From the NCBI RefSeq assembly GCF_000337815.1, contig NZ_AOLN01000018.1, positions 682,001-746,000 on the forward strand: a stretch of DNA of 64,000 bases, read 5' to 3'. The stretch comes from Haloferax mucosum ATCC BAA-1512. Lineage in GTDB: Archaea; Halobacteriota; Halobacteria; Halobacteriales; Haloferacaceae. This document shows positions 1 through 64,000 of this stretch, one piece after another. The notes under the pieces were generated by a model. That model was not told where the DNA came from and did no database searches. It saw only the letters and a list, made by a program, of their open reading frames with translations. The first letter of the stretch is position 1, and every line of letters starts with the position of its first letter. The translations under genes were made by a program, and so were the position numbers.

Positions 1-276
1 ACCGAGACGGAACTCGCAGGTGGAGAGCAAGGAGACATCGAACGGGCGGTGCTCGACGAGTTGAACCTCGAACCCGGCGACTTCGACCTGCCCGGAAACT
101 TCCGTTCGACGGGAACCAGACGCGCGATTCTCGTCAGAACCGACCTCGAAATCGACGGACGCGACGAGACCGAGACGGCCGACGAGAGCATCGCGTTCGA
201 TTTCGCGCTTCCGCACGGGTCGTACGCAACGGCCGTGATGCGGGAGTATCTGAAAGCCGGCCCGCTCGACCTCTAA
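1..276 (+). CDS. truD: tRNA pseudouridine(13) synthase TruD, C-terminal end (partial)
   Basis: Open reading frame entering from the left edge, read in frame 1 to a TAA stop; about 91 residues are visible. The tail carries [19 protein letters not shown], the typical C-terminal signature of the TruD family, which isomerises U13 of tRNA to pseudouridine. The catalytic Asp and the TRUD insertion lie outside the window. An internal GTG at 49 is not needed as a start because the frame is open to the edge. Identification rests only on the C-terminal motif, but this motif is distinctive for TruD among archaeal proteins. Confidence 0.85.
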
Positions 277-287
277 GTCGGCCGCGT

Positions 288-1115
288 TTATTCGTCCGCG
301 TTCGCCCCGGATTTGACTCCGTGTTCCGCTTTCGTCTCCATCTGGCGTCGCAACTCGCTCGTCCGAGTGGTGGCGTAGCCGATGGCGGCGAACGGAAGCG
401 AAAGGAGCGCCGCGACCGCGGCAAAGCCGACCGCGAGCGCGACGGTCCCGGGTTCGAATGCCGCCGCTTCCGCGGCCGGCGGGAAGTACGACCACGCAGG
501 GACCGCGAACGCGACCGTCGAAACCGCCGCCCCGAGTCGTAACCGACCGAGAGCGCTCGCCACGCCGAGCGCGTAGCCAACCGCGAGCGGGAGCGCCAGC
601 GTCGCGGTACGGGCGACCGTCGCCCCGGCGAAGAGATACGCGACGCCAGCACCGAGCGCGATAGGTGCCATCGCGTACAGCGACCCGGTGACGACGCCGT
701 CGGTCTCCGAGCGTCCGGCGAAGACGGCCCCGGCGGCGGCGAGAAAGAACACGCCGGTTCCGGCGACGACGACCGGCCTGTCGCGGGCGAAAACCACGAC
801 GAGCGGGATGCCCGCGGAGGCGACGAGGGCGAAGGCGAGTTCGGCCGTCGTTCGGGTGTCCGTGGGGTCGCGGTGGACGAAAAACGCCCGGAAACTACCA
901 GCGGCGAGCCACGCGAACACGGCGAAAAGCGCCGTCGAAATCGGAGCCGACCGACGAAGGTACGACGCGATTGCCAACCCCGTGTCGAGAGCCGACTGCA
1001 ACAACTGGTTCGCAAGCCGAATCGTCGTCTCGGGGGCGAGCGCGAGTGCAACTAAGCCGACGAGACCCGCGAGCGCGAGCGGGGAGAGAGATGCGAGAAG
1101 TGCGCGACGACGCAT
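288..1115 (-). CDS. Polytopic membrane protein of unknown function
   Basis: About 275 residues starting at ATG 1115 (MRRRALLASLSP); longer upstream starts would run into the neighbouring promoter and lose hydrophobicity. The chain is Ala/Val/Leu-rich with roughly eight predicted membrane segments, a positively charged N-terminus and a short charged C-terminal tail (RQMETKAEHG). No catalytic motif is recognisable. It is convergent with truD (11 nt apart) and divergent from the DUF2103 gene. I do not recognise the family beyond a haloarchaeal membrane protein. Confidence 0.7.
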   Translation of the reverse strand: MRRRALLASLSPLALAGLVGLVALALAPETTIRLANQLLQSALDTGLAIASYLRRSAPISTALFAVFAWLAAGSFRAFFVHRDPTDTRTTAELAFALVASAGIPLVVVFARDRPVVVAGTGVFFLAAAGAVFAGRSETDGVVTGSLYAMAPIALGAGVAYLFAGATVARTATLALPLAVGYALGVASALGRLRLGAAVSTVAFAVPAWSYFPPAAEAAAFEPGTVALAVGFAAVAALLSLPFAAIGYATTRTSELRRQMETKAEHGVKSGANADE

Positions 1116-1248
1116 ATACGCTGGTCTCTCGGACACGGGAACCAATAGTTTTCGCCGCGGTTGGTGTGCGCGACCGCCGACAGAGAAAACAGCGGCCCGG
1201 AATCGATGCATAAACGACCTTTTGTACGCGCACACCCGACACGTCGGT

Positions 1249-1974
1249 ATGCACTGTGGGCGGTGTGGCAATCCGTTAGAGAAACCCGGAGACTACTGTC
1301 TCACCTGCAACACCGCCAACTGCGACGCCGTCGTCGCCGTCTTCGACACCGACCGCGCGACCCTGACGTTTCTCGACGAGGACGACGTCGTCGGCGAGAC
1401 GACGGTCACGACGATACCCGAGTCCGACGGCGAGACGAAAGTCGTCCAACTTCGGAACTTCGCCGGACTCGTCGCCGACGAGATTCGCCGGAAGCGCCCC
1501 GAAACCGTCTACGCCGCCGGCGAGCGCGCTCCGCTCCGAGAGACGCGCGCGCAACTGCACTACGAATTTTACCGGGTCTCGGACGACGCGCCGGTACAGA
1601 GCGTTCTCGACAGCCGCGGCGAGCGAGCGCTCGAAGTCGTCGATATTCCGCCCGCAGAGAAGCTCGGTGGGAGCCACACGACACTCATCGGTCGGCGAGC
1701 GGGTCGCCGCGCAATCGGCGTCGTCGCCGGGCACCCACACGTCAAGAAGGTCATTCCCGGTCCCATCGACGCCGGCGGGAAGGGGTCCAGAACGGGTCTC
1801 CGCGCGAAAGTGACCCGCGCCGACGACAACGGCAACGTCAGACTCCTGCTCCGCGACGGGTCGAGCGTCCAAGAAAATCGCATCGTTACGACGGCGATGA
1901 ACCGCGAGACAGGCGAGCGCGTCCGCGACGACCTGAACGAAGCGCTCCGCGAAGAAGAACTCCAAGACGAATAG
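1249..1974 (+). CDS. DUF2103-like predicted metal-binding protein
   Basis: 241 residues from ATG 1249. The N-terminus has a zinc-ribbon-like CGRCGNPLEKPGDYCLTC (CxxC...CxxC, residues 3-20), then an alpha/beta body containing HTTLIGRRAGRRAIGVVAGHPHVKKVIPG, which resembles the archaeal DUF2103/COG4031 family of predicted metal-binding proteins. Function is unknown; basic and glycine-rich segments around the conserved core could contact nucleic acid, but that is inference. The start is chosen because the Cys cluster begins immediately after it and the upstream part of the frame is only the antisense shadow of the membrane gene. Confidence 0.75.
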   Translation: MHCGRCGNPLEKPGDYCLTCNTANCDAVVAVFDTDRATLTFLDEDDVVGETTVTTIPESDGETKVVQLRNFAGLVADEIRRKRPETVYAAGERAPLRETRAQLHYEFYRVSDDAPVQSVLDSRGERALEVVDIPPAEKLGGSHTTLIGRRAGRRAIGVVAGHPHVKKVIPGPIDAGGKGSRTGLRAKVTRADDNGNVRLLLRDGSSVQENRIVTTAMNRETGERVRDDLNEALREEELQDE

Positions 1975-2162
1975 CGTCAGCGCCGGGAGACGGGAGAGCC
2001 GAACACTGGTGGTCCCGAGTAGAAAGTCGAGCATCGGGAGTCTGGAGTAGAGAGTCGAACGCCGAGAGCCGACTGCTCAGCGAGTGACCGGAAAAACGCG
2101 TGACCCGAGGGGAACGGAAAAACAGCTGATTCCAGTAGGTATAGTGGGCAGTCAGGCCGTGG

Positions 2163-3173
2163 TTACGCCGACTCGCCCGCCTCCGACGGAGTCGTCTCGA
2201 TGTGGACCGGTTCCGTCTCCGGTTCGCCCCGTGCTTGCTGGTCACGGTACCACGCGACGGTTTCGGCGATTGCGTCCTCCAGCGGCGTCGGTTCGACCGC
2301 ATCGCCGAAGGTGTCACGGAACTTCGTGTCGAGGACGACGTAGGGTTCTTCGAAGGCGTATCGCATCTCCGCGAGTTCGCCGAGCGGCGAGCTAACGAGG
2401 GCACCGAGCGTCAACAGCCAGTCGGAGACGGCGACGATGTGCGGGAAGCCGGGGTCCGTGTCCGCGGCGTCGTAGACGAGTTCGACGAACCGGCGCGTCG
2501 AGACCGTTTCCGGGTTCGGAACGTGCCACGCCTCGCCCAATGCCTCGTCGCGCTCGCCGAGGAAGACGAGCGCCCGCGCGAAGTCGGGAACGTAGGTGTA
2601 GGTGTGGGCGAGTTGCGGGTCGCCGAAGACCGTCGCGCGCCGCCCCGCGACGGCGGCCCCAAAGACCTGCTCGCCGACGACTGAGTCGCGGACACGCGGG
2701 CCGAAGAAGTCGCTCGCGCGGCCGATAGTCGCCTCGATTCGGCCCGCTTCGTGGGCGTCGAAAACGAGGTTCGCGCAGTCGGCTCTGGTCTGTCCTTTCG
2801 GTCCGGTCGCCAGATACGGCAGGTCTTCCGTGAGACGGGTCTCGGCGGGACCGTACATGTAGAGGTTGTCGGCGACGACGAGGCGCGCGTCGGCGGCTTC
2901 GACACCGGCGATGACGCCGTGAATCAGGTCCGGGAACTCCTCGACCCACTGCTCGTAGGACGGTTGCGAGCACTGATAGACGACGTCGGCGCCCGCGAAC
3001 GCATCGACTGCGTCGTCGGGGTAGACGACATCCGCGTGTCGGTGTTCGACTCCGTCGGGGAGGTCGGGAGTCGAGTCGCGCGTCACGACGACACTGTCGG
3101 CTCCGCGCGCCTGAAGTACGTCCACGACCGCGAGTCCGACGGGACCTGCACCGACGACGACGTGTTGTGTCAT
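2163..3173 (-). CDS. NAD-dependent epimerase/dehydratase (extended SDR)
   Basis: 336 residues from ATG 3173. The N-terminus [16 protein letters not shown] is a Rossmann nucleotide-binding loop of the GxGxxG type, followed by the pattern of extended short-chain dehydrogenases acting on nucleotide sugars or similar substrates ([21 protein letters not shown], with Tyr-rich active-site region near residue 110). The canonical YxxxK is not evident in simple form (MYGPAETRL), so catalysis may be atypical. It is divergent from rpl37ae across about 100 nt. Substrate cannot be assigned. Confidence 0.75.
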
Positions 3174-3275
3174 AATCCCACATACGAGATGAGATACCAA
3201 AGGCGTGCCGCGGGGAGCCACGGTCCGAGACGACTCGCAGGCTTTATCCATGCCGACGAGGTAGTTCGCGGTACT

Positions 3276-3542
3276 ATGGCCGAAAAGAAGGCTCGATCCG
3301 TCGGAAGTGCCGGGCGCTTCGGCGCACGGTACGGCCGCGTCGCTCGCCGCCGCGTCAAGGAAATCGAAGCTGAAATGCGCAACGCGAAGGTTGACGGCGA
3401 CAACGTCACCCGCGTCGAAACCGGAATCTGGAAGAACGAAGAGACCGGCGAAATCTTCACCGGAGGGACCTACCGTCCCCAGACCCCGGCCGGAAAGCAG
3501 GTCCGCCGTTCTATCCGCGCCGCGCTCACCAGCGAAGAATAA
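3276..3542 (+). CDS. rpl37ae: 50S ribosomal protein L37Ae (eL43), without zinc-finger cysteines
   Basis: 88 residues from ATG 3276. The N-terminal [20 protein letters not shown] and the C-terminal [19 protein letters not shown] are the L37Ae (eL43) core of the large ribosomal subunit. In most archaea and eukaryotes this protein has a central C-x2-C...C-x2-C zinc finger; here the corresponding region reads [23 protein letters not shown] and the protein has no Cys at all. A TATA-like CTTTATCC lies about 28 nt upstream. It is followed by rpoP and pcc1, a common archaeal arrangement of information-processing genes. Confidence 0.93.
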
Positions 3543-3575
3543 TCTCAAAGTACTCTCGATTCCTCACATCTCACA

Positions 3576-3710
3576 ATGAGCTACAAGTGTTCCCGGTGCA
3601 AGCGCGACGTCGAACTGGACGAGTTCGGTGGCGTTCGTTGCCCGTACTGTGGGCACCGCGTCCTGCTGAAGGAGCGGTCCCCCAACGTGAAAGAAGTCGC
3701 CGTCGAGTAG
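3576..3710 (+). CDS. rpoP: DNA-directed RNA polymerase subunit P (Rpo12)
   Basis: A 44-residue protein from ATG 3576 to TAG 3710. It contains CSRC and CPYC zinc-binding pairs separated by an acidic stretch ending in GGVR, then a basic tail [18 protein letters not shown]. This is the size and pattern of archaeal RNA polymerase subunit P (homolog of eukaryotic Rpb12), a zinc-ribbon subunit bound near the Rpb2/Rpb3-like assembly. It lies 33 nt after rpl37ae and 1 nt before pcc1, so the three are likely cotranscribed. Confidence 0.93.
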
Positions 3711-3711
3711 C

Positions 3712-3981
3712 GTGCGCCCAGCGCACAGCGCTTCTCTCGAATTCGACTACCCCGACGAGCGGCGCGCACGCACCGTCGAGCGAAGCGTCGCCGTCGAAGT
3801 CGGAGAAATTGACGACGCCCGTTCAGGGGCGCGCGTCCGCCGGGAGGGTCGAACCGTCGTCGTGACGGTCGAAGCCGGCGACCTCGTCGCTCTCCGCGCG
3901 GGGGTCAACTCGTGGATTCGGCTGGTCGAAACCGCCGAAACGGTCGCCGCCGCAAGCGACACCCGTTCACAGTCGGCATAA
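3712..3981 (+). CDS. pcc1: KEOPS complex subunit Pcc1
   Basis: 89 residues from GTG 3712, one nucleotide past the rpoP stop. The fold pattern is that of Pcc1: LEFDYPDERRARTVERSVAVEV, a central strand VRREGRTVVVTVEAGDLVALRAG and a C-terminal helix NSWIRLVETAETV. Pcc1 is the dimerising subunit of the KEOPS complex that makes the t6A37 modification of ANN-decoding tRNAs. Length matches the family (about 80-90 residues). GTG is the only start consistent with the spacing and the conserved N-terminal strand. Confidence 0.85.
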   Translation: MRPAHSASLEFDYPDERRARTVERSVAVEVGEIDDARSGARVRREGRTVVVTVEAGDLVALRAGVNSWIRLVETAETVAAASDTRSQSA

Positions 3982-4081
3982 CTCGCACGTGCCGGTTGGG
4001 TGTCGAAGGTCGAAGCTCGACGACCCGATTCCGCGTGGGAGACCGCGGGTGTTTTAGGGCCGGCGTCCCGTCGGTTCGGGT

Positions 4082-4459
4082 ATGCAGGGAAGTCTGCCGC
4101 CAGAAGCGCAGGAGAAGCTCGAAGAACTGCAGAACCTTCAGGAGACCGCACAGAACGTCTCCGAACAGAAGCAGTCCTCTGAGTCGGCACTCAACGAAGC
4201 AAAGACGGCGCTCGAAACGCTTGAAGACATCGACGCCGAGTCGAAGATGTACCGCGAAGTCGGCGAACTCCTCGTCGAAACCGACTACGAGTCCGCTCAG
4301 GAAGACCTCGAAGAGAAGGTCGAGAGCCTCGAAGTCCGCGTCGAACAGCTGACCAAACAGGAGACGCGCGTCCAAGAGAAGTTCGAGGGTCTGCAGGAAG
4401 AACTCCAGCAGATGCTTCAGGGCGGCGGTGCCGGTCCGATGGGCCCCGGCGGCGCATAA
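4082..4459 (+). CDS. pfdB: Prefoldin subunit beta
   Basis: 125 residues from ATG 4082 ([16 protein letters not shown]). The protein is two long coiled-coil helices (about residues 8-50 and 75-115) joined by a beta-hairpin region around [20 protein letters not shown], the layout of prefoldin beta. Prefoldin is a hexameric cytosolic chaperone of two alpha and four beta subunits handing unfolded proteins to the thermosome. The Gly-rich tail [12 protein letters not shown] is typical of haloarchaeal versions. Its stop directly precedes the ATG of the DUF3194 gene. Confidence 0.95.
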
Positions 4460-4714
4460 ATGCCACAGCCGACGGACGAAGAAGTGGTCCAAGCCGCCGC
4501 AGAGGCGGCTGAGGGCCTCATCTTCGCCCGCTTCAAGCAGTCTCGCGTCACAGACTTCGACGTCACCGTGACGTTCGAAGACGGCGTCCTCGACGTTGAC
4601 GTGTATATCAACGCTCCCGACGATGCCGAAGACGCCGACGCGGTCGCCGAGGAGGCGGCTAAGACGGCACAGGAGGCCGTGGACGAACTGTTCGCGGCCG
4701 CCGACGAAGAGTAA
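4460..4714 (+). CDS. DUF3194 family protein
   Basis: 84 residues from ATG 4460, immediately after the pfdB TAA with no gap. It has a helix-strand-strand-helix pattern (VVQAAAEAAEGLIFAR, DFDVTVTFEDGVLDVDVYI, AVAEEAAKTAQEAVDELF). Small proteins of this kind (DUF3194) are found next to prefoldin beta in many archaea, so a role linked to chaperone assembly or to the same expression unit is plausible but unproven. The sequence is strongly acidic, as expected for a halophile. Confidence 0.8.
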   Translation: MPQPTDEEVVQAAAEAAEGLIFARFKQSRVTDFDVTVTFEDGVLDVDVYINAPDDAEDADAVAEEAAKTAQEAVDELFAAADEE

Positions 4715-4916
4715 CAAGGGACTCTCGCGGGAACCCCCCGCACTCGTTTCTACGCCGGTGAGCGATTGCGTTTCGGCGCTGCCAGTCCGGGCCGGACACG
4801 GCGCAGACCGTCAGTGCTCGTATTCACTTCGTCCTCACACTCGGATTCGTGCCTGACGACCCCGTAAGGGGGTACTGCCCGGTACAACTATACACTACTA
4901 TGGTCTATGGTGACGC

Positions 4917-5126
4917 ATGTCAATACGAAGAACGCCGAGAGGAACGACCGCATTGGACCGACTGCGAGAACGATACAGCGACGCCGACCACACGTGTTCG
5001 GAGTGCGGTTTCGTCGATACCGACAGCGGTTGGTCGGCGAAGACGACCGGGTCGAGCGTGCTCTACAGACACGTCTGTCCGAGTTGCGGTGCCATCGAAA
5101 CGCGGACGCTCTCGCTGAAGTCATGA
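4917..5126 (+). CDS. Small zinc-finger protein (HVO_0649-like)
   Basis: 69 residues from ATG 4917. Two CxxC pairs (CSEC at about residue 27 and CPSC at about 54) separated by some 24 residues form a single zinc ribbon; the rest is short and partly basic (RRTPRGTTALDRLRERY). Haloarchaea encode many such zinc-finger microproteins, some affecting motility and biofilm in Haloferax, but no function can be deduced here. A TATA-like ACTATACACTA lies upstream. The gene stands alone between the prefoldin group and the DUF2070 gene. Confidence 0.75.
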   Translation: MSIRRTPRGTTALDRLRERYSDADHTCSECGFVDTDSGWSAKTTGSSVLYRHVCPSCGAIETRTLSLKS

Positions 5127-5241
5127 GACGCCACGTTCCGAGCGGCCGATTCTACGTTCGGTTCGAGCGGTCCGGGCGGTGAGTGGTAGTACGTTCGCAC
5201 GCGAGCCATCCTGCGTCGAATCTCGAAAGCGCTCGTGACGC

Positions 5242-7155
5242 TTACGTGAGGAAGAACACGAGTAGACTGACGGCCATCGATGCCAGCAGGACGGCGAGCG
5301 CGAGCGCGCCGCCCATCGAGACGACGACGTTCGCGTGACTGGCGAGGGTTTCGGTCCGGTCGTTGCCGAAGATGGTCACTTCGGCGCGCTCTGTCGCCAT
5401 TCCCGCGCGGACGGGTTCGCTGTCTTCGAACGCCTCGGTGGCGAGTCGCTCGATTGTTTCGACGAGTTCGTCCTGGTCGATAGCCGCGCCGACCTGATTT
5501 TCGGCCTCGACGGTGTTGACGATGTGCGTGTCCGTCGTCATCACCTCAGCGATGTCTGCCATCGCGTCCGGGCCAGTGGTTATCGTCTCGACGATTCGGT
5601 CGCGGAGTCCCGGTTCCATGTTGTTGCCGTCGATAAGGACGTAGGCGGTCGTCTGGTCGTTTACGCGCATCAAGGCCACGCGAATCCCGAGCGGGCCGAT
5701 TCCCTCGCGGGGCGTCCAGTCGGTTTCGTCCGCGGCAACGCCGAGAAAGAGCGTTCCCTGCGGGAGGGTGACGAGTTTTTCGCCTGCGAGACCCGCGGCG
5801 GAAATCATGTCGAACGACCGCTTACTTCCGGGCGTGACGTGGCCGAGGTCCGGACCCTGTAGGCCGTTGTTACAGTTGTGTGCGTCCACGAGGAGGACGT
5901 TTCGGAGCCCCGCCGTGCGGGCCTCAGCGGACGCGGAGAGACCGACCGCGTACTCCACGTCGTCTGCGAACTGCGGTGCGTACGTCGAGATGAGAACCGC
6001 GTCGTCGCCGAAGCGCTGACCGAGCATCTTCACGTCGCCGGATTCGACGCGGATGCTCTCTGTCACGTCGGACCCGTACTCGATTTTGTCGTAGGCGCTG
6101 TCGGCGGCGTCGAGCACGACATCAACTTCGCGTTCGGTGACGAGGTTGAAGTCGTGACCGGCGGTCGCGTGCGGCGGAAACGCCAGTCCCTCGGCGCGTC
6201 GGGCCATTCGCTCGGGGAAGTTGCCGCCGCCGATTTCGCCCATCGGACCGGGGTGAATCATCGGCAGGACGAATCTAGCCTTTTCGCTCCCGTCATCGCG
6301 CTGGAACGAGAGCACGGTGATGGGGACGATCGCTTCCTGTCCGAGTTGCTCGAAGAAGTCTTCTAACTCTCTTGTCCCCTCGGCGATGTGGCCGATGAAC
6401 CCGCGGATGAAGTCGAGAATCGACACGCCGAGACTCCGTCGCCACGGGCGGTCAACGACGCGAAGGAAGGCGTAGACGCCGACCGCGTAGATGATACAGG
6501 TAATCGCAAGCAGTTGGAAGTGGCTGAGAGCGATTGCCGACAGTTCGGGCGGCGCTCTGCCCGAGCGAGCGAGATACGGCATCAGGTAGGCCTCCGTGAT
6601 GGGACCGCCGACCTTGATGAACTGAAGCGTCCCGCTGTAGATGAAAAGCAGGGCCGCGGCCGTGACCGTCTGGATGCTCGCCGGGACCGACGCGATGAGA
6701 AGCGACGAGCGCGAGACGGCCATGACGATGAGCAGACGGAACGCGAACACCGACGCGAGGGCGACGACGAACGCGTCGAAGACGAACGTCTGTCCGAGAC
6801 CAGTCGCATACGAGATAATCGCCGCCAGCGTGACGATGGCCACGATCATGATTTCGCCCGCCAGCGCGAGAAGCGACGAGCGGTTACGCGTCAGTTTTCC
6901 GCCGACGAGGCGGTCAACGCCGGTAGTTCCGAAGGCCGCGACGACCGTCGGAATACCGATAAAGAAGATGCCTTCCCAAGCGTCCCGACCGAAGAAGAAA
7001 AGCCCCCGCCACGACCCGGCGAAGTCGCCCGAGTCGAACGCCGCGATGCCAGCCATCGCGGCGACGAGCAAGGCGAACCCGAGACTCGTGTACCAGTTGG
7101 GTGCGCGGAAAATGAACCGCGACAACCCAGCAAGGTCGCTCTGCGTGGAGGTCAT
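5242..7155 (-). CDS. DUF2070 family membrane protein
   Basis: 637 residues from ATG 7155 (MTSTQSDLAGLSRFIFRAPNWYTS). The N-terminal 230 residues hold about seven membrane segments; a large soluble middle section follows with FVLPMIHPGPMGEIGGGNFPERM and VLLVDAHNCNN, the hallmark conserved blocks of the archaeal DUF2070 family; a final membrane helix closes the chain (LALAVLLASMAVSLLVFFL). Conserved His/Asp/Asn residues in the soluble part hint at a metal-dependent hydrolase-like site, but activity is unknown. The GMP synthase subunit gene lies just upstream on the same strand. Confidence 0.85.
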   Translation of the reverse strand: MTSTQSDLAGLSRFIFRAPNWYTSLGFALLVAAMAGIAAFDSGDFAGSWRGLFFFGRDAWEGIFFIGIPTVVAAFGTTGVDRLVGGKLTRNRSSLLALAGEIMIVAIVTLAAIISYATGLGQTFVFDAFVVALASVFAFRLLIVMAVSRSSLLIASVPASIQTVTAAALLFIYSGTLQFIKVGGPITEAYLMPYLARSGRAPPELSAIALSHFQLLAITCIIYAVGVYAFLRVVDRPWRRSLGVSILDFIRGFIGHIAEGTRELEDFFEQLGQEAIVPITVLSFQRDDGSEKARFVLPMIHPGPMGEIGGGNFPERMARRAEGLAFPPHATAGHDFNLVTEREVDVVLDAADSAYDKIEYGSDVTESIRVESGDVKMLGQRFGDDAVLISTYAPQFADDVEYAVGLSASAEARTAGLRNVLLVDAHNCNNGLQGPDLGHVTPGSKRSFDMISAAGLAGEKLVTLPQGTLFLGVAADETDWTPREGIGPLGIRVALMRVNDQTTAYVLIDGNNMEPGLRDRIVETITTGPDAMADIAEVMTTDTHIVNTVEAENQVGAAIDQDELVETIERLATEAFEDSEPVRAGMATERAEVTIFGNDRTETLASHANVVVSMGGALALAVLLASMAVSLLVFFLT

Positions 7156-7272
7156 TTTCCGAACAGACAAAACGGAGGCCGGTAAATGTCTCGGCTTGTT
7201 TCGCAGAGACGACGATGAAGAATGAGAAGAATCGAGAGGTACAGGCGCTAATACGGTCAAAAAGCCACAGTT

Positions 7273-7824
7273 CTACTGTTCGCAGACCGCGATGAAGTTC
7301 TCGAAGACTTCCTCGCCCTCGTCGGTGTGGGCGACTTCGGGGTGCCACTGGACGCCGTAGAGGTTGCGGTCGGCGTCGCTCATGGCCTCGATGGTACAGA
7401 CATCGCTCGTTGCGGTGTGCGTGAAGCCATCGGGAACTTCTTTGACCTCGTCGGCGTGACTGGCCCAAACGCGCGTTTCGGGCGCGAGCGAGCCAACGAG
7501 TGGGTCGTCTCCGTCGAGAATATCGACATCGACGTCGGCGTAGCCACCGTAGTCACCGGAGCCGACGCGACCACCGAGTTCTTCGGCGAGAATCTGCATG
7601 CCGAGACAGATGCCGAGAACGGGAACGTCGAGGTCGAGGTAGTCGGCGCTCCGGCCGATACGGTCCATGTCGGGACCGCCGGAGAGGACGATTCCGTCCG
7701 CGTCGATGGCTTCGGGGTCCGTGTCGTTGTCGATGAGTTCGGTATCGACGCCGAGGTCACGGAGTGCGCGTCGTTCGAGGTGGGTGAACTGCCCTTGGTT
7801 GTCGATGACGACGATGCGGGTCAT
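7273..7824 (-). CDS. guaAa: GMP synthase, glutamine amidotransferase subunit A
   Basis: 183 residues from ATG 7824 (MTRIVVIDNQGQFTHLERR). It is a class I glutamine amidotransferase: catalytic Cys in VLGICLGMQIL, the His-x-Glu pair in VQWHPEVAHT, and the oxyanion segment LSGGPDMDR. Only the glutaminase half is present, as in archaea where GMP synthase is split into subunits A and B; it supplies ammonia for conversion of XMP to GMP. The ATP-pyrophosphatase subunit B is not in this window. A 117-nt gap separates it from the DUF2070 gene downstream. Confidence 0.93.
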   Translation of the reverse strand: MTRIVVIDNQGQFTHLERRALRDLGVDTELIDNDTDPEAIDADGIVLSGGPDMDRIGRSADYLDLDVPVLGICLGMQILAEELGGRVGSGDYGGYADVDVDILDGDDPLVGSLAPETRVWASHADEVKEVPDGFTHTATSDVCTIEAMSDADRNLYGVQWHPEVAHTDEGEEVFENFIAVCEQ

Positions 7825-7914
7825 GTGCCGGATTGGACTAGCGTGCCTAAAAGTGAATCGAAGAGTGGCCGATATACGCGTATCCGTGCATCGAAGTGGC
7901 ACATTCGTCAATCG

Positions 7915-8439
7915 TTAGGTGTCGTCAACGCGGTCCCGTGCCGACCGGAATCCCAACTCTGCTTGCTCTTTCGTCCGCCGTCCTTCACGCGCCGCGATAG
8001 CCTCCGGGTCGGGCGCGGCGTCGTCGTCGATGCGGGCGAACGATTTGTGGACTTTCGTGTGACACCAGCGACACAGCGCGACCGTGATTTCGTGTGAGGG
8101 GTCGGTCCCGTCGCGGGTGCCGTAAGAGAGGTGATGTTCTTCGAGAAGCGGGCGAGCCGTCGAATCGTGGGCCATGCGGACCTCTTCGAGTCCACACCGA
8201 GTGCACTCGCGGCCGCTCGTCGTCGCGGCGTAGTGCGGGCAGTCGCGGAATGCACAGCCGTCGGCGGCGGCGACGCAGTCGTAGTCCTCGCGCGCTCGTT
8301 CGCGGGCGAACGCCGGGTCGCGGTCGGCGTACTCGCGGGCGAGACGACAGTGCCCGTCGCTCGTGAGGTGGTCACAGCGGCCCGCGTGGTCGTAGGGGTC
8401 GTCAACGCCCACGGGTGTTCCTGTCGGCGTCCGCTCCAT
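7915..8439 (-). CDS. HNH-type zinc-binding protein
   Basis: 174 residues from ATG 8439. The N-terminal half has several Cys residues (GRCDHLTSDGHCRLA, CAFRDCPHY, CTRCGLEEVRMAHD); the second half contains LLEEHHLSYG followed about 20 residues later by LCRWCHTKVH, matching the beta-beta-alpha metal core of HNH nucleases (His-His ... Cys-x-x-Cys-His ... His). The canonical Asn is not clear. A nuclease or DNA-binding role is plausible; family naming beyond HNH-like is not possible from sequence alone. Confidence 0.7.
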   Translation of the reverse strand: MERTPTGTPVGVDDPYDHAGRCDHLTSDGHCRLAREYADRDPAFARERAREDYDCVAAADGCAFRDCPHYAATTSGRECTRCGLEEVRMAHDSTARPLLEEHHLSYGTRDGTDPSHEITVALCRWCHTKVHKSFARIDDDAAPDPEAIAAREGRRTKEQAELGFRSARDRVDDT

Positions 8440-8525
8440 GCGGCGGATTCGGGATGGCGACGGCCTAAACCTTGCTCTCGCGCCCCGGCGGTGGTTTCAT
8501 CACGCCCCCAATCGAAACCGGGTGC

Positions 8526-8873
8526 GTGAGACTCGTACACCGACAGAACGGAGACCAGTCCACGCTCGCGTCGAACGTCGAGACGGCCGACTCGTTTCTC
8601 TCGCAGGCGCGCGGGCTGATGTTCAGAACCTCCGTTCCGGACGACTACGCGCTCGTCTTCCAGTTCGGCGATGCGGACCGCCATAGTCTCCACATGGTGT
8701 TCGTCCCGTTCGACATCGACGCGCTCTGGCTCGTCGGCGACGAAGTAACGAAGAAAAAACGACTGTCCGCGTGGACCGGTATCGGCTTCGGCATGGCCGA
8801 TACGATTATCGAACTCCCCGCCGGCGCGGCCGACGATGTAGAGCCGGGCGACCTCGTCGAACTCGCCGAGTGA
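8526..8873 (+). CDS. DUF192 family protein
   Basis: 115 residues from GTG 8526 (MRLVHRQNGDQSTLASNVETADSFLSQARGLMFR). The RGLMFR motif, the following VFQFGDADRHSLHMVFVPFDIDALWLVGDEV and the WTGIGFG...IIELPAG segment are typical of DUF192, a small beta-rich family found in bacteria and archaea and often secreted or periplasmic in bacteria. No signal peptide is seen here. The GTG start fits the length of the haloarchaeal family and avoids the shadow sequence upstream. Confidence 0.8.
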   Translation: MRLVHRQNGDQSTLASNVETADSFLSQARGLMFRTSVPDDYALVFQFGDADRHSLHMVFVPFDIDALWLVGDEVTKKKRLSAWTGIGFGMADTIIELPAGAADDVEPGDLVELAE

Positions 8874-8930
8874 CCCCTCGAAACGGTGATTCAACCCCGA
8901 TTGGACACCAATTTCTGTCGGAACCCTCTC

Positions 8931-8940
8931 GTTTATACAT
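8931..8940 (+). promoter_or_regulatory. TATA box before the isopropylmalate/citramalate synthase gene
   Basis: GTTTATACAT lies about 26-35 nt before the ATG at 8966, the expected spacing for a leaderless or nearly leaderless archaeal transcript that would begin inside or at the small ORF rather than at the synthase start 9024. Confidence 0.5.
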
Positions 8941-8965
8941 TCATCGACAGATGTGTTCAATTACA

Positions 8966-9043
8966 ATGTCGGAGCCTACCACACCGGCGGAGGATAGAGT
9001 AAGTCGTCACAAGACGGCTGGCTGTGAAATTCGACGGTTCTAG
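8966..9043 (+). CDS. Possible leader ORF overlapping the synthase start
   Basis: A 25-codon ORF from ATG 8966 to TAG 9041-9043. The ATG sits where a leaderless transcript from the TATA box at 8931-8940 would begin. It overlaps the GTG start of the synthase (9024) in another frame, so ribosomes finishing it would stop just past that start. It encodes MSEPTTPAEDRVSRHKTAG... and has no run of Leu, Ile or Val codons. It may be a translated leader for coupling, or simply an untranslated leader with a chance ORF. The synthase frame itself is closed by a TAA at 9000-9002, so no longer synthase start exists. Confidence 0.3.
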   Translation: MSEPTTPAEDRVSRHKTAGCEIRRF

Positions 9044-10604
9044 CCACTATCAAGACGGTTCTTCCCTGACTGACCGATTCGGGGCGACGCCCGAGAAACG
9101 CACTTCTGATTCAGTACAGCTGTTAGATACGACGCTTCGTGACGGCGAGCAAGCACCCGGCGTTTCGTTGTCACCCGACGAGAAAGCGGACATCGCGCGG
9201 GCACTCGACCGCGCCCGCGTCGATTACATCGAGGCGGGAAGTGCCTGCACCGGTCCCGGCGAGCGCGAGACGATACAGCGCGTTACCGCGCTCGACCTCG
9301 ATGCGACGGTGACGAGTTTCGCCCGCGGCGTCCAAGGCGACATCGACCTCGCGCTCGACTGCGACGTAGACGGCGTGACGCTCGTCGTGCCGTCGAGCGA
9401 CCGCCACGTCGAGTCGAAGGTCGGGACGACCCGCGACGGCGTTCTACAGACGACAGACGAACTCGTCGCGTACGCCAAAGACCACGGTCTCTGGGTCGAA
9501 GTTATCGGCGAAGACGGCTCTCGCGCGCCGGCCGAGTTCCTCGAAGCGCTCGCACGAACCAGCCACGACGCCGGCGCGGACCGGTTCTGTTTCGCCGATA
9601 CCGTCGGCCACACTAGCCCAGAACACACCTACGACGTCGTCTCTCGACTCGCGGCCCTCGGGCCGACATCGACCCACACCCACGACGACCTCGGTCTCGC
9701 CATGGCGAACGTCCACGCCAGTCTGACGGCGGGCGCGGACCTCGTTCACACCACAGTCAACGGTATCGGCGAACGCGCCGGCAACGTCGCGCTCGAAGAG
9801 GTCGCTATCGCGCTGGCCCACTGCTACGACGCGGAGACGGTGAAACTCGACGAACTCTACGCGCTGGCACAGAAAGTCGCCCACGCGACGGGCGTCGCGC
9901 TCCCGCCGAACAAGGCGGTCGTCGGCGAGAACGCCTTTACCCACGAAAGCGGCATCCACACCGACGGCACACTCAAAGACGAGTCGATGTACGAACCCTA
10001 CCCGCCGGCGACCGTCGGCCGCGAGCGACGACTGGTTCTCGGCAAACACGCCGGGCGTGCCGGTGTCAAAGCCGCGCTCGACGAACACGGCGTCGATGCG
10101 ACCGACGAGGAAGTCGCCGCCGTCGTCGAACGAGTCAAAGAACTCGGCGACCGCGGGAAACGCGTCACCGACGCCGACCTGCTCGCGTTCGCCGAGGACG
10201 TTCAGGGCTACGAACGCAACCGACAGGTCGAACTGCTCGACCTCACAGCCGCCTCCGGTGGCGGCACCCCGACCGCGAGCGTCCGCCTCCGCGTCGATGG
10301 AGACGAACGAGTCGCCTCTGGGACCGGGTCCGGCCCGGTTGACGCCGCGGTGAAAGCAGTTCGGTCGGCGCTCGGACCGGACGCCGACGCGCAACTGGAC
10401 GAGTACCACGTCGATGCCATCACCGGCGGGACCGACGCGGTCGTCACCGTCGAGGTGACCATGTCGCACGGCGACCGAAGCGTCTCGGTCGCCTCCTCGC
10501 ACGCAGACATTACCCGCGCGAGCGTGCAGGCGATGGTCGATGCGCTCGACCGACTGCTCGCACCGAGTCGTGCCGCCGCCGAACCAGCGCCTGCCGGCGA
10601 CTGA
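9024..10604 (+). CDS. 2-isopropylmalate / (R)-citramalate synthase family protein
   Basis: 526 residues from GTG 9024. The TIM-barrel domain opens with LLDTTLRDGEQAPGVSLS (acetyl-CoA and metal site), continues with STHTHDDLGLAMANVHASLTAGA (metal-binding His-x-His) and GIGERAGNVALEE, then HESGIHTDGTL and a C-terminal regulatory domain from about residue 400, as in LeuA, CimA and homocitrate synthases. The enzyme condenses acetyl-CoA with a 2-oxoacid in leucine or isoleucine synthesis; substrate (2-oxoisovalerate or pyruvate) cannot be decided here, though haloarchaea often have a second copy assigned as citramalate synthase. The first ~30 residues are not conserved and the true start may be later. 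A T6 tract follows the stop. Confidence 0.85.
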   Translation: MKFDGSSHYQDGSSLTDRFGATPEKRTSDSVQLLDTTLRDGEQAPGVSLSPDEKADIARALDRARVDYIEAGSACTGPGERETIQRVTALDLDATVTSFARGVQGDIDLALDCDVDGVTLVVPSSDRHVESKVGTTRDGVLQTTDELVAYAKDHGLWVEVIGEDGSRAPAEFLEALARTSHDAGADRFCFADTVGHTSPEHTYDVVSRLAALGPTSTHTHDDLGLAMANVHASLTAGADLVHTTVNGIGERAGNVALEEVAIALAHCYDAETVKLDELYALAQKVAHATGVALPPNKAVVGENAFTHESGIHTDGTLKDESMYEPYPPATVGRERRLVLGKHAGRAGVKAALDEHGVDATDEEVAAVVERVKELGDRGKRVTDADLLAFAEDVQGYERNRQVELLDLTAASGGGTPTASVRLRVDGDERVASGTGSGPVDAAVKAVRSALGPDADAQLDEYHVDAITGGTDAVVTVEVTMSHGDRSVSVASSHADITRASVQAMVDALDRLLAPSRAAAEPAPAGD

Positions 10605-10607
10605 CCG

Positions 10608-10613
10608 TTTTTT
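10608..10613 (+). terminator. T-tract after the synthase gene
   Basis: TTTTTT four nucleotides past the stop of the synthase gene, in a GC-rich setting; runs of T of this kind serve as intrinsic archaeal transcription terminators. Confidence 0.45.
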
Positions 10614-10622
10614 CGACGCGCC

Positions 10623-10802
10623 TCAGCGCGTCTCTTTGGCGACGAGGTACGTCCAGCCACCCCGGCGTTCGAAGCCGATAGCGGCGTCGCCGAGTTGGGT
10701 CTCCGCGTAGTCGGCGACCCGACCGGTTCGAACTGTCGTGACGTCGATTCGTCTCGTTCCGCCTCGTTCGTCCGTTTTCGCATCCGCCGCGTTCGCACTC
10801 AT
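10623..10802 (-). CDS. Small haloarchaeal protein, 59 residues
   Basis: ATG 10802 to TGA 10623. The product starts MSANAADAKTDERGG, then a conserved-looking core VRTGRVADYAETQLGDAAIGFERRGGWTYLVAKETR. A TATA-like sequence (ATACATATC on the minus strand, about 10826-10836) sits 25-33 nt upstream, supporting a leaderless transcript. The protein is convergent with the synthase. No zinc motif or membrane segment is present; function is unknown. The coding pattern (strong third-position GC) and a promoter at correct spacing support it as real. Confidence 0.6.
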   Translation of the reverse strand: MSANAADAKTDERGGTRRIDVTTVRTGRVADYAETQLGDAAIGFERRGGWTYLVAKETR

Positions 10803-10931
10803 ACCAGTTATAATGGCGGACGGGGATATGTATCGAATCCTAGGAGAGTGAAAGTGAAAATCGCCAGACGAAGGCGCGTTAGTGACAATCGCCGTCTAGA
10901 ATCTGAGTGCTCACGCTCCCCGCACCGCGGC

Positions 10932-11093
10932 TCAAAGAGAAGACGATGGAATGAACACGTGAACGATGCCGCCGCCGAACAGGAGCGCGAGGACGAGACC
11001 GACCAGGCCCCCGATTTGGTATCCTTCGATGGCGAACAGTACCATAATCAGAAGGGTGAGACCATCGAGTCGTTGCTGAAGTTCGTCTTCCAT
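10932..11093 (-). CDS. Small hydrophobic membrane protein, 53 residues
   Basis: ATG 11093 to TGA 10932. The product begins MEDELQQRLDGLTLLIMVLF and continues into a second hydrophobic stretch GGLVGLVLALLFGGGIVHVF, giving two membrane segments joined by a short EGYQ turn. The charged amphipathic N-terminus followed by two helices is a common layout for small haloarchaeal membrane proteins. TATA-like ACTATCTATAG lies a short way upstream. Function is unknown; the remaining sequence from 11094 to 11246 shows no further gene. Confidence 0.55.
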   Translation of the reverse strand: MEDELQQRLDGLTLLIMVLFAIEGYQIGGLVGLVLALLFGGGIVHVFIPSSSL

Positions 11094-11246
11094 GGTGACT
11101 GCTATAGATAGTAGATTGACAAAGTTTCGGGAGACAGACGTCTCTCGGTCCTAGATGTGAATCCAGAACGTCGCACCGACGACCACACCGTCGCACCCGA
11201 CAGACGGGACGAGACGCGCCGCTCGAAACGTTGTGTCCGCGAGAAG

Positions 11247-11331
11247 CGCCGAGGGTGAGATTTGAACTCACGTGTCCGAATGGACAGTAGATTTCGAATC
11301 TACCGCCTTGGCCGGGCTAGGCTACCTCGGC
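11247..11331 (-). tRNA. tRNA-Ser (CGA)
   Basis: The minus strand reads GCCGAGG (acceptor) through a D-arm TAGCCTAGCCCGGCCAAGGC, an anticodon stem-loop GTAGA-TTCGAAA-TCTAC with anticodon CGA, a long variable arm (TGTCCATTCGGACA) typical of class II serine tRNAs, and a T-arm with GTTCAAATC, closing with CCTCGGC and discriminator G. Length is 85 nt without an encoded CCA. No intron is apparent. Confidence 0.93.
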
Positions 11332-11472
11332 TTCCATCACCTTCTCTCTCGCGGATAGTTTAATCCGTTTCGATTTCCGAGGACCGCGACGGAGGGTCGC
11401 ACGGTCGAATCCGAGACCAAATCGACAGACTCCGACCAATGAGAATAAGTCGCACGCAGACGGCAACGGGGT

Positions 11473-12423
11473 ATGGACATCGACACGGCGAACGAGACCT
11501 GCACGCAGGTTCTCGACGCTATCTCGGAAGCCGTCATCGCCGACCGATCCTTCCTCGAAACCGTCCTCACGGGCGTCCTTGCTCGCGGCCACGTCCTCCT
11601 CGAAGACGTTCCCGGAACCGGAAAGACGCTCACCGCGCGGAGCGTCGCCACCGCGCTCGGACTGTCGTTTTCCCGCGTGCAGTTCACGCCGGACCTCCTG
11701 CCGACCGACGTGACGGGGACGAATATCTACGACGAGCGCGACCGAACCTTCGAATTCTCGCCCGGTCCCATCTTCGCTAACGTCGTCCTCGCCGACGAAA
11801 TCAACCGCGCGCCGCCGAAGACGCAGGCGGCGCTCTTGGAGGCGATGGAAGAAGGGCAAGTGACCGTCGATGGCGAGACGCACCAACTGCCGACGCCGTT
11901 TTTCGTCATTGCCACGCAGAACCCGGTCGAACAGGAAGGGACGTTCACACTCCCCGAAGCGCAGGTTGACCGCTTCGTCGTCAAATCCGCCATCGGCTAC
12001 CCCGACGTTGACGGCGAAGTCGAACTCCTGCGGCGACGTGCCGGCCGAACCGAACAGAGTCCGAGCGTCGAGCGCGTCCTCGACCGCGATTCGGTGGTTG
12101 CGATTCGTCGCGCGCCGGAATCGGTCCGCGTCGAAGACGACCTGCTTCGATACATGGCCGACCTCGCACGCGAGACGCGAACCGACCGCCGGGTCCGAAT
12201 CGGCGTCTCACCGCGCGGGACACAGCGCCTCTTCGAGGCGACCCGCGCCCGCGCCGTTCTCGAAGGCCGCGAATTCGTCACGCCGGACGACATAAAACGC
12301 GTCGCGCAATCGGTGCTCGCACACAGGCTCGTTCTCACTCCCGACGCACGCGTCGAAGACGTACAGAAATCGGACGTCGTCGCCGACGTACTCGGCAGGG
12401 TCGCAGTGCCGACATTAGAGTAA
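11473..12423 (+). CDS. MoxR-family AAA+ ATPase
   Basis: 316 residues from ATG 11473. Walker A is EDVPGTGKTLTAR (about residues 44-56), Walker B NVVLADEINRAPPKTQAALLEAMEE, with sensor-1 ATQNPVEQEGTFTLPEAQVDRF, and a lid domain with sensor-2 ISPRGTQRL-like VSPRGTQRLF. MoxR proteins are chaperone-like ATPases that usually act with DUF58/VWA and transglutaminase-like or DUF4129 proteins. The partner genes lie immediately downstream but on the opposite strand, convergent rather than in one operon. Confidence 0.92.
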   Translation: MDIDTANETCTQVLDAISEAVIADRSFLETVLTGVLARGHVLLEDVPGTGKTLTARSVATALGLSFSRVQFTPDLLPTDVTGTNIYDERDRTFEFSPGPIFANVVLADEINRAPPKTQAALLEAMEEGQVTVDGETHQLPTPFFVIATQNPVEQEGTFTLPEAQVDRFVVKSAIGYPDVDGEVELLRRRAGRTEQSPSVERVLDRDSVVAIRRAPESVRVEDDLLRYMADLARETRTDRRVRIGVSPRGTQRLFEATRARAVLEGREFVTPDDIKRVAQSVLAHRLVLTPDARVEDVQKSDVVADVLGRVAVPTLE

Positions 12424-12510
12424 CAGCGTGAGACGGTAGTAGCGCAAAGCGCGACCGCGGTCCCGGCGGCCGACCGAAAACAGCGAAACCCGTGCAAACC
12501 GTGCGCCGCG

Positions 12511-13008
12511 TTATCGCCGCACCCCCGACACGAGCGCCACCGCCCCGAGCACCAACAACACGACGGCGGCGATTGGTTGGCCGCCGGAGGCGACGGCGGC
12601 GATTCCGTAGACGACGCCCGCGCCGACCGTGAGCACGACCAGCGTCGTCGCCGCGTGAACGACTTCGAGACGCGTCGTGTCCGCCTCTCGACCGAGATGG
12701 TCGCCGACAGACAGGGCATTTTCGCCGAGGTCCCACGCGAGAATCGACGCGATGGCCGCGAGCAAGAGCGATTCCGGTCCGGGGCCGCTCACGCCGCCAA
12801 TGGCGAGTGAGAGGAAAAACAGGCCGCCGGCCGCGTCGAGCACCCGTCGAGACCCGCGAACGAGTCCGGCGGCGAGAACGACCGTGGCGACGAGCGCGCC
12901 CGCCGCGGCCATCTCAGCCGCGAAGGCGAGCGAGAGTGTTGCGAACCCGGCCGCCGAAAGCGACATCGCGGTGCCGGTTCGGGTCGGGCGGCGAGTAATC
13001 TCGTTCAT
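12511..13008 (-). CDS. Membrane protein of the MoxR/DUF58 cluster
   Basis: 165 residues from ATG 13008, whose ATG overlaps the TGA of the DUF58 gene (ATGA). Five or so hydrophobic segments are visible (SLSAAGFATLSLAFAAEMAAAG, LVATVVLAAGLV, LLLAAIASILAWDL, VVHAATTLVVLTVG, IAAVVLLVLGAVALVSG). An in-frame GTG at 13017 is an alternative start. This is the last gene of the DUF4129-DUF58 operon and probably part of the same membrane complex. I do not recognise a functional motif. Confidence 0.7.
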   Translation of the reverse strand: MNEITRRPTRTGTAMSLSAAGFATLSLAFAAEMAAAGALVATVVLAAGLVRGSRRVLDAAGGLFFLSLAIGGVSGPGPESLLLAAIASILAWDLGENALSVGDHLGREADTTRLEVVHAATTLVVLTVGAGVVYGIAAVASGGQPIAAVVLLVLGAVALVSGVRR

Positions 13009-14273
13009 CGCATCCACCCCGACTCAGCCCGCGAGAGCGCGACTGCGAACGGTTCGTCCCCCCAATCGACAACACGAAGCCCGCTTCGACGCAACTCGCG
13101 CAATCGCAACTCACGTTCCAGTCGCGCGAGACGCGACCCGGCAGTTCGGGTCGTCGTCGGGTCCGGTGAGACGATGGTCACAGCGTGGTCGTACGCCTCC
13201 AGTCGGCGCGCCACTGAAACGGCGTAATCGTCCGCGAGCGGCGTACAGAAGATGACCTGGGCATCGCTCGACAGCCGGCGTCGAAGTCGCCGCATGGCGA
13301 CAGACGGGAAAAACGCCTTCTCCGGTGGCGTCGGCGCGAACGCGGGGTGCGTTGCAAAGAGTCGCCGGGCGCGAGCGCGGTGGGCCGAGCCTGACGAGGG
13401 CGCGAGCCAACACTCCTCCGGGCCGAACGCCGCGACACCGACGCTATCGCCGCTGTCGAGAAGCGCGGGAACGGCGATGCTCGCGGCATCGACACATCGT
13501 TCGACCGCCGTCTCGTCGTCGGCGTCGGGCGCGACGTGTGCTTCGGTTCGGGTGTCAACAACGAGGACGACGGACGCGGCGCGTTCTTCCCGGAACTGGA
13601 CCGTTGCGAGCGTCCCCGTTCGCGCGCGCCGGTTCCAGTCGATGCGGCGTATCGGGTCGCCGTGGCGGTACTCGCGGATAGACGCGAATTCGAGTCCGGA
13701 CCCCGGAACGTTCGTCTCGACGCGCCCGGCGTATTTCGAGGTGAGTCCACGAAGCGGGAGGTCCGCCGTCGCGGCCAACTCGGGTTCACATCGCATGGTC
13801 GTCTCGGTGTGTTCCATCTCACGACACTCGACTGCCCCACTGGGGTCGCGGACGATGATAGTCGTCTCGTCCCACGTGTGCTCGCCGCGGATGGCCGTCA
13901 CAGTGTACGTCACGGTCGCCGTCGCGCCGGGGCGAAGCGCCGTGCCGAGGCGTGCGGGACCATCAGAGACGGCGAGTCCCGGCGGCACGCAGTCGATGAT
14001 GCGGAGGTCGAAGAGCGTCCGCGACCCGTCGTTGGTGACGCGGAGCGTGACTTCGATGTCGTCGTCCGGCGCGGGCGTCGAATCGGAGAGCGTCCGCGCC
14101 ACGTCGAGCGACACCTCCGGGACCGCGGCGATACGGACGTATCCGAGGAGGACGACGCCGAGCCCGGCGAGCAAGAACAGACTCGGTTCGCGGGTGAAGA
14201 CGCCCGCCGCGGCGGCGATGAGAACGAGTCCCTCGATGCCAACCCAGCGTTGAGTGTCGAATCGGCGGGTCAC
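13005..14273 (-). CDS. DUF58 domain-containing protein
   Basis: 422 residues from ATG 14273. Two N-terminal membrane segments (about residues 13-50) are followed by a CARDB-like beta domain (VTLRVTNDGSRTLFDLRI, ATATVTYTVTAIRGEHTW) and then the DUF58 signature FASIREYRHGDPIRRIDWNRRARTGTL, with a VWA-like fold after it (ASVVLVVDTRTEAH, DSGDSVGVAAFG). DUF58 proteins pair with MoxR ATPases in membrane-associated systems of unclear substrate. It overlaps its neighbours by 4 nt on both sides, so translational coupling is likely. Confidence 0.88.
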   Translation of the reverse strand: MTRRFDTQRWVGIEGLVLIAAAAGVFTREPSLFLLAGLGVVLLGYVRIAAVPEVSLDVARTLSDSTPAPDDDIEVTLRVTNDGSRTLFDLRIIDCVPPGLAVSDGPARLGTALRPGATATVTYTVTAIRGEHTWDETTIIVRDPSGAVECREMEHTETTMRCEPELAATADLPLRGLTSKYAGRVETNVPGSGLEFASIREYRHGDPIRRIDWNRRARTGTLATVQFREERAASVVLVVDTRTEAHVAPDADDETAVERCVDAASIAVPALLDSGDSVGVAAFGPEECWLAPSSGSAHRARARRLFATHPAFAPTPPEKAFFPSVAMRRLRRRLSSDAQVIFCTPLADDYAVSVARRLEAYDHAVTIVSPDPTTTRTAGSRLARLERELRLRELRRSGLRVVDWGDEPFAVALSRAESGWMR

Positions 14274-14968
14274 TGCGGGTCACCGCCTGTGTCGCCCACC
14301 GCGCCGGGTGTGGATTCGACGCCATCAGTCGTGGATTCGACGCCATCAATCGTAGAACTGACAGCGTTAGTCGTGGGTTCGACGCCGTCAGTCGTAGAAC
14401 CGGAAGTACCATTCCCGGCCTGCTCGCGGCCGATATTCGCAATGGCGGCGACGGTGCGGTCAACGCGCTCGACTAACATCGATTGGCCCGACAGGAGCAG
14501 TCGCAGTCGACGGCGAAGCGGCATCGAAACGTCCGCGCCGAGGAATCGCGCCGCGACCACGTCGTCGGTCCACGCGCCCGAATCGAGGAGTGCTTCGGCC
14601 TCTTCTGGGGTTCGGCCATCGTGGAGGACGAGCGCTTGTCGAGCGCGCGATTCGAGGCGGTCAACGACGCGGGTGCGAGCGGCCCACCGCTTTCGGCGCG
14701 TCATGGCCGCCAGAATTTCGTCATCGAACTCGGTACCGGGGACCGGAACCGAGACGCGGACCTCCGGGTCGTCCGTGAGGGTCGTCTTGTACGGCGTGTC
14801 ACGCCTGCGCTGAACGTACCGAAGCCCTTGAAGCGCCGCGAGCGCGGCCACGAGACCGAGAAACAGGTCGGTTAGTTCGAGACCGAACGAGAGACCCGCG
14901 ATGATTCCGAGTCCCGCAATCGTGGCGAGCACGCCGACGAGAAGCGCGAGTGTTCGGGGTTTCGTCAT
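14270..14968 (-). CDS. Membrane protein of the MoxR/DUF58 cluster with Thr/Asp repeat tail
   Basis: 232 residues from ATG 14968. Two membrane helices at residues about 7-45, then a soluble alpha-helical region (FDDEILAAMTRRKRWAARTRVVDRLESRARQALVL, RTPEEAEALLDSGAWTDDVVAARFLG) and a low-complexity C-terminus built from a seven-residue repeat of the type STTDGVE. The gene is wedged between the DUF4129 and DUF58 genes with 4-nt overlaps, so it is part of the same operon. The family is recurrent in haloarchaeal MoxR loci but I cannot give it a function. Confidence 0.72.
   Translation of the reverse strand: MTKPRTLALLVGVLATIAGLGIIAGLSFGLELTDLFLGLVAALAALQGLRYVQRRRDTPYKTTLTDDPEVRVSVPVPGTEFDDEILAAMTRRKRWAARTRVVDRLESRARQALVLHDGRTPEEAEALLDSGAWTDDVVAARFLGADVSMPLRRRLRLLLSGQSMLVERVDRTVAAIANIGREQAGNGTSGSTTDGVEPTTNAVSSTIDGVESTTDGVESTPGAVGDTGGDPQ
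14310..14393. repeat. Four tandem 21-bp units inside the DUF58-cluster membrane gene
   Basis: Four 21-bp units start at 14310, 14331, 14352 and 14373. The first two differ at one position (GTGGATTCGACGCCATCAGTC and its CAATC variant), the fourth is close and the third diverged. They encode the Thr/Asp/Gly/Val/Glu tail on the minus strand. The copy number would be expected to vary between strains by slippage without breaking frame. Confidence 0.8.
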
Positions 14969-15963
14969 CGGTTCTCACCACCGTCGTCTCCGGAATACGG
15001 ACCGCGCTCGGAGTCGGGCGATTCCGACTCGGCGTAGGTCGATTCGATGTTTCTGAGCGCTGTCACCGCGTGTCGCTCGCGCGCTTCGGTCGCTTCGAAG
15101 CCGCCGTAACGAACCGCTTCGAAGAGCGTCGTCAGAGCGGTTACGTCGTCGCGGGCCATCCCGGAATCGACCGCCGCTTCGGCGAACTCGGCCGGTGTTG
15201 CGGACTTTCGATTCGGAACGTCGAGTAGTGCCGTCATCTCACCCCACGCTCGAAAGACCTCGTTTTCGACGTCGGTTCCGCCGGCTTCGATTCGCTCGGC
15301 GGCGGCCCCGGCGGCCCGACCGACCGCGGCGATGTCCGGGTCGGATTCGACAGCCGCCGGTTCGGTATCATCGTCTTCGGGCGAATCACCGGTCCCGGTA
15401 ACGAGCATAACGAGCGCGGCCACGAGTGCGACTCCGAGCAGGAGGCCGAACACCAACGTCGGCGGCGAAACCGACTGTACGGCGCCGCCACCACCGAGTT
15501 GGCCGCCACCGCCTGACGGAAGAAACGAGACGTTCCTCGCGGAACCCGAGACGCGAGAGCCGAACGACAGGTCGGCACGACACGCCGTAAGGAGACCCAA
15601 AAGGAGAATGACGGGCGGTCCGAGTGCTAAAAAGACGGCGACCGGTGGGAGTAACGAACCGGATTCACGATACGCGTATCCGGCGAGGAGGAAGAAGATG
15701 GCGGCAAGAAGGCCGAGAATCCACGGTGAGAGTAGCCACGGGAAACACGGAGCCGGGATATCGAACTCGCCGGACGAACCCGACGACGGTTGGAACCCGG
15801 TCGATTCAGACTCGCCAGCCACGCTTCCCCCCGAACTACCGGAGCCGAAGCCGGCGGGACCGCCGTCCGAGACGACGGTCGAATCGATTGTCGCCGCGAC
15901 AACGGAGAGCGCGACAACCGCGAGGAGAGCGAGTGCGAGGGTACGGAAAGCGGAACGATCCAC
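14965..15963 (-). CDS. DUF4129 domain-containing membrane protein
   Basis: 332 residues from GTG 15963 (MDRSAFRTLALALLAVVALSVVAAT). An N-terminal hydrophobic segment, a Ser/Gly-rich linker, two or three more membrane segments (WILGLLAAIFFLLAGYAY, VAVFLALGPPVILLLGLL, VFGLLLGVALVAALVMLV) and a C-terminal helical DUF4129 domain (AWGEMTALLDVPNRKSATPAEFAEAA...LTTLFEAVRYGG) are visible. DUF4129 proteins accompany DUF58/MoxR systems. An ATG at 15996 would add 11 residues; I prefer 15963 because the Met-Asp-Arg start before the hydrophobic helix is typical. It is the first gene of the four-gene operon. Confidence 0.78.
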   Translation of the reverse strand: MDRSAFRTLALALLAVVALSVVAATIDSTVVSDGGPAGFGSGSSGGSVAGESESTGFQPSSGSSGEFDIPAPCFPWLLSPWILGLLAAIFFLLAGYAYRESGSLLPPVAVFLALGPPVILLLGLLTACRADLSFGSRVSGSARNVSFLPSGGGGQLGGGGAVQSVSPPTLVFGLLLGVALVAALVMLVTGTGDSPEDDDTEPAAVESDPDIAAVGRAAGAAAERIEAGGTDVENEVFRAWGEMTALLDVPNRKSATPAEFAEAAVDSGMARDDVTALTTLFEAVRYGGFEATEARERHAVTALRNIESTYAESESPDSERGPYSGDDGGENR

Positions 15964-16099
15964 GACAGTGGGTAACAGTATCCGAGGTAAAGGCATTTCG
16001 AGGGACGACGCGGAGACAGAGCGTGACAAAACGAGAGAGACTCGGAATAATCTAGCCAGTGACAGACCCACGACGAGACGGTTCGACCCTCTCTCAACA

Positions 16100-16497
16100 G
16101 ACCACTATTACAAGTGAATGAGCGTCGGAAGCTGAGACGGAGATAGCGGGTTTCAACACCCACACACCACGATTGCAAGTGAATGATCGCTGAGAGAGAT
16201 CGGGGTCGTATACACACAGACACCACTCTTGCATGTGAAACGTCGTGAGCGTGTGAGGGGTGTTGGTTCCAAGAGAGCATGGATACAAGTGAACGCAGTG
16301 ACACCGTCGGCGACCACCACCCACCACAGTTGCAGGTGAATTAGTCGAATTAGAGCCTATTACCTGCGAATTGGGGACATTAGAATCACGTGCGACAACG
16401 GTCCACCCACCGAAAAATGTCAACGCTTTAGTTGAATTTGAGGACTGTAGTTCTTCTAGAGAGTCTCGCGTATCCTCGTTCACTTGTATCAGTGGTG
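16100..16497. repeat. ORB-like origin recognition repeats (six copies)
   Basis: In the G-rich orientation the motif is TTCACTTGYAANNGTGGTG followed by a TG-rich tail. Minus-orientation copies lie at 16100-16118, 16165-16183, 16221-16239, 16278-16293 (weakest) and 16322-16340, spaced roughly 50-65 bp apart; a plus-orientation copy, TTCACTTGTATCAGTGGTG, lies at 16479-16497. The opposed orientations face one another across the non-repeat segment 16341-16478. The sequence differs from the GTTCCAGTGGAAAC-type core remembered for the primary haloarchaeal origin, suggesting a box specific for the neighbouring Orc paralog. Confidence 0.82.
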
Positions 16498-16700
16498 TGT
16501 GTCTGTTAAAACGTGTTCACAATAACCGTGATTGCTATACATGAACAGTCATGAATTCGGAACACACGTCATACTATACCATATATCACACACCGAGCTA
16601 ACCCACTCAATGACACAGTTTGCCGTACTAAACCACACCACACAATCCGTGGGCACGACACCGGACCGCCACATTCACATGAATCAGATGAAATCGGGGT

Positions 16701-16708
16701 TTTAAATA
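16701..16708 (+). promoter_or_regulatory. TATA box of the orc1/cdc6 gene
   Basis: TTTAAATA centred about 31 nt before ATG 16736. The spacing predicts a transcript starting at or within a few nucleotides of the start codon, so the orc gene is likely leaderless. Confidence 0.7.
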
Positions 16709-16735
16709 AGGGGACGCTACAACGGACCGACGCTA

Positions 16736-17962
16736 ATGCGCCGGTTCGAGCGAAAACAAAACGTCTTCACCAACAAGGACGCCCTCGGGGAGTCCTACAA
16801 GCCCGAGCGCATCGAAGAGCGCGACGACGAGATTTCGGAGTACATGGACGCACTCCAACCGGTCGTCGATGGGTGGGAACCGAACAACGTCTTCCTATAT
16901 GGCAACACCGGCGTCGGAAAAACCGCAGTCACCGAGTTCTTACTGGAGATGCTCCTCGAAGACGTCTCACAGTACGACGACGTGGACTTGAGCGTCATCT
17001 CCATCAACTGCAAGACGCTCAACTCCTCGTACCAAGTCGCGGTCGAACTCGTCAACGAACTCCGACCACCGGGCGCGGAAATCAGTTCGACCGGGTACCC
17101 CCAGCAGACGGTCTTCAAGAAGCTCTTTCAGGAGTTAGACGACGTCGGCGGGACCATCCTCATCGTCCTCGACGAAGTGGACTCTATCGGCGACCGCGAC
17201 GAACTCCTCTACGAACTCCCGCGGGCGCGCTCGAACGGCAAACTCGAACACGCTAAAGTCGGTCTCATCGGCATCTCGAACGACTTCAAGTTCCACGACC
17301 AACTCGACCCGCGCGTACAGGACACGCTTTGCGAGCGCGAACTCCACTTTCCGCCGTATCAGGCTCCGGAACTTCAGAACATCCTCGAATCGCGCGCCGA
17401 AGTCGCTATCGCGGCCGACGCCTGCGAGGAGGGCGTCCTCAACCTCTGTGCCGCACTCGCCGCCCGAGACAGCGGGAGTGCACGGCAGGCGCTCGATCTC
17501 CTCCGACTGGCCGGTGAACACGCAGAGAACAAAGAGGACGAGCGAATCACGCTCGACCACGTGGATATCGCGCGCCAAAAACTCGAACAAGAGCGCGTCG
17601 TCGAGGGCATGCGCGAACTCACCGAAAACGGTCATTTCGCGCTTCTCGCCGTCGTCTCGAAGGCCGCCCACGACGAGACACCGTGTCGGATGCGCGACCT
17701 GTATCAGGAGTATCTTCGACTGTGTAACTCCGCCGGCATCGACCCGCTGGCACAGCGGTCGGTCCACAACCACCTCTCCGACCTTCGGATGCTCGGTATC
17801 CTCTCAGCCGAAGAGAACAGAACTGGTTCGCGGGGGAACTACTACAGTTACGCCCTCGACGTTCCCTTTTCGAGCGCGATGGAAGCGCTCTCCGACGTCC
17901 TCTCGCTCGATTCCGTTCTCGACGAAATTCGCAAGACCGCAAAGCAAGCAGAGGCAGTCTAG
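16736..17962 (+). CDS. orc: Orc1/Cdc6 family replication initiator
   Basis: 408 residues from ATG 16736. The AAA+ core has Walker A NTGVGKTAVTEF (about residues 57-68), Walker B ILIVLDEVDSIGD (about 140-152), sensor regions around IGISNDFKF, and the arginine-finger region GSARQALDLLR. The C-terminal part (from about 300) is a winged helix (RMRDLYQEYLRLCNSAGIDPL, RSVHNHLSDLRMLGILS) that contacts origin repeats. It initiates replication at the adjacent origin. Haloferax has several paralogs; which numbered orc this is cannot be settled from the window. Confidence 0.93.
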   Translation: MRRFERKQNVFTNKDALGESYKPERIEERDDEISEYMDALQPVVDGWEPNNVFLYGNTGVGKTAVTEFLLEMLLEDVSQYDDVDLSVISINCKTLNSSYQVAVELVNELRPPGAEISSTGYPQQTVFKKLFQELDDVGGTILIVLDEVDSIGDRDELLYELPRARSNGKLEHAKVGLIGISNDFKFHDQLDPRVQDTLCERELHFPPYQAPELQNILESRAEVAIAADACEEGVLNLCAALAARDSGSARQALDLLRLAGEHAENKEDERITLDHVDIARQKLEQERVVEGMRELTENGHFALLAVVSKAAHDETPCRMRDLYQEYLRLCNSAGIDPLAQRSVHNHLSDLRMLGILSAEENRTGSRGNYYSYALDVPFSSAMEALSDVLSLDSVLDEIRKTAKQAEAV

Positions 17963-17985
17963 CAGACCAGAGCGCCGCCGTTGGG

Positions 17986-18041
17986 TTTCCGTTCCTGTTC
18001 TCGCCTCGTTTCCGTTCCCGTTGTCGCCTTGTTTCCGTTCT
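17986..18041. repeat. Tandem 23-bp repeat after orc
   Basis: Two full copies and one partial copy of a 23-bp unit beginning TTTCCGTTCC at 17986, 18009 and 18032, ending near a T-tract (ATTTTTC at 18062-18068). It lies in the intergenic space between the convergent orc and methyltransferase genes and may be an expanded terminator-like or slippage-derived sequence. Confidence 0.7.
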
Positions 18042-18067
18042 CAGGATTCAGGTCTCAGCCTCATTTT

Positions 18068-18670
18068 TCAGGTCTCGCCGAGCCACGCGAACACGAACTC
18101 GCTACTCGACCCGAGCGGGTCGTCCGCAACCGTCGTCTCCACCCGAGTGAAGCCCGCCTCACGGAGTTGCGTCAGCGTCTCTTCGCGTCCCGGCGCGGAA
18201 AAGAACATCTCGCCGCCCATCCAACCGCGCCGAACCGTCTGAAACCGGCCGCTCGGGAGCGTCATCAGCAGACCGCCGCCGGGTTTCAACACCCGAGCGA
18301 ACTCGCGGTAGACTGCCGGATGCGACTCCCGGGGCACGTGAAACACCGCGTGATACGCAGTGATGCCGTCAACTGAACCGTCACGAACTGGAATGTGGAG
18401 CATGTCGGCTAACACGAGTCGTGCGGTCGGGACCGTCGTCCGCGCCAGTTCGAGACCGCGGCGAGAGAAGTCGAGACCGACGCTCTCGTCGGGGAGATTC
18501 GCCAGCGTTCGCGCGCCGTCGCCGCACCCCACGTCGAGCACGACCGGGTTCTCGGGGAGGTCGGCGACGAATTCGGCGACCAGTTCGGCGTCGGACCCCG
18601 ACGGGTCGCGGTTGCGAGCGTACGCCTCGGAAACGTCGTTCCACGCTCGCCGAACCTCGTTTCTGTCCAT
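18068..18670 (-). CDS. Class I SAM-dependent methyltransferase
   Basis: 200 residues from ATG 18670 (MDRNEVRRAWNDVSEAYARNRD). SAM-binding motif I is VVLDVGCGDGARTL, motif II around VGLDFSRRGLELA, and a post-motif VLKPGGGLLMTLPSGRF; the SDAELVAEFVADLP helix precedes the core. This is the Methyltransf_11/25 type acting on small molecules, lipids or tRNA; substrate is unknown. An upstream in-frame TTG at 18709 is rejected because the conserved N-terminus begins at the ATG. It is convergent with orc. Confidence 0.85.
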   Translation of the reverse strand: MDRNEVRRAWNDVSEAYARNRDPSGSDAELVAEFVADLPENPVVLDVGCGDGARTLANLPDESVGLDFSRRGLELARTTVPTARLVLADMLHIPVRDGSVDGITAYHAVFHVPRESHPAVYREFARVLKPGGGLLMTLPSGRFQTVRRGWMGGEMFFSAPGREETLTQLREAGFTRVETTVADDPLGSSSEFVFAWLGET

Positions 18671-18775
18671 ACCCTCACCTACGAACGCTGATGAGATAAC
18701 AGTCCGCAAGAGACAAGCGTGGCCTGAAGCGAAACGCGCCGGGTGAGGGAGAGAGCGAGAGCGAAGACGCGTCTC

Positions 18776-19186
18776 TCAGGCGAGCGACCCGACGAACGTT
18801 CCGAAGCCCATCGTTCCGAGCATCACGCCGAGTCCGAACCCGAGGATGCGAACCATCGCGCGGCGCGCGTCGGGTTCTGTCCACCCGGTCCCCGTGTCGA
18901 GGTGGTTCTGCATCGACTCGATACCACGGCCGAGAGCGACTGCCCCGGACCACCCGAGGAGACCGAACCCGAACACGAGCGAACCGAGCGCGAACACCGT
19001 ATCGACGCTCGCGGCGTACGCGCCAGCGAGGCTGGTTCCGGCCAGCGCGACCGTCGCAACGAGAACGCCGACGAGGACGGCAGAGCCGACGATTCGAAGA
19101 CGGACGGTCGCCTGCACGGCGAGCGGCGGGCTATCGTCGCTCAGTGGCGGCTTGTCATCGGCCGAGTGTTTCGGTGTGCCTGTCAT
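18776..19186 (-). CDS. Small membrane protein of unknown function
   Basis: 136 residues from ATG 19186. After a hydrophilic, Pro/Ser/Asp-rich N-terminus there are four predicted membrane segments (IVGSAVLVGVLVATVALAG, VDTVFALGSLVFGFGLLGW, VALGRGI, MVRILGFGLGVMLGTMGFGTF), with a loop EDARRAM-like charged stretch before the last. No motif is recognised. It follows the dpp permease genes on the same strand by 38 nt but is unlikely to be part of the importer by sequence. Confidence 0.65.
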   Translation of the reverse strand: MTGTPKHSADDKPPLSDDSPPLAVQATVRLRIVGSAVLVGVLVATVALAGTSLAGAYAASVDTVFALGSLVFGFGLLGWSGAVALGRGIESMQNHLDTGTGWTEPDARRAMVRILGFGLGVMLGTMGFGTFVGSLA

Positions 19187-19224
19187 AGTGTCGATAATAT
19201 AGAACGAAGCGGTGGTTCGACGCG

Positions 19225-20160
19225 TTAATCGACCGCTTCGCGCATCCGTGGGTCGAGTGCGTCGCGCATCCCGTCACCGAGTAGATTGAACCCGAGCACG
19301 GTGAGTGCGAGGAAGAGTCCGGGGAAGAACGACCACCACCAGATACCCGTGAGGAGTCCCTGGCTCACGCCGTTCGAGAGCATGAGTCCCCACGATGGCG
19401 TCCCAGCCTCGGCACCGAATCCGAGGAACGAAAGGGCGGCGAGGTCGATGATGGCGAGACCGAAGTTGAGCGTACTCTGCACCGTAATCGGTGCGAGACA
19501 GTTCGGCAGGACGTGCCGAACCAGCACTCTCGGGTCGGCCGCGCCGAGGGCGACAGTCGCGTCGATGTACTCGTTTTCGAGCACGGTGAGTGCGGCACCG
19601 CGGACGACGCGGGCGAACCGCGGCGTGTAGACCAAGGTCAACGCGGCGACCGCCCGCCAGAGTCCGAGTTCGTCGGGGAAGATTGCGACGAGCGCCAGCG
19701 CCAAGAGTAGCGACGGGAACGCGAGCAACACGTCCATCGTTCGCATGATGACGTTATCAGTCACGTCGCCGTAGTACGCGGCGATGATGCCGAGACCGAC
19801 GCCGAGCGCGGTCGATGCGGCGACCGTGACGGTCCCGAAGAGCATCGCGTACCACGCGCCGTAGGCGACCCGCGGAAGGAGGCTTCGTGCCTGTCCATCA
19901 GTCCCGAAGAGGTACTCCACACTCGGTGCGGCGCGGTTCGGATTCGTTCCTAGTTGCGACTGGCTGATGACTTCGAGGTCGATGAACAGTCGCGCGTAAA
20001 TGGCGATGACCACCATCGCAACGATGATGGCGATACCGGCCAGCGCGAGGCGGTTCGACAGCAGTCGAGAGACGAACGGCGAGGCTCTAAAGCGGTCGAT
20101 GAGTCCGCGCTCGCCCATCTCGGCTGGCGTTTCGGTCGTCGTTTTGGTTTCCGTGCTCAT
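19225..20160 (-). CDS. dppC: ABC transporter permease, dipeptide/oligopeptide type (DppC-like)
   Basis: 311 residues from ATG 20160. An N-terminal membrane helix (LALAGIAIIVAMVVIAIYA) is followed by the OppC-type extracellular loop with GTDGQARSLLPRVAYGAW and five further helices; the ATPase-coupling EAA-like loop reads EYIDATVALGAADPRVLVRHVLPN. Together with DppB it forms the membrane channel of a peptide or nickel-type importer. Its ATG overlaps the end of dppB by 4 nt. Confidence 0.9.
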   Translation of the reverse strand: MSTETKTTTETPAEMGERGLIDRFRASPFVSRLLSNRLALAGIAIIVAMVVIAIYARLFIDLEVISQSQLGTNPNRAAPSVEYLFGTDGQARSLLPRVAYGAWYAMLFGTVTVAASTALGVGLGIIAAYYGDVTDNVIMRTMDVLLAFPSLLLALALVAIFPDELGLWRAVAALTLVYTPRFARVVRGAALTVLENEYIDATVALGAADPRVLVRHVLPNCLAPITVQSTLNFGLAIIDLAALSFLGFGAEAGTPSWGLMLSNGVSQGLLTGIWWWSFFPGLFLALTVLGFNLLGDGMRDALDPRMREAVD

Positions 20161-21176
20161 TGTTCGATCCGCGGGTCGAGGATGGAGTAGGTGATGTCAA
20201 CGCCGAGGTTGACCAGCGTGAACAGGAACGCGAAGGTGAGGACCGTCCCTTGGACGATGGGGTAGTCACCGACCTTGATGGCCTCAACCAGGAGCGTTCC
20301 GATGCCGCCGATGGCGAACACCGTCTCCGTCAGCACTGCACCGCCGAGCAGGCCACCGAACTGGATGCCGATGACCGTGATGACGGGAATCATCGCGTTG
20401 CGGAAGCCGTGTTTCAGGACCGTAATCTTCGACCCTTGGCCCTTCGCGCGAGCAGTCCGCATGTAGTCTTGCCGAATGACCTCCAGCATCGACGACCGCA
20501 TCATCCGCGAGATGAGCGCCATCGAGTAGACACCGATGACCGACGCCGGGAGAATCATGTGCCGGACGGCGGAGACGAACATGTCCAACTCGCCGGCGAT
20601 GAGCGTGTCGATGGTGACGAGACCCGTCACTCGAATCGCCTCTACGTTGTAGAGGACCGAGATGCGGCCACTCGTCGGGAGGAGACCGAGCACCTGCGCG
20701 AAGAGCAAGATGAGAAGCGGACCGCTCCAGAAGATCGGCACGCTGATACCGGCCAGCGCGCCGATGCGGGTCAGGTGGTCCGTGATGCTGTCCTGCTTGA
20801 CGGCGCTCAGGATGCCCAGTGGGATACCCAGCGAGATGCCGATAAGCTGGCCGTAGAGAGCCAGTTCGAGCGTGACGGGAAGTTTGTTCGCCAGCACCTC
20901 ACGGACCGTCGTGTTGCGCTGGATGATGAACGACTCGCCGAACTGGAACTGTGCGGCATCGGCCAAGAACCGACCGTACTGCACCCAAATCGGGTCGTTC
21001 AGTCCGAGGCTCTCTTCGACCTGCCGAACGAACTCCTCGCTCGCGCGCTCGCCCGCGATGGTGAGAGCCGGGTCGCCCGGCGACAGATGCAGGATGGAGA
21101 AGACGAGCGATGCCACTCCGACCAGCACGGGGACGAGCAACAGCAGCCGCTTGAGTACGAATCGTGTCGAAATCAT
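20157..21176 (-). CDS. dppB: ABC transporter permease, dipeptide/oligopeptide type (DppB-like)
   Basis: 339 residues from ATG 21176. An N-terminal helix (RLLLLVPVLVGVASLVFSIL) is followed by the classical DppB loop HLSPGDPALTIAGERASEEF and YGRFLADAAQFQFGESF, then five helices and an EAA-like loop RQDYMRTARAKGQGSKITVLKHGFRN. It forms the heterodimeric channel with DppC. It lies 22 nt after the binding-protein gene in the same orientation. Confidence 0.9.
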   Translation of the reverse strand: MISTRFVLKRLLLLVPVLVGVASLVFSILHLSPGDPALTIAGERASEEFVRQVEESLGLNDPIWVQYGRFLADAAQFQFGESFIIQRNTTVREVLANKLPVTLELALYGQLIGISLGIPLGILSAVKQDSITDHLTRIGALAGISVPIFWSGPLLILLFAQVLGLLPTSGRISVLYNVEAIRVTGLVTIDTLIAGELDMFVSAVRHMILPASVIGVYSMALISRMMRSSMLEVIRQDYMRTARAKGQGSKITVLKHGFRNAMIPVITVIGIQFGGLLGGAVLTETVFAIGGIGTLLVEAIKVGDYPIVQGTVLTFAFLFTLVNLGVDITYSILDPRIEQ

Positions 21177-21198
21177 GAATCGAAAAGCGGTTAGTCCC

Positions 21199-22917
21199 TT
21201 AGTTCAGGCTAACCAGGTTGAGGTACGGGCCACTGATGGCCGCAATCTGGAACCCGCTGACACGATTTGAAACACCACGGAGTTCGTCCGCGTAGTCGAG
21301 GTAGACCCATGGCGCTTCGTCGTGTGCAATCTGGTTCGCCTCGTTGTACAGCGACTCGCGCTCTGCTTCGTCGTAGGCGCTCTGTCCCTGCTCGACGAGG
21401 TCCATGTACTCGCTGTTGGCCCACCCGGAGCGGTTGCTGGTGTTGTAGCCTTCGGCGTCGAAGCTCACCCAGTCTTGGCCGTCGGTGAGTTCGCCTTCTT
21501 CCACCTGCGGGTGAAGAAGCACGTACATGAAGTTGTCCGGGTCGGCGTTGTCGGTGTACCAACCGAGGAAACAGGCGTCGTGACGTCCCTGCGCGGTGTA
21601 TTCGAGGAACGGACCGAACGACTGCTGGTTGATTTCGACCTCGATGCCGATGTCGCCGAGGTTAGACCGGACGGTCTCTGCGGTCTGAATCGGCGACGGG
21701 TTGTACCCACGGGGGTTCTGGAACGTCGCCAGTTCGAACGAGAAGCCGTCGCCGTAGCCGGCCTCTTCGAGGAGGCGCTGTGCCTCGTCGGGGTCGTACG
21801 GGTACGGGTCGAGGTCGTCGTTGTGGCCGAGGACGTTCGGCGGGAGCGGTTGACTCGCCTGCGTCGCAAAGCCGGAGTAAATCTCGTTGACGATTGCTTC
21901 GGTGTTGATGGCGTGACTGATCGCCTGACGGACGCGGCGGTCGCGGAACTCCTCCACGCTCGCCATGTTGAACGCCATGTAGCCGATGTTGATACCCTCG
22001 GTGCGGACGAGTTCCGCGTTGCTCGCGTTTTCGACCTGCACGGACGACTGCGCGCCGAGTCCGTCGGTGATGTCGAGTTCGCCGGACGCGAGTGACTGCG
22101 CACGCGTGGAGTTCTGACCGATAGTGACGAAGACGACTTCGTCCACGTTGGGACCGTCGCCCCAGTAGTCCGAGTTCGCTTCGAGACGGATGAGTTCGTT
22201 CGCGTCGTCGAGGTTGCTCAGTTGGAACGGGCCGGTGCCGACCGGGTTCGAACTGAGTTCCGTCCCGTACTCTTCGATTGCGGCCTGCGAGTGAACCGCG
22301 GCCGCGAACATCGCCAGATTGCGCAGGAACGGCGCGTACGTCTGCGTCAGTTCGATCGTCATCGAGTAGTCGCCATCGACCTGAATCTCGTCGATCCACG
22401 ACCCGAGCGTGAACGGACCGTACGCGGAGACGTAGTCGTCGCCAGCGTAGTTCTCGTAGTCGCTATCGACGAAGCGGCGGTACGTCGCAACGAAGTCCTG
22501 TGCGGTGAACTCCTCGCCGTTGTGGAACATCACGCCCTCGCGGAGCGTGATGGAGGCTGTGGTCCCTTCGAGCGTGTACTCCGTGGCGAGTCCCTGCGTC
22601 AGCGTGGACTTGCCCGGCTCGAAGTTGATGAGCGTGTCGTACAACTGCTCTGTGACCTTTGCGACTTCCCCGCTCGTGCTGTTTTGGAAGTCGAGCGTCG
22701 GCGAGTGACTCCCGCGACCGTATCGCAGGACAGATGGCGAGTCACCGTTTCCACCGGAGTCATCCTCGGTCGTGGTCTCCCCACCGTCAGTGGTCTCTTC
22801 GGTCGTGGTTTCGTCGCCGTTACCACCGGTGCAACCCGCGAGGGCCGCGGTTGCCGTAGCCGTCCCCGCGGCGCTCAGGAAGCGACGCCGAGATAGTGAA
22901 TTGCCATCCTGTGACAT
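21199..22917 (-). CDS. dppA: Peptide ABC transporter substrate-binding protein (Tat lipoprotein)
   Basis: 572 residues from ATG 22917. The signal peptide has a twin arginine SRRRFLSAAGTATATAALAGC with a lipobox Cys (LAGC), so the protein is exported by Tat and lipid-anchored, usual for haloarchaea. A Thr/Glu-rich linker precedes an SBP_bac_5 domain with typical blocks TLREGVMFHNGEEFTAQDF and AISHAINTEAIVNEIYSG. It captures peptides or similar solutes outside the membrane. The start is fixed by the signal sequence and by a TATA box 24-33 nt upstream. Confidence 0.92.
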   Translation of the reverse strand: MSQDGNSLSRRRFLSAAGTATATAALAGCTGGNGDETTTEETTDGGETTTEDDSGGNGDSPSVLRYGRGSHSPTLDFQNSTSGEVAKVTEQLYDTLINFEPGKSTLTQGLATEYTLEGTTASITLREGVMFHNGEEFTAQDFVATYRRFVDSDYENYAGDDYVSAYGPFTLGSWIDEIQVDGDYSMTIELTQTYAPFLRNLAMFAAAVHSQAAIEEYGTELSSNPVGTGPFQLSNLDDANELIRLEANSDYWGDGPNVDEVVFVTIGQNSTRAQSLASGELDITDGLGAQSSVQVENASNAELVRTEGINIGYMAFNMASVEEFRDRRVRQAISHAINTEAIVNEIYSGFATQASQPLPPNVLGHNDDLDPYPYDPDEAQRLLEEAGYGDGFSFELATFQNPRGYNPSPIQTAETVRSNLGDIGIEVEINQQSFGPFLEYTAQGRHDACFLGWYTDNADPDNFMYVLLHPQVEEGELTDGQDWVSFDAEGYNTSNRSGWANSEYMDLVEQGQSAYDEAERESLYNEANQIAHDEAPWVYLDYADELRGVSNRVSGFQIAAISGPYLNLVSLN

Positions 22918-22940
22918 ACCAGTATCTATCAATGCCACCC

Positions 22941-22950
22941 TATAAAAATA
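22941..22950 (-). promoter_or_regulatory. TATA box of the dppA-dppB-dppC unit
   Basis: TATAAAAATA on the plus strand (TATTTTTATA in the reading direction), 24-33 nt upstream of ATG 22917. The position predicts a leaderless dppA transcript and a promoter separate from that of the ATPase gene upstream. Confidence 0.7.
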
Positions 22951-23044
22951 ACGAAGCGCACGAACCACCGATTGAAAGACGACGCCCGGCCTCTCCGGCA
23001 AGAATACGGTTAAAACGAAATCGACTCACTCGACAGCGAGTGAG

Positions 23045-25747
<2,703 letters not shown>

Positions 25748-25772
25748 TGAATGAGAATGACCTGCATGGCAT

Positions 25773-25780
25773 GATATACC
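25773..25780 (-). promoter_or_regulatory. TATA box of the fused ATPase gene
   Basis: GATATACC on the plus strand (GGTATATC in the reading direction), 26-33 nt upstream of ATG 25747, the normal distance for a leaderless archaeal transcript. Confidence 0.6.
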
Positions 25781-25933
25781 TTTTCAATTTTTGCCAGACG
25801 ATGCGATACGAACCAAGCGGCTCGTCTACGGACTCACGCGGTCGAATTCGGTCAAAACCGGTCCCGTCGTCGGGCCGTCGCTCGCTCGCAGGAGAAGCCA
25901 AGGTTTAGGTATCGCTCCCCGACACCATGTCGC

Positions 25934-26428
25934 ATGGAAAAACATCCGCTCTCGGACGAGTCGAACACGTGGGAGACGGTGGTCGAAGAGTGCGAGGCGC
26001 TCGCTGACGACTATCGAGAGCAAGGCTGGCACGTCGTCGTCGCCCTCCCGGGCGATGTCGTGCCCGTTCCCGGAACGGGCGACAGCGCCGTCGAACACGT
26101 CGGTCTCGACATCGTCGTCGGCGACGACGTGTACGGCGACGTCGAAGCGGCCGTCGAGGGAGCGACGTTCGACGAGTACGAGGCGTTCCGCGCGGTCACG
26201 AACGGTCTCGTCTACCTCGCGCTCGTCGTTCGCGCGACGGACGACGAGGTTGCGGTCTGTCTGCCGCTGTACTACCGTCTCGCCGAATCGGACCGGATGT
26301 TCTCGATGCTCAACAACGGCGAAACCATGCGAACGAAAGTCCACCCGCTCGACCCCGACAAGGGCGTCGAATTCGTCCACGAGGACCCTGAGCCACTGCT
26401 CCCGCCGGACTGGGACGCAGACCTCTAA
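25934..26428 (+). CDS. Conserved haloarchaeal protein of unknown function
   Basis: 164 residues from ATG 25934. An acidic alpha/beta protein with segments TVVEECEALADDYREQGWHVVVALPGD, GLDIVVGDDVYGDVEAAV, VYLALVVRATDDEVAVCLPLYY and a C-terminal VEFVHEDPEPLLPP. No membrane segment, metal motif or catalytic motif is apparent. It is divergent from the ATPase gene. I do not recognise the family beyond a cytosolic haloarchaeal conserved protein. Confidence 0.65.
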   Translation: MEKHPLSDESNTWETVVEECEALADDYREQGWHVVVALPGDVVPVPGTGDSAVEHVGLDIVVGDDVYGDVEAAVEGATFDEYEAFRAVTNGLVYLALVVRATDDEVAVCLPLYYRLAESDRMFSMLNNGETMRTKVHPLDPDKGVEFVHEDPEPLLPPDWDADL

Positions 26429-26510
26429 GGCCGTCTTCGAGCCGTTCTGTTAGGAATTCGCGGTGCGTTTGTCACGACGACCAGCGAGCGGTAAGTCACC
26501 ACTTCGGTGC

Positions 26511-27062
26511 TTACTGTTCGTCGTCTGCGGTGGCGTCGGTGTCGTCTTCATTCGACACGGTGTCGGCCTCGTCGGAGGCAACGCCGTCTTCACTCGACTC
26601 GATATCGTCTGCATCTGATTCGAGGTCGCCGTCGTCCGACTCGGTCTCGTGTTCGGTCACTTCGCGCTGTAACTCCGTTGCCCGTAGTTCCGCCCGCGTG
26701 TACGCGTCGTAAATCGCGTAAATCCACACCGCGGGGGCAAGGACAAGCCCGACGGCTATGACGACCGAAAACGACGCGACGACCATCGCCACCGCAAAGA
26801 CGAGTCCGCGTCCGAGCTCGCGGTTGTATAGCTGACCCATCCCGGGGAAAATTGCCGAGAGAAGCGCCGCGACGAACGGATTTCCACCTTCGAGCAAGTC
26901 GTCTGCGGCGGCGTCGAGAGACGTCGTGGGCGGGTTGCGCTGGCGAACTCCGCACTGCGGGCAAATCTCCGCTCGTTCGTCGATGACGGCACCGCAGTCA
27001 CGACAGAACACCTCGTTCGGGCCACGCTCCTGTGAAGGCTGTTCGTCAGCGGGCGTTGACAT
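26511..27062 (-). CDS. Zinc-ribbon membrane protein with TM2-like segment
   Basis: 183 residues from ATG 27062. A zinc ribbon CRDCGAVIDERAEICPQC at residues about 20-37, then NPFVAALLSAIFPGMGQLYNRELGRGLVFAVAMVV, which has the P-G-xGQLYN-x-G pattern of TM2-like membrane proteins, a second helix and a long acidic Asp/Glu/Ser tail (about residues 140-183). Proteins of this layout are common in haloarchaea and of unknown role. The tail is low complexity. Confidence 0.8.
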   Translation of the reverse strand: MSTPADEQPSQERGPNEVFCRDCGAVIDERAEICPQCGVRQRNPPTTSLDAAADDLLEGGNPFVAALLSAIFPGMGQLYNRELGRGLVFAVAMVVASFSVVIAVGLVLAPAVWIYAIYDAYTRAELRATELQREVTEHETESDDGDLESDADDIESSEDGVASDEADTVSNEDDTDATADDEQ

Positions 27063-27449
27063 ACACGGTCTCGGTTCGTGTGCCCCCTAAATGTGTCCCA
27101 ATCGCACCGTACATTCCTCACTGGCGAGTGGCCGATACACCGAGTCCCCTCAAGTCTCACTGAGTCTCACCGACGCGTCACCGTCACGTGTAGTATATCA
27201 TTAACAAAGACTGTCCGTGCTGGTTTGCTCTTGCTAACGCCGACCAATAGGAACTCGACCATCCTCGTCGGTTCTCGACACGCTCGGCCTGTGTACCCGC
27301 AAAAAATCCCAGTGTAACCGAGCTGATTTTGCAGTCAATAACGGCAGACTGCGTCCGAACGGGCAATACGTCTTCGTGCTAACGCGCCAGTTATATCGTT
27401 CTCAATGACACTTCATAACTAATTCTCAGCGGAATCGATTACGTATGCA
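27063..27449. other. Intergenic region, 387 nt, no gene recognised
   Basis: Lies between two divergently transcribed genes and has lower GC than its surroundings. TTATATC at 27391-27397 and CATAACTA at 27414-27421 are candidate TATA boxes for the UbiA gene. No small ORF with convincing coding pattern, no tRNA and no repeat is visible. Confidence 0.6.
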
Positions 27450-28337
27450 ATGCGAATTATCCCCCCACGGCTATACGCCGCAGTAGTGCACAGCTCCGTA
27501 TTCCTCGGAATCGCAACCATCGGCGAGATTTACGTCGCCTCGTCGCTCGCGGGCATCGGACCGAATGCGGCCCTCGTCGTCGGATTTCTCATCACCGTCG
27601 GCATCTACAACTTCGATAAGCTCGCGGACCTCGACGCCGACGAGACGAACTACGCCGGCCGGACCGCCTTCATCGCGGCGCACCCCAAGGTGTACACCGC
27701 TCTCTCCGCGCTCGCCATCGTCGGCGCGCTCGGCGTCGCAATCTACCGCGGCGGTCTCTACGGACTCGGGTTGACGCTCTTTCCCGGCGTCGTCGCCGTC
27801 TTCTACAGTTTACCACTCCTGCCGATTCCGTCGGCCGACCGACTCAAAGACATCTTCCTCGTCAACACGGCCACCGTCGCGCTCGCGTGGGCGGTTCTCG
27901 TCGCTTTCGTTCCGCTTGCGGTCGCGGCTACCGAACCACGCTATATCGCCGGGGCGACCGTCGCGGCGGGGTGGTTCTTCCTCCGCTCTGCGATTTCGGT
28001 CGAAGTCCACAACGTCAGGGACGTCGCGGGCGACAAGGAAAACGGAGTCGCAACCCTGCCGACGGTCGTCGGCGTTCGGCGAACCCAGTTGCTACTGTAC
28101 GCCATGGAACTGCTCTCACTCGGCCTTCTCGCCGGAAGTGCGTGGCTCGGGTACGTTCCGCGCTGGGCCCCGATTGCGCTCCTGCCTGCTATCGGGTACT
28201 CGGCGTGGATTACCTACGCGCTCACGAACACGGACCGGTCCGTGGAGCGACTCTGCACGCTCAGAGACGGTGAAGGCGTGTTGATGTTCCTCGGCGTCGT
28301 CGCCGCGGTCCACGGCGCGTCGCTTGTTCCTGTATAA
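27450..28337 (+). CDS. UbiA-family prenyltransferase-like membrane protein (copy 1)
   Basis: 295 residues from ATG 27450 with about eight membrane segments. The first Asp-rich motif is NFDKLADLDADETN (about residues 50-64) and the second NVRDVAGDKENGVATLP (about 188-204), the two Mg-pyrophosphate motifs of the UbiA superfamily. These enzymes attach prenyl chains to aromatic or other acceptors, e.g. in quinone or lycopene-elongation steps. Substrate is unknown. It lies 72 nt upstream of a histidine kinase, and the same pair occurs inverted near 42 kb. Confidence 0.8.
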   Translation: MRIIPPRLYAAVVHSSVFLGIATIGEIYVASSLAGIGPNAALVVGFLITVGIYNFDKLADLDADETNYAGRTAFIAAHPKVYTALSALAIVGALGVAIYRGGLYGLGLTLFPGVVAVFYSLPLLPIPSADRLKDIFLVNTATVALAWAVLVAFVPLAVAATEPRYIAGATVAAGWFFLRSAISVEVHNVRDVAGDKENGVATLPTVVGVRRTQLLLYAMELLSLGLLAGSAWLGYVPRWAPIALLPAIGYSAWITYALTNTDRSVERLCTLRDGEGVLMFLGVVAAVHGASLVPV

Positions 28338-28409
28338 CTACGTACATACCCTTTTGTCGCTCGGAGAGAAAGTAAGTGTAGTGAGAACGAACGCCGGGGG
28401 TGCGGTACC

Positions 28410-30155
28410 GTGAACGCGGCCTTCATTGCGCACCCCACCTCTGTGGTCGCCGTCGTCGTCGGCCTGCTATTTATTTCGGGACTCGTCAGCGTCGGCGTCA
28501 CGGTATACACGTGGCAGGTTCGGCGGAAGCCGGGCGCGCTTGGCCTCAGCGTCCTCGCCGCCGCGAGCGGACTCTGGTCTACCGGCTACTTAGTCGAACT
28601 CGTCGTCTCCAACATCGAAGCCAAGCTCCTCATCGCAAACTTACAATGGATCGGCGTCCTCGCGGCACCGATTGCGTGGTTCGTCTTCGCGTTTTCCTAC
28701 ACCGGCCGCGACCGGTACACGACGCCGATACCACTGGTTGTGATCTCCTTTTTGCCGATGCTCGCGCTCGTCGCGGTCTGGACGAGTCCGGCGCACTCGC
28801 TCATGTGGTCGGCAGTCGAAGCCGAGCCTCTCGTGGGCGGCGTTATCACCGTCTTGCAATACGATTGGGGACCGCTCTACTGGGTGGTTCTCGGCTACAG
28901 CTACTTGCTGTGGGTTGCTGGAACGATTGTCCTGTTTCAGACGGCGTTCGACATGCCGGAGGTCTACCGACTTCAGGCGATGACGCTCATTCTCGGGACG
29001 TTGCTACCGGTTCTCGGGAACGTCATCAAGACCCTGCTTGAACTGTATGGAACTGCGGTGGACCTCACGCCGACCGCGTTCGCATTCGCGGGGCTTGCGT
29101 ACGCCATCGCAATCAACCGGTACGACCTCCTCGATGCACGACCGGTTCCGCGGGGGGTTGCCTGTGAACGCGTGTTCGAGTCCATGGTCGATGCGGTCGT
29201 CGTGACGGACACGAAGTGGCGCGTCATCGCGATGAACGAGTCTGCGGTCACAATTCTCGGCCACTCGGCCGACGAACTCAAGGGCAAACCCGTCTCGAAC
29301 GTTATTTCCGGCATCACACCCGGCGAGCCAATCGGTGACCAAGTCACCATCAGGCTCGGCGACGGCCAACGAGATTTCGAACTTCGAACCAGTGAGTTCA
29401 CCGACCACCACGGTCGCGCCATCGGCAACGCGCACGTCTTCCGCGACGTGACCGACCGGCGGTTGAACCTCCAGCAACTCGAAGTGATGAATCGCGTCCT
29501 CCGACACAACCTCCGAACCGAGGCGAACCTCCTCGAAGGCTACGCCAGTCTCGTCGTAGAGGATATCGACAGCGGCGCACTCGACTCCGCGCGAACGCAC
29601 GCAGAAACCGTTCGGAACCACGCGACGACCCTCGTAAACATCAGCAAGAAAGCCCGAAAACTCGGTGCCACACGGAGAGACGACGACACCGGCGACGTAC
29701 AGTTGCTTCCGGCGGCCGTCCAGATACGGGCCGCCGCCGATACCGTCCGAGCCGACTTCCCCGAGTCGAACGTCCGACTGTCGTCGCTCCCCGACGGCGA
29801 CGCGCTCTGTGCGCCGATACTCGAACCGGTCGTCGCCGAACTCCTCGAAAACGGCGTCGAGCATAACGACGCGACCACGCCAGTCGTGACCGTGACGGCG
29901 ACCGTCGATGGCGATGAACTGGTGATTCGAATCGAAGACGAGGGACCGGGTATCAGCGTGAGCGAACTCGCCGCCATCGAGGCCCACGGCGAAACGCCGC
30001 TCAGACACGGGAGCGGTCTCGGTCTCTGGCTGGTAAAATGGGGTGTTGACCAACTCAGCGGTACCGTCGATTTCAACCGGCGGACGCCGACGGGTTCGAA
30101 AGTCGTGCTCCGAATCCCGGTGTCGAGCGAGAAATCCGAGGTGACGTTGGGTTGA
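28410..30155 (+). CDS. 7TM sensor histidine kinase with PAS domain (copy 1)
   Basis: 581 residues from GTG 28410. An N-terminal seven-helix membrane sensor (to about residue 230; FAFSYTGRDRY in a loop), a PAS domain (about 252-360; VVVTDTKWRVIAMNESAV), a haloarchaeal H-box NRVLRHNLRTEANLLEGY with the phospho-accepting His, and a HATPase_c domain with N-box LLENGVEHND, G1 EDEGPGI and G2 HGSGLGLWLVKWGV. No receiver domain is attached. It is likely cotranscribed with the UbiA gene, which suggests sensing of a membrane lipid or quinone state. Confidence 0.9.
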   Translation: MNAAFIAHPTSVVAVVVGLLFISGLVSVGVTVYTWQVRRKPGALGLSVLAAASGLWSTGYLVELVVSNIEAKLLIANLQWIGVLAAPIAWFVFAFSYTGRDRYTTPIPLVVISFLPMLALVAVWTSPAHSLMWSAVEAEPLVGGVITVLQYDWGPLYWVVLGYSYLLWVAGTIVLFQTAFDMPEVYRLQAMTLILGTLLPVLGNVIKTLLELYGTAVDLTPTAFAFAGLAYAIAINRYDLLDARPVPRGVACERVFESMVDAVVVTDTKWRVIAMNESAVTILGHSADELKGKPVSNVISGITPGEPIGDQVTIRLGDGQRDFELRTSEFTDHHGRAIGNAHVFRDVTDRRLNLQQLEVMNRVLRHNLRTEANLLEGYASLVVEDIDSGALDSARTHAETVRNHATTLVNISKKARKLGATRRDDDTGDVQLLPAAVQIRAAADTVRADFPESNVRLSSLPDGDALCAPILEPVVAELLENGVEHNDATTPVVTVTATVDGDELVIRIEDEGPGISVSELAAIEAHGETPLRHGSGLGLWLVKWGVDQLSGTVDFNRRTPTGSKVVLRIPVSSEKSEVTLG

Positions 30156-30374
30156 CTCCGGGGGGTTCGAGCAGACACGACGGCGGTGTGTCTGGAATCA
30201 GATGTCGGCGAACGTCCATTTAATTATCATCTCTGATATCTGTAGTAGTGTTTCGTATTGATAGTTATCTCTGTGCTCGGCCGGGAGTCGCTCATAGAAC
30301 GCGGTAGACGGCTACAAAACAGCCATTTCGAGCAGTTTGGTTCTCACTCGCGTACTCGATTCGCTCGGTCAAAT

Positions 30375-30382
30375 CTTAAATA
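30375..30382 (+). promoter_or_regulatory. TATA box of the pilB-pilC pseudopilin operon
   Basis: CTTAAATA, 24-31 nt before ATG 30406. This spacing indicates a leaderless transcript starting at the chosen pilB start. The preceding 30156-30374 holds no gene. Confidence 0.65.
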
Positions 30383-30405
30383 CTGAACTCGGACAACTCC
30401 GGTGT

Positions 30406-32760
30406 ATGCCTACCCAAGGCGATAATCGGTCGGAGCAACCCACTCCGACCCTCGAATTCGGTGCCTCCTCGACACCCAACGAGGACGGCAACGTTCCAGC
30501 ACCGGTCCCACCGGACGACCCGGCCGCGTGGTACGCGCCGACTGTCCGGTCGCAGTACGAAGTCGAACCGGACACCGTCGTCACCATCAGCGACGCCGAC
30601 CACGGATTCGACTACGACGTTCGAGAGCCGATTCTCGGCACGCGCGAATCCGACGCGTTGGAGACCGTCCGCGACCATTTCTCGACTGTTACCCGGCGAC
30701 GACCGCTCACGCGTGAAGGGGCGGCCGCCCGCGCTGACTCCGGTCTCTCACCGAAGTATCGGCGCATCTTCGACAGACTGCTCGACCTCACGCCGCCCGC
30801 CCGCAGGCGCGTCGAACATCACGCGCTCGCCGAACTCCGGCTCCTCGGATCGGTCACGCCGCTCGCCCTCGACGACCGAATCGAGGTCGTAGACGCGGGT
30901 CGCGGCGACGGCTCTGAGTGTCTTGTCGTCCACACCGAAGATTTCGCACCGGCGACGACGGCGTTCGACTCCGACGTCGCGTTCGCCGACCGCATCGCCG
31001 CCAAGCGCGTGAGACACTACACTGTTCCGTTCGCGGGCTACGACGTGGACGTGGTCGTCTACCGAGACAGACTGCTCGGCGACGACCGGTTTGCGACCAA
31101 ATACGCGGTCCTCGAACCCGACCTCGTGCCGGGTGACACGGAACTCATCGAAGAGTGCAAAGAGCGCATCTGGGAAGCGAACGTTGCCGACGTGGTCTCC
31201 GACCGAATCGGATTCGTCCGCGACAGGGCGCGCGAGTTCCTCTCGCGGCGACTGACCGCACGGAACACGAGAGCGTGGGTCGATGCCACGAAGTTCCGCG
31301 TTCGCTCGGCGCTTTCGGAGTACGGACTTGCGTTACCACCGGTTGACCGTCGGTTCGCCGAGGACCGCCTCGACGACCTCGTCTACTACGTTCTCCGCGA
31401 CTACGTGGGCGAGGGAATCCTGACGGTTCCCATCCGCGACCCGCACCTCGAAGACATCGAGGCGAACCGCGTCGGCGAGCGCGTGAAGGTCATCCCGCGA
31501 GCGGGCATCACCGGACGCGGCGGACTCCGCGTCCCGACGAATCTCGTCTTCGAAGACGAGACGGAGTTCACGAACGTCGTGACCCAACTCGCGGCCGCCG
31601 ACGGCGTGGAGTTGAACGCGTCGAACCCGAGTGCGAAGGTGAACCTCCGACCCGGGACGGTCGCTGGCGACGCCGAGACGAGCAAGACCGACGAGACGAT
31701 TCGCTGTGCCGTGGCGCTCCCCGTCATCTCCGAAGGCGGCCCACACGTCTCGATTCGCAAACAGTCCGGCGACGTCCTCACGCCCATCGACCTCGTCGAA
31801 AGCGGGTCGCTTTCGACCGAACTTGTGACGTTGCTGTGGCTCTGTTACGAACACCATCGCGTCGTGTTGTTCTCGGGTGCGACGGGTGTCGGGAAGACGA
31901 CCTTGATGAACGCCCACATGCCGTTTATCCCCTACGACCACCGACCGATTAGCATCGACGAGGGGTCGCGGGAGGTCCACCTGCCGCACGAGACGGGCGT
32001 CTCGCTGACGACGCGTGACCACGAATCCGAGTTCAAGCGCGTCTCGATGGCCGACCTCATGACCGAGGCCAATTACCTCAACCCCGACGTCGAGGTCATT
32101 GCCGAAATCAACACGCCGGAATCGTTCGCCACGTTCGCGGAGACGCTGAACACCGGCCACGGTGTCATCGGCACCACCCACGCCGCCGACATCGAGACGC
32201 TCGTCAACCGCGTCATCGAACAGGGCTTGCCGCCGTACCTGCTCCGCGAACTCGACCTCGTCGTGTTTCCGCACAAGGTCGATGGTGAGCGCTACGTCGC
32301 CGAAGTCGTCGAACTCGTCCCGGAATCCGAGTACGACGAGACGTGGGGTCGCCGCGGCGTCATCGAGAAAAACGGTCGGACCCTCCACTGGAACACGATT
32401 GCTCGCCGGACGCCGGACGGGTCGTTCGACCTCTCGTACGAACATCCGCAGTTGGGCGACGACCACCGCCGCGTCGGCGTCAGACTGTTCCACCGCATCG
32501 CCGAGGCTACGGACAGAGACGTGGAGACGGTCGAACGCGAGTTCCACCGCAAACACCGCTACGTCGAGTATCTCGCCCGCGAGCAGGTGACAGACGTGAA
32601 CGAGCTGTTCGGCTTCCTCTCGGACCTTCGAACTGACGAAGCCGCGACCGTCGAGCGCGTCCGCCGCCGGATGGCAGAACGCGCCGACGACGAGACCGAA
32701 AGCGCTGACGACGAAACCGGAAGCGATGACCGCGCCACCGCGGAGGACCGAGAGCCGTGA
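30406..32760 (+). CDS. pilB: Type IV pilus-like secretion ATPase (PilB/GspE-type)
   Basis: 784 residues from ATG 30406. The acidic N-terminal 200 residues are followed by the secretion-ATPase core: Walker A SGATGVGKTTLMNA (about residues 490-500), Asp box ISIDEGSREVHLP, Walker B and His boxes DVEVIAEINTPESF and GHGVIGTTHAAD. The C-terminus (about residue 690 on) is charged. It powers assembly of pilin-like subunits from the membrane. An earlier in-frame ATG at 30337 lies upstream of the TATA box and is rejected. Its TGA overlaps the GTG of pilC. Haloferax has several pilB paralogs and this is one of them. Confidence 0.88.
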   Translation: MPTQGDNRSEQPTPTLEFGASSTPNEDGNVPAPVPPDDPAAWYAPTVRSQYEVEPDTVVTISDADHGFDYDVREPILGTRESDALETVRDHFSTVTRRRPLTREGAAARADSGLSPKYRRIFDRLLDLTPPARRRVEHHALAELRLLGSVTPLALDDRIEVVDAGRGDGSECLVVHTEDFAPATTAFDSDVAFADRIAAKRVRHYTVPFAGYDVDVVVYRDRLLGDDRFATKYAVLEPDLVPGDTELIEECKERIWEANVADVVSDRIGFVRDRAREFLSRRLTARNTRAWVDATKFRVRSALSEYGLALPPVDRRFAEDRLDDLVYYVLRDYVGEGILTVPIRDPHLEDIEANRVGERVKVIPRAGITGRGGLRVPTNLVFEDETEFTNVVTQLAAADGVELNASNPSAKVNLRPGTVAGDAETSKTDETIRCAVALPVISEGGPHVSIRKQSGDVLTPIDLVESGSLSTELVTLLWLCYEHHRVVLFSGATGVGKTTLMNAHMPFIPYDHRPISIDEGSREVHLPHETGVSLTTRDHESEFKRVSMADLMTEANYLNPDVEVIAEINTPESFATFAETLNTGHGVIGTTHAADIETLVNRVIEQGLPPYLLRELDLVVFPHKVDGERYVAEVVELVPESEYDETWGRRGVIEKNGRTLHWNTIARRTPDGSFDLSYEHPQLGDDHRRVGVRLFHRIAEATDRDVETVEREFHRKHRYVEYLAREQVTDVNELFGFLSDLRTDEAATVERVRRRMAERADDETESADDETGSDDRATAEDREP

Positions 32761-34676
32761 CCGAACTCGACACCGCACGCGACGACCGAGGTGTCGGACG
32801 AGTGCGGTCGCTTTCGGTTCTCGACAGGGCGCTCTACGCGCTCTTCGCCAGACACGTCGATGCCGCCCGTCACGACCGCGACAGACGGCGTTACCGCGGG
32901 ACCGACATGCGAATCAGCTTCGACCTCTACCTCGCGCGAGCCTACGGACTCGCGTGGGCGAGCGGACTGTTCGCCGCGCTCCCGACAGCTCTCGTCGTGT
33001 TCGCGGTTCCCGACGGGACCGTCGATGCCGTCCTCGACGTGCTCCGAGCGGCGATTCCGCTCTTCGAACACGTCCCGATTCCGGTCCTTCCGCGATTCCC
33101 GATTGCGGCGGCGTTCGCGCTCGGAGCGGCCGTGGTCACTCGGCGCGTCGTCCTCGCAGTCACCGGGCGCTACCTCGGATGGCGGGCGACCGCCCGGCGG
33201 GAGAACATCGAACGGACGCTTCCCGGAGCGGTTCGGTATCTGCACGTCCTCTCGTCCGGGAGCGACGGGCCGCGCGAGATGCTCCGTCGCGTCGCCGAGA
33301 CGGACGCCTACGGCGAGACGGCCACCGCCTTTCGCGGCGTTCTCAACACGGCGTCGCTGACCGGGAACGTAAACGAAGGACTCCGACGTGTCGCCCGCGA
33401 CACGCCTTCTGAGGGCATGCTTTCGCCGTTCCTGTTGAAGTTCCGCGAACACGCTGGGCAGGGCGACGACGCCCTCAGAAACTACCTCCGAATGGAGAGC
33501 CGAATGCTCGGTCACAGACAGGACCGCGCCCGCGAGCGCGCAGAAGGGTTCCTCGAACTCCTCGCGGAGTTGTTCATCGTGCTCCTCGTGTTGCCGTCGC
33601 TCCTCGTCATCGTCCTCACGGTGATGAGCGTCATCGCGCCCGGTCTCTCCGCACCTGTCGCCACGCCGCTCGGACAGACAACCACGCGAGGCATCGTCGT
33701 CTACGCGAGTGCCGCGTTCATCGTCGGCGTCGGTCTCGGGGCGAGCCTGCTCATTTCCGGTCTCCGCCCGCCGGACCAATCCGTCGAATACGACAGGCCG
33801 CCGCGGGCGTTCGACACGCTCACCACGACGCTGACGAATCCGGCCAGCGCCGGGGTCGTCTTCGTGACTCCGGCACTGTTCGTCGCTGGACTGGCCACGC
33901 TCGTCGGTGCCGATGCGGTCGGTATCTCGCTCGCCGGCTACGTCGCTTACGCGGCCCCGGTCGGTCTCGTCGGCATCCGCCGCGCCCGTATCGACGACGC
34001 GAAAGACCGCGAACTGAAAGACTTCGTCCACGCCGTCTCGGGGCACGTCAGCCTCGGACGGCCCTTCGCCGAGGCGGTCGAAAACGTCGGTCAGGACGTT
34101 GACCTCGGCCCGCTCGATGGCGACGTGGCCGACCTCGCGCTCAATCTCCGATTTACCGCACCGAGTTCCGGGACCGACGTGAACCTCCGAACTGCCGCGC
34201 TCGAACGATTCGTCGAGCGCGTCGGGACGCCGATGGCCGAACAGACGATTGGACTCGTCGTCGGCGCGCTCGACGGGGGGAGCGACACGGGTACTGTCTT
34301 CGACACGCTCCAGACCGAAATCGGCCGCCTCTACCACGAAAAGCGCGCGCTCCGGTCTGGATTGCTCGTCTACGTCGCCGTCGGCTGGACGACTGCGCTG
34401 TTGGTCATCGGTATCACCGTCGCCGTCAACGTCCACGTCTTCGACGGCTTCGCGCAACTCTCGTCGCTTTCGACCGGCGGCGAGTTCGCCATCAACGCGG
34501 GGGCGGTTGACCTCGAACGCGACCGCTACCGAATGTACGTCGTCACGCAGGCGACGATGCTCGCATCCGGGTGGTTCGCCGGGACGGCGAGTCGCGGTCG
34601 CTACGAGGCGTTTCTCCACTCGGCCGCCCTCGTCGTCGCGTGCTATCTCGTCTACGCGGGGGTCGGTCTGATATGA
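32757..34676 (+). CDS. pilC: Type IV pilus-like assembly membrane protein (PilC/TadC-type)
   Basis: 639 residues from GTG 32757, overlapping the pilB stop (GTGA). Two T2SSF domains: the first around residues 160-290 (LPGAVRYLHVLSSGSDGPREMLRR...), the second around 420-540 (ELKDFVHAVSGHVSLGRPFAEAVENVG...), each followed by membrane helices, eight or so in all. The duplicated architecture is normal for archaeal PilC. It anchors the ATPase and the growing pilin filament in the membrane. Confidence 0.88.
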   Translation: MTELDTARDDRGVGRVRSLSVLDRALYALFARHVDAARHDRDRRRYRGTDMRISFDLYLARAYGLAWASGLFAALPTALVVFAVPDGTVDAVLDVLRAAIPLFEHVPIPVLPRFPIAAAFALGAAVVTRRVVLAVTGRYLGWRATARRENIERTLPGAVRYLHVLSSGSDGPREMLRRVAETDAYGETATAFRGVLNTASLTGNVNEGLRRVARDTPSEGMLSPFLLKFREHAGQGDDALRNYLRMESRMLGHRQDRARERAEGFLELLAELFIVLLVLPSLLVIVLTVMSVIAPGLSAPVATPLGQTTTRGIVVYASAAFIVGVGLGASLLISGLRPPDQSVEYDRPPRAFDTLTTTLTNPASAGVVFVTPALFVAGLATLVGADAVGISLAGYVAYAAPVGLVGIRRARIDDAKDRELKDFVHAVSGHVSLGRPFAEAVENVGQDVDLGPLDGDVADLALNLRFTAPSSGTDVNLRTAALERFVERVGTPMAEQTIGLVVGALDGGSDTGTVFDTLQTEIGRLYHEKRALRSGLLVYVAVGWTTALLVIGITVAVNVHVFDGFAQLSSLSTGGEFAINAGAVDLERDRYRMYVVTQATMLASGWFAGTASRGRYEAFLHSAALVVACYLVYAGVGLI

Positions 34677-35419
34677 GACGCCCCACCGCCGCTTCGAACG
34701 CCGCGGACCGAACCCGCGCCCAGTCGAACATCGTCGGCGTCGCGCTCCTCCTCGGCATCGGTGTCGTCGCAATCGGTCTCTTGACCGCGAGTGTCGGCAC
34801 CCTCGTCGATGCGCAGGTTGCGACTGCCGACGCCGACGCCGCCGTCGAAGGACTCACCGAACTCCGAGACGGCGTCTTCGCCGGTTCAAACGAGACCTAC
34901 TCGCTTCGTGTGACCGACGGCGACCTCTCACGAGTGGACCGGACCGTGCGAGTCATCTCGGATGCCGGCGTCAACAGAACCTTCGGCGCGGATGGCTACG
35001 TGGCCGACCTCGGCGGTCAGAGAGTTGCGTTCGTCGGCGGGGCTGTGGTTCGTGGACAGGGCGAAAGCGCCACTCTCGCCACGCCCGTCCCGCTATCACT
35101 CGCCGGTGACGTGGCGTTTCTCACGCTGCCGACGGTGACGGCGGATTCGGCCGATGGTGTCGGTCTCGGAACCGGTGCGGCGCTTCGCACGCGAACCAAC
35201 AGAAGCGTTCTCGACCTCCCGTCCGACGGCTACACCGTCGCCATCGAAACGGAGACGCCAGGCGCGTGGGAACGCGCGTTCGAACGCCGCGGATTCGACC
35301 CCTCGCGTGTCGATTACGACGGCGACGATGTCGAGAGCGTCGCCGTCGCGGTTCCCGGCGGGGACCAGACACTCACGCTGGCTCGGTACAACGTGACGGT
35401 GGTGGTCGCCGGTGGCTGA
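34673..35419 (+). CDS. Pilin-like protein 1 (membrane-anchored pseudopilin)
   Basis: 248 residues from ATG 34673 (ATGA overlap with pilC). The N-terminus has a basic region ending RAQSN then a hydrophobic helix IVGVALLLGIGVVAIGLLTA, the class III (prepilin) signal pattern processed by PibD. The exported part is beta-rich with several N-x-S/T sequons (GSNETYS, GVNRTFG, TNRSVLD), so N-glycosylation is possible. It is the first and largest of the five pilin-like genes of the operon and may be the filament's core or tip. Confidence 0.75.
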   Translation: MRRPTAASNAADRTRAQSNIVGVALLLGIGVVAIGLLTASVGTLVDAQVATADADAAVEGLTELRDGVFAGSNETYSLRVTDGDLSRVDRTVRVISDAGVNRTFGADGYVADLGGQRVAFVGGAVVRGQGESATLATPVPLSLAGDVAFLTLPTVTADSADGVGLGTGAALRTRTNRSVLDLPSDGYTVAIETETPGAWERAFERRGFDPSRVDYDGDDVESVAVAVPGGDQTLTLARYNVTVVVAGG

Positions 35420-35960
35420 CCAGTCACACCGCCGCTGTCGGTTGCAGGACACGAACCGCCCGTTCCGCGCGTCCCAGCGCGCTCTCGTTCCGGTCGTCGG
35501 CAAGACGCTCGAAGCCGCCGTCGTCGTGTTATTCATCAGTCTCCTGACGACCGTCCTCTTCGGGGGTGTCGTCCCCGACCACCGCGACGCCGTCGGCCAC
35601 GAACTCGCCGATAGGACGCTTTCGACTGCGGTCGAGGGCGTCGAAACGACCGCAACCGTGCCCGACGCGGCAGTTCGCGGGACTCGCCGAGCGGCCGTCG
35701 ATCTGCCGCGCTCGATTCACGGGAGCGCCTACCGTATCGATTACGTGCCGAACGCCACGCTCGCAACCGACCCGAACGTGACCGCGCCGGCACTCGTCCT
35801 CGACCACCCGACCGACGCGTTCGACCGCACGCTACCGGTGACGCTCCCCGCGTCGGTGAACGTCACCGGCACGTGGGACAGCGGCACCGACTGCGTCGCC
35901 CGCGTCGTCGTCGGCGGCGACGAGACGACGCTCGAACTCTCGAACGGGAGACGACAGTGA
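35412..35960 (+). CDS. Pilin-like protein 2
   Basis: 182 residues from GTG 35412, overlapping the previous gene by 8 nt. A basic leader (RASQRALVPVVG) precedes one hydrophobic helix LEAAVVVLFISLLTTVLFGGV, then an exported beta-rich domain with sequons PNATLAT, PNVTAPA and VNVTGTW. The leader lacks the R-G/A-Q-x-S motif seen in the neighbours, so prepilin-peptidase cleavage is less certain. The position inside the pilBC operon is the main reason for calling it pilin-like. Confidence 0.68.
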   Translation: MADQSHRRCRLQDTNRPFRASQRALVPVVGKTLEAAVVVLFISLLTTVLFGGVVPDHRDAVGHELADRTLSTAVEGVETTATVPDAAVRGTRRAAVDLPRSIHGSAYRIDYVPNATLATDPNVTAPALVLDHPTDAFDRTLPVTLPASVNVTGTWDSGTDCVARVVVGGDETTLELSNGRRQ

Positions 35961-36637
35961 CCGCGACGAACCGCGCGCAGACGTCGCTGGCCGGGCTTGC
36001 AGTGGCGCTCGTTCTCGTGACGGCCGTCACCGCCGGGAGCATCGTCGTCGCCGACCGGGCGCTCGCGGATGCGACGAGCGACACACTCGAACAGCACCGC
36101 GCCGAACGCGCGGCAGACACGCTCGTCACCGATTCACCACTCACGACCACGAGCGGTCGTCTCACCCGGTCGCTCGTCAACCAGACGAACGCGTCCGAGT
36201 TGGCGACGGCCGTGCCCGCACTTCGGAACGCCGACTTTCGTGTCCGCGTTGACGGCGAGACCATTGCCGTTCGCGGCGACCCGCAAGCCGGGACGACCGT
36301 CTCCCGCGGCGCGGTCGCTACCGACACGCGCACGGTCAGCGAGACGATCGACCTCAACGACAGCGACGCGATGAGCCTCGACGGCCGAACGAACCAGATT
36401 CGGTTCGACGTTGACCCCGACCCGGACACGACCGTCAGAACGGTTCGAGTCGGCGAGAGAGTCGTGTTGCACCGCCCGACCGGAATCGAAGGCACGCACA
36501 CGGTGAACGTCACCGACTACGCCGACCCGGTGATTCGCGTCGAGCGAGTCGGCCCCGCGCCGACGGGAAGCATCACCGCCTCTGCCACCGCATTCGAGAC
36601 GACGGCAGTCCGAATCGAGGTGACAGTCGATGCGTGA
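35957..36637 (+). CDS. Pilin-like protein 3
   Basis: 226 residues from GTG 35957 (GTGA overlap). The N-terminus MTATNRAQTSLAGLAVALVLVTAVTAGSIVVA is a short basic leader with the R-A-Q-T motif followed by a hydrophobic helix, as in haloarchaeal prepilins. The exported domain is beta-rich, Thr/Asp-rich, with sequons VNQTNAS and VNVTDYA. It follows its neighbour without a gap, so translation is probably coupled. Confidence 0.72.
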   Translation: MTATNRAQTSLAGLAVALVLVTAVTAGSIVVADRALADATSDTLEQHRAERAADTLVTDSPLTTTSGRLTRSLVNQTNASELATAVPALRNADFRVRVDGETIAVRGDPQAGTTVSRGAVATDTRTVSETIDLNDSDAMSLDGRTNQIRFDVDPDPDTTVRTVRVGERVVLHRPTGIEGTHTVNVTDYADPVIRVERVGPAPTGSITASATAFETTAVRIEVTVDA

Positions 36638-37064
36638 CCGTCTCCAATTCGACCCGTCGACCGGCACCCGCGGGCAACTCTCGTTGACAGTCGTCGAAGC
36701 GGCGGTGGCGACGCTGTTTATCCTCGCCGTCGCGGCGAGTTTCTCGCTGATGCCGACCGCGCCCGACCGAGCCGACGAAGCCCTCGACCAACAGGCCGCA
36801 GACGCCGCGGTGCTCGTCGCTGATGTGCCCGCCGACGGACCGGGGTCGCTTCTCGGTGCGGCCTGCACGTCCCCGGGTGACTTCGACGCCCGCGCGGCAC
36901 GCTTACACCGGATTGCAACGTCCGGGGTCCCCGACAGCGCGTTCGTCGTTCTCCGGACCGGCGTCGGGACCGTCGGAACGCCGCCGCCGGAGACGGCACG
37001 CGTCGGGTCTGCGTCGGCTGTGGCACCGGACTGTACCGCGACACTGGAGGTGTGGTACCCGTGA
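36630..37064 (+). CDS. Pilin-like protein 4
   Basis: 144 residues from ATG 36630, overlapping the previous gene by 8 nt. The leader ends TRGQLSLTVVEAA and runs into a hydrophobic helix VATLFILAVAASFSLM; R-G-Q is the typical cleavage context of the archaeal prepilin peptidase PibD. The Glu five to seven residues after the motif resembles the conserved Glu5 of pilins. The exported part contains two Cys residues (GAACTS, APDCTA) that could form a disulfide. Confidence 0.72.
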   Translation: MRDRLQFDPSTGTRGQLSLTVVEAAVATLFILAVAASFSLMPTAPDRADEALDQQAADAAVLVADVPADGPGSLLGAACTSPGDFDARAARLHRIATSGVPDSAFVVLRTGVGTVGTPPPETARVGSASAVAPDCTATLEVWYP

Positions 37065-37594
37065 GCCGACGTTTCTGTGGTCGGCACGACGAGACGACCG
37101 TCGAGCGCGGACAACTCGTTCTCGTCTCCGGCGCACTCGTCGTAGTCGCGTTGTTCGCACTCGTGCTCGTACAGGCGCAACTCGGCTACGCCGTCGCGGA
37201 CGCGGACCCGGTCGTTGCCGATGTCGCCGCCGCGACAGACGACGCCGTCGAAGCCGCGACCGCGGATGTCGCAGGCCGGTACAGTTGGGCCGCGCGGTCG
37301 ACTGGCGTCGCGGATTTCAGGACTGAACTCGACCCGTCGCTCACGCGAATCGAACGCGCACACATCGGCTCGGGCGGCGTCGCACTCTCGACGAACGACT
37401 CCGTCGCCGCGGGCTGGGCGCTCAGAAACTGTCCCGAAAGCGCGTACCGTGATTTCGGCCAGTGCGTCGCCGACGATGGCGTCGTCGTCCAAGAACGCGC
37501 CGGCGAAACGACCATCGTCGCCGTCGCCATCGACGTTCGAATCGGAACGCCGCACTCGGAGACGGACGTGACGATTGTCGCGCAACCGGAGTGA
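37061..37594 (+). CDS. Pilin-like protein 5
   Basis: 177 residues from GTG 37061, whose GTG overlaps the previous TGA (GTGA). The leader MSRRFCGRHDETTVERGQLVL is followed by the hydrophobic helix VSGALVVVALFALVLVQAQL, with R-G-Q again. The exported domain has Cys pairs (NCPES, QCVADD) and one sequon (TNDSVAA). It is the last gene of the operon. An in-frame GTG at 37052 would add three residues. Confidence 0.72.
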   Translation: MSRRFCGRHDETTVERGQLVLVSGALVVVALFALVLVQAQLGYAVADADPVVADVAAATDDAVEAATADVAGRYSWAARSTGVADFRTELDPSLTRIERAHIGSGGVALSTNDSVAAGWALRNCPESAYRDFGQCVADDGVVVQERAGETTIVAVAIDVRIGTPHSETDVTIVAQPE

Positions 37595-37706
37595 CGCGGT
37601 GGCTGTCCCTCGATAGCGGACGCCCCACGTACACCCGGTGATGCGATTGGAATCGGTATCTGAACGTTGAAAATCAGGCGAGTCAGAGACAGACCAGTAG
37701 AAGCAT

Positions 37707-38465
37707 TCACAGCGTCTGTGGTGACTCCTTTTTCGCTCCTCGGTAATAGACCGCGAAGCAAACGAACAGTACAAACCCGGTGATTGGGGCCAATATATTC
37801 ACTGGGCCGCTCACGGAACCAATATACTGGAGAATAACGACCTCACAGAGTGCAATTGCGCCGCCCCAGACGAACACGTCTGGAACCCGCGGGAGAAGCT
37901 TCCGCTCGGGCGTCGAGAATGTCAGGAAGTTGTTCGGCCCGCCCATCGACAAGACGCATAGGTGCCATAAAAAGTACAGAATGGTGCCAGACGCCAGCGA
38001 GTCCGCAACGATGAGAAGCCCGAAGATGACACACAGATAGTGTGGAATGAACGAATGTTGAGGCAGTAGAAACGATTTCTCTGGATTGCCTCGGGCATAG
38101 TATACGGTAACTGTCGAACCCTCGTGATAGGAGTTCACGAGTGCAGACGCCGCCTGTGGCCGTATTGCGTAGAACTCAGAACCAGCCGAGACGATGTTAG
38201 AGCTGTTGTACGTGACTTGACCGACTGTGTACCGATACGCTATATTTGGTGAGTCACTAGTGACATCGACAGCCCCACGGCCCACGTGAACTGTTTCTGT
38301 AAACGATGCAGTCGTCATCGTGCCGTTGGTGACCATCGAATTTTCAATCATTGCGTGTTGTGTAAAAACAAATGCGAGACCGGCAACAACGACTAAGAGA
38401 CCAACGACGAGTTCTGCGTGGACTAGTGTGAGGGTTCGGTCGTTTCCGTTCGGGTTGCTATTCAT
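37707..38465 (-). CDS. DUF3592 domain membrane protein
   Basis: 252 residues from ATG 38465. The N-terminal helix (VVGLLVVVAGLAFVFTQ) precedes an exported domain with PNIAYRYTVGQVTYNSSNI and YHEGSTVTVYYARGNPEKSFLL, the DUF3592 pattern, and three or four further membrane segments (YLCVIFGLLIVADSLA, GTILYFLWHLCVLSM, FVWGGAIALCEVVILQYI, PITGFVLFVCFAVYY). Codon use and GC are clearly lower than in neighbouring genes, which suggests recent acquisition. Function of DUF3592 proteins is not established. Confidence 0.8.
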   Translation of the reverse strand: MNSNPNGNDRTLTLVHAELVVGLLVVVAGLAFVFTQHAMIENSMVTNGTMTTASFTETVHVGRGAVDVTSDSPNIAYRYTVGQVTYNSSNIVSAGSEFYAIRPQAASALVNSYHEGSTVTVYYARGNPEKSFLLPQHSFIPHYLCVIFGLLIVADSLASGTILYFLWHLCVLSMGGPNNFLTFSTPERKLLPRVPDVFVWGGAIALCEVVILQYIGSVSGPVNILAPITGFVLFVCFAVYYRGAKKESPQTL

Positions 38466-38570
38466 ACGGCATAGTGAGAAAATTTCAACACGTCTGGAGT
38501 CAGTCGGAACGTACCCATCCCTTCATTTCGCCTATTAAGAGGCAAGATAAGTATACTTTTAGCATTGAAA

Positions 38571-38837
38571 TCAGTCTGAGTGGTCCATATATAATCCCCG
38601 TCTCCATGCAACCATCACGTCTTGTGATTCGCTGAAATGTCTCATATCCAGCTCCAACCTCGCCAGCTCGCCGTAAGGTGAACCAGGATTCACGTATCGG
38701 TCCAAACACCCGTCAGTCGAAGTCGTTGTATCATTTGTAGCGCCCGTAGCACACGTGATGTGCGGGCAGAAGAAATAATGCGTCGAGCAGGGCGACCCGT
38801 CACAATAGCACCGCCATTGACAGGAGCAACATAACAT
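38571..38837 (-). CDS. Possible Cys-rich small protein
   Basis: 88 codons from ATG 38837. The first 45 residues carry nine Cys (MLCCSCQWRCYCDGSPCSTH, FFCPHITC, DGCLD), very unusual for a haloarchaeal proteome; the rest (YGELARLELDMRHFSES) is ordinary. It could be a small zinc- or cluster-binding protein. Against it: no clear GC-third-position bias, no strong promoter, and its start lies 22 nt from the divergent HhH gene. This entry also covers the 388-nt gap 38466-38853, in which nothing else is seen. Confidence 0.35.
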   Translation of the reverse strand: MLCCSCQWRCYCDGSPCSTHYFFCPHITCATGATNDTTTSTDGCLDRYVNPGSPYGELARLELDMRHFSESQDVMVAWRRGLYMDHSD

Positions 38838-38859
38838 GCCTCCGGGTTGAATCGTGTGT

Positions 38860-39543
38860 ATGTCTCTTGAGATAAACGAAGACAGACTCAGCGAGGTGCT
38901 TGCTGCGCTCCCGACCGACTACAACGGTGCTGGTCGTCACGTCACATACACTCGACAGAAGTACGAGACAATATACGGAATTCGTCCGGAGACGATTGCA
39001 GACGACCTCAACAGAGTGTTTGCAATTACTGTTCGACAGCGAGGAGGGACGATTGGAATGGAACGAGTGAGAGCCGCACAGGAAGCGTTTGATGCGGAGG
39101 CACTCCGTGCCGCGGAGAGGCACAGAGACGCGTATGAACTGCTGGTGGAGATCGACGACGTCGGCCCGAAGATTGCGAATGAATACCTCCGAAAAGTCGT
39201 TCACGCGTTCAAGTTTCGACCCTCGTGGGTACCCGACCTTTGCGTCCCGCTCGATATCCACGTGACGAAAGCGCTCGTGGACACAAAGTGTATCCACGAG
39301 AACGGTGGAAGCCGAACGGGCCGAATGACAGCGGGGAAAGTCTTCAATCGTAATCATGGAAGCACCCCGCGAGAACGAATCGCCGCCGACGATATGCAAG
39401 TGGCATTCGAGCGGGCCGCAAAAAAACAGAATGCCAACAGAATCGCGTTCGACGAACTCTGGTCTGAGAACAAGTTCTACCTCTCGATTCCAGCGTTCAG
39501 AGACGAAAGTTGCCTGTCTTCATTTCTCGGCGACGGACAGTAA
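38860..39543 (+). CDS. HhH-GPD-like DNA glycosylase family protein (candidate)
   Basis: 227 residues from ATG 38860; a GTG six nucleotides upstream is an alternative. ACATAACA at 38829-38836 could be the TATA box. The central part has a helix-hairpin-helix-like segment IDDVGPKIANEYLRKV, which aligns with the LPGVGRKTAN of endonuclease III including the catalytic Lys, and 28 residues further VPLDIHVTKALVDT with an Asp where HhH-GPD enzymes have theirs (VDTHV). No 4Fe-4S Cys cluster follows. It lies in the low-GC patch. A base-excision role is inference. Confidence 0.6.
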   Translation: MSLEINEDRLSEVLAALPTDYNGAGRHVTYTRQKYETIYGIRPETIADDLNRVFAITVRQRGGTIGMERVRAAQEAFDAEALRAAERHRDAYELLVEIDDVGPKIANEYLRKVVHAFKFRPSWVPDLCVPLDIHVTKALVDTKCIHENGGSRTGRMTAGKVFNRNHGSTPRERIAADDMQVAFERAAKKQNANRIAFDELWSENKFYLSIPAFRDESCLSSFLGDGQ

Positions 39544-39671
39544 CACGACTCACCGCTACCGGACGCAATTGACAATTGTTAACATCCAACACAGCATATC
39601 GGTAGCTAGTACCCGTCGCCAGCGGCGGACACCGACGAGGTTGCTGGTGACGGGTACGACGAGGGGTAACG

Positions 39672-40118
39672 ATGGCATCAGCAGGCACACCAACGCCGAC
39701 ACCGGAGACGAACGCACAGCTCGCGCGACGGTTCCCGGAAGAAGTAGCAACCGAAGGGAACATCGACCTCATCGACGAGATTTGTCTCGCCGATGTCGTC
39801 GATCACAGTCCGCTGGGGGAGCGGCGCGGACGCGAAGAACTCAAGCAACAACTGAGAGATATCCGAGCGTCGTTCGGTGATTTCTCAGCGACGGTGGAAG
39901 ACATCGTCGCCGAAGGAGATACGGTCGCCATGCGCGTCACACTTCGTGGCATGCACGAAGGCGAATTCATGGGCATCGAACCGACCGGGAAGTCGTTCGA
40001 AGTCCCGAATATGGTCTTCACTCGCATCGAAAACGGAATGATCGCAGAGCGGTGGGTCCAACCCGACCTACTCGGGCAGTTCACCCAACTCGGCGTCGTT
40101 GACCTCCCCGAGATGTGA
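39672..40118 (+). CDS. SnoaL-like/ester cyclase family protein
   Basis: 148 residues from ATG 39672. Core blocks NAQLARRFPEEVATEGNIDLIDEICLADVVDHSP, GREELKQQLRDIRASFGDFSATVEDIVAEGDTVAMRVTLRGMHEGEFMGI and a C-terminal EVPNMVFTRIENGMIAERWVQPDLLG are typical of the NTF2-fold ester cyclase (SnoaL-like) group. The enzymatic substrate is unknown; many members have no known reaction. A 17-nt gap and T-tract separate it from the convergent kinase gene. Confidence 0.82.
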   Translation: MASAGTPTPTPETNAQLARRFPEEVATEGNIDLIDEICLADVVDHSPLGERRGREELKQQLRDIRASFGDFSATVEDIVAEGDTVAMRVTLRGMHEGEFMGIEPTGKSFEVPNMVFTRIENGMIAERWVQPDLLGQFTQLGVVDLPEM

Positions 40119-40136
40119 GTCAGCGCGACCGAGTCT

Positions 40137-40141
40137 TTTTC
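40137..40141. terminator. T-tract between convergent genes
   Basis: TTTTT a few nucleotides past the SnoaL-like stop and before the convergent kinase stop. In a GC-rich genome such a tract is a plausible archaeal terminator for the plus-strand gene. Confidence 0.35.
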
Positions 40142-40155
40142 GAGAACCCGGCCAC

Positions 40156-41841
40156 TCACTCGGCGTCGGCCACGAAAAACCGCGGTACACGAACCGTCAC
40201 GACCGTTCCGCCCGAACTGCGGTCTTCGAACTCCAACTGGCCATCGGCGATATCGACGCCCCACTGGACGAGCCACAGCCCCAGTCCGCTTCCGTGTTCG
40301 AGCGGCGTCTCGTCGCCGCGTGCGAGGACCGCCCGTTCGTACTCACCGATGCCGTCGCCGTCGTCGATGACGTGGAACGCGACCGTTTCGTCGTCGGCGC
40401 GGGCTGAGACGTGGACCCACGGTTTCGGATTGGTGTTGTGCTCGACGCCGTTTTCGATGAGATTCACGAGCACGGGTTTGAGAACCGGCGAGACGGCGCT
40501 CTCGGGTGGGATATCGCCGATAGCGAGACGCGCGTTCGGGTGCATTTTGGAGACATCCGAGATGCACGTTTCGAGGAGTTCTCGCACCTGGCGGGGTTGT
40601 TTCGTTGCCCAGTTCGTATCGAACAGTTCGACAATCGTCCTGCCTTTGTCGCCGACGTCGATGATTCGTTGGGTGTGTTTCTTTATCAGCCTGCTTTCGG
40701 GCGTCTCTTCGGTATCGGCCAGCAGGTCGGCATAGCCGGCGATGAGGTTCGCTTCGGTGCGGAGATTGTGCCGGAGCACCCGGTTGAGCACTTTGAGTCG
40801 CTGTCGCTCGCGCAGAATCTCGCTGACGTCGTGAAACGAGATGACGCGACCGAGAAACCGACCGTGAACGTCGTCGATTCGGGTGACGGACACGTCGTAT
40901 CGGTTCGTTCCGTTTGGCGTCTCTATTGAGAGTGGTTCGGGAGCTTCGCCGTCCATCGGGAGCATATCGTACGACGGAATCACGCTCGCCGAGGGCATTC
41001 CGAGAACCTGCGTCTGCTCGCCGCCGAGAATCGCCGCCGCCGGTTCGTTCATATCGACAATCGTATCCTGGCGGTCCACGACGACGGCCCCGTCGTGCAT
41101 CTGCGTGAACACGAGTCTGCGCGCTCTGTGTGTCGGTGACGGACTCGCGCCAAAGAGTTGAAATCGCGTGACTGCGGCGAGATAAGCGACGCCGGAGATC
41201 GAAAACGCGACTGGCGTTGGGTCGAGACCGGAGGTGTCGAAGACGCCGAGGAGGTAGAACACGTTACTCGCCCACGGCGCGAGGGTTCCGAGGAGGAGTG
41301 CGACGCTCTGGCCGCGGAACGGTCGCATCTCGCTCGTCAGCAGGCCGAAAATCGGGATACTACCGAGGAGACCGAGTAGATAGGTGTAAACCGTGATGAC
41401 CCAGAACCACGGGCCGACTGCTTGACCGAGACGCAAGACGCCGTTTTGGATGACCAGCCACGAATCGCGGTAGAGAAGAGTGTGATAGTCACTGGTCAGT
41501 GTCAGCCCGACTGTAATCGCGGGAATGACGACGACGACCGCGAAATAAGCGGGACGAAGATACTGGTCACGGCCGGTGTAATCGAGCGAGAACGCGAGCC
41601 ACGCGACGGGGATGACGACGACGCCAATCCAAGAGATGTCTACCCAGAACACTTTCTCTGAGAGCGTCGTCGCTTGAATCTGGAACACGAGGCAGATGGA
41701 CCACCAACTCTGTCCCGCGAGCATGGCGACAAGCGGGAACGACCCCGGTTCCGGTCTGGCTCGCCACGCAGTGAGGGTCGCCGCAACTCCGATAACGATT
41801 GTAGCGAGTAACACTAGGGAAAGTGGAGTGATGGGGACCAT
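40156..41841 (-). CDS. 7TM sensor histidine kinase with PAS domain (copy 2)
   Basis: 561 residues from ATG 41841. Seven N-terminal membrane helices with the loop FSLDYTGRDQYLRP, a PAS domain (VVVDRQDTIVDMNEPAAAIL), the H-box NRVLRHNLRTEANLIAGY and HATPase_c motifs LIENGVEHNTN, DDGDGIGEYE and HGSGLGLWLVQWGV. It is a paralog of the kinase at 28410-30155 with the same domain order, here on the opposite strand. The UbiA gene lies 81 nt upstream in the same orientation. No receiver domain is attached. Confidence 0.9.
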   Translation of the reverse strand: MVPITPLSLVLLATIVIGVAATLTAWRARPEPGSFPLVAMLAGQSWWSICLVFQIQATTLSEKVFWVDISWIGVVVIPVAWLAFSLDYTGRDQYLRPAYFAVVVVIPAITVGLTLTSDYHTLLYRDSWLVIQNGVLRLGQAVGPWFWVITVYTYLLGLLGSIPIFGLLTSEMRPFRGQSVALLLGTLAPWASNVFYLLGVFDTSGLDPTPVAFSISGVAYLAAVTRFQLFGASPSPTHRARRLVFTQMHDGAVVVDRQDTIVDMNEPAAAILGGEQTQVLGMPSASVIPSYDMLPMDGEAPEPLSIETPNGTNRYDVSVTRIDDVHGRFLGRVISFHDVSEILRERQRLKVLNRVLRHNLRTEANLIAGYADLLADTEETPESRLIKKHTQRIIDVGDKGRTIVELFDTNWATKQPRQVRELLETCISDVSKMHPNARLAIGDIPPESAVSPVLKPVLVNLIENGVEHNTNPKPWVHVSARADDETVAFHVIDDGDGIGEYERAVLARGDETPLEHGSGLGLWLVQWGVDIADGQLEFEDRSSGGTVVTVRVPRFFVADAE

Positions 41842-41922
41842 CTTGGACAGTACGACCTGCTCGAAGTATAATAAACGCCAGCAGACTCACTAAAAAGTGT
41901 AAGGGAATTATATTTTTACAGT

Positions 41923-42855
41923 TCAGAGTGCGGCCGGAATCAAAGCGATTGCGACGACCAGATACTCGGACTCGGCCGCGAGCGTGAGTACGTCGTCGTG
42001 CGCGGTCCGGCCGACGAGAGACGTGACACAGAGGGAGAACGCAAGTCCGACTAAGAGCGCCGCGACGAAAACCGGAGCGAGAAGCCCCTGTGCGCCGGCG
42101 ACGACGACGATGAGTGCCGTCACGATGTCGATGGCGTACAAGATGCGGCGCGTTCGCGTCACGCCGAAGACGACCGGAAGCGTCTCGACACCGATGGCGC
42201 TGTCGCCTTCGGCGTCGCGGACGTTCGGTATCTCGACGTTGACGAAGATACTGAGGAAGAAGTACGCGAACACGACGATGGCGGCCGGCGTGACCGACGC
42301 ACCGGCGAACGCGAGCGGCAGGGCGGTCAGCGTCACCGCCCACGCGAACGCGACGACGAGCGAGTTCACGAGTAACACGTCCTTTAGTCGCCGGAACTGC
42401 GCGGTAATCGTCGGGAGCCAGTTCGAGGCGTAGAGCACCCAGAACACGCCCGGAAGGAGCGTCAGCGCCAGCGCGTACGGACCGCCGAGCACGGCGAGCG
42501 CGACGGCGACACCGTACGATAACGAGACGGCGTGATTCAGCGCGTGTTCGTGCTGTTGGATGAACGCCGCTCGTTCGGGCGTCGTCTCTGCGTCGGTGTC
42601 GGCGTCAGCAATGCGGTCTCCGAGGTAGACTGCGAACGTCACTAATCCGACTACCACGGGTGCGAACGTCACGTCCAACGAGAGCGCTCTCGTGACGAGC
42701 AGAACCTGTACAACCGCGATGACGGCGAGGTACGCCGAACTGTATCGGAACGCGGCCACCGAATGACCGACCGATTCGACGACCCACCCCGTCAGGTTGC
42801 GTACGGCCGCTTGATTTCGTGTCCCACCCGAGACATTGTTTGGTTTGTTTGACAT
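41923..42855 (-). CDS. UbiA-family prenyltransferase-like membrane protein (copy 2)
   Basis: 310 residues from ATG 42855 (MSNKPNNVSGGTRNQAAVRN); longer starts upstream add a non-hydrophobic segment not shared with copy 1. Eight or nine helices with motif 1 YLGDRIADADTDAETTPERA and motif 2 NVRDAEGDSAIGVETLP. The spacing and placement match copy 1 (27450-28337), so the two are paralogs. Its gene precedes a histidine kinase, as copy 1 does. Substrate is unknown; the two may act on related isoprenoids. Confidence 0.78.
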   Translation of the reverse strand: MSNKPNNVSGGTRNQAAVRNLTGWVVESVGHSVAAFRYSSAYLAVIAVVQVLLVTRALSLDVTFAPVVVGLVTFAVYLGDRIADADTDAETTPERAAFIQQHEHALNHAVSLSYGVAVALAVLGGPYALALTLLPGVFWVLYASNWLPTITAQFRRLKDVLLVNSLVVAFAWAVTLTALPLAFAGASVTPAAIVVFAYFFLSIFVNVEIPNVRDAEGDSAIGVETLPVVFGVTRTRRILYAIDIVTALIVVVAGAQGLLAPVFVAALLVGLAFSLCVTSLVGRTAHDDVLTLAAESEYLVVAIALIPAAL

Positions 42856-43420
42856 TTTTATCACCACGACGGATTTCTGAGCGTTTCGGTCCCACACCCG
42901 TCGCCAGTGACAAATCAGCTGTCCATACATTCAAGTATGAGGGAAAAGTCCCGATTTGTCAGAACGGATAGAACGATTGCGGAGCGTCCCATTCGTGCGT
43001 CGAATCTGGCGAGTAGGCGACAAATGCGTCCAAGATTGCATCGCCCGCGAGCACACAGTTCGTTCGTCGAGGCAGTACTGTCGGGATTGTGATTGGGTCG
43101 TTCGGGACGCGGTTGGCTGTTCGAGACATCGAAGCGAATGTGCGACTCACTGAACCCGAGTAGCTCCGCTCGACGGACGTTCGAAGTTCCGTGAGAAGGG
43201 AGAGTGTAGGCGGCCGGGCACCCGCCTGCACTCCACGGACACTGGGGAAAACTCCCCTGTATACGCAACCCAAGTGCAGGTATGTACCTGCAGTATCCGC
43301 GTTTATCCCCTACCGTTAAAACATTTTTCAATTGTCATATGTCACGTTGGAGCGCACGGCACGGCAAAGAGTGTGGCGTGGACGAACGGAACGTCAGGTC
43401 GGAGACGGCGTTGTGGACAC
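42856..43420. other. Intergenic region, 565 nt, with palindromes
   Basis: No gene is convincing. Perfect or near-perfect palindromes are present: TGCAGGTATGTACCTGCA at 43275-43292 (8-bp arms), AGGCGG...CCGCCT near 43208-43227, and GGGGA...TCCCC in the GGGGAAAACTCCCC at about 43240-43255. The region is 5' of the UbiA gene, and an AT-rich segment (TTAAAACATTTTTCAATTGTC) lies at about 43315-43338. The palindromes may be operators, or remnants of mobile DNA. Confidence 0.55.
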
Positions 43421-44140
43421 TCAGGCGAGCGCGCGTCGCTCGCGTTCGAGGATTCGAGCCCAGAGGTCGAACAGCGTACTGTCGAGGTCGTACACGTCTG
43501 CGATTCGGCGGACCCACTCGTCGTCGGAAAACAAGAGGCGTTGGAAGGTTCGAACGTCCTCGTCGAGGTCGTCCCGTCGGCCGGTGTAGTACGCGACCGT
43601 CTGCTCGCGGGTTCGTTCGACGAGCAGTGGCGGGACGAAGATTCCCGACTCGCGGGCGACGTAGGTGAACCATTCGAGGTGGAGCACGGCGTCAGCGAGG
43701 ACGAACTTGTCGGCGAAGCTATCGACGTACGCGGTCGCGGGTCTGCCATCGACGTACACGTCTTCGGGGCGGGAAAATCGCGGTGCGGAGAGATGCGGGA
43801 GGTCGGCCGCGTACCGCTTTGCGACTCGCTTGAGTTGGAAGTCCGCGTACGCACACGGCGCGGCGAGTCCGAGTTCGTACCACAGCGGCATCCACTGACA
43901 AAACGGGTCGCAGAATACCGCATCGGCCAGTAAATCGGCGGCGACCGACCGGGCGAGGTCCGGCGGCAGGTCGGTCCGACCGGCCCGCATCGCGTCGGTC
44001 GCGCGGACGACCCGAGATTCGAAATCTCCGACGCGAAGGCCCATTCCCGCGGCGACGTCGTGGACGTACTCGGCACCGATGCGATACCAATCCGCGAAAT
44101 CTGCGGGACGATGGAGTCGAAGGAGGCGCAGGACGGTCAC
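43421..44140 (-). CDS. Conserved protein of unknown function, 239 residues
   Basis: 239 residues from ATG 44140. Segments that look structured are LRLLRLHRPADFADWYRIGAEY, ARSVAADLLADAVFCDPFC, AADLPHLSAPRFSRPEDVYVDG and DKFVLADAVLHLEWFTYVARESG. The protein is hydrophilic, with no membrane segment and no metal-binding Cys arrangement. It lies 24 nt upstream of... the minD2 partner gene's 3' end and shares its strand, but is not obviously in that operon. I do not recognise it. Confidence 0.6.
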   Translation of the reverse strand: MTVLRLLRLHRPADFADWYRIGAEYVHDVAAGMGLRVGDFESRVVRATDAMRAGRTDLPPDLARSVAADLLADAVFCDPFCQWMPLWYELGLAAPCAYADFQLKRVAKRYAADLPHLSAPRFSRPEDVYVDGRPATAYVDSFADKFVLADAVLHLEWFTYVARESGIFVPPLLVERTREQTVAYYTGRRDDLDEDVRTFQRLLFSDDEWVRRIADVYDLDSTLFDLWARILERERRALA

Positions 44141-44164
44141 GACCGAACTACGGGAAGAGAGTCT

Positions 44165-44740
44165 TTAGTGGCTGTCGGTGCGAGCCGCCGGTTCGGCGTC
44201 GCCGTCAGCCAACGCATCGTCGAGTCCCCACTCCGCGGCGCGGGCGCGTGCTTCCTCTCGTGCCTCGGAGCGAATCGCCTCGATTGCCTCTGCGTCGGCG
44301 AGAAACGCCTCGACCGAACTCTGGTCGCGTGCCTCCTCGCGGCGGGCGGCCGGTGCGGCCTCGAACGTCCGGTCCGCAAGTCGCTCGTCGCCGGCGAGGA
44401 CGCGCGCGGGAGCGCCCGGCGCGACGCGAAACTCGTCTACGGCGTGGGCCTCGGCGAGGTCGTCGGCATCGACGGCGTGAATTGCGACGCGGTTCGGCCC
44501 GGTAACGGCGAATCCTTCTAAGCCGTCCCGTCCGCCGCGGTCGCGTTCCGTGTCGTACGCGAGCACTGGAATCCCGTCTTCGAACGTGACGACGCCGCGC
44601 GTGGTCTCACCGAGGAGGAGCGCGTCCTGTGGTTCGAAGACGACGTAGCCGGTCAAGCTCTCCGCGAGGACCGACCGGAGCACGTCAGCGGCGTCGTCAA
44701 CGACCCGCGACCGAAGCAGTGCGCCTCGCGGGATATTCAT
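44165..44740 (-). CDS. MinD2-associated protein (HVO_0596-like)
   Basis: 191 residues from ATG 44740, overlapping the minD2 3' end by 4 nt. The N-terminal half reads LLRSRVVDDAADVLRSVLAESLTGYVVFEPQDALLLGE and VVTFEDGIPVLAYDTE, similar to the small sensor-like domains that follow ParA/MinD ATPases; the second half is Ala/Glu/Arg-rich helix. In Haloferax volcanii the gene next to minD2 was reported, with MinD2, to affect cell shape and motility. Acidic composition suggests a cytosolic protein; the exact role is unknown. Confidence 0.65.
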   Translation of the reverse strand: MNIPRGALLRSRVVDDAADVLRSVLAESLTGYVVFEPQDALLLGETTRGVVTFEDGIPVLAYDTERDRGGRDGLEGFAVTGPNRVAIHAVDADDLAEAHAVDEFRVAPGAPARVLAGDERLADRTFEAAPAARREEARDQSSVEAFLADAEAIEAIRSEAREEARARAAEWGLDDALADGDAEPAARTDSH

Positions 44741-45510
44741 ATCCGCTCGGGGATGACAGCGCTTTTGAACCGCTCTGCGACGTCGCGTCCGTCGCCGTCG
44801 CGGACGTCCAATCGGGCGGCCGCCTCGCGGAAGGCGTCGGCCGCCGGGTCGTCGGGGGCGTGTGCCAAAAGCGGCTTGCCCTCGCGGCGGGCGGCGCGAA
44901 CCGCGTCGCTTTCGGGGACCGACGCGAGCGTTTGGCCGCCGAAGTACCGACTCGCTTGGTCGGCGATGCGGTCTACGTTTTCGTCGGCGCGGACGCGATT
45001 GAACACCACGCCCGCGGTGTCGGTGCCGTAGGAGTGGGCGTACTCCTGTACCTTCAGCCCGTCAGAAAGCGAGGGGACGGTCGGCTGGAGGACGACGACG
45101 ATTCGGTCGGCGAGAACGATTGGGAGGACCGCGCTTTTCGACCCGAGGGCGGCGGGAGAGTCCAAAAGAAGCACGTCGGTTCCGGTTGCGAGTTCGACGA
45201 CCACGTCCCGTAGTCGTTCGGGGTCGGCCTCCTCGAACGCCGCGAGACTCGTCCCGCAGGGGACGACCGACATGCCGAAGCGGTCGTAAACCGCGTCCTC
45301 GACGGCGGCGTCTCGCTCGTCGATGAGGAGGTCGTGGAGCGTCACGTCCGCGTCGTCCAGTCCGGCGTGAAAAAGCAGGTTCGCCATCCCGGTGTCGGCG
45401 TCGATGACGGTCACGTCGTAGTCCTCGGCGAGCGCCATCCCGAGCGCGAGCGTACTCGTCGTCTTCCCCGTGCCGCCTTTTCCACTGGCGACGGCGAACG
45501 CCTCAACCAT
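44737..45510 (-). CDS. minD2: MinD/ParA-family ATPase (MinD2)
   Basis: 257 residues from ATG 45510. Deviant Walker A SGKGGTGKTTS (residues about 9-19) with the signature Lys, Walker A' VIDADTGMANLL, Walker B LLLDSPAALGSK. It lacks an obvious C-terminal amphipathic membrane-targeting helix. By gene context (cob cluster on one side, a small partner overlapping its 3' end) it matches the Haloferax MinD2, which influences cell shape and placement of motility and chemotaxis structures rather than FtsZ positioning. The ATG at 45510 is preferred over an upstream ATG at 45537. Confidence 0.78.
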   Translation of the reverse strand: MVEAFAVASGKGGTGKTTSTLALGMALAEDYDVTVIDADTGMANLLFHAGLDDADVTLHDLLIDERDAAVEDAVYDRFGMSVVPCGTSLAAFEEADPERLRDVVVELATGTDVLLLDSPAALGSKSAVLPIVLADRIVVVLQPTVPSLSDGLKVQEYAHSYGTDTAGVVFNRVRADENVDRIADQASRYFGGQTLASVPESDAVRAARREGKPLLAHAPDDPAADAFREAAARLDVRDGDGRDVAERFKSAVIPERI

Positions 45511-45571
45511 GCCCCCACGTGCCCGGTGACTTCGCATAAGTGTTCGGAACGCGTGTGAAGCCCGCCTCGTC

Positions 45572-46585
45572 TCAGCCGACTTCGGCGAGAACGTCGAGCA
45601 GGTCGTCGTTTTCGTGCGGACGGCGAAGGGTCATGCGAACGTGTGAGTCGAACGTCCGGTAGCACCGAGCGTCCCGAAGCGCGAAGCCGCGGCGTCGCGT
45701 CTCACGGAGCACGCTGTCAACGTCGTCCGCGCGAAAGAGGACAAACGGGCCGTCAGAAGAGTGTGTTTCGTAGCCGAGGACCTCCAGTTCGGCGGTGACT
45801 CGGGACCGCTCTCGTTCGGTTCGGTCGCGTGTCGCTTCGAGAAATTCGTCCTGTTTGAGACAGTAGGTCGCCACCTCGACCGCCGGCGACGAGAGCACCC
45901 ACGTACACCGCGCGCGGGAAAGCTTGTCGTAGAGTTCGCCCGTCGCGGCCGCGAATCCGGCGCGGAGCGACGGCACCCCGAAGACGTTCGTCACCGAGCG
46001 GAGCGTGATGACGCCGTCGAGACCGGCGGTACTCGGCAGACGCGTGAATCCGAGAAACGACTCGTCTACGATGACCGGCGTGTCCGCCCACTGGCATTCG
46101 GTGAGAAACGCCCGGAGTTCGTCGGTCGGGTACGCCTCGCCAGTCGGATGACTCGGATGGCCGAGGATAACCGTCGCGTGGTCTTCGGGGTCAACAGTCC
46201 GTAAAAACTCGTCGCGTGGGGCGCGAACCTGTGTGCCACCCTGCAGTTCGATTTCGCGGCCGTATTCGCCACAGCAGGGCTCCGGCGTGGCAACGGTGTC
46301 GCCGGGCGAAACGGTCACACCGAGTGCGAGTCGAAGCGCTTCAATAGCGCCCGCCGCGGGAACAACCTCGTCGGGTTTGCAACCGACGTACTCGGCCGCG
46401 GCGACACGAAACTCCGAGTGGTCGTCCAACGAGTACCGCCGCGAGGTGGAGAGCACGGATTCGTAGACACCAGCCAGACCGGACGGATGCTCCGGGTTCG
46501 AACCGAGGCTGAAATCGACGACCGAGTGGTCTGCGGCTCCACCGCGGCTTACGGGGTCCACATCGGGTACCGAAGCCGGGTCCAT
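45572..46585 (-). CDS. CobD-like aminotransferase paralog lacking the PLP lysine
   Basis: 337 residues from ATG 46585. It aligns over its length with the CobD of this cluster (47412-48422), sharing VVDFSLGSNPEHPSG, VPAAGAIEALRLA, PVIVDESFLGFT and a C-terminal HVRMTLRRPHENDDL. The active-site segment, [10 protein letters not shown] in CobD, is SVTNVFGVPS: the Schiff-base Lys is Asn200 (codon AAC on the minus strand). The PLP-contacting PNNPTG has become PSHPTG. It is probably not a canonical transaminase or decarboxylase; a regulatory or structural role is inferred. It is 61 nt upstream of minD2. Confidence 0.8.
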   Translation of the reverse strand: MDPASVPDVDPVSRGGAADHSVVDFSLGSNPEHPSGLAGVYESVLSTSRRYSLDDHSEFRVAAAEYVGCKPDEVVPAAGAIEALRLALGVTVSPGDTVATPEPCCGEYGREIELQGGTQVRAPRDEFLRTVDPEDHATVILGHPSHPTGEAYPTDELRAFLTECQWADTPVIVDESFLGFTRLPSTAGLDGVITLRSVTNVFGVPSLRAGFAAATGELYDKLSRARCTWVLSSPAVEVATYCLKQDEFLEATRDRTERERSRVTAELEVLGYETHSSDGPFVLFRADDVDSVLRETRRRGFALRDARCYRTFDSHVRMTLRRPHENDDLLDVLAEVG

Positions 46586-46684
46586 GTCTACCTGCTAGAT
46601 ACGAACCATATTCAAAGCTTCTTCATAGTTCATTTAGATACCACCGACAGTTTATCGGTGAATACGTCCGATTCCCGTCTGTTC

Positions 46685-47419
46685 TCAGATTTTGCTGACG
46701 GTCGCGCTGTCGTCGGCGACGACTCCGTATGGTGCTTCAGCGACACGTTGTGGCATCGTTTCGTACTCGTACCGCGAATCGAGGCTCGCCGCTACCGCGT
46801 CGCGGACGCAGATTCGGGCCGCGTGGCCGACTGTGGTCGCACTCCCCGAGAAGGTCACCGACTCGCCATCGGGGTCGCACGCGGCGATAATCGCGTCGGA
46901 AGTCGTTCCCGGTGCACGACACCGTGAGAGCAGTGTCGCCGCCTTCGCCTCGGCCGCGACGGCGACGAGATTCGAGAGCGCCCCCGGTTCCAGCGAGCGC
47001 GTCGTTCCGACGACGATGTTCACGGTGCCGACGGTATCGCCGAGTTCGTGGTCGGCATCCGACACCTGCTCAGAGCCGTCACGGTCTCGGTCGCACTCGT
47101 CCACCGACCCGTCCATCGGCAACGCCGCCGGATTCGACACGCCCGCGGTGGCGACGACTTCGACCGGGCCGAACCGAGCGCGACGCGCGTGCTGTTGGGC
47201 GACGCCCGTGAGAAGTACGGGACCGGCGTCGTCGAACCCCGCGGCAGTGACTCGGCGGTCGATGTAGGCGTCGAGGTCGGTCTTCGACCAGCCGTCGGGC
47301 ACGGTGACGTTGTACGCGGCCGAGCCGTGCGATTCGCCGCCGGCGTAGCCGGTCGAGAGCCAACGCGTTCCCGGACGACCGAGGCGACAGACGCCCTCCC
47401 GGCACGTCGTCTCAAACAT
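46685..47419 (-). CDS. cbiZ: Adenosylcobinamide amidohydrolase CbiZ
   Basis: 244 residues from ATG 47419, overlapping cobD by 8 nt. Matching features are WLSTGYAGGESHGSAAYNVTVPDGW near the N-terminus, VEVVATAGVSNPA, VGTVNIVVGTT and the C-terminal CRAPGTTSDAIIAACDPDGE. CbiZ cleaves the aminopropanol side chain of (pseudo)cobinamide to give cobyric acid, allowing salvage of corrinoids with unsuitable lower ligands. It is the last gene of the cobalamin operon and fits an archaeon that salvages corrinoids. Confidence 0.88.
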   Translation of the reverse strand: MFETTCREGVCRLGRPGTRWLSTGYAGGESHGSAAYNVTVPDGWSKTDLDAYIDRRVTAAGFDDAGPVLLTGVAQQHARRARFGPVEVVATAGVSNPAALPMDGSVDECDRDRDGSEQVSDADHELGDTVGTVNIVVGTTRSLEPGALSNLVAVAAEAKAATLLSRCRAPGTTSDAIIAACDPDGESVTFSGSATTVGHAARICVRDAVAASLDSRYEYETMPQRVAEAPYGVVADDSATVSKI

Positions 47420-48422
47420 CGGCGAGTGCGCGGCACAGTTGGTCGTTTTCTGCCGGGCGCTTTACCGCCACGCGGACGTGCGAATCGAGCGTCCGAAACG
47501 TGGTCGCGTCGCGGATAGCGACGCCGCGTTCCAACGCGGTCTCGACGACAGACTGAACGTCGCGGTCGCCGACGTCTACCAAGAGAAACGGCGCGTCCGA
47601 CGGCGACACCGAAAACGACGCCGAAAGCGACTGTCGGAGGCGTTCGCGCTCCGACTCGACGCGCTCGCGGGTGCGCGAAACGAACTCGGTGTCGCGCATG
47701 CAGTGCGCACCGACGGCCGCCGCGGGGGTCGAAAGCGACCACGACCGACGGGCAACTGCGAGTCGGTCGCCGAGGTCGCCGGGAGCGACTGCGAACCCGG
47801 CGCGGATGCCCGGGAGACCGAACATCTTCGTCAGCGACCGGGCGACGATAACGCCGGACTCGCCGGCCAGACTCGACGCGTCGGTGAAATCGAGAAAGGC
47901 CTCGTCGGCGACCAGAACGGTCCCGGCGTCACGACAGCGGGCCGCGAACTCGCGGAGACGAGTCGGGTCCGCGAGTTCGCCGGTCGGATTGTTCGGCGTG
48001 CAGACGACCGCAATCTCGTGGTCTGCGGGGTCGGCGTCGAGGAGTTCGTCGTGTGCGACGCGGACGGGGGTCGAACCCTGTAGCCCGACCTCGCGGGCGT
48101 ACTCGCCGAAACTCGGTTCGGGAACGAGCGCCGAATCGCCCGGTTCGAGCGTGATTTCGAAGGCGAGTCTGAGCGCTTCGAGACCGCCCGCGGTCGGCAC
48201 GACCGACGCCGGGTCGCAATCGACGTAGTCGGCCGCGGCCGCCCGGAAATCGGGATAGCTGTCGTCGGGATAGCGAGTCGAAGCGTCGAGCGCGTCGACG
48301 TACACGGCATCGACGCCAGCGGGTCGCTCCGGGTTCGTGTTCGCACTGAAGTCGAGAACCGAGCTATCGGTCGTTCCCCCGTGAGGGACGCGAGCGGCGG
48401 CCCGAACGGCGTCAGGCTCCAT
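47412..48422 (-). CDS. cobD: L-threonine-O-3-phosphate decarboxylase CobD
   Basis: 336 residues from ATG 48422. A fold-type I PLP enzyme of the HisC/CobD family: [33 protein letters not shown] and the Schiff-base Lys199 in [15 protein letters not shown], then the C-terminal [13 protein letters not shown]. CobD makes (R)-1-amino-2-propanol O-2-phosphate, which CbiB attaches to cobyric acid. Longer upstream starts extend into the neighbouring cobT frame and are rejected. It overlaps the preceding gene by 11 nt. Confidence 0.86.
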
Positions 48423-49434
48423 CCTCGGCCTCGCCGACGACATCGACATCAACATCGACGGCTTCTGGGTCCAACCGCGAGAGCACGTCCAGCGTCGCCG
48501 CCTCCACGTCGTCGATGACGCCCATCCGGTCGGCGAGCATGAGTGCGCCGCCCATTCCCGCGCCTTCCTTGGCCTCGCCAGCCGCATAGCGGTCCAACGG
48601 GTGCGTCTCGAATCCGGGGTCGGTGACGGTCACGTCGAGGTCGAGTTCGGCGGCCGTGGCTTCGAGTTCCGGCACGTCCGCTGCGAGATACGAGGTGGTC
48701 GCAAGCGTCAGATCGCCGTCGGCACCGGCGTGTCGGGCGAGCGCGGCCGCCGCGAGGAGTTGCGTGCCCCCGCCGAGCGTCACGTCGATGTCGGATTCCA
48801 ACGCCCCGACAGTGAGTCCGGCGACGACCGGAAGTACGGGGTCACCGAGATATCGCGCGGCGCGTCTCGGCTCGTGGGCCGCCACGCCGGGTTCCATGTC
48901 GCTCGCGTCGAACGCCTCGGCGACGACTTCTTCTTTGAGACCCGTCGGGTTGTCCGGGAGTGACGACGAGACCGGGAAGGACTCGCCGAGCGCGCGCAAG
49001 ACGGCGAGCGCGGTCGTCGTTCCGCCGGGGACCGTCTCGCCGATGACGAGTTCGTCTTCGGGGAGCGCGAGACCCATGCGTCGGGCCGCCTCGAACGCGC
49101 CGGGTGCGGTCCGGACTGGCTCGCTCTCGCGGATGTCGTCACCCGGTCGGGCACCCACGTCGATGGTCGGCGTCGCGGTCGGTTCGGCGAGTCCCGCATC
49201 GACCGTAAGCACGTCGAATCCTGTGAGTTCGCGGACGGCGCGGGTGATTGCCGCGGGCGTCGGACAGCCTGTCGGACTCACCGGCGTCACCGGCGAGCGG
49301 ACGGTGTCTCCGTATTCGATGATTTCGGCGTCGGCGCTCGGCGTGTGGTCAACGAGCGATGGGTCCGCACCGGCGGCGCTGATGCCGGGAATCTTGGCCG
49401 TCCCGGTCGTGCCGGCGACGAGGACTACTCGCAT
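48412..49434 (-). CDS. cobT: CobT-like nicotinate-nucleotide:lower-ligand phosphoribosyltransferase (UPF0284-type)
   Basis: 340 residues from ATG 49434 ([20 protein letters not shown]). Conserved blocks are [63 protein letters not shown] and [28 protein letters not shown], as in the UPF0284/NaMN phosphoribosyltransferase-like family. It would form the alpha-ribotide from NaMN and a base for the cobalamin nucleotide loop. The family is distantly related to bacterial CobT, so the exact base is uncertain. It overlaps cobY by 10 nt and cobD by 11 nt. Confidence 0.82.
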
Positions 49435-50030
49435 CGGTCCTCCGCGAGCGCGATGTCTGTCGGGCGATTTACGTTGAGTGCGAGTCTCGAATCTGTCGTG
49501 AGATACATGGTTGAATCAGTGTTTGCGGAGGGTGCGTCAGCCGGGTCGGGGTCCGCGCCGACGACGCCCAAGCCGGTCGGACAGACGTCGGTTCCGCGGT
49601 AGTCGAACACGAGCGAGTCGTCGATACTGGCTCCGAAAGACGCTTTCAGTTCGACGGGGACACACGCCGTCAGCGATCCGCCATCGGCGGCCGCAATCGC
49701 CGCATCGACGTGGTCGGGACACAAGAGCGGGAGGTCGGAAACGACGGTCACGACCGGTTTCGAAACCGAGTCGCGTTCGAGCGCAAAATCGAGGTCGGCG
49801 ACGTAGCCCTCGCCGGGCGCGTCGATACAGTCGATATCGAGTTCCGCCGCTCGCGCGCGGGTACGCGGTGTGTACGGTGACGTAACCGCGTGAACGGTCT
49901 CGACGCTGGAGCGACGGAGGGTCTCCACGATGCGGTCGAACATGGGTCGCCCGCAGATATCGACGAGCGGCTTTTCGACCGGCGCGTCGAGGCGCGTGCC
50001 GCGGCCGCCACACATCAAAAGAGCGTCCAC
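49425..50030 (-). CDS. cobY: Adenosylcobinamide-phosphate guanylyltransferase CobY
   Basis: 201 residues from GTG 50030 ([30 protein letters not shown]). The N-terminus is the classical nucleotidyltransferase GGxGTRL...EKPL motif. CobY is the archaeal GTP:AdoCbi-P guanylyltransferase, a non-homologous replacement for CobU. The Asp-rich [12 protein letters not shown] segment matches the second metal-binding block. It overlaps cobS by 16 nt and the CobT-like gene by 10 nt, consistent with tight translational coupling within the operon. Confidence 0.9.
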
Positions 50031-50782
50031 ACGACCACCCCCACGTGTAGTGCCGCGGCGCGAGCCAGTTCGTTCGTCGCTCCGATGAGGTCACCTGACA
50101 CGCCGCCGAGTCGCGTCTGCCCCCACGAGCGCAGGGCGAGCGCGACGACAGGGCCGCAGGCGACCGCGGCGACGACACCGATACCGCCGGTGAACAGCCC
50201 AAGTGCGAGGGCTGGCAGACACGCGACAGCGACCCCGAAGAGGGCGGATGCGTCGGTTTCCCCGACGAGCGCCGACCCGAGTCCCTCGTGGGCCGGCTCG
50301 CCGAGACAAACCAGCGTTGCCATCCCCGCCTTCGCGCCGACTTCGGCCGCGACAGCGATTGTGACGGCGGCCGTGAGTCCAGCGCGTCCGCCGCCCGTCC
50401 CGGCGAGACCGAGCACGCCGAGTCCGAGGACGACGAGCGTCACACCGAGCGCGAGCACGCCTCCGACGCCGGTCTGTGAGTCTTTCAGGACAGATAGCCG
50501 ACGCTCGGCGTCGCCGTGAACGACGGCGGCGTCACCGATGTCCGCAAGCCCATCGGCGTGGGTGACGCCGGTCACGAGATACAGCGCGACGAGATACGTC
50601 GCCGCCGCGGTCAGAATCGGGAGCGGAAGGACAAAGGGCAGTGCGACGAGTCCACCGATGACGTACCCGGCGAGCGGGAAAGCGACCGGCGTCCGCCTGA
50701 ACGACTCCCATTCGGTCTCGCCGCTCCGAACCGGAAGCCGCGTGAGAAAGCCGAGTGCGCCGCGGACTGCGGTTAGAACCAC
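50015..50782 (-). CDS. cobS: Adenosylcobinamide-GDP ribazoletransferase CobS
   Basis: 255 residues from GTG 50782, which overlaps the cbiB stop. An integral membrane protein of about eight helices with GALGFLTRLPVRSGETEWESFRRTPVAFPLAG at the N-terminus, VTGVTHADGLADIGDAAVVHGDAERRLSVLKDSQTGVGGVLALG (the conserved Asp/His-rich cytoplasmic block) and a helical C-terminus. CobS joins AdoCbi-GDP and alpha-ribazole(-P) to make adenosylcobalamin(-P). The long N-terminal run in the same frame upstream is the antisense shadow of cbiB. Confidence 0.88.
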   Translation of the reverse strand: MVLTAVRGALGFLTRLPVRSGETEWESFRRTPVAFPLAGYVIGGLVALPFVLPLPILTAAATYLVALYLVTGVTHADGLADIGDAAVVHGDAERRLSVLKDSQTGVGGVLALGVTLVVLGLGVLGLAGTGGGRAGLTAAVTIAVAAEVGAKAGMATLVCLGEPAHEGLGSALVGETDASALFGVAVACLPALALGLFTGGIGVVAAVACGPVVALALRSWGQTRLGGVSGDLIGATNELARAAALHVGVVVWTLF

Positions 50783-51669
50783 GCAATCACCCCCGCGACG
50801 GCGAACGCGGCGAGGCCGGCGCGCGAGACGAGTCGCACCCCGCGTGCCGCAGTCTCCGCGTCGGGAAACTCCGGGCCGCCATCCAACAGATAGTGGTCCG
50901 GTTTCTCCAGTCGCGTTTCGAGCAGGACGGCGAGCGTCGCCATCGGCCAACCCGAATTGGGCGACGCCGGACGCCGAGCGAGCGACCCGACGCGCGTGAG
51001 AACGCCGGGTGCCCCAGCGACGAGGGCGAGTAAGACGGCCGACAGGCGCGCCGGAAGCCACATCACCGCGTCGTCGAGGCGGGCGGGGACGCGGCCGACC
51101 GGCTTGTATCGGTAGCCGAGCATCGAATCGAGCGTGTTGACGCCCTTTACCCACGCCGCCGCTCCCACTGCGAGCGGGAGCGACCCCGGCGCAACGAGAG
51201 AGAACGCGAGTAACGGGGCGACCAGTCCGTCGGCGAGGTTCTCGGCCGCGCTTTCGACGGCGGCGCTTCGAATCGCCCCCGGCGAGAGCGACGCCGGGTC
51301 GCGCCCGGCGAGCGCGCGAAGGTCGGTCCGCGCGCGGTCGAGGTCGGTCGCCGTCGCCGACACGACGGTTTCTGTCGCATCGAGAAGCATCCGACGGCTC
51401 GTCGTCGAGAAGAGGGCCAACGCGGCGACGACCGAACCGGCCCACGGAGAGGCGAGCGTCGCGCCCCACGTCGCACCCGCGACGATACCCGCGGCGAGCG
51501 CCGGAAGCGCGAGCGCGGCGAGTGCGCCGACCGCAGTCGGGTGTTCCCACTCGCGGTCGATGGGTGCGACGAGGCGTCCGAACAGCGCGACGGGGTGGAT
51601 ACGCGCGGGCGGTTCAGCGACGAGACGGTCCAACCCCGCCGCGACCGCGACGGCGACCACCGCCGTCAC
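50773..51669 (-). CDS. cbiB: Adenosylcobinamide-phosphate synthase CbiB
   Basis: 298 residues from GTG 51669, whose GTG overlaps the HAD stop. A polytopic membrane protein with VTAVVAVAVAAGLDRLVAEPPARIHPVALFGRL (the conserved His-Pro), SAAVESAAENLADGLVAPLLAF, AAWVKGVNTLDSMLGYRYKPVG and RPASPNSGWPMATLAVLLETRLEKPDHYLL. CbiB attaches aminopropanol phosphate (from CobD) to adenosylcobyric acid. It is the second gene of the operon. Confidence 0.9.
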   Translation of the reverse strand: MTAVVAVAVAAGLDRLVAEPPARIHPVALFGRLVAPIDREWEHPTAVGALAALALPALAAGIVAGATWGATLASPWAGSVVAALALFSTTSRRMLLDATETVVSATATDLDRARTDLRALAGRDPASLSPGAIRSAAVESAAENLADGLVAPLLAFSLVAPGSLPLAVGAAAWVKGVNTLDSMLGYRYKPVGRVPARLDDAVMWLPARLSAVLLALVAGAPGVLTRVGSLARRPASPNSGWPMATLAVLLETRLEKPDHYLLDGGPEFPDAETAARGVRLVSRAGLAAFAVAGVIAWF

Positions 51670-52301
51670 GGGCACGGGACCTCCCCGGCACGCAACCGTG
51701 TTGCGAGCGCGTCGAGCGCCGTCGTTTCGAGACTCACGAACTGACCGCCGACGGCTTCGATACCGCCGTCGGTGTCGGGGTCGTCGCCGACGTGAACGAG
51801 GTCGGATACGTTGACATCGAGGCCGCGAGCGGCGGCTTCGAACGCCTGTCGATGCGGTTTTCGCCAGCCACAGGCGACGCTCGTGGTGATACTGTCGAAG
51901 CCGCGTCGGTCGAGGTCGGAACGGATGAGCGTCCGCGCGACGAGTTCCGGCACCGAGCAGTTCGAAAGGAGACCGACGGGACCGGCTTCGCGGGCAGCCT
52001 CGACCGCTTCGACCGCTCCGGGTCGAGTCGTCACATCGGGGTCGAACGCCGTGATGACCGCGCGACGCGCCGCGTTGTCTGGCGACTCGGCACCGCGCGA
52101 GCGAAGCGCGGCGGCGACGTGTGCGGGAAGCGGAACCTCGGCCCCTTCGGGGGCGTCGATATGGACCTCGCGGTAGGCGTCGTCCCAATCGCTCGGGACG
52201 TCCACGCCGTACTCACAGAGCGCGTCGGCGACGGAAGTGCCCGGGTCTGTTGGATACTCGACATCGACGAGCGTACCGAAGAGGTCGAACGTGACTGCCA
52301 C
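51666..52301 (-). CDS. HAD-superfamily hydrolase leading the cobalamin operon
   Basis: 211 residues from ATG 52301. HAD motif I is TFDLFGTLVD with Asp nucleophile; note that the second position of the usual D-x-D is Leu then Gly (DLFGTLVD), which is the common pattern of phosphatase-like haloacid-dehalogenase members. Motif II is LLSNCS, motif III SVACGWRKPHRQAF and motif IV HVGDDPDTDGG. Phosphoglycolate-phosphatase-like activity is likely; as first gene of the cob operon it could be the alpha-ribazole- or cobalamin-phosphate phosphatase that this pathway needs, which is inference. Confidence 0.85.
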   Translation of the reverse strand: MAVTFDLFGTLVDVEYPTDPGTSVADALCEYGVDVPSDWDDAYREVHIDAPEGAEVPLPAHVAAALRSRGAESPDNAARRAVITAFDPDVTTRPGAVEAVEAAREAGPVGLLSNCSVPELVARTLIRSDLDRRGFDSITTSVACGWRKPHRQAFEAAARGLDVNVSDLVHVGDDPDTDGGIEAVGGQFVSLETTALDALATRLRAGEVPCP

Positions 52302-52448
52302 TAGAGTTTCATCGATGAAATTCTACTTGAAGATAGCGAAGCCGAAGGTGGAGTCGGCTCGAACAGAGCGCGGCTTGCCGGGAGTGCTCCTGCGCGCGGC
52401 GTACCCAACCGCAGTGCGTATAGGTGTTGTCGGTGCGACAGTTCGGGC

Positions 52449-52928
52449 GTGAGCCTGCTCGGAACTGACGCTCCTGACTTCACGCTCGAACGGACCACCG
52501 GCGACGACGTGACGCTCTCGGAGACGCTGGAGAGCGGCCCGACCGTCGTTCTCATCAACCGCGGCCACTGGTGTTCGTTTTGCGCCGAACAGCTCCAGAC
52601 GTTCAACCGGGTCGCCTACGACCTCTGGTTCAACGACGGCGTGGACATCCTCCCGGTTGTGACGAGCGACCTCGGTGACCTGATGGAGATGCGTGACCGC
52701 TTCGGCTTCGAGTTCCAGCTCGCCGCCGACCCCGGCGGAGGCGTCGCAGAGCGGTACAGCGGAACCGAACAGACCAGCCACGGGCTGACGGGCATCGCCG
52801 GAACCTACGTCATCGACGGCGACGGCATCGTCCAGTACGAACAGGTCGCCGACCACCCGGCCGACAGAACCTACGGCAACTGGGTTCGGTACTTCATCCG
52901 AAACGACTACGAAGATATGTTTACGTAG
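52449..52928 (+). CDS. Redoxin/peroxiredoxin-like protein
   Basis: 159 residues from GTG 52449 (MSLLGTDAPDFTLERTTGDDVTL). AhpC/TSA fold with the active-site segment VVLINRGHWCSFCAEQLQTF; the Cys pair is in a CxxC arrangement close to thioredoxin-like proteins rather than a single peroxidatic Cys. The C-terminal ADHPADRTYGNWVRYF is similar to haloarchaeal redoxins. Probably cytosolic, acting in thiol redox control. It is divergent from the cobalamin operon. Confidence 0.85.
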   Translation: MSLLGTDAPDFTLERTTGDDVTLSETLESGPTVVLINRGHWCSFCAEQLQTFNRVAYDLWFNDGVDILPVVTSDLGDLMEMRDRFGFEFQLAADPGGGVAERYSGTEQTSHGLTGIAGTYVIDGDGIVQYEQVADHPADRTYGNWVRYFIRNDYEDMFT

Positions 52929-53076
52929 GCGCGTGACGAGGTCCGTTCCGGTTCGTCAATCCGTCCAGCGTGGAAACATTGTGGTCGAATCGAGCGGGCT
53001 GTTACACCTTCTCGGCGAGTCTCGGTAGGGTCCGTGGTCATCTGGTCAACCCTGTTTGTAGGCGGCGTCAGAAACG

Positions 53077-53099
53077 AGTCCGCGCTCCCCGATTTGAAC
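53077..53099. repeat. Partial duplicate of the tRNA-Tyr 3' end
   Basis: AGTCCGCGCTCCCCGATTTG and the following AAC repeat, with one mismatch, the plus-strand sequence of the tRNA-Tyr 3' region at 53195-53217, 118 bp apart. A copied tRNA 3' end of this kind is what integrative elements leave at the far end of their insertion (attachment-site remnant). The intervening segment is too short to hold an element now. Confidence 0.65.
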
Positions 53100-53191
53100 T
53101 CACTCGCAACGCTTCGCGGTGCTCGCTGTTCAAATCAGGTCGAGAAATCCTTCACATTCAACACCGTTCGCTTCGCTCACGTGTGTTGAAT
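53091..53191. repeat. Two 9-bp inverted repeats next to tRNA-Tyr
   Basis: GATTTGAAC at 53091-53099 pairs with GTTCAAATC at 53128-53136 (loop 28 nt). ATTCAACAC at 53156-53164 pairs with GTGTTGAAT at 53183-53191 (loop 18 nt). Both loops contain the similar sequence CGCTTCGC. The first uses the tRNA T-arm sequence itself. They may fold in RNA or DNA; they also make up most of the otherwise gene-free 52929-53196. Confidence 0.7.
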
Positions 53192-53196
53192 TTCAG

Positions 53197-53270
53197 TCCG
53201 CTCTCCCCGATTTGAACGGGGGACAAGCCGATCTACAGTCGGCTGCTCTGCCAGGCTGAGCTAAGAGCGG
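53197..53270 (-). tRNA. tRNA-Tyr (GTA)
   Basis: The minus strand reads acceptor CCGCTCT, D-arm GCTCAGCCTGGCAGAGC, anticodon stem GCCGA / TCGGC around the loop CTGTAGA with anticodon GTA, T-arm CCCCG-TTCAAAT-CGGGG, acceptor AGAGCGG and discriminator A: 74 nt. CCA is not encoded. No intron is seen. Confidence 0.93.
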
Positions 53271-53328
53271 TCACCAATTTCTATCCCGCCGACGGTTTTA
53301 ACCATTATCATTCTCCGCGCCACACGCG

Positions 53329-53345
53329 ACGTGTGTCACACACGT
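53329..53345. promoter_or_regulatory. Palindrome upstream of the cdrL promoter
   Basis: ACGTGTGTCACACACGT is a perfect palindrome with 8-bp arms and one central base, ending about 8 nt before the TATA-like TTAAAATA at 53353-53360. Position just upstream of the BRE/TATA region suggests a regulator-binding site for cdrL, perhaps autoregulation. The TATA box is 24-31 nt before ATG 53384. Confidence 0.6.
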
Positions 53346-53383
53346 GCGAAGATTAAAATAGCCCGAAGATGATTCCCGGATAG

Positions 53384-53998
53384 ATGAGTAAAATCACGTT
53401 CCGCGCCGACGACGCCCTCGTCGAGCGATTGGACCGCCTCGATACGTCAAAAAGCGAGGTGATGCGTGAGGCGCTTCGACACTACCTCGACGAGTTGGAA
53501 CGTGACGACGCGGTGTCTGATACGTCAGAACACGACCCCAACGACGGGACCGACGGCGGACTCGACGGTGCGCTCTCCACTCGCGTCGAGGAACTCGTTG
53601 ACGCTCGCCTGAACGAGCAACTCCCCACACTCGTCGAGGAGACGCTCGGCACCCGCTCGCAGCGCCGTCAGACACCAGCCGATCTGAACGTCAACATCAA
53701 CGTCGATGGTTCAGCCGACGAAAGCGGCGTAAACACGTCTCTCGACGACAGTACGGCATCGAATACGGAACGTAAGACACCGAGTGAAATCGAACGCGCG
53801 GAGCCGGAAACACAGCCCACAGATTGTAGTCAATGTGGCGAATCTGTCGGAAGCGACCACGTATACTGTCCGAATTGCGGTGAGAAAATGTCGCACCGAG
53901 CGTTTTGTGAGTGCGGCGAAGAATTACGGACCGATTGGGCGTTCTGTCCCGACTGCGGTCGTCGGACGCCAGCGGCCGACGTACTCGACCGCGGATAA
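53384..53998 (+). CDS. cdrL: Cell-division regulator CdrL-like (RHH plus zinc ribbons)
   Basis: 204 residues from ATG 53384. N-terminal ribbon-helix-helix domain (KITFRADDALVERLDRLDTSKSEVMREALRHYL, residues about 3-37), an acidic linker, then two zinc-ribbon units at the C-terminus (CSQCGESVGSDHVYCPNCGEKM; CECGEELRTDWAFCPDCGRR). Such a long RHH protein lies upstream of cdrS-ftsZ2 in haloarchaea (CdrL), where it has been described as a regulator of the cdrS-ftsZ2 unit. It is expressed from its own leaderless promoter. Confidence 0.8.
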   Translation: MSKITFRADDALVERLDRLDTSKSEVMREALRHYLDELERDDAVSDTSEHDPNDGTDGGLDGALSTRVEELVDARLNEQLPTLVEETLGTRSQRRQTPADLNVNINVDGSADESGVNTSLDDSTASNTERKTPSEIERAEPETQPTDCSQCGESVGSDHVYCPNCGEKMSHRAFCECGEELRTDWAFCPDCGRRTPAADVLDRG

Positions 53999-54037
53999 CG
54001 ACCGATTAAAGCCGTCTATACGTGATATTCAGCTTCT

Positions 54038-54195
54038 GTCTTACAATTGCCGTTACATTTATATTCCATCCCTCTGTGGTGATTATCGCGTAAGACGGTT
54101 GTCTTACAGCCACCCAACGGCGGGCCGGTTCCCGGTTCCGTCCGTTGGTCTTAGGGTGTAAGACACTCGCACTCGCGTGCGGCGCACCGTCTTAC
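54038..54195. promoter_or_regulatory. Array of GTCTTAC/GTAAGAC half-sites before cdrS-ftsZ2
   Basis: Between cdrL and cdrS the sequence holds GTCTTAC (54038-54044), GTAAGAC (54090-54096) and GTCTTAC (54101-54107) with a 4-bp spacer making GTAAGAC-GGTT-GTCTTAC, GTCTTAG (54148-54154; 6 of 7) and GTAAGAC (54158-54164) with a 3-bp spacer in the opposite arrangement, and GTCTTAC (54189-54195). Six half-sites within about 160 bp directly upstream of the cdrS start look like operators for a dimeric or higher-order RHH regulator, CdrL or CdrS being the obvious candidates. Confidence 0.72.
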
Positions 54196-54210
54196 CGGGG
54201 GAATGTAAAC

Positions 54211-54396
54211 ATGGAGCGTGTGACACTACGAATTCCGAAGCAGCAAATCGAGGAGGTCGAGCGAATGGTCGAAACGGGAGAATTCCCGAACCGGTCCGAA
54301 GCCATTCGGTCTGCCGTCCGCGATATGCTCAACGAACAGACGAGCGACAAGCGACAGCGTGAATCTACCAGCAAGCGCGGCTGGGCAAAGGTGTAA
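54211..54396 (+). CDS. cdrS: Cell-division transcription regulator CdrS (short RHH protein)
   Basis: 61 residues from ATG 54211 ([20 protein letters not shown]). A single ribbon-helix-helix domain: beta strand VTLRIP, helix [15 protein letters not shown], helix [17 protein letters not shown], plus a short basic tail. In haloarchaea this small protein is cotranscribed with ftsZ2 and acts as a global regulator of cell division genes. The cdrS stop is 2 nt before the ftsZ2 ATG. The start codon is preceded by GGGGGAATGTAAAC. The upstream region carries the half-site array. Confidence 0.88.
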
Positions 54397-54398
54397 CA

Positions 54399-55601
54399 AT
54401 GCAGGATATCGTTCGTGAGGCGATGGAACGTGACGAGGCCGAACGGAAGACGCAGTCGTCGCTCGAAGACAGCGACGACCAGTTCGGTGACCCGCGTATC
54501 GTCATCGTTGGCTGTGGTGGTGCCGGGAACAATACCATCAACCGCCTCTACAACATTGGTGTCGAAGGTGCCGACACGGTCGCCATCAACACCGACAAGC
54601 AACACCTGAAGATGATCGAAGCGGACACCAAGATTCTCGTCGGGAAATCCCTGACGCAGGGTCTCGGTGCCGGTGGCGACCCCTCGATGGGTGAACGTGC
54701 CACCGAGATGGCACAGGGAACCGTCAAGGACGTCCTCGGCGACGCAGACCTCGTGTTCGTCACGGCGGGGATGGGTGGTGGCACCGGTACTGGTGCGGCG
54801 CCTGTCGTCGCAAAAATCGCAAAAGAACAGGGAGCAATCGTCGTTGGGATGGTCTCGACTCCGTTCAACGTCGAGCGCGCCCGGACGGTCAAGGCCGAAG
54901 AAGGACTCGAGAACCTCCGCAACGAGGCCGACTCCATCATCGTCCTCGACAACAACCGCCTCCTCGACTACGTCCCGAACCTGCCCATCGGCAAGGCGTT
55001 CTCGGTCATGGACCAGATTATCGCCGAAACCGTCAAGGGTATCTCGGAGACGATTACCCAACCGTCGCTCATCAACCTCGACTACGCCGACATGTCTACC
55101 ATCATGAACCAAGGCGGCGTCGCGGTGATGCTCGTCGGCGAGACCCAAGACAAGAACAAAACGCAGGAAGTGGTCAACGACGCGATGAACCACCCGCTTC
55201 TCGACGTAGACTACCGCGGTGCGTCCGGTGGTCTCGTCCACATTACGGGCGGTCCTGACCTCACACTGAAGGAGGCAGAGGGGATTGCAAGCAATATTAC
55301 CGAACGACTGGAGGCCGCCGCGAACGTCATCTGGGGCGCTCGTATCCAGGACGAGTACAAAGGGAAAGTCCGCGTCATGGCTATCATGACTGGTGTTCAG
55401 TCCGCACAGGTCCTCGGCCCGACGACCCAAAAGCAGGCCGATAAGTCCCGCCAGAGCATCCAGTCTGGAGACACCCAAGAACAGCTCCAGAGTTCGGAAT
55501 TCGACAGCTCACAGCGTGTCGAGACGTCGCAGAGTGGCACGTGGTCCGACGGCGGCCGCGACGAAGTCGAGAAGAACAACGGTCTCGACGTCATCCGGTA
55601 A
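54399..55601 (+). CDS. ftsZ2: Cell-division protein FtsZ2
   Basis: 400 residues from ATG 54399. N-terminal nucleotide-binding [17 protein letters not shown], tubulin signature [13 protein letters not shown] (about residue 123), T7 loop [19 protein letters not shown], then a Gln/Ser-rich linker and C-terminal tail [14 protein letters not shown]. FtsZ2 polymerises at midcell with FtsZ1 and drives constriction in haloarchaea. It lies directly after cdrS and is followed by a T5 tract (ACTTTTTG, about 55661-55668) that may terminate the operon. Confidence 0.95.
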
Positions 55602-55718
55602 CGCCCTGTCGGACACGACCTCGGACGCCGCCGCGTCCGTCCGACACAGAACTCATGGATACTTTTTGTTGACTACTTCACCCGCGAGCGACCGCGGTTT
55701 TCGGTGAACGACCCGTCG

Positions 55719-56684
55719 TCAGACCGCTTCTATCGACTCGATGAGCCGACACTTTCGGCACACGTCACCGGCGGTTTTCGACCCGCATCGCTCGCAGTCG
55801 TTGAGGTCAGCTTTGCCGTCACCGCGGTACTCGCGGGCGGTTATCTCGGCTAATTCCTCGTAGCCCGCCATGATCGAGTGCCGCGTTCCGGGGTGATTCT
55901 CTTCGAGTTTCAACAGGAGTTGCTGGACTTCGGCGCGGTAGGCCTCCGACGAGTGCGGGCACTCGGTGATGTGTGCGGGGAGGTCTTTCAAGTGGGCGTA
56001 GAGTGCGACCTCTTTTTCGGGGACGTCACGGAGCGGTTTTGCTCTCGGAATGAACTCACCCGCGTCGCGGCGCTTTTCGAAGTCGCCGATGCTGGCGTCG
56101 TAGTGTTTCGCCACTTGCTTGAGGTCGCCTTCGAAGAAGTTCATGAGCGCCGTTTGGGCCTCGTCGTCGAGGTTGTGGCCGGTGAGCAGTTTGTCCGCGC
56201 CGAGTTCGTCGGCAAAGCGCTCTAAGAGGTCGCGCCGAAAGACGCCGCAGTAGGCACACGCGGCCATGTTTTCGGGGTCTTTCTCGACCACGTCGTCCAT
56301 CTGGACGCCGAACTCGTCTTCGTACGTGACCAGTTCGTGGTGGATGTCGAGGTCGGAAGCGAGTTCGACGCAGGCGTCGACCGACTTGTCACGGTAGCCT
56401 TCGATACCCTCGTGGATGGTCAACGCGACGAGTTCGATTCGCGGGTCGCGGCCGAAGGTGTCGTCGAGAATTTGCGTGAGGACAACGCTGTCTTTCCCGC
56501 CTGAAAGACCGATAACCCACGTCTGAGGGTTGTCTGGCGTCGCGTCTCGGGGTAGCATGTTGTCCTCGCGGATACGGCGTCGCACGCGTTTTTCCACCGA
56601 GGCACAGAGATGGTCTTCGCAGAGATGTGCCCCAGAGTAAGCCGCGTGCATGACCGCGTCGCGGCCGCACTTGTCGCACTCCAT
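55719..56684 (-). CDS. ncsA: tRNA 2-thiolation protein NcsA
   Basis: 321 residues from ATG 56684. N-terminal zinc pair CDKC and HLCEDHLC, PP-loop VIGLSGGKDSVVL (residues 57-69), active-site-type Cys pair CAYCGVFRR, GHNLDDEAQTALMNFF, and C-terminal zinc ribbon CERCGSKTAGDVCRKC. This is the TtcA/Ncs6-type thiouridylase that in Haloferax works with the ubiquitin-like SAMP2 to thiolate U34 of tRNAs. It is convergent with ftsZ2 and divergent from the next gene. Confidence 0.93.
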   Translation of the reverse strand: MECDKCGRDAVMHAAYSGAHLCEDHLCASVEKRVRRRIREDNMLPRDATPDNPQTWVIGLSGGKDSVVLTQILDDTFGRDPRIELVALTIHEGIEGYRDKSVDACVELASDLDIHHELVTYEDEFGVQMDDVVEKDPENMAACAYCGVFRRDLLERFADELGADKLLTGHNLDDEAQTALMNFFEGDLKQVAKHYDASIGDFEKRRDAGEFIPRAKPLRDVPEKEVALYAHLKDLPAHITECPHSSEAYRAEVQQLLLKLEENHPGTRHSIMAGYEELAEITAREYRGDGKADLNDCERCGSKTAGDVCRKCRLIESIEAV

Positions 56685-56785
56685 TGCCGGTCGCTTGCTT
56701 GGCAGGAGGGATACGGGTTTCGCCTCGGGGCGGTCGTCACACTCGGTCGCAACCGGTTTGCCCGTCCGCCTCTCACAAACACGCG

Positions 56786-57433
56786 ATGGAGCGAGACGCC
56801 GCCCTCGACCGAGTCGAGAACATCGTCGATGCCGTCGAATCCGAGACGCTTCCGGTTCCGGTCCGTGAGGTATGGGTCTACGGCGACGTTGCCCTCGGAC
56901 TCGACCCGCTCGACCGACTCGACGTGTACGTGACGAAAGATATTCTCCTCCGCGGCGACCCCGACGCGGCCGAGGAATTCGAGCAATCTCACGGGGTGAA
57001 AGGCGTCGGCAAGAGCGTCCGCGCCGAGTGGGCACGCGACTATCCCGACCTACTTCGCGCGAACGCGAATGGCTACGCCGCGCCCGAAAAGTGCCTCGCC
57101 GCACACCTCCTTCCGGACGACGACGAACCCGTCCACCTCGAAGTGTGCAACGCCTCGTTCGAAGACAACGTCACCCAACGACTGAAGGGCGCGGTCTCCC
57201 GCGAGGCGTACGAACAGATTCTCGACCCGCGGGGCGTCTGTCTCTACGCCGACGGCCAGCGCTCTCCGAACGCGATGGAGAAACTCAGACAAAGCGAGTT
57301 CGCCTTCCCGACGCTCACCGGCGCACTGGAGATGCTCGGGTTAGAAGGCGACGAGGCCGACGCGGCCGTCGAGGCGATGCGCACCTACCGTGCCGAACAG
57401 ACCGGGACGTCGGTCCGCGGCGACGTAGTCTGA
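56786..57433 (+). CDS. Conserved protein with nucleotidyltransferase-like N-terminus
   Basis: 215 residues from ATG 56786 (MERDAALDRVENIVDAVESE). The segment VREVWVYGDVALGLDPLDRLDVYVTKDILL resembles the G-S/D...G...D-x-D loop of minimal nucleotidyltransferases, though the first residue is Asp rather than Ser. Later parts are EVCNASFEDNVTQRLKGAVSREAYEQIL and AMEKLRQSEFAFPTLTGALEMLGLEGDEADAAVEAM. No transferase activity is proven. It is divergent from ncsA across about 100 nt. Family is conserved in haloarchaea but not recognised by me. Confidence 0.6.
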   Translation: MERDAALDRVENIVDAVESETLPVPVREVWVYGDVALGLDPLDRLDVYVTKDILLRGDPDAAEEFEQSHGVKGVGKSVRAEWARDYPDLLRANANGYAAPEKCLAAHLLPDDDEPVHLEVCNASFEDNVTQRLKGAVSREAYEQILDPRGVCLYADGQRSPNAMEKLRQSEFAFPTLTGALEMLGLEGDEADAAVEAMRTYRAEQTGTSVRGDVV

Positions 57434-57478
57434 GGCGACCTGAATCCGTTCCGTACGCTGGTCGCGCCGACCCGCACG

Positions 57479-57643
57479 TCACTTTTGATTGTACCGTTTT
57501 CCCTCTTCGCGGGCTTGTTGCTCCGCGTCGTGCCGGTCCATCTTCGGGAGGTCGCGCGTCTCTCCCCGAATAGCGAGATAGATGACGACCGGAACGCCGA
57601 CACTCAAGAGAAGAATCAAGAACAGTCCGATTCCTGAAGACAT
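57479..57643 (-). CDS. Small single-pass membrane protein, 54 residues
   Basis: 54 residues from ATG 57643. One hydrophobic helix (GIGLFLILLLSVGVPVVIYLAI) with a charged tail RGETRDLPKMDRHDAEQQAREEGKR, so a single-pass inner-membrane protein with cytosolic C-terminus. Such small proteins are common and uncharacterised in haloarchaea. An upstream in-frame ATG at 57676 is rejected because the hydrophobic helix and charge pattern begin at 57643. Confidence 0.6.
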   Translation of the reverse strand: MSSGIGLFLILLLSVGVPVVIYLAIRGETRDLPKMDRHDAEQQAREEGKRYNQK

Positions 57644-57818
57644 ATTGTCATCTGTGGCGGCCGGAGTGGTAATCATTTCGGGGGCCGTGAATCGGCAGGT
57701 TAGGTATCAGCAGAGCGGAGACAATCGAAGGCTCAGCTATCTTGGTGGTGGCCGGGTCGAATCTGCCTAAAGGTGTTTGACAGTTGGATTTTTATCCTCG
57801 GCGTGTCCATCTCCTCCT

Positions 57819-58034
57819 ATGAGCCCTCCAATAGACAGCGACCGCGGCGGTTGCCCGAAGTGCGGACACGAAGAGACGGAGATGGACTCCATCGCAACGT
57901 CCGGAACCGGTCTCTCGAAGATTTTCGACGTCCAGAACCGCAAATTCACCGTCGTTTCGTGCACCAGTTGCGGCTACTCGGAACTCTACCGCGGACAGTC
58001 GGGCGGTAACCTCGTTGACCTCTTTTTCGGTTAA
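57819..58034 (+). CDS. Zinc-ribbon nucleic-acid-binding-type protein
   Basis: 71 residues from ATG 57819. CPKCGHEETEMDSIATSGTGLSKIFDVQNRKFTVVSCTSCGYSELY is a zinc ribbon of the kind seen in nucleic-acid-binding or transcription-associated small proteins; CxxC pairs at the two ends of the core. A TATA-like TTTTTAT at 57789-57795 is 24-30 nt upstream, indicating a leaderless transcript. Function unknown. Confidence 0.78.
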   Translation: MSPPIDSDRGGCPKCGHEETEMDSIATSGTGLSKIFDVQNRKFTVVSCTSCGYSELYRGQSGGNLVDLFFG

Positions 58035-58185
58035 CCAGCGCGGTCCGTCCGCGAATCAGATTTTATTGCCGGAGCTACAGGACGGCGTCACCAGCGACGA
58101 ACTCGGTCGGCGCGGTTGCGTTCGTCACCCCGCGAACCGTCGTCAGTCCACAATCGTCCGTCAGTCTGCAAACCGTCGCCCGCAG

Positions 58186-59013
58186 TCACACCCTGCCGGT
58201 CGTCACGTCGAACGGGACGACTTCGGCCCGGCGGTACGCCCCGTCTCGAATCTGCTGGACGACTTCGCGGCCCATCTGCCGCCATTCCCGCCGGACAGAC
58301 TCGTACGACACGTCGTCAGCGAGACCGCGCTTGAGGTCGGCTTCGTGACGGTCGAGTCCCTCACCAGTCGCTTTCTTGGCCGCACTTCGAACGTCGTGTT
58401 CGTCGTACGGCGGTTCGACCAGTTTTCTGTGGTGGTAGCGTCTGGTGCCGACGACCGACAGTCCGGCATCGGAACACAGGCCGCTCACGCGTTCGCCGAG
58501 CGCCACGTTGGTCTGGACGCCGTCGAGGAAGGCGTCTCTGACGCGGCGTTCGAGCGAGACTTCCGCTTCGACCGTCGAATCGACGCCGACAGCGGCGTTA
58601 TCGGGTTCGACCGCCGCGACGAGGTCTGTAGACACGCGTGCGAACTCCGACAGTGCGGCCGCCGGGTCAGGGAGATTCACGAGGAGTGCCTGACAGACGA
58701 CGAGGTCGAAACTGTCGTCCGGGAAGGGAAGTCGGGTCGCATCGCCCGCGACGACCGCCACTCGTTCGCGGTCGGCGGCAACCGAAAGCAGGTCTGTGTC
58801 GGCATCGACGCCGACGACGTCGGCGCTGGAGGACTCGGCGAGGACGCGCGAGAATTCGCCCGTGCCGCACCCGACATCGAGGATTCGGTCGCGCCCATCG
58901 AGGTCTAAATCGGCGAGGGCGGCGCGCGAATCGTCCCACATCCCTTGTCGCGTCCGCCGGAGATACGATTCGGAAAAGCGTCGCACGTCCCAGATTCGGG
59001 TGCGGCGCGGCAA
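58186..59013 (-). CDS. Class I SAM-dependent methyltransferase
   Basis: 275 residues from TTG 59013 (MPRRTRIWDVRRFSESYLRRTRQGMWDDSR); a later start at the ATG of MWDDSR is possible. Motif I ILDVGCGTGEFSRVLAE, motif II VVGVDADTDLL, post I VVAGDATRLPFPDDSFDLVVCQALL and a helical C-terminal domain (KKATGEGLDRHEADL...) with REWRQMGREVVQQI. A small-molecule or macromolecule methyltransferase; substrate unknown. It is convergent with the zinc-ribbon gene. Confidence 0.84.
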   Translation of the reverse strand: MPRRTRIWDVRRFSESYLRRTRQGMWDDSRAALADLDLDGRDRILDVGCGTGEFSRVLAESSSADVVGVDADTDLLSVAADRERVAVVAGDATRLPFPDDSFDLVVCQALLVNLPDPAAALSEFARVSTDLVAAVEPDNAAVGVDSTVEAEVSLERRVRDAFLDGVQTNVALGERVSGLCSDAGLSVVGTRRYHHRKLVEPPYDEHDVRSAAKKATGEGLDRHEADLKRGLADDVSYESVRREWRQMGREVVQQIRDGAYRRAEVVPFDVTTGRV

Positions 59014-59056
59014 AAATCAGTCGGTGTGTCGAACCCGATGTCCGACGGGTGCAGTA

Positions 59057-60442
59057 TCAGTCTCTCTGCCGGAGGCGAACCGCCGCGATAGCCAGCGCGA
59101 CTGTCGAGGCAAAAAGTCCGAACCCGGGTGCGCCAGTCGTCGTCGATGCCGGTTGTGCCGTTGCATTCTCGGGGTCCGATTGGTCGGCTGAGGTGGGAGA
59201 CGATGTGCTGGGTGGCGTCGCAGTCCGAGTTGTCTCGGAGGGCGTCGTCCGCGGTGCCGTCGAAGATTCGGTTGTCGTCTCTGTGGAACTCGTCTCGGAG
59301 GGCGTCGTCGTCTCGGATACCGCACCGAGACTCGGCACTTCGACATCGACGGCGACGCCCGCGTGGTCGGACGGCCAGCGGTCGCCGTCCAGTGTTTCGA
59401 TACGGGCATCCTCGGTGTGCGCGAACCGAGAGGGTTCGCCCGCGTCGAGGTCGCGGACGAACACGTGGTCAACCGTCCGGCTCAGGTCGCCGCCGGTCAG
59501 GGTACTCCTCCGACAGCACGTCGGGGCGAGGTCGGCCGTCACCGGGTCGAGACCATCTGCAAGCCGCGTGTACGCTTCGTCTCCGGGCGTAGTGTTTAGG
59601 TCTCCCGCGACGGCTACCGGCCCGTCGCGCGAGGCGACCCACTCGGCGAGTTCGGCGGCCTGTTCGGTTCGGACCCCCCGACTCGCCCGTTCGAGATGCG
59701 TCGATACGACGGTAAACGACCGGCTGTTGGAGTCGGTAAGCGAGACCGTCGCCGCGGCGAACCCGCGCGGAATACGGAGTGTGTCATCGGTATCGTTCCC
59801 GAGTGGGACTTCGAGCGCGGCGTCGAACGCTTCGCCGCGGAGGTCACTCGCTTCGGCTGTCTCTCGCACGAGAATCGCGTCTTTGTCGCGGAGCGTGACG
59901 GTCGTCCGACGTCCGTCGATGCGACCCGGAAGCGAGACCGGTGTCGTCTCGGATACTGCGGCGACGCGGTAGTCCGCCGCCGCGTCGTCGAGCGCCGTCG
60001 TCAGTTCTGCGAGGAAATCAACCGATTCGGCGTCGGCCACAGCGACCGCCGCGGCCTCCTGAAGCGCAATAACATCCGCGTCGATTGCGACGAGTTCGCC
60101 CGCGAGAGCCGCCATCCGCTGTGTGACGTCGCTCTCGCGGACTGAATCGTACAGGTCACCGACGATACGACGCCGCTCGGATGCGTCTTCGGCAAAGAGA
60201 ATCGGCGTGAGGCTCACGCCGAGACCGAGGTTTAGCGTGGCGATTCGAGCTGTTCCCGCGGTTTGGGCGGTTTGGGCCGTTTGGGCGGTTTGGACCGTTT
60301 GGGCGGTTTCGGCAGTTCCCATGGTTCCGTCGAGTGTCGTTGCTGTCGCGGACTGGGAATGCGCCGCTCCCGCGAAAACGGCGCTCACGGGGACTGTCGT
60401 CGCACACCGAAGGACGGCGCGACGGGACAACTGGAGGGTCAT
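59057..60442 (-). CDS. Secreted endonuclease/exonuclease/phosphatase-family protein with Tat and PGF-CTERM signals
   Basis: 461 residues from ATG 60442. Twin-arginine signal LSRRAVLRCATTVPVSAVFAGA, a short Ala-Gln-Thr repeat, an EEP domain (about residues 60-350; IATLNLGLGVS, IALQEAAAVAV, VAGDLNTTPGDEAY, SRTVDHVFV, WPSDHAGVAV), a Thr/Ser-rich linker likely O-glycosylated, and a C-terminal tripartite PGF-CTERM signal GAPGFGLFASTVALAIAAVRLRQRD. It is exported folded and processed by archaeosortase, so it acts at the cell surface. Metal and catalytic residues appear intact. Confidence 0.85.
   Translation of the reverse strand: MTLQLSRRAVLRCATTVPVSAVFAGAAHSQSATATTLDGTMGTAETAQTVQTAQTAQTAQTAGTARIATLNLGLGVSLTPILFAEDASERRRIVGDLYDSVRESDVTQRMAALAGELVAIDADVIALQEAAAVAVADAESVDFLAELTTALDDAAADYRVAAVSETTPVSLPGRIDGRRTTVTLRDKDAILVRETAEASDLRGEAFDAALEVPLGNDTDDTLRIPRGFAAATVSLTDSNSRSFTVVSTHLERASRGVRTEQAAELAEWVASRDGPVAVAGDLNTTPGDEAYTRLADGLDPVTADLAPTCCRRSTLTGGDLSRTVDHVFVRDLDAGEPSRFAHTEDARIETLDGDRWPSDHAGVAVDVEVPSLGAVSETTTPSETSSTETTTESSTAPRTTPSETTRTATPPSTSSPTSADQSDPENATAQPASTTTGAPGFGLFASTVALAIAAVRLRQRD
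60261..60314. repeat. Six tandem 9-bp repeats in the surface nuclease gene
   Basis: Units of 9 bp start at 60261 (TTTGGGCGG, TTTGGGCCG, TTTGGGCGG, TTTGGACCG, TTTGGGCGG, TTTCGGCAG). On the minus strand they encode the Ala-Gln-Thr repeat just after the Tat signal. A slippage-prone, variable-length segment in an exported protein. Confidence 0.8.
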
Positions 60443-60515
60443 GCTGGACGTCGAACGCACACACGGTGATTCGAAAGCGTGACCGATAATCGTTGCCGGA
60501 CGTGTCGGTTGTCGT

Positions 60516-61358
60516 TTATTTCGCGTCGGCGCGGAACTCGCGGACGCGTTCGATGTTCCACTCGTAGCTCTTGCCGTTCTCGGTCGGCGTCTCCAACACG
60601 AGCGGGACGTCGTTGGCGACGATGGCGTCGTGATTGATGAACGCGCGCATGCCCGCTTCGCCGATGAGACCTTCACCGATGTGGGCGTGTTCGTCCTTGT
60701 TCGTGCCGCACTCGTGTTTCGAGTCGTTCAGGTGGACGCACTTGAGATGTTCAATCCCGACTTCGGCGTCGAGTTCGTCGAACGTCTCGGCGACGCCCTC
60801 GGGCGTCGAGAGGTCGTAGCCCGCGGCGAACACGTGGGCCGTGTCGAGACAGATATCGAGGTCCTGTGTGGACTCTTCGAGGACGTAGCCGAGGTGCGCG
60901 AAGTCGTCGCCCATCTTCGTGCCCGAGCCGGCGTCGGATTCGATGAGGATGGTGACGCCGTCCGGCACGTCGATTTCGTCGAGGACGGAGACGGCGTTTT
61001 CGAGTCCCTGCTGTTCGCCCGCGCCGGTGTGTGCGCCGAGGTGAACGTTCACGTACGGAATGTCGAGTTTGGCCGCGGCATCGACTTCCTTCTGCATGGA
61101 ATCGAGCGACTTCTCGCGCAGACCGTCTTTCGGCGTACAGAGGTTGACGAGATACGACGTGTGGATGACCCACGGGCCGTCGAGCGACTCGGCTGTCCCC
61201 TCGCGGAAGGCGTCGGACTCCTCGTCGCCGATATTGGGGTCTTGCCACACCTGCGGGGAGTGGGTGAATATCTGACCGCAGTTCCCGCCGACGTCGATTT
61301 GGTTTCCGACCGCATTATCGACGCCACCGGCGATAGAAACGTGTGCTCCAACTCGCAT
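60516..61358 (-). CDS. nfo: Endonuclease IV (apurinic/apyrimidinic endonuclease)
   Basis: 280 residues from ATG 61358 ([19 protein letters not shown]). AP endonuclease TIM-barrel with the trinuclear-zinc ligands: [78 protein letters not shown] and [10 protein letters not shown]. It cleaves AP sites and 3' blocking groups in base-excision repair. An upstream ATG at 61385 is rejected since the conserved N-terminus begins at 61358. Confidence 0.92.
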
Positions 61359-61448
61359 GCCGAACCCCACGGGATACCCGAACAAAGGAACTTCGGAGTT
61401 GCTGGACTAGCCGGAACGAATATCAATTACAATAACCAAAATCGAACG

Positions 61449-61973
61449 ATGACTGGACTCGCCGTCGGAGCGACTGCCCCCGACGTCACACAGACGCTCG
61501 TCGCACCAGACGGGGAGACGATAGACCGCGCTCTCTCGACCCTCGTCACCGAAAAACCAGTGCTGTTGTGTTTCTACACCGCGGATTTCAGCCCCGATTG
61601 CACCGAAGAGTGGTGCGCCATCCGCGACTTCGACTGGTTTTCGACCGGGAACGACGTTCACGTCGTCGGCGCGAGCAAATCGGGCGTCGGTATGCACCGC
61701 CGGTTTATCTCCCAACACAACTTGAACTTCCCGCTGTACGCGGACACCGACCTCGAACTCGCCTCGGCGTTCGACGTCGTCTACCGAACCTTCGGCGTCT
61801 CGAAGCGCGCCCGCCGGTCGTGTTTTCTCATCGATGAAAATCTGACCGTCCGCTACCGTTGGATTGGCGAGCACTGGCTCGACCCGACTCGGGACGTCCC
61901 GCCGCTGACAGAAGTGTACGAGGGCGTCGTCGATGCGCTCGAATTAGACTCACCCGAAACGTTCGGGTTCTGA
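61449..61973 (+). CDS. Peroxiredoxin (PrxQ/Bcp-like)
   Basis: 174 residues from ATG 61449 (MTGLAVGATAPDVTQTLVAPDG). The thioredoxin-fold segment VLLCFYTADFSPDCTEEWCAIRDFDWF has the peroxidatic Cys and a second Cys five residues later, as in Bcp/PrxQ (CTxExxxFRD). Later HRRFISQHNLNFPLYADTDLELASAFDV and CFLIDENLTVRYRW fit the family. It reduces peroxides at the expense of thiols. It is divergent from the endonuclease IV gene and convergent with the lipoate ligase gene. Confidence 0.85.
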   Translation: MTGLAVGATAPDVTQTLVAPDGETIDRALSTLVTEKPVLLCFYTADFSPDCTEEWCAIRDFDWFSTGNDVHVVGASKSGVGMHRRFISQHNLNFPLYADTDLELASAFDVVYRTFGVSKRARRSCFLIDENLTVRYRWIGEHWLDPTRDVPPLTEVYEGVVDALELDSPETFGF

Positions 61974-61997
61974 GTGTCGGCGGCGACCAAGTCGGCT

Positions 61998-62825
61998 TTA
62001 CTTCGAACTCGATTGCGGGGTCCGGCGAACCCACTCGCTGTCGCGGTATTTCTCGTCCGCGCGCGTCCGCGCACGTTCAAGTTCGTCGTCGGTCCACGAC
62101 CCAGCTTCGGCATCGACGAACGCGGCGAGCGAATCGGTCAGCGCTTCGACGAACGCCTCGCGGGACACGTCCGCGAGTTCGTCGATACCGACGACGCGTT
62201 CGCGGAACTCCTCGGGGGTCACGTCGTGGCCGTCGAACACGCCGAGGTGCGTTTCGGCATCGACCGAGTACGTGAGCGAGCCGTGTTGTACGACGGCGTC
62301 GCGGCGGCGGTACTGTGCGTTCCCCGCGATTTTCCGACCCTCGGCGACCATGTCGTGGGCCGGATGAAGCGCCCGGAGGTAACACGCGGGATGCCAGATA
62401 ACCGGCATGTCGTCATCGACGAAATCCACGTCAACGCCGACCGACCGAATCGCGTCGAGAATCGGCTCACAGAGAACGTGATAGCAATCCATGAGGTCGC
62501 CGGGGAGTTCGTCCTTCGGCGCGACAATCGAGTAAGCGACGTCGCCGTGGTGGTCGTGGTAGATGCCGCCGCCGCCGGTCGGTCGGCGAGTCACCTCGAT
62601 ACCCTCGCGCTCGCAGAACTCCCAATCGACCGTTTCCGGGTCCTGTCCGTAGCCCAGTGAGAGACAACTTGGTTCCCACGAGTAGACGCGAACCGTCCGA
62701 GGGCCGCCCGCCGCGGCCGTCTCGCCCGCAATTTCGTCCAGCGCCATCTGCATCGGTCCCGGCCGAATGTCTTCTCGAATCAACCGCCACTCGCGGTCAG
62801 CGAGTGCGCCCTCTGAGTCGTTCAT
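61998..62825 (-). CDS. lplA: Lipoate--protein ligase family protein (LplA-like)
   Basis: 275 residues from ATG 62825. The LplA core is visible: PCLSLGYGQDPETVDWEF, RRPTGGGGIYHDHHGDVAYSIV and GRKIAGNAQYRRRDAVVQHGSLTYSV (the catalytic Lys in RKIAGNAQ). The enzyme attaches lipoate to the E2 or glycine-cleavage H proteins. Whether it activates free lipoate or transfers octanoate cannot be told here; archaeal LplA often needs a separate small C-terminal protein. It is divergent from the VOC gene across a promoter-sized gap. Confidence 0.85.
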   Translation of the reverse strand: MNDSEGALADREWRLIREDIRPGPMQMALDEIAGETAAAGGPRTVRVYSWEPSCLSLGYGQDPETVDWEFCEREGIEVTRRPTGGGGIYHDHHGDVAYSIVAPKDELPGDLMDCYHVLCEPILDAIRSVGVDVDFVDDDMPVIWHPACYLRALHPAHDMVAEGRKIAGNAQYRRRDAVVQHGSLTYSVDAETHLGVFDGHDVTPEEFRERVVGIDELADVSREAFVEALTDSLAAFVDAEAGSWTDDELERARTRADEKYRDSEWVRRTPQSSSK

Positions 62826-62904
62826 ACGCTGGATACGCGCAAGCGAGATGAAAGTGATTTCGACGCTCGCCGATACGCGGTCGGTTCGACGCTCGCGCCC
62901 CGAG

Positions 62905-62968
62905 CGACCAATCGCCCCGACGACCAATCACCCCGACGACCAATCACCCCGACGACCAATCACCCAAG
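62905..62968. repeat. Four tandem 16-bp repeats between lplA and the VOC gene
   Basis: CGACCAATCACCCCGA occurs at 62921-62936 and 62937-62952 exactly, at 62905-62920 with one difference (ATCG for ATCA) and at 62953-62968 with a changed last part (CACCCAAG). It lies in the divergent promoter region and could contain repeated regulator-binding sites. No other feature is seen in 62826-63019. Confidence 0.85.
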
Positions 62969-63019
62969 TGGCTGGTCGCCGAGCGATTCGATTATACCGC
63001 GCCGCGGTGACGTTCGGCT

Positions 63020-63670
63020 ATGAAGTTTCACCGCGTTGCCATCGCCGCGGCAGACCCCATCTCGCTGTGTGAGTTCTATGTCGAGACGCTCGGATTCGCG
63101 CCCGTCTCGGGGTCGCAACGCTCTGCGACCGCCGGTGAGACCACGCTCTGGTTCGAACTCGGTGATACGAACCCCGGACACCTCGCCTTTACCGTCGATG
63201 CGACGATTGAATCCGTGGTCTCGTGGCTGGTCGACCACGATATCGAGATTCTCGAAACGGACCACGGTGAGAGCATCCGATTCGACTTCCTCGAATGTGA
63301 CTCTGTGTACTTCGAGGACCCGGACGGCAACGTCATCGAGTACATCTGCTACGACGGCCAGGCCGCCGACGAGTTCGACCCCGAGACGGACCTTCGAGGC
63401 GCGACCGAAGTCGGCATGGCCGTTCCAGCAGTCGTCCCGTTCGTCGAAGCCCTGACGGACGCACTCGCCATCGAGACACTGGAATCGTTCGAAGAAGGCG
63501 AACTCGTCTTCGTCGGCGATAGAGACGCCCGGTTCGTCGTCTCACCCTCCGGTCGGCCGTGGTACCCGACAGAGACAGACGCGACGGTTGGTCCGGTTTC
63601 CGTTCAGTGCGACGTGGATGGCGTGTTCGACCCGGAAGAGTTGCCGTATCGGGTGAACGTCGAAGCCTGA
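63020..63670 (+). CDS. VOC-superfamily (glyoxalase/dioxygenase) protein
   Basis: 216 residues from ATG 63020 (MKFHRVAIAAADPISLCEFYVETLGFAPV). The glyoxalase-type beta-alpha-beta-beta-beta module is seen with metal-ligand candidates His4, His55 (PGHLAFTVDA) and Glu in DPDGNVIEYICY; a second half from residue ~125 (GATEVGMAVPAVVPFVEAL) looks like a degenerate second module. Typical of VOC proteins with unknown substrate in haloarchaea. Confidence 0.82.
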   Translation: MKFHRVAIAAADPISLCEFYVETLGFAPVSGSQRSATAGETTLWFELGDTNPGHLAFTVDATIESVVSWLVDHDIEILETDHGESIRFDFLECDSVYFEDPDGNVIEYICYDGQAADEFDPETDLRGATEVGMAVPAVVPFVEALTDALAIETLESFEEGELVFVGDRDARFVVSPSGRPWYPTETDATVGPVSVQCDVDGVFDPEELPYRVNVEA

Positions 63671-63865
63671 GCGGTCGGTGAGCAGACTCATTTTCGGAGA
63701 GGCACCATCGCCGGTAAGCCTACTGTGTAGACTAGGCTGGGCTACAGAACGCGATGGCTGTCGGTGAAAGACGGACTATCGACATTCTATATCGCTGTAT
63801 TCGATTTATCACGGCACAATTCGGTGACTCGCGGCTCTTTTACGCCTCGCTCACGGAGAGACCCT

Positions 63866-64000
63866 ATGGTACGGAACGTCGCAGGCGTGATGGCCGAACT
63901 CGAACCCGAGGACTTCTATCTCCTCTCGGGCGTCGAGCAGGGCATGCGCTTCAGCGAGTGGGTCAACCGCGAGAAGATTCCGAAGAACGCGGGGCTGACC
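63866..64000 (+). CDS. rio2: Serine/threonine protein kinase Rio2, N-terminal part (partial)
   Basis: 45 codons from ATG 63866 to the right edge (MVRNVAGVMAELEPEDFYLLSGVEQGMRFSEWVNREKIPKNAGLT). Archaeal Rio2 proteins begin with this winged-helix segment (AELEPEDFYLLSGVEQGMRF). Rio2 is an atypical kinase/ATPase needed for late small-subunit ribosome maturation. The kinase domain lies outside the window. TCTTTTA at 63836-63842 may be the TATA element about 25 nt upstream. Confidence 0.8.
   Translation, partial: MVRNVAGVMAELEPEDFYLLSGVEQGMRFSEWVNREKIPKNAGLT

Follow-up and report, generated by a model that had tools for sequence, protein, structure and literature searches.

The cdrL–cdrS–ftsZ2 locus and its heptamer array

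The window analysed here is a stretch of 64,000 nt from Haloferax mucosum ATCC BAA-1512, and all coordinates refer to it. It contains cdrL (53384..53998, plus strand), cdrS (54211..54396, plus) and ftsZ2 (54399..55601, plus), the latter two forming an operon. CdrL, the candidate ligand of the array described below, matches Pfam RHH_1, CdrL_M (PF24252) and DZR, which correspond to an RHH domain at residues 4–36, a CdrL_M middle region and a C-terminal double zinc ribbon, and its N-terminal strand M-S/T-K-I/V-T-F-R is near-invariant across loci. CdrS is a 61-aa RHH regulator (Pfam RHH_1) and ftsZ2 matches Pfam Tubulin and FtsZ_C. Just upstream of cdrL lies a 23-nt direct repeat (53077–53099 and 53195–53217, 96%, 118 nt apart), which repeats the 3' part of the tRNA-Tyr gene (53196–53270, minus strand) and looks like an attachment-site remnant.

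The cdrL stop codon ends at 53998 and the cdrS ATG is at 54211, leaving a gap of 212 nt which holds five exact copies of GTCTTAC or its complement GTAAGAC and one single-mismatch copy, as counted in an earlier note made from the sequence. Site 1 (GTCTTAC, 54038..54044, plus) lies 5' of the TATA element of the cdrS-ftsZ2 promoter (TTTATATT, 54058..54065, plus) and 52 nt before a core palindrome, GTAAGAC-GGTT-GTCTTAC (54090..54107, unstranded), whose left and right halves are site 2 (GTAAGAC, 54090–54096, minus) and site 3 (GTCTTAC, 54101–54107, plus), 11 bp apart centre to centre. The 4-bp spacer of this pair was described correctly in the earlier note, but “near-perfect” was too weak a term as the palindrome is perfect. 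Site 4 (GTAAGAC, 54158..54164, minus) is an exact match, and site 5 (GTCTTAC, 54189..54195, plus) is found 22 nt before the cdrS ATG. The mismatched copy (GTCTTAG, 54148–54154) does form the noted pair with a 3-bp spacer (54148–54164), but this pair is specific to the window because the 54148 copy is not conserved; a copy with one mismatch or fewer adjoins the 54158-type site in only 1 of 75 loci with that site, and it was rejected as a member of the array.

The exact heptamer is expected 4.7 times per 64 kb from shuffled sequence and therefore about 0.016 times in 212 nt, giving a Poisson probability of ~8e-12 for five or more exact copies. Exact GTAAGAC-N0-25-GTCTTAC pairs occur in the array and nowhere else in the 3.37-Mb H. 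mucosum genome, and heptamer pairs in the opposite order were absent from the whole genome.

Two further features were observed within the gap. The spacer between the palindrome and site 4 (54112–54150) can form a hairpin, CCAACGG/CCGTTGG, which in relatives reads CCGACGG/CCGTCGG, a compensatory change, and which is absent from the class-level consensus fold. Site 5 is followed without a gap by GTCTTACCGGGGGAAT, ahead of the cdrS start codon (54189–54204); CGGGGGA is invariant here in 32 aligned loci, GGGGAAT is widespread elsewhere, and the region may be a translation signal.

Conservation of the array across Halobacteria

The conservation check proposed in the earlier note was made on 111 distinct cdrS upstream regions, from 80 genome records across the class, 30 further genomes and the window. 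GTCTTAC/GTAAGAC was the most widespread heptamer, with 490 copies and representation in 111/111 regions. Layout counts are based on the 106 loci with a recognisable palindrome. The palindrome halves were 11 bp apart centre to centre in 79 of these, 12 bp in 18, 9–10 bp in 8 and 13 bp in 1, hence all 106 carry short symmetric subsites approximately one helical turn apart (9–13 bp), the form of an RHH operator; the short inverted sites of RHH type described in the earlier note are thus supported and conserved class-wide. Site 1 was a consensus-type heptamer in 88 loci, with the 52-nt spacing to the palindrome in 61, and was absent or degenerate in 18, while sites 4 and 5 were present in 79 and 102 loci, respectively.

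The palindrome starts 29–30 nt 3' of the TATA centre in 99/106 loci. Archaeal transcription usually starts 25–27 nt below the TATA element, and this rigid geometry would place the palindrome over the transcription start, predicted at ~54086–54088 in the window. If the start is at 25–27 nt as predicted, the palindrome covers approximately +3 to +22, with one site upstream of the TATA element and the others in the predicted 5' UTR.

Across 292 Halobacteria genomes, the pattern GTAAGAC-N3-7-GTCTTAC (chance expectation ~0.02 per genome) was detected in 280, as one copy each with a single exception, and the reversed pattern, used as a control, turned up in just a handful of the genomes. Genome G239 is the sole genome among the 292 with two exact palindromes. 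Wherever coordinates of both were listed and compared, the palindrome was located just upstream of cdrS. Twelve genomes were without the exact pattern; all 11 of those examined keep a variant, with a 2-bp spacer, a GTCATAC half, one changed base or tandem direct repeats (GTATGAC-N3-GTAAGAC-N3-GTATGAC), and in the twelfth (G229) the assembly lacks a clear cdrS. Chance or a low-complexity repeat as the origin of the array is ruled out by the counts, the genome uniqueness and the class-wide conservation.

CdrS targets carry a different box

ChIP-seq of CdrS in Haloferax volcanii yielded 18 sites, including ftsZ1, dacZ, psmB and hisB, according to Liao et al. (PMC8406309). The CdrS box used here comes from our comparison of target promoters and was not copied from that paper. 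The ftsZ1 promoters of 25/29 haloarchaea carry GTCWGAC, in many cases arranged as GTCNGAC-N4-GTCNGAC immediately 5' of TATA; the CdrS heptamer is also present at dacZ and psmB. In the eight Haloferax-type genomes scanned, the exact GTCNGAC-N4-GTCNGAC pair gave two to six matches per genome and the reversed control pattern gave zero. Both ftsZ1 and hisB were among the matches checked, the latter being a published target (PMC8406309) outside the set used to build the pattern. The CdrS boxes and the proposed CdrL boxes thus have a common 7-4-7 layout with a different heptamer.

No GTCNGAC was found in the gap of the window, and GTCWGAC was present in 10/111 haloarchaeal arrays (250 nt examined). 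GTCTGAC is kept between sites 4 and 5 in nine loci (L023, L043, L055, L063, L064, L066, L071, L119 and L120), several of them Natrialbales, perhaps as a retained CdrS input.

The CdrS box is frequent at the promoter of cdrL itself, with GTCWGAC in 48/81 and GTCNGAC in 64/81 haloarchaea (110 nt upstream), mostly 48–65 nt before the ATG, whereas the next commonest odd palindrome of that form occurs in 13/81. A second copy lies 11 bp upstream of 27/49 of these boxes, and a promoter element resembling GAAGATTGAAATA recurs directly downstream of the boxes (L003–L082). In the window the corresponding sequence is GTCACAC (53335..53341, plus; -49 from the cdrL ATG), one mismatch from GTCWGAC, in the position occupied by an exact CdrS box in most relatives. 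CdrL autoregulation via its own promoter was rejected, GTCTTAC being rare there (5/81 in 110 nt).

A different, possibly ancestral array in non-haloarchaeal relatives

The comparison was extended to 30 cdrS-ftsZ2 loci from elsewhere in the phylum. Among the genomes sampled, CdrL_M turned up only in Halobacteria; inspection of six non-haloarchaeal loci revealed no upstream CdrL gene, and GTCTTAC did not recur as a heptamer in the 30 loci. Instead, 28/30 loci together carry 62 copies of GTCWGAC, placed as in the haloarchaea between TATA and the start codon, in the ~110 nt preceding cdrS (L129–L139, L166–L185). Distances between exact copies were multiples of 11 in 40/46 cases, and the same held for 83/85 offsets measured downstream, up to 60 nt, to GTCNGAC-like copies. 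Because these loci are relatives of one another, the counts are not independent, but the phase stays constant over spacings of 11, 22, 33, 44 and 55. The simplest reading suggested by these arrays is that CdrS directly autoregulates in methanogen-type relatives, with a later switch to CdrL boxes in haloarchaea.

CdrL as the probable ligand of the array

The only reproducible ChIP-seq site of CdrL in Halobacterium salinarum was the region upstream of cdrS-ftsZ2 (Darnell et al., PMC7439475), with the same gene order and position as the array. CdrL is favoured as the ligand because one paired site per genome matches this single site, and the genome-wide search for paired sites suggested in the earlier note agrees with it, the sole exact pair being the array. 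In vivo binding is published for Halobacterium only, which limits its extension to Haloferax. We put the probability at about 75% that the array is a CdrL operator at the cdrS-ftsZ2 promoter. We infer that CdrL touches the heptamers themselves, and likewise the dimer stoichiometry, cooperativity and repression; no published CdrL binding motif was found in the literature searched. Each heptamer (consensus GTCWTAC/GTAWGAC) would be the subsite of one RHH dimer, and the central palindrome would hold a pair of dimers separated by one helical turn, just 3' of TATA and across the transcription start. Additional dimers on the flanking sites, of which one is 5' of TATA and two are in the 5' UTR, would increase occupancy. 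The position of the palindrome suggests repression as the main effect of CdrL, through a block to initiation or early elongation.

The earlier note proposed both CdrL and CdrS as natural ligands. The CdrL half of this claim gains from the ChIP-seq result and the one-per-genome palindrome, but the CdrS half does not hold up against the GTCNGAC boxes at CdrS targets. An autoregulatory switch, as was also proposed, is incorrect in its simple form here because CdrS targets use GTCNGAC and the CdrS ChIP-seq sites listed in PMC8406309 do not include its own promoter; the array would rather represent cross-regulation of cdrS-ftsZ2 by CdrL. CdrS was rejected as the main ligand on the same box sequence and site list.

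Direct binding by CdrS, alone or together with CdrL, nevertheless has points in its favour, as the two heptamers are one base apart (GTCTGAC and GTCTTAC), CdrS-type heptamers are present in the 10 haloarchaeal arrays above, almost always at a single place between sites 4 and 5, and CdrS-type arrays occupy the equivalent place in the non-haloarchaeal loci. We consider it improbable, however, since the array is not among the 18 CdrS sites (PMC8406309) and every CdrS target checked has GTCNGAC-type boxes, never GTCTTAC. The absence of the cdrS promoter from that list is not proof because the ChIP used overexpressed, tagged CdrS. Little credence is likewise given to the repeats acting in RNA, where 5' UTR sites 2 and 5 and sites 3 and 4 would form nested pairs controlling translation or decay. 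The predicted 5' UTR of the window (~125 nt) does fold far better than shuffles (z = -5.25), the consensus fold pairs sites 2:5 and 3:4, the order and orientation of sites 2–5 are mostly kept, and the operon is reportedly under post-transcriptional control in Halobacterium (PMC8303175). Yet there are no compensatory changes inside the paired heptamers (covariation term -0.36), the pair is broken in 10/14 variants of site 4 with a single change, direct repeats stand in for the palindrome at some loci, and Rfam gave no match above threshold to a known RNA family, riboswitches included. The commonest variants of site 4 (GTATGAC, GTAAAAC and GTACGAC) are also seen at site 1, which is upstream of the promoter and not transcribed from it. 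DNA recognition explains both sites where RNA pairing explains only transcribed ones, and RNA pairing is disfavoured as the main cause.

The direction of regulation is less firm, and we lean towards repression by CdrL on the position of the palindrome. Archaeal regulators bound at the transcription start usually repress, as stated in PMC8406309, and a palindrome at the start therefore suggests repression. In the rival reading, CdrL bound to the array would be an activator of cdrS-ftsZ2 that works productively from site 1, upstream of TATA, and CdrS and CdrL would form a positive loop. The CdrS boxes of ftsZ1 are also just upstream of TATA, like site 1, and CdrS seems to be an activator there in Haloferax (PMC8406309). 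In Halobacterium, deletion of cdrS lowers ftsZ2 (PMC7439475). If CdrS acts on cdrL, as the CdrS box at many cdrL promoters would allow, activation by CdrL accounts for this fall no less well than repression does. The deletion may however be polar, and the cdrL deletion strain carried second-site mutations (PMC7439475). Activation is the less likely reading in our view, given that conservation is strongest in the palindrome, at the usual place of archaeal repression, and not in site 1, which is absent or degenerate in some loci.

The CdrS boxes at cdrL promoters predict CdrS control of cdrL. Counting against this, cdrL is not named among the Haloferax CdrS sites in PMC8406309, and the examined Haloferax cdrL promoters mostly show one good heptamer only. 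A conserved two-gene loop, with CdrS on the cdrL promoter (GTCNGAC just upstream of TATA) and CdrL on cdrS-ftsZ2 (GTCTTAC boxes over the start), would have replaced an ancestral, direct CdrS autoregulation via a one-base heptamer change at an unchanged position; we hold this tentatively, at slightly under even odds. If true, it would provide delayed feedback suited to division timing, at the heart of haloarchaeal division control.

Overall, the array is most probably a class-wide CdrL operator, as opposed to an autoregulatory array of CdrS and CdrL, and relatives would retain an older version that uses CdrS. A cis code with one box for CdrS and another for CdrL, each at set positions of the ftsZ1, ftsZ2 and cdrL promoters, would explain the single CdrL target and predict a feedback loop between two RHH regulators. 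It would also be a case of a regulator replaced at an essential promoter by a one-base change repeated across an array.

Comparison with known systems

The closest system is CdrL at cdrS-ftsZ2 of H. salinarum (PMC7439475), with an identical locus and gene order, where binding has been shown for CdrL alone. No binding sequence is given in the text of that study; the heptamer array with its sites, spacings and overall geometry, its conservation across the class and its single paired site per genome are described here, together with the different box at CdrS targets. The H. volcanii CdrS motif (PMC8406309) is similar in belonging to an RHH regulator of division genes and in its symmetric 7-4-7 layout, as derived here, but the CdrS box is GTCNGAC and lies upstream of TATA at ftsZ1, whereas the array uses GTCTTAC and is centred on the transcription start.

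Beyond the haloarchaea, NikR is an RHH protein whose operator, GTATGA-N16-TCATAC (PMC7055735), has a half-site corresponding to the commonest variant of the array, GTATGAC/GTCATAC, and CdrS shows a weak sequence match to NikR. NikR is however a nickel-responsive tetramer with widely spaced half-sites (PMC7055735), in contrast to the 4-bp spacer of the array core, and its metal-binding C-terminal domain is absent here, CdrL having zinc ribbons. The Saccharolobus factor aCcr1, mentioned in PMC7617429, is likewise an archaeal RHH factor controlling a division gene. Unlike CdrL and CdrS it acts on the ESCRT/CdvA system, and the comparison made here is by role.
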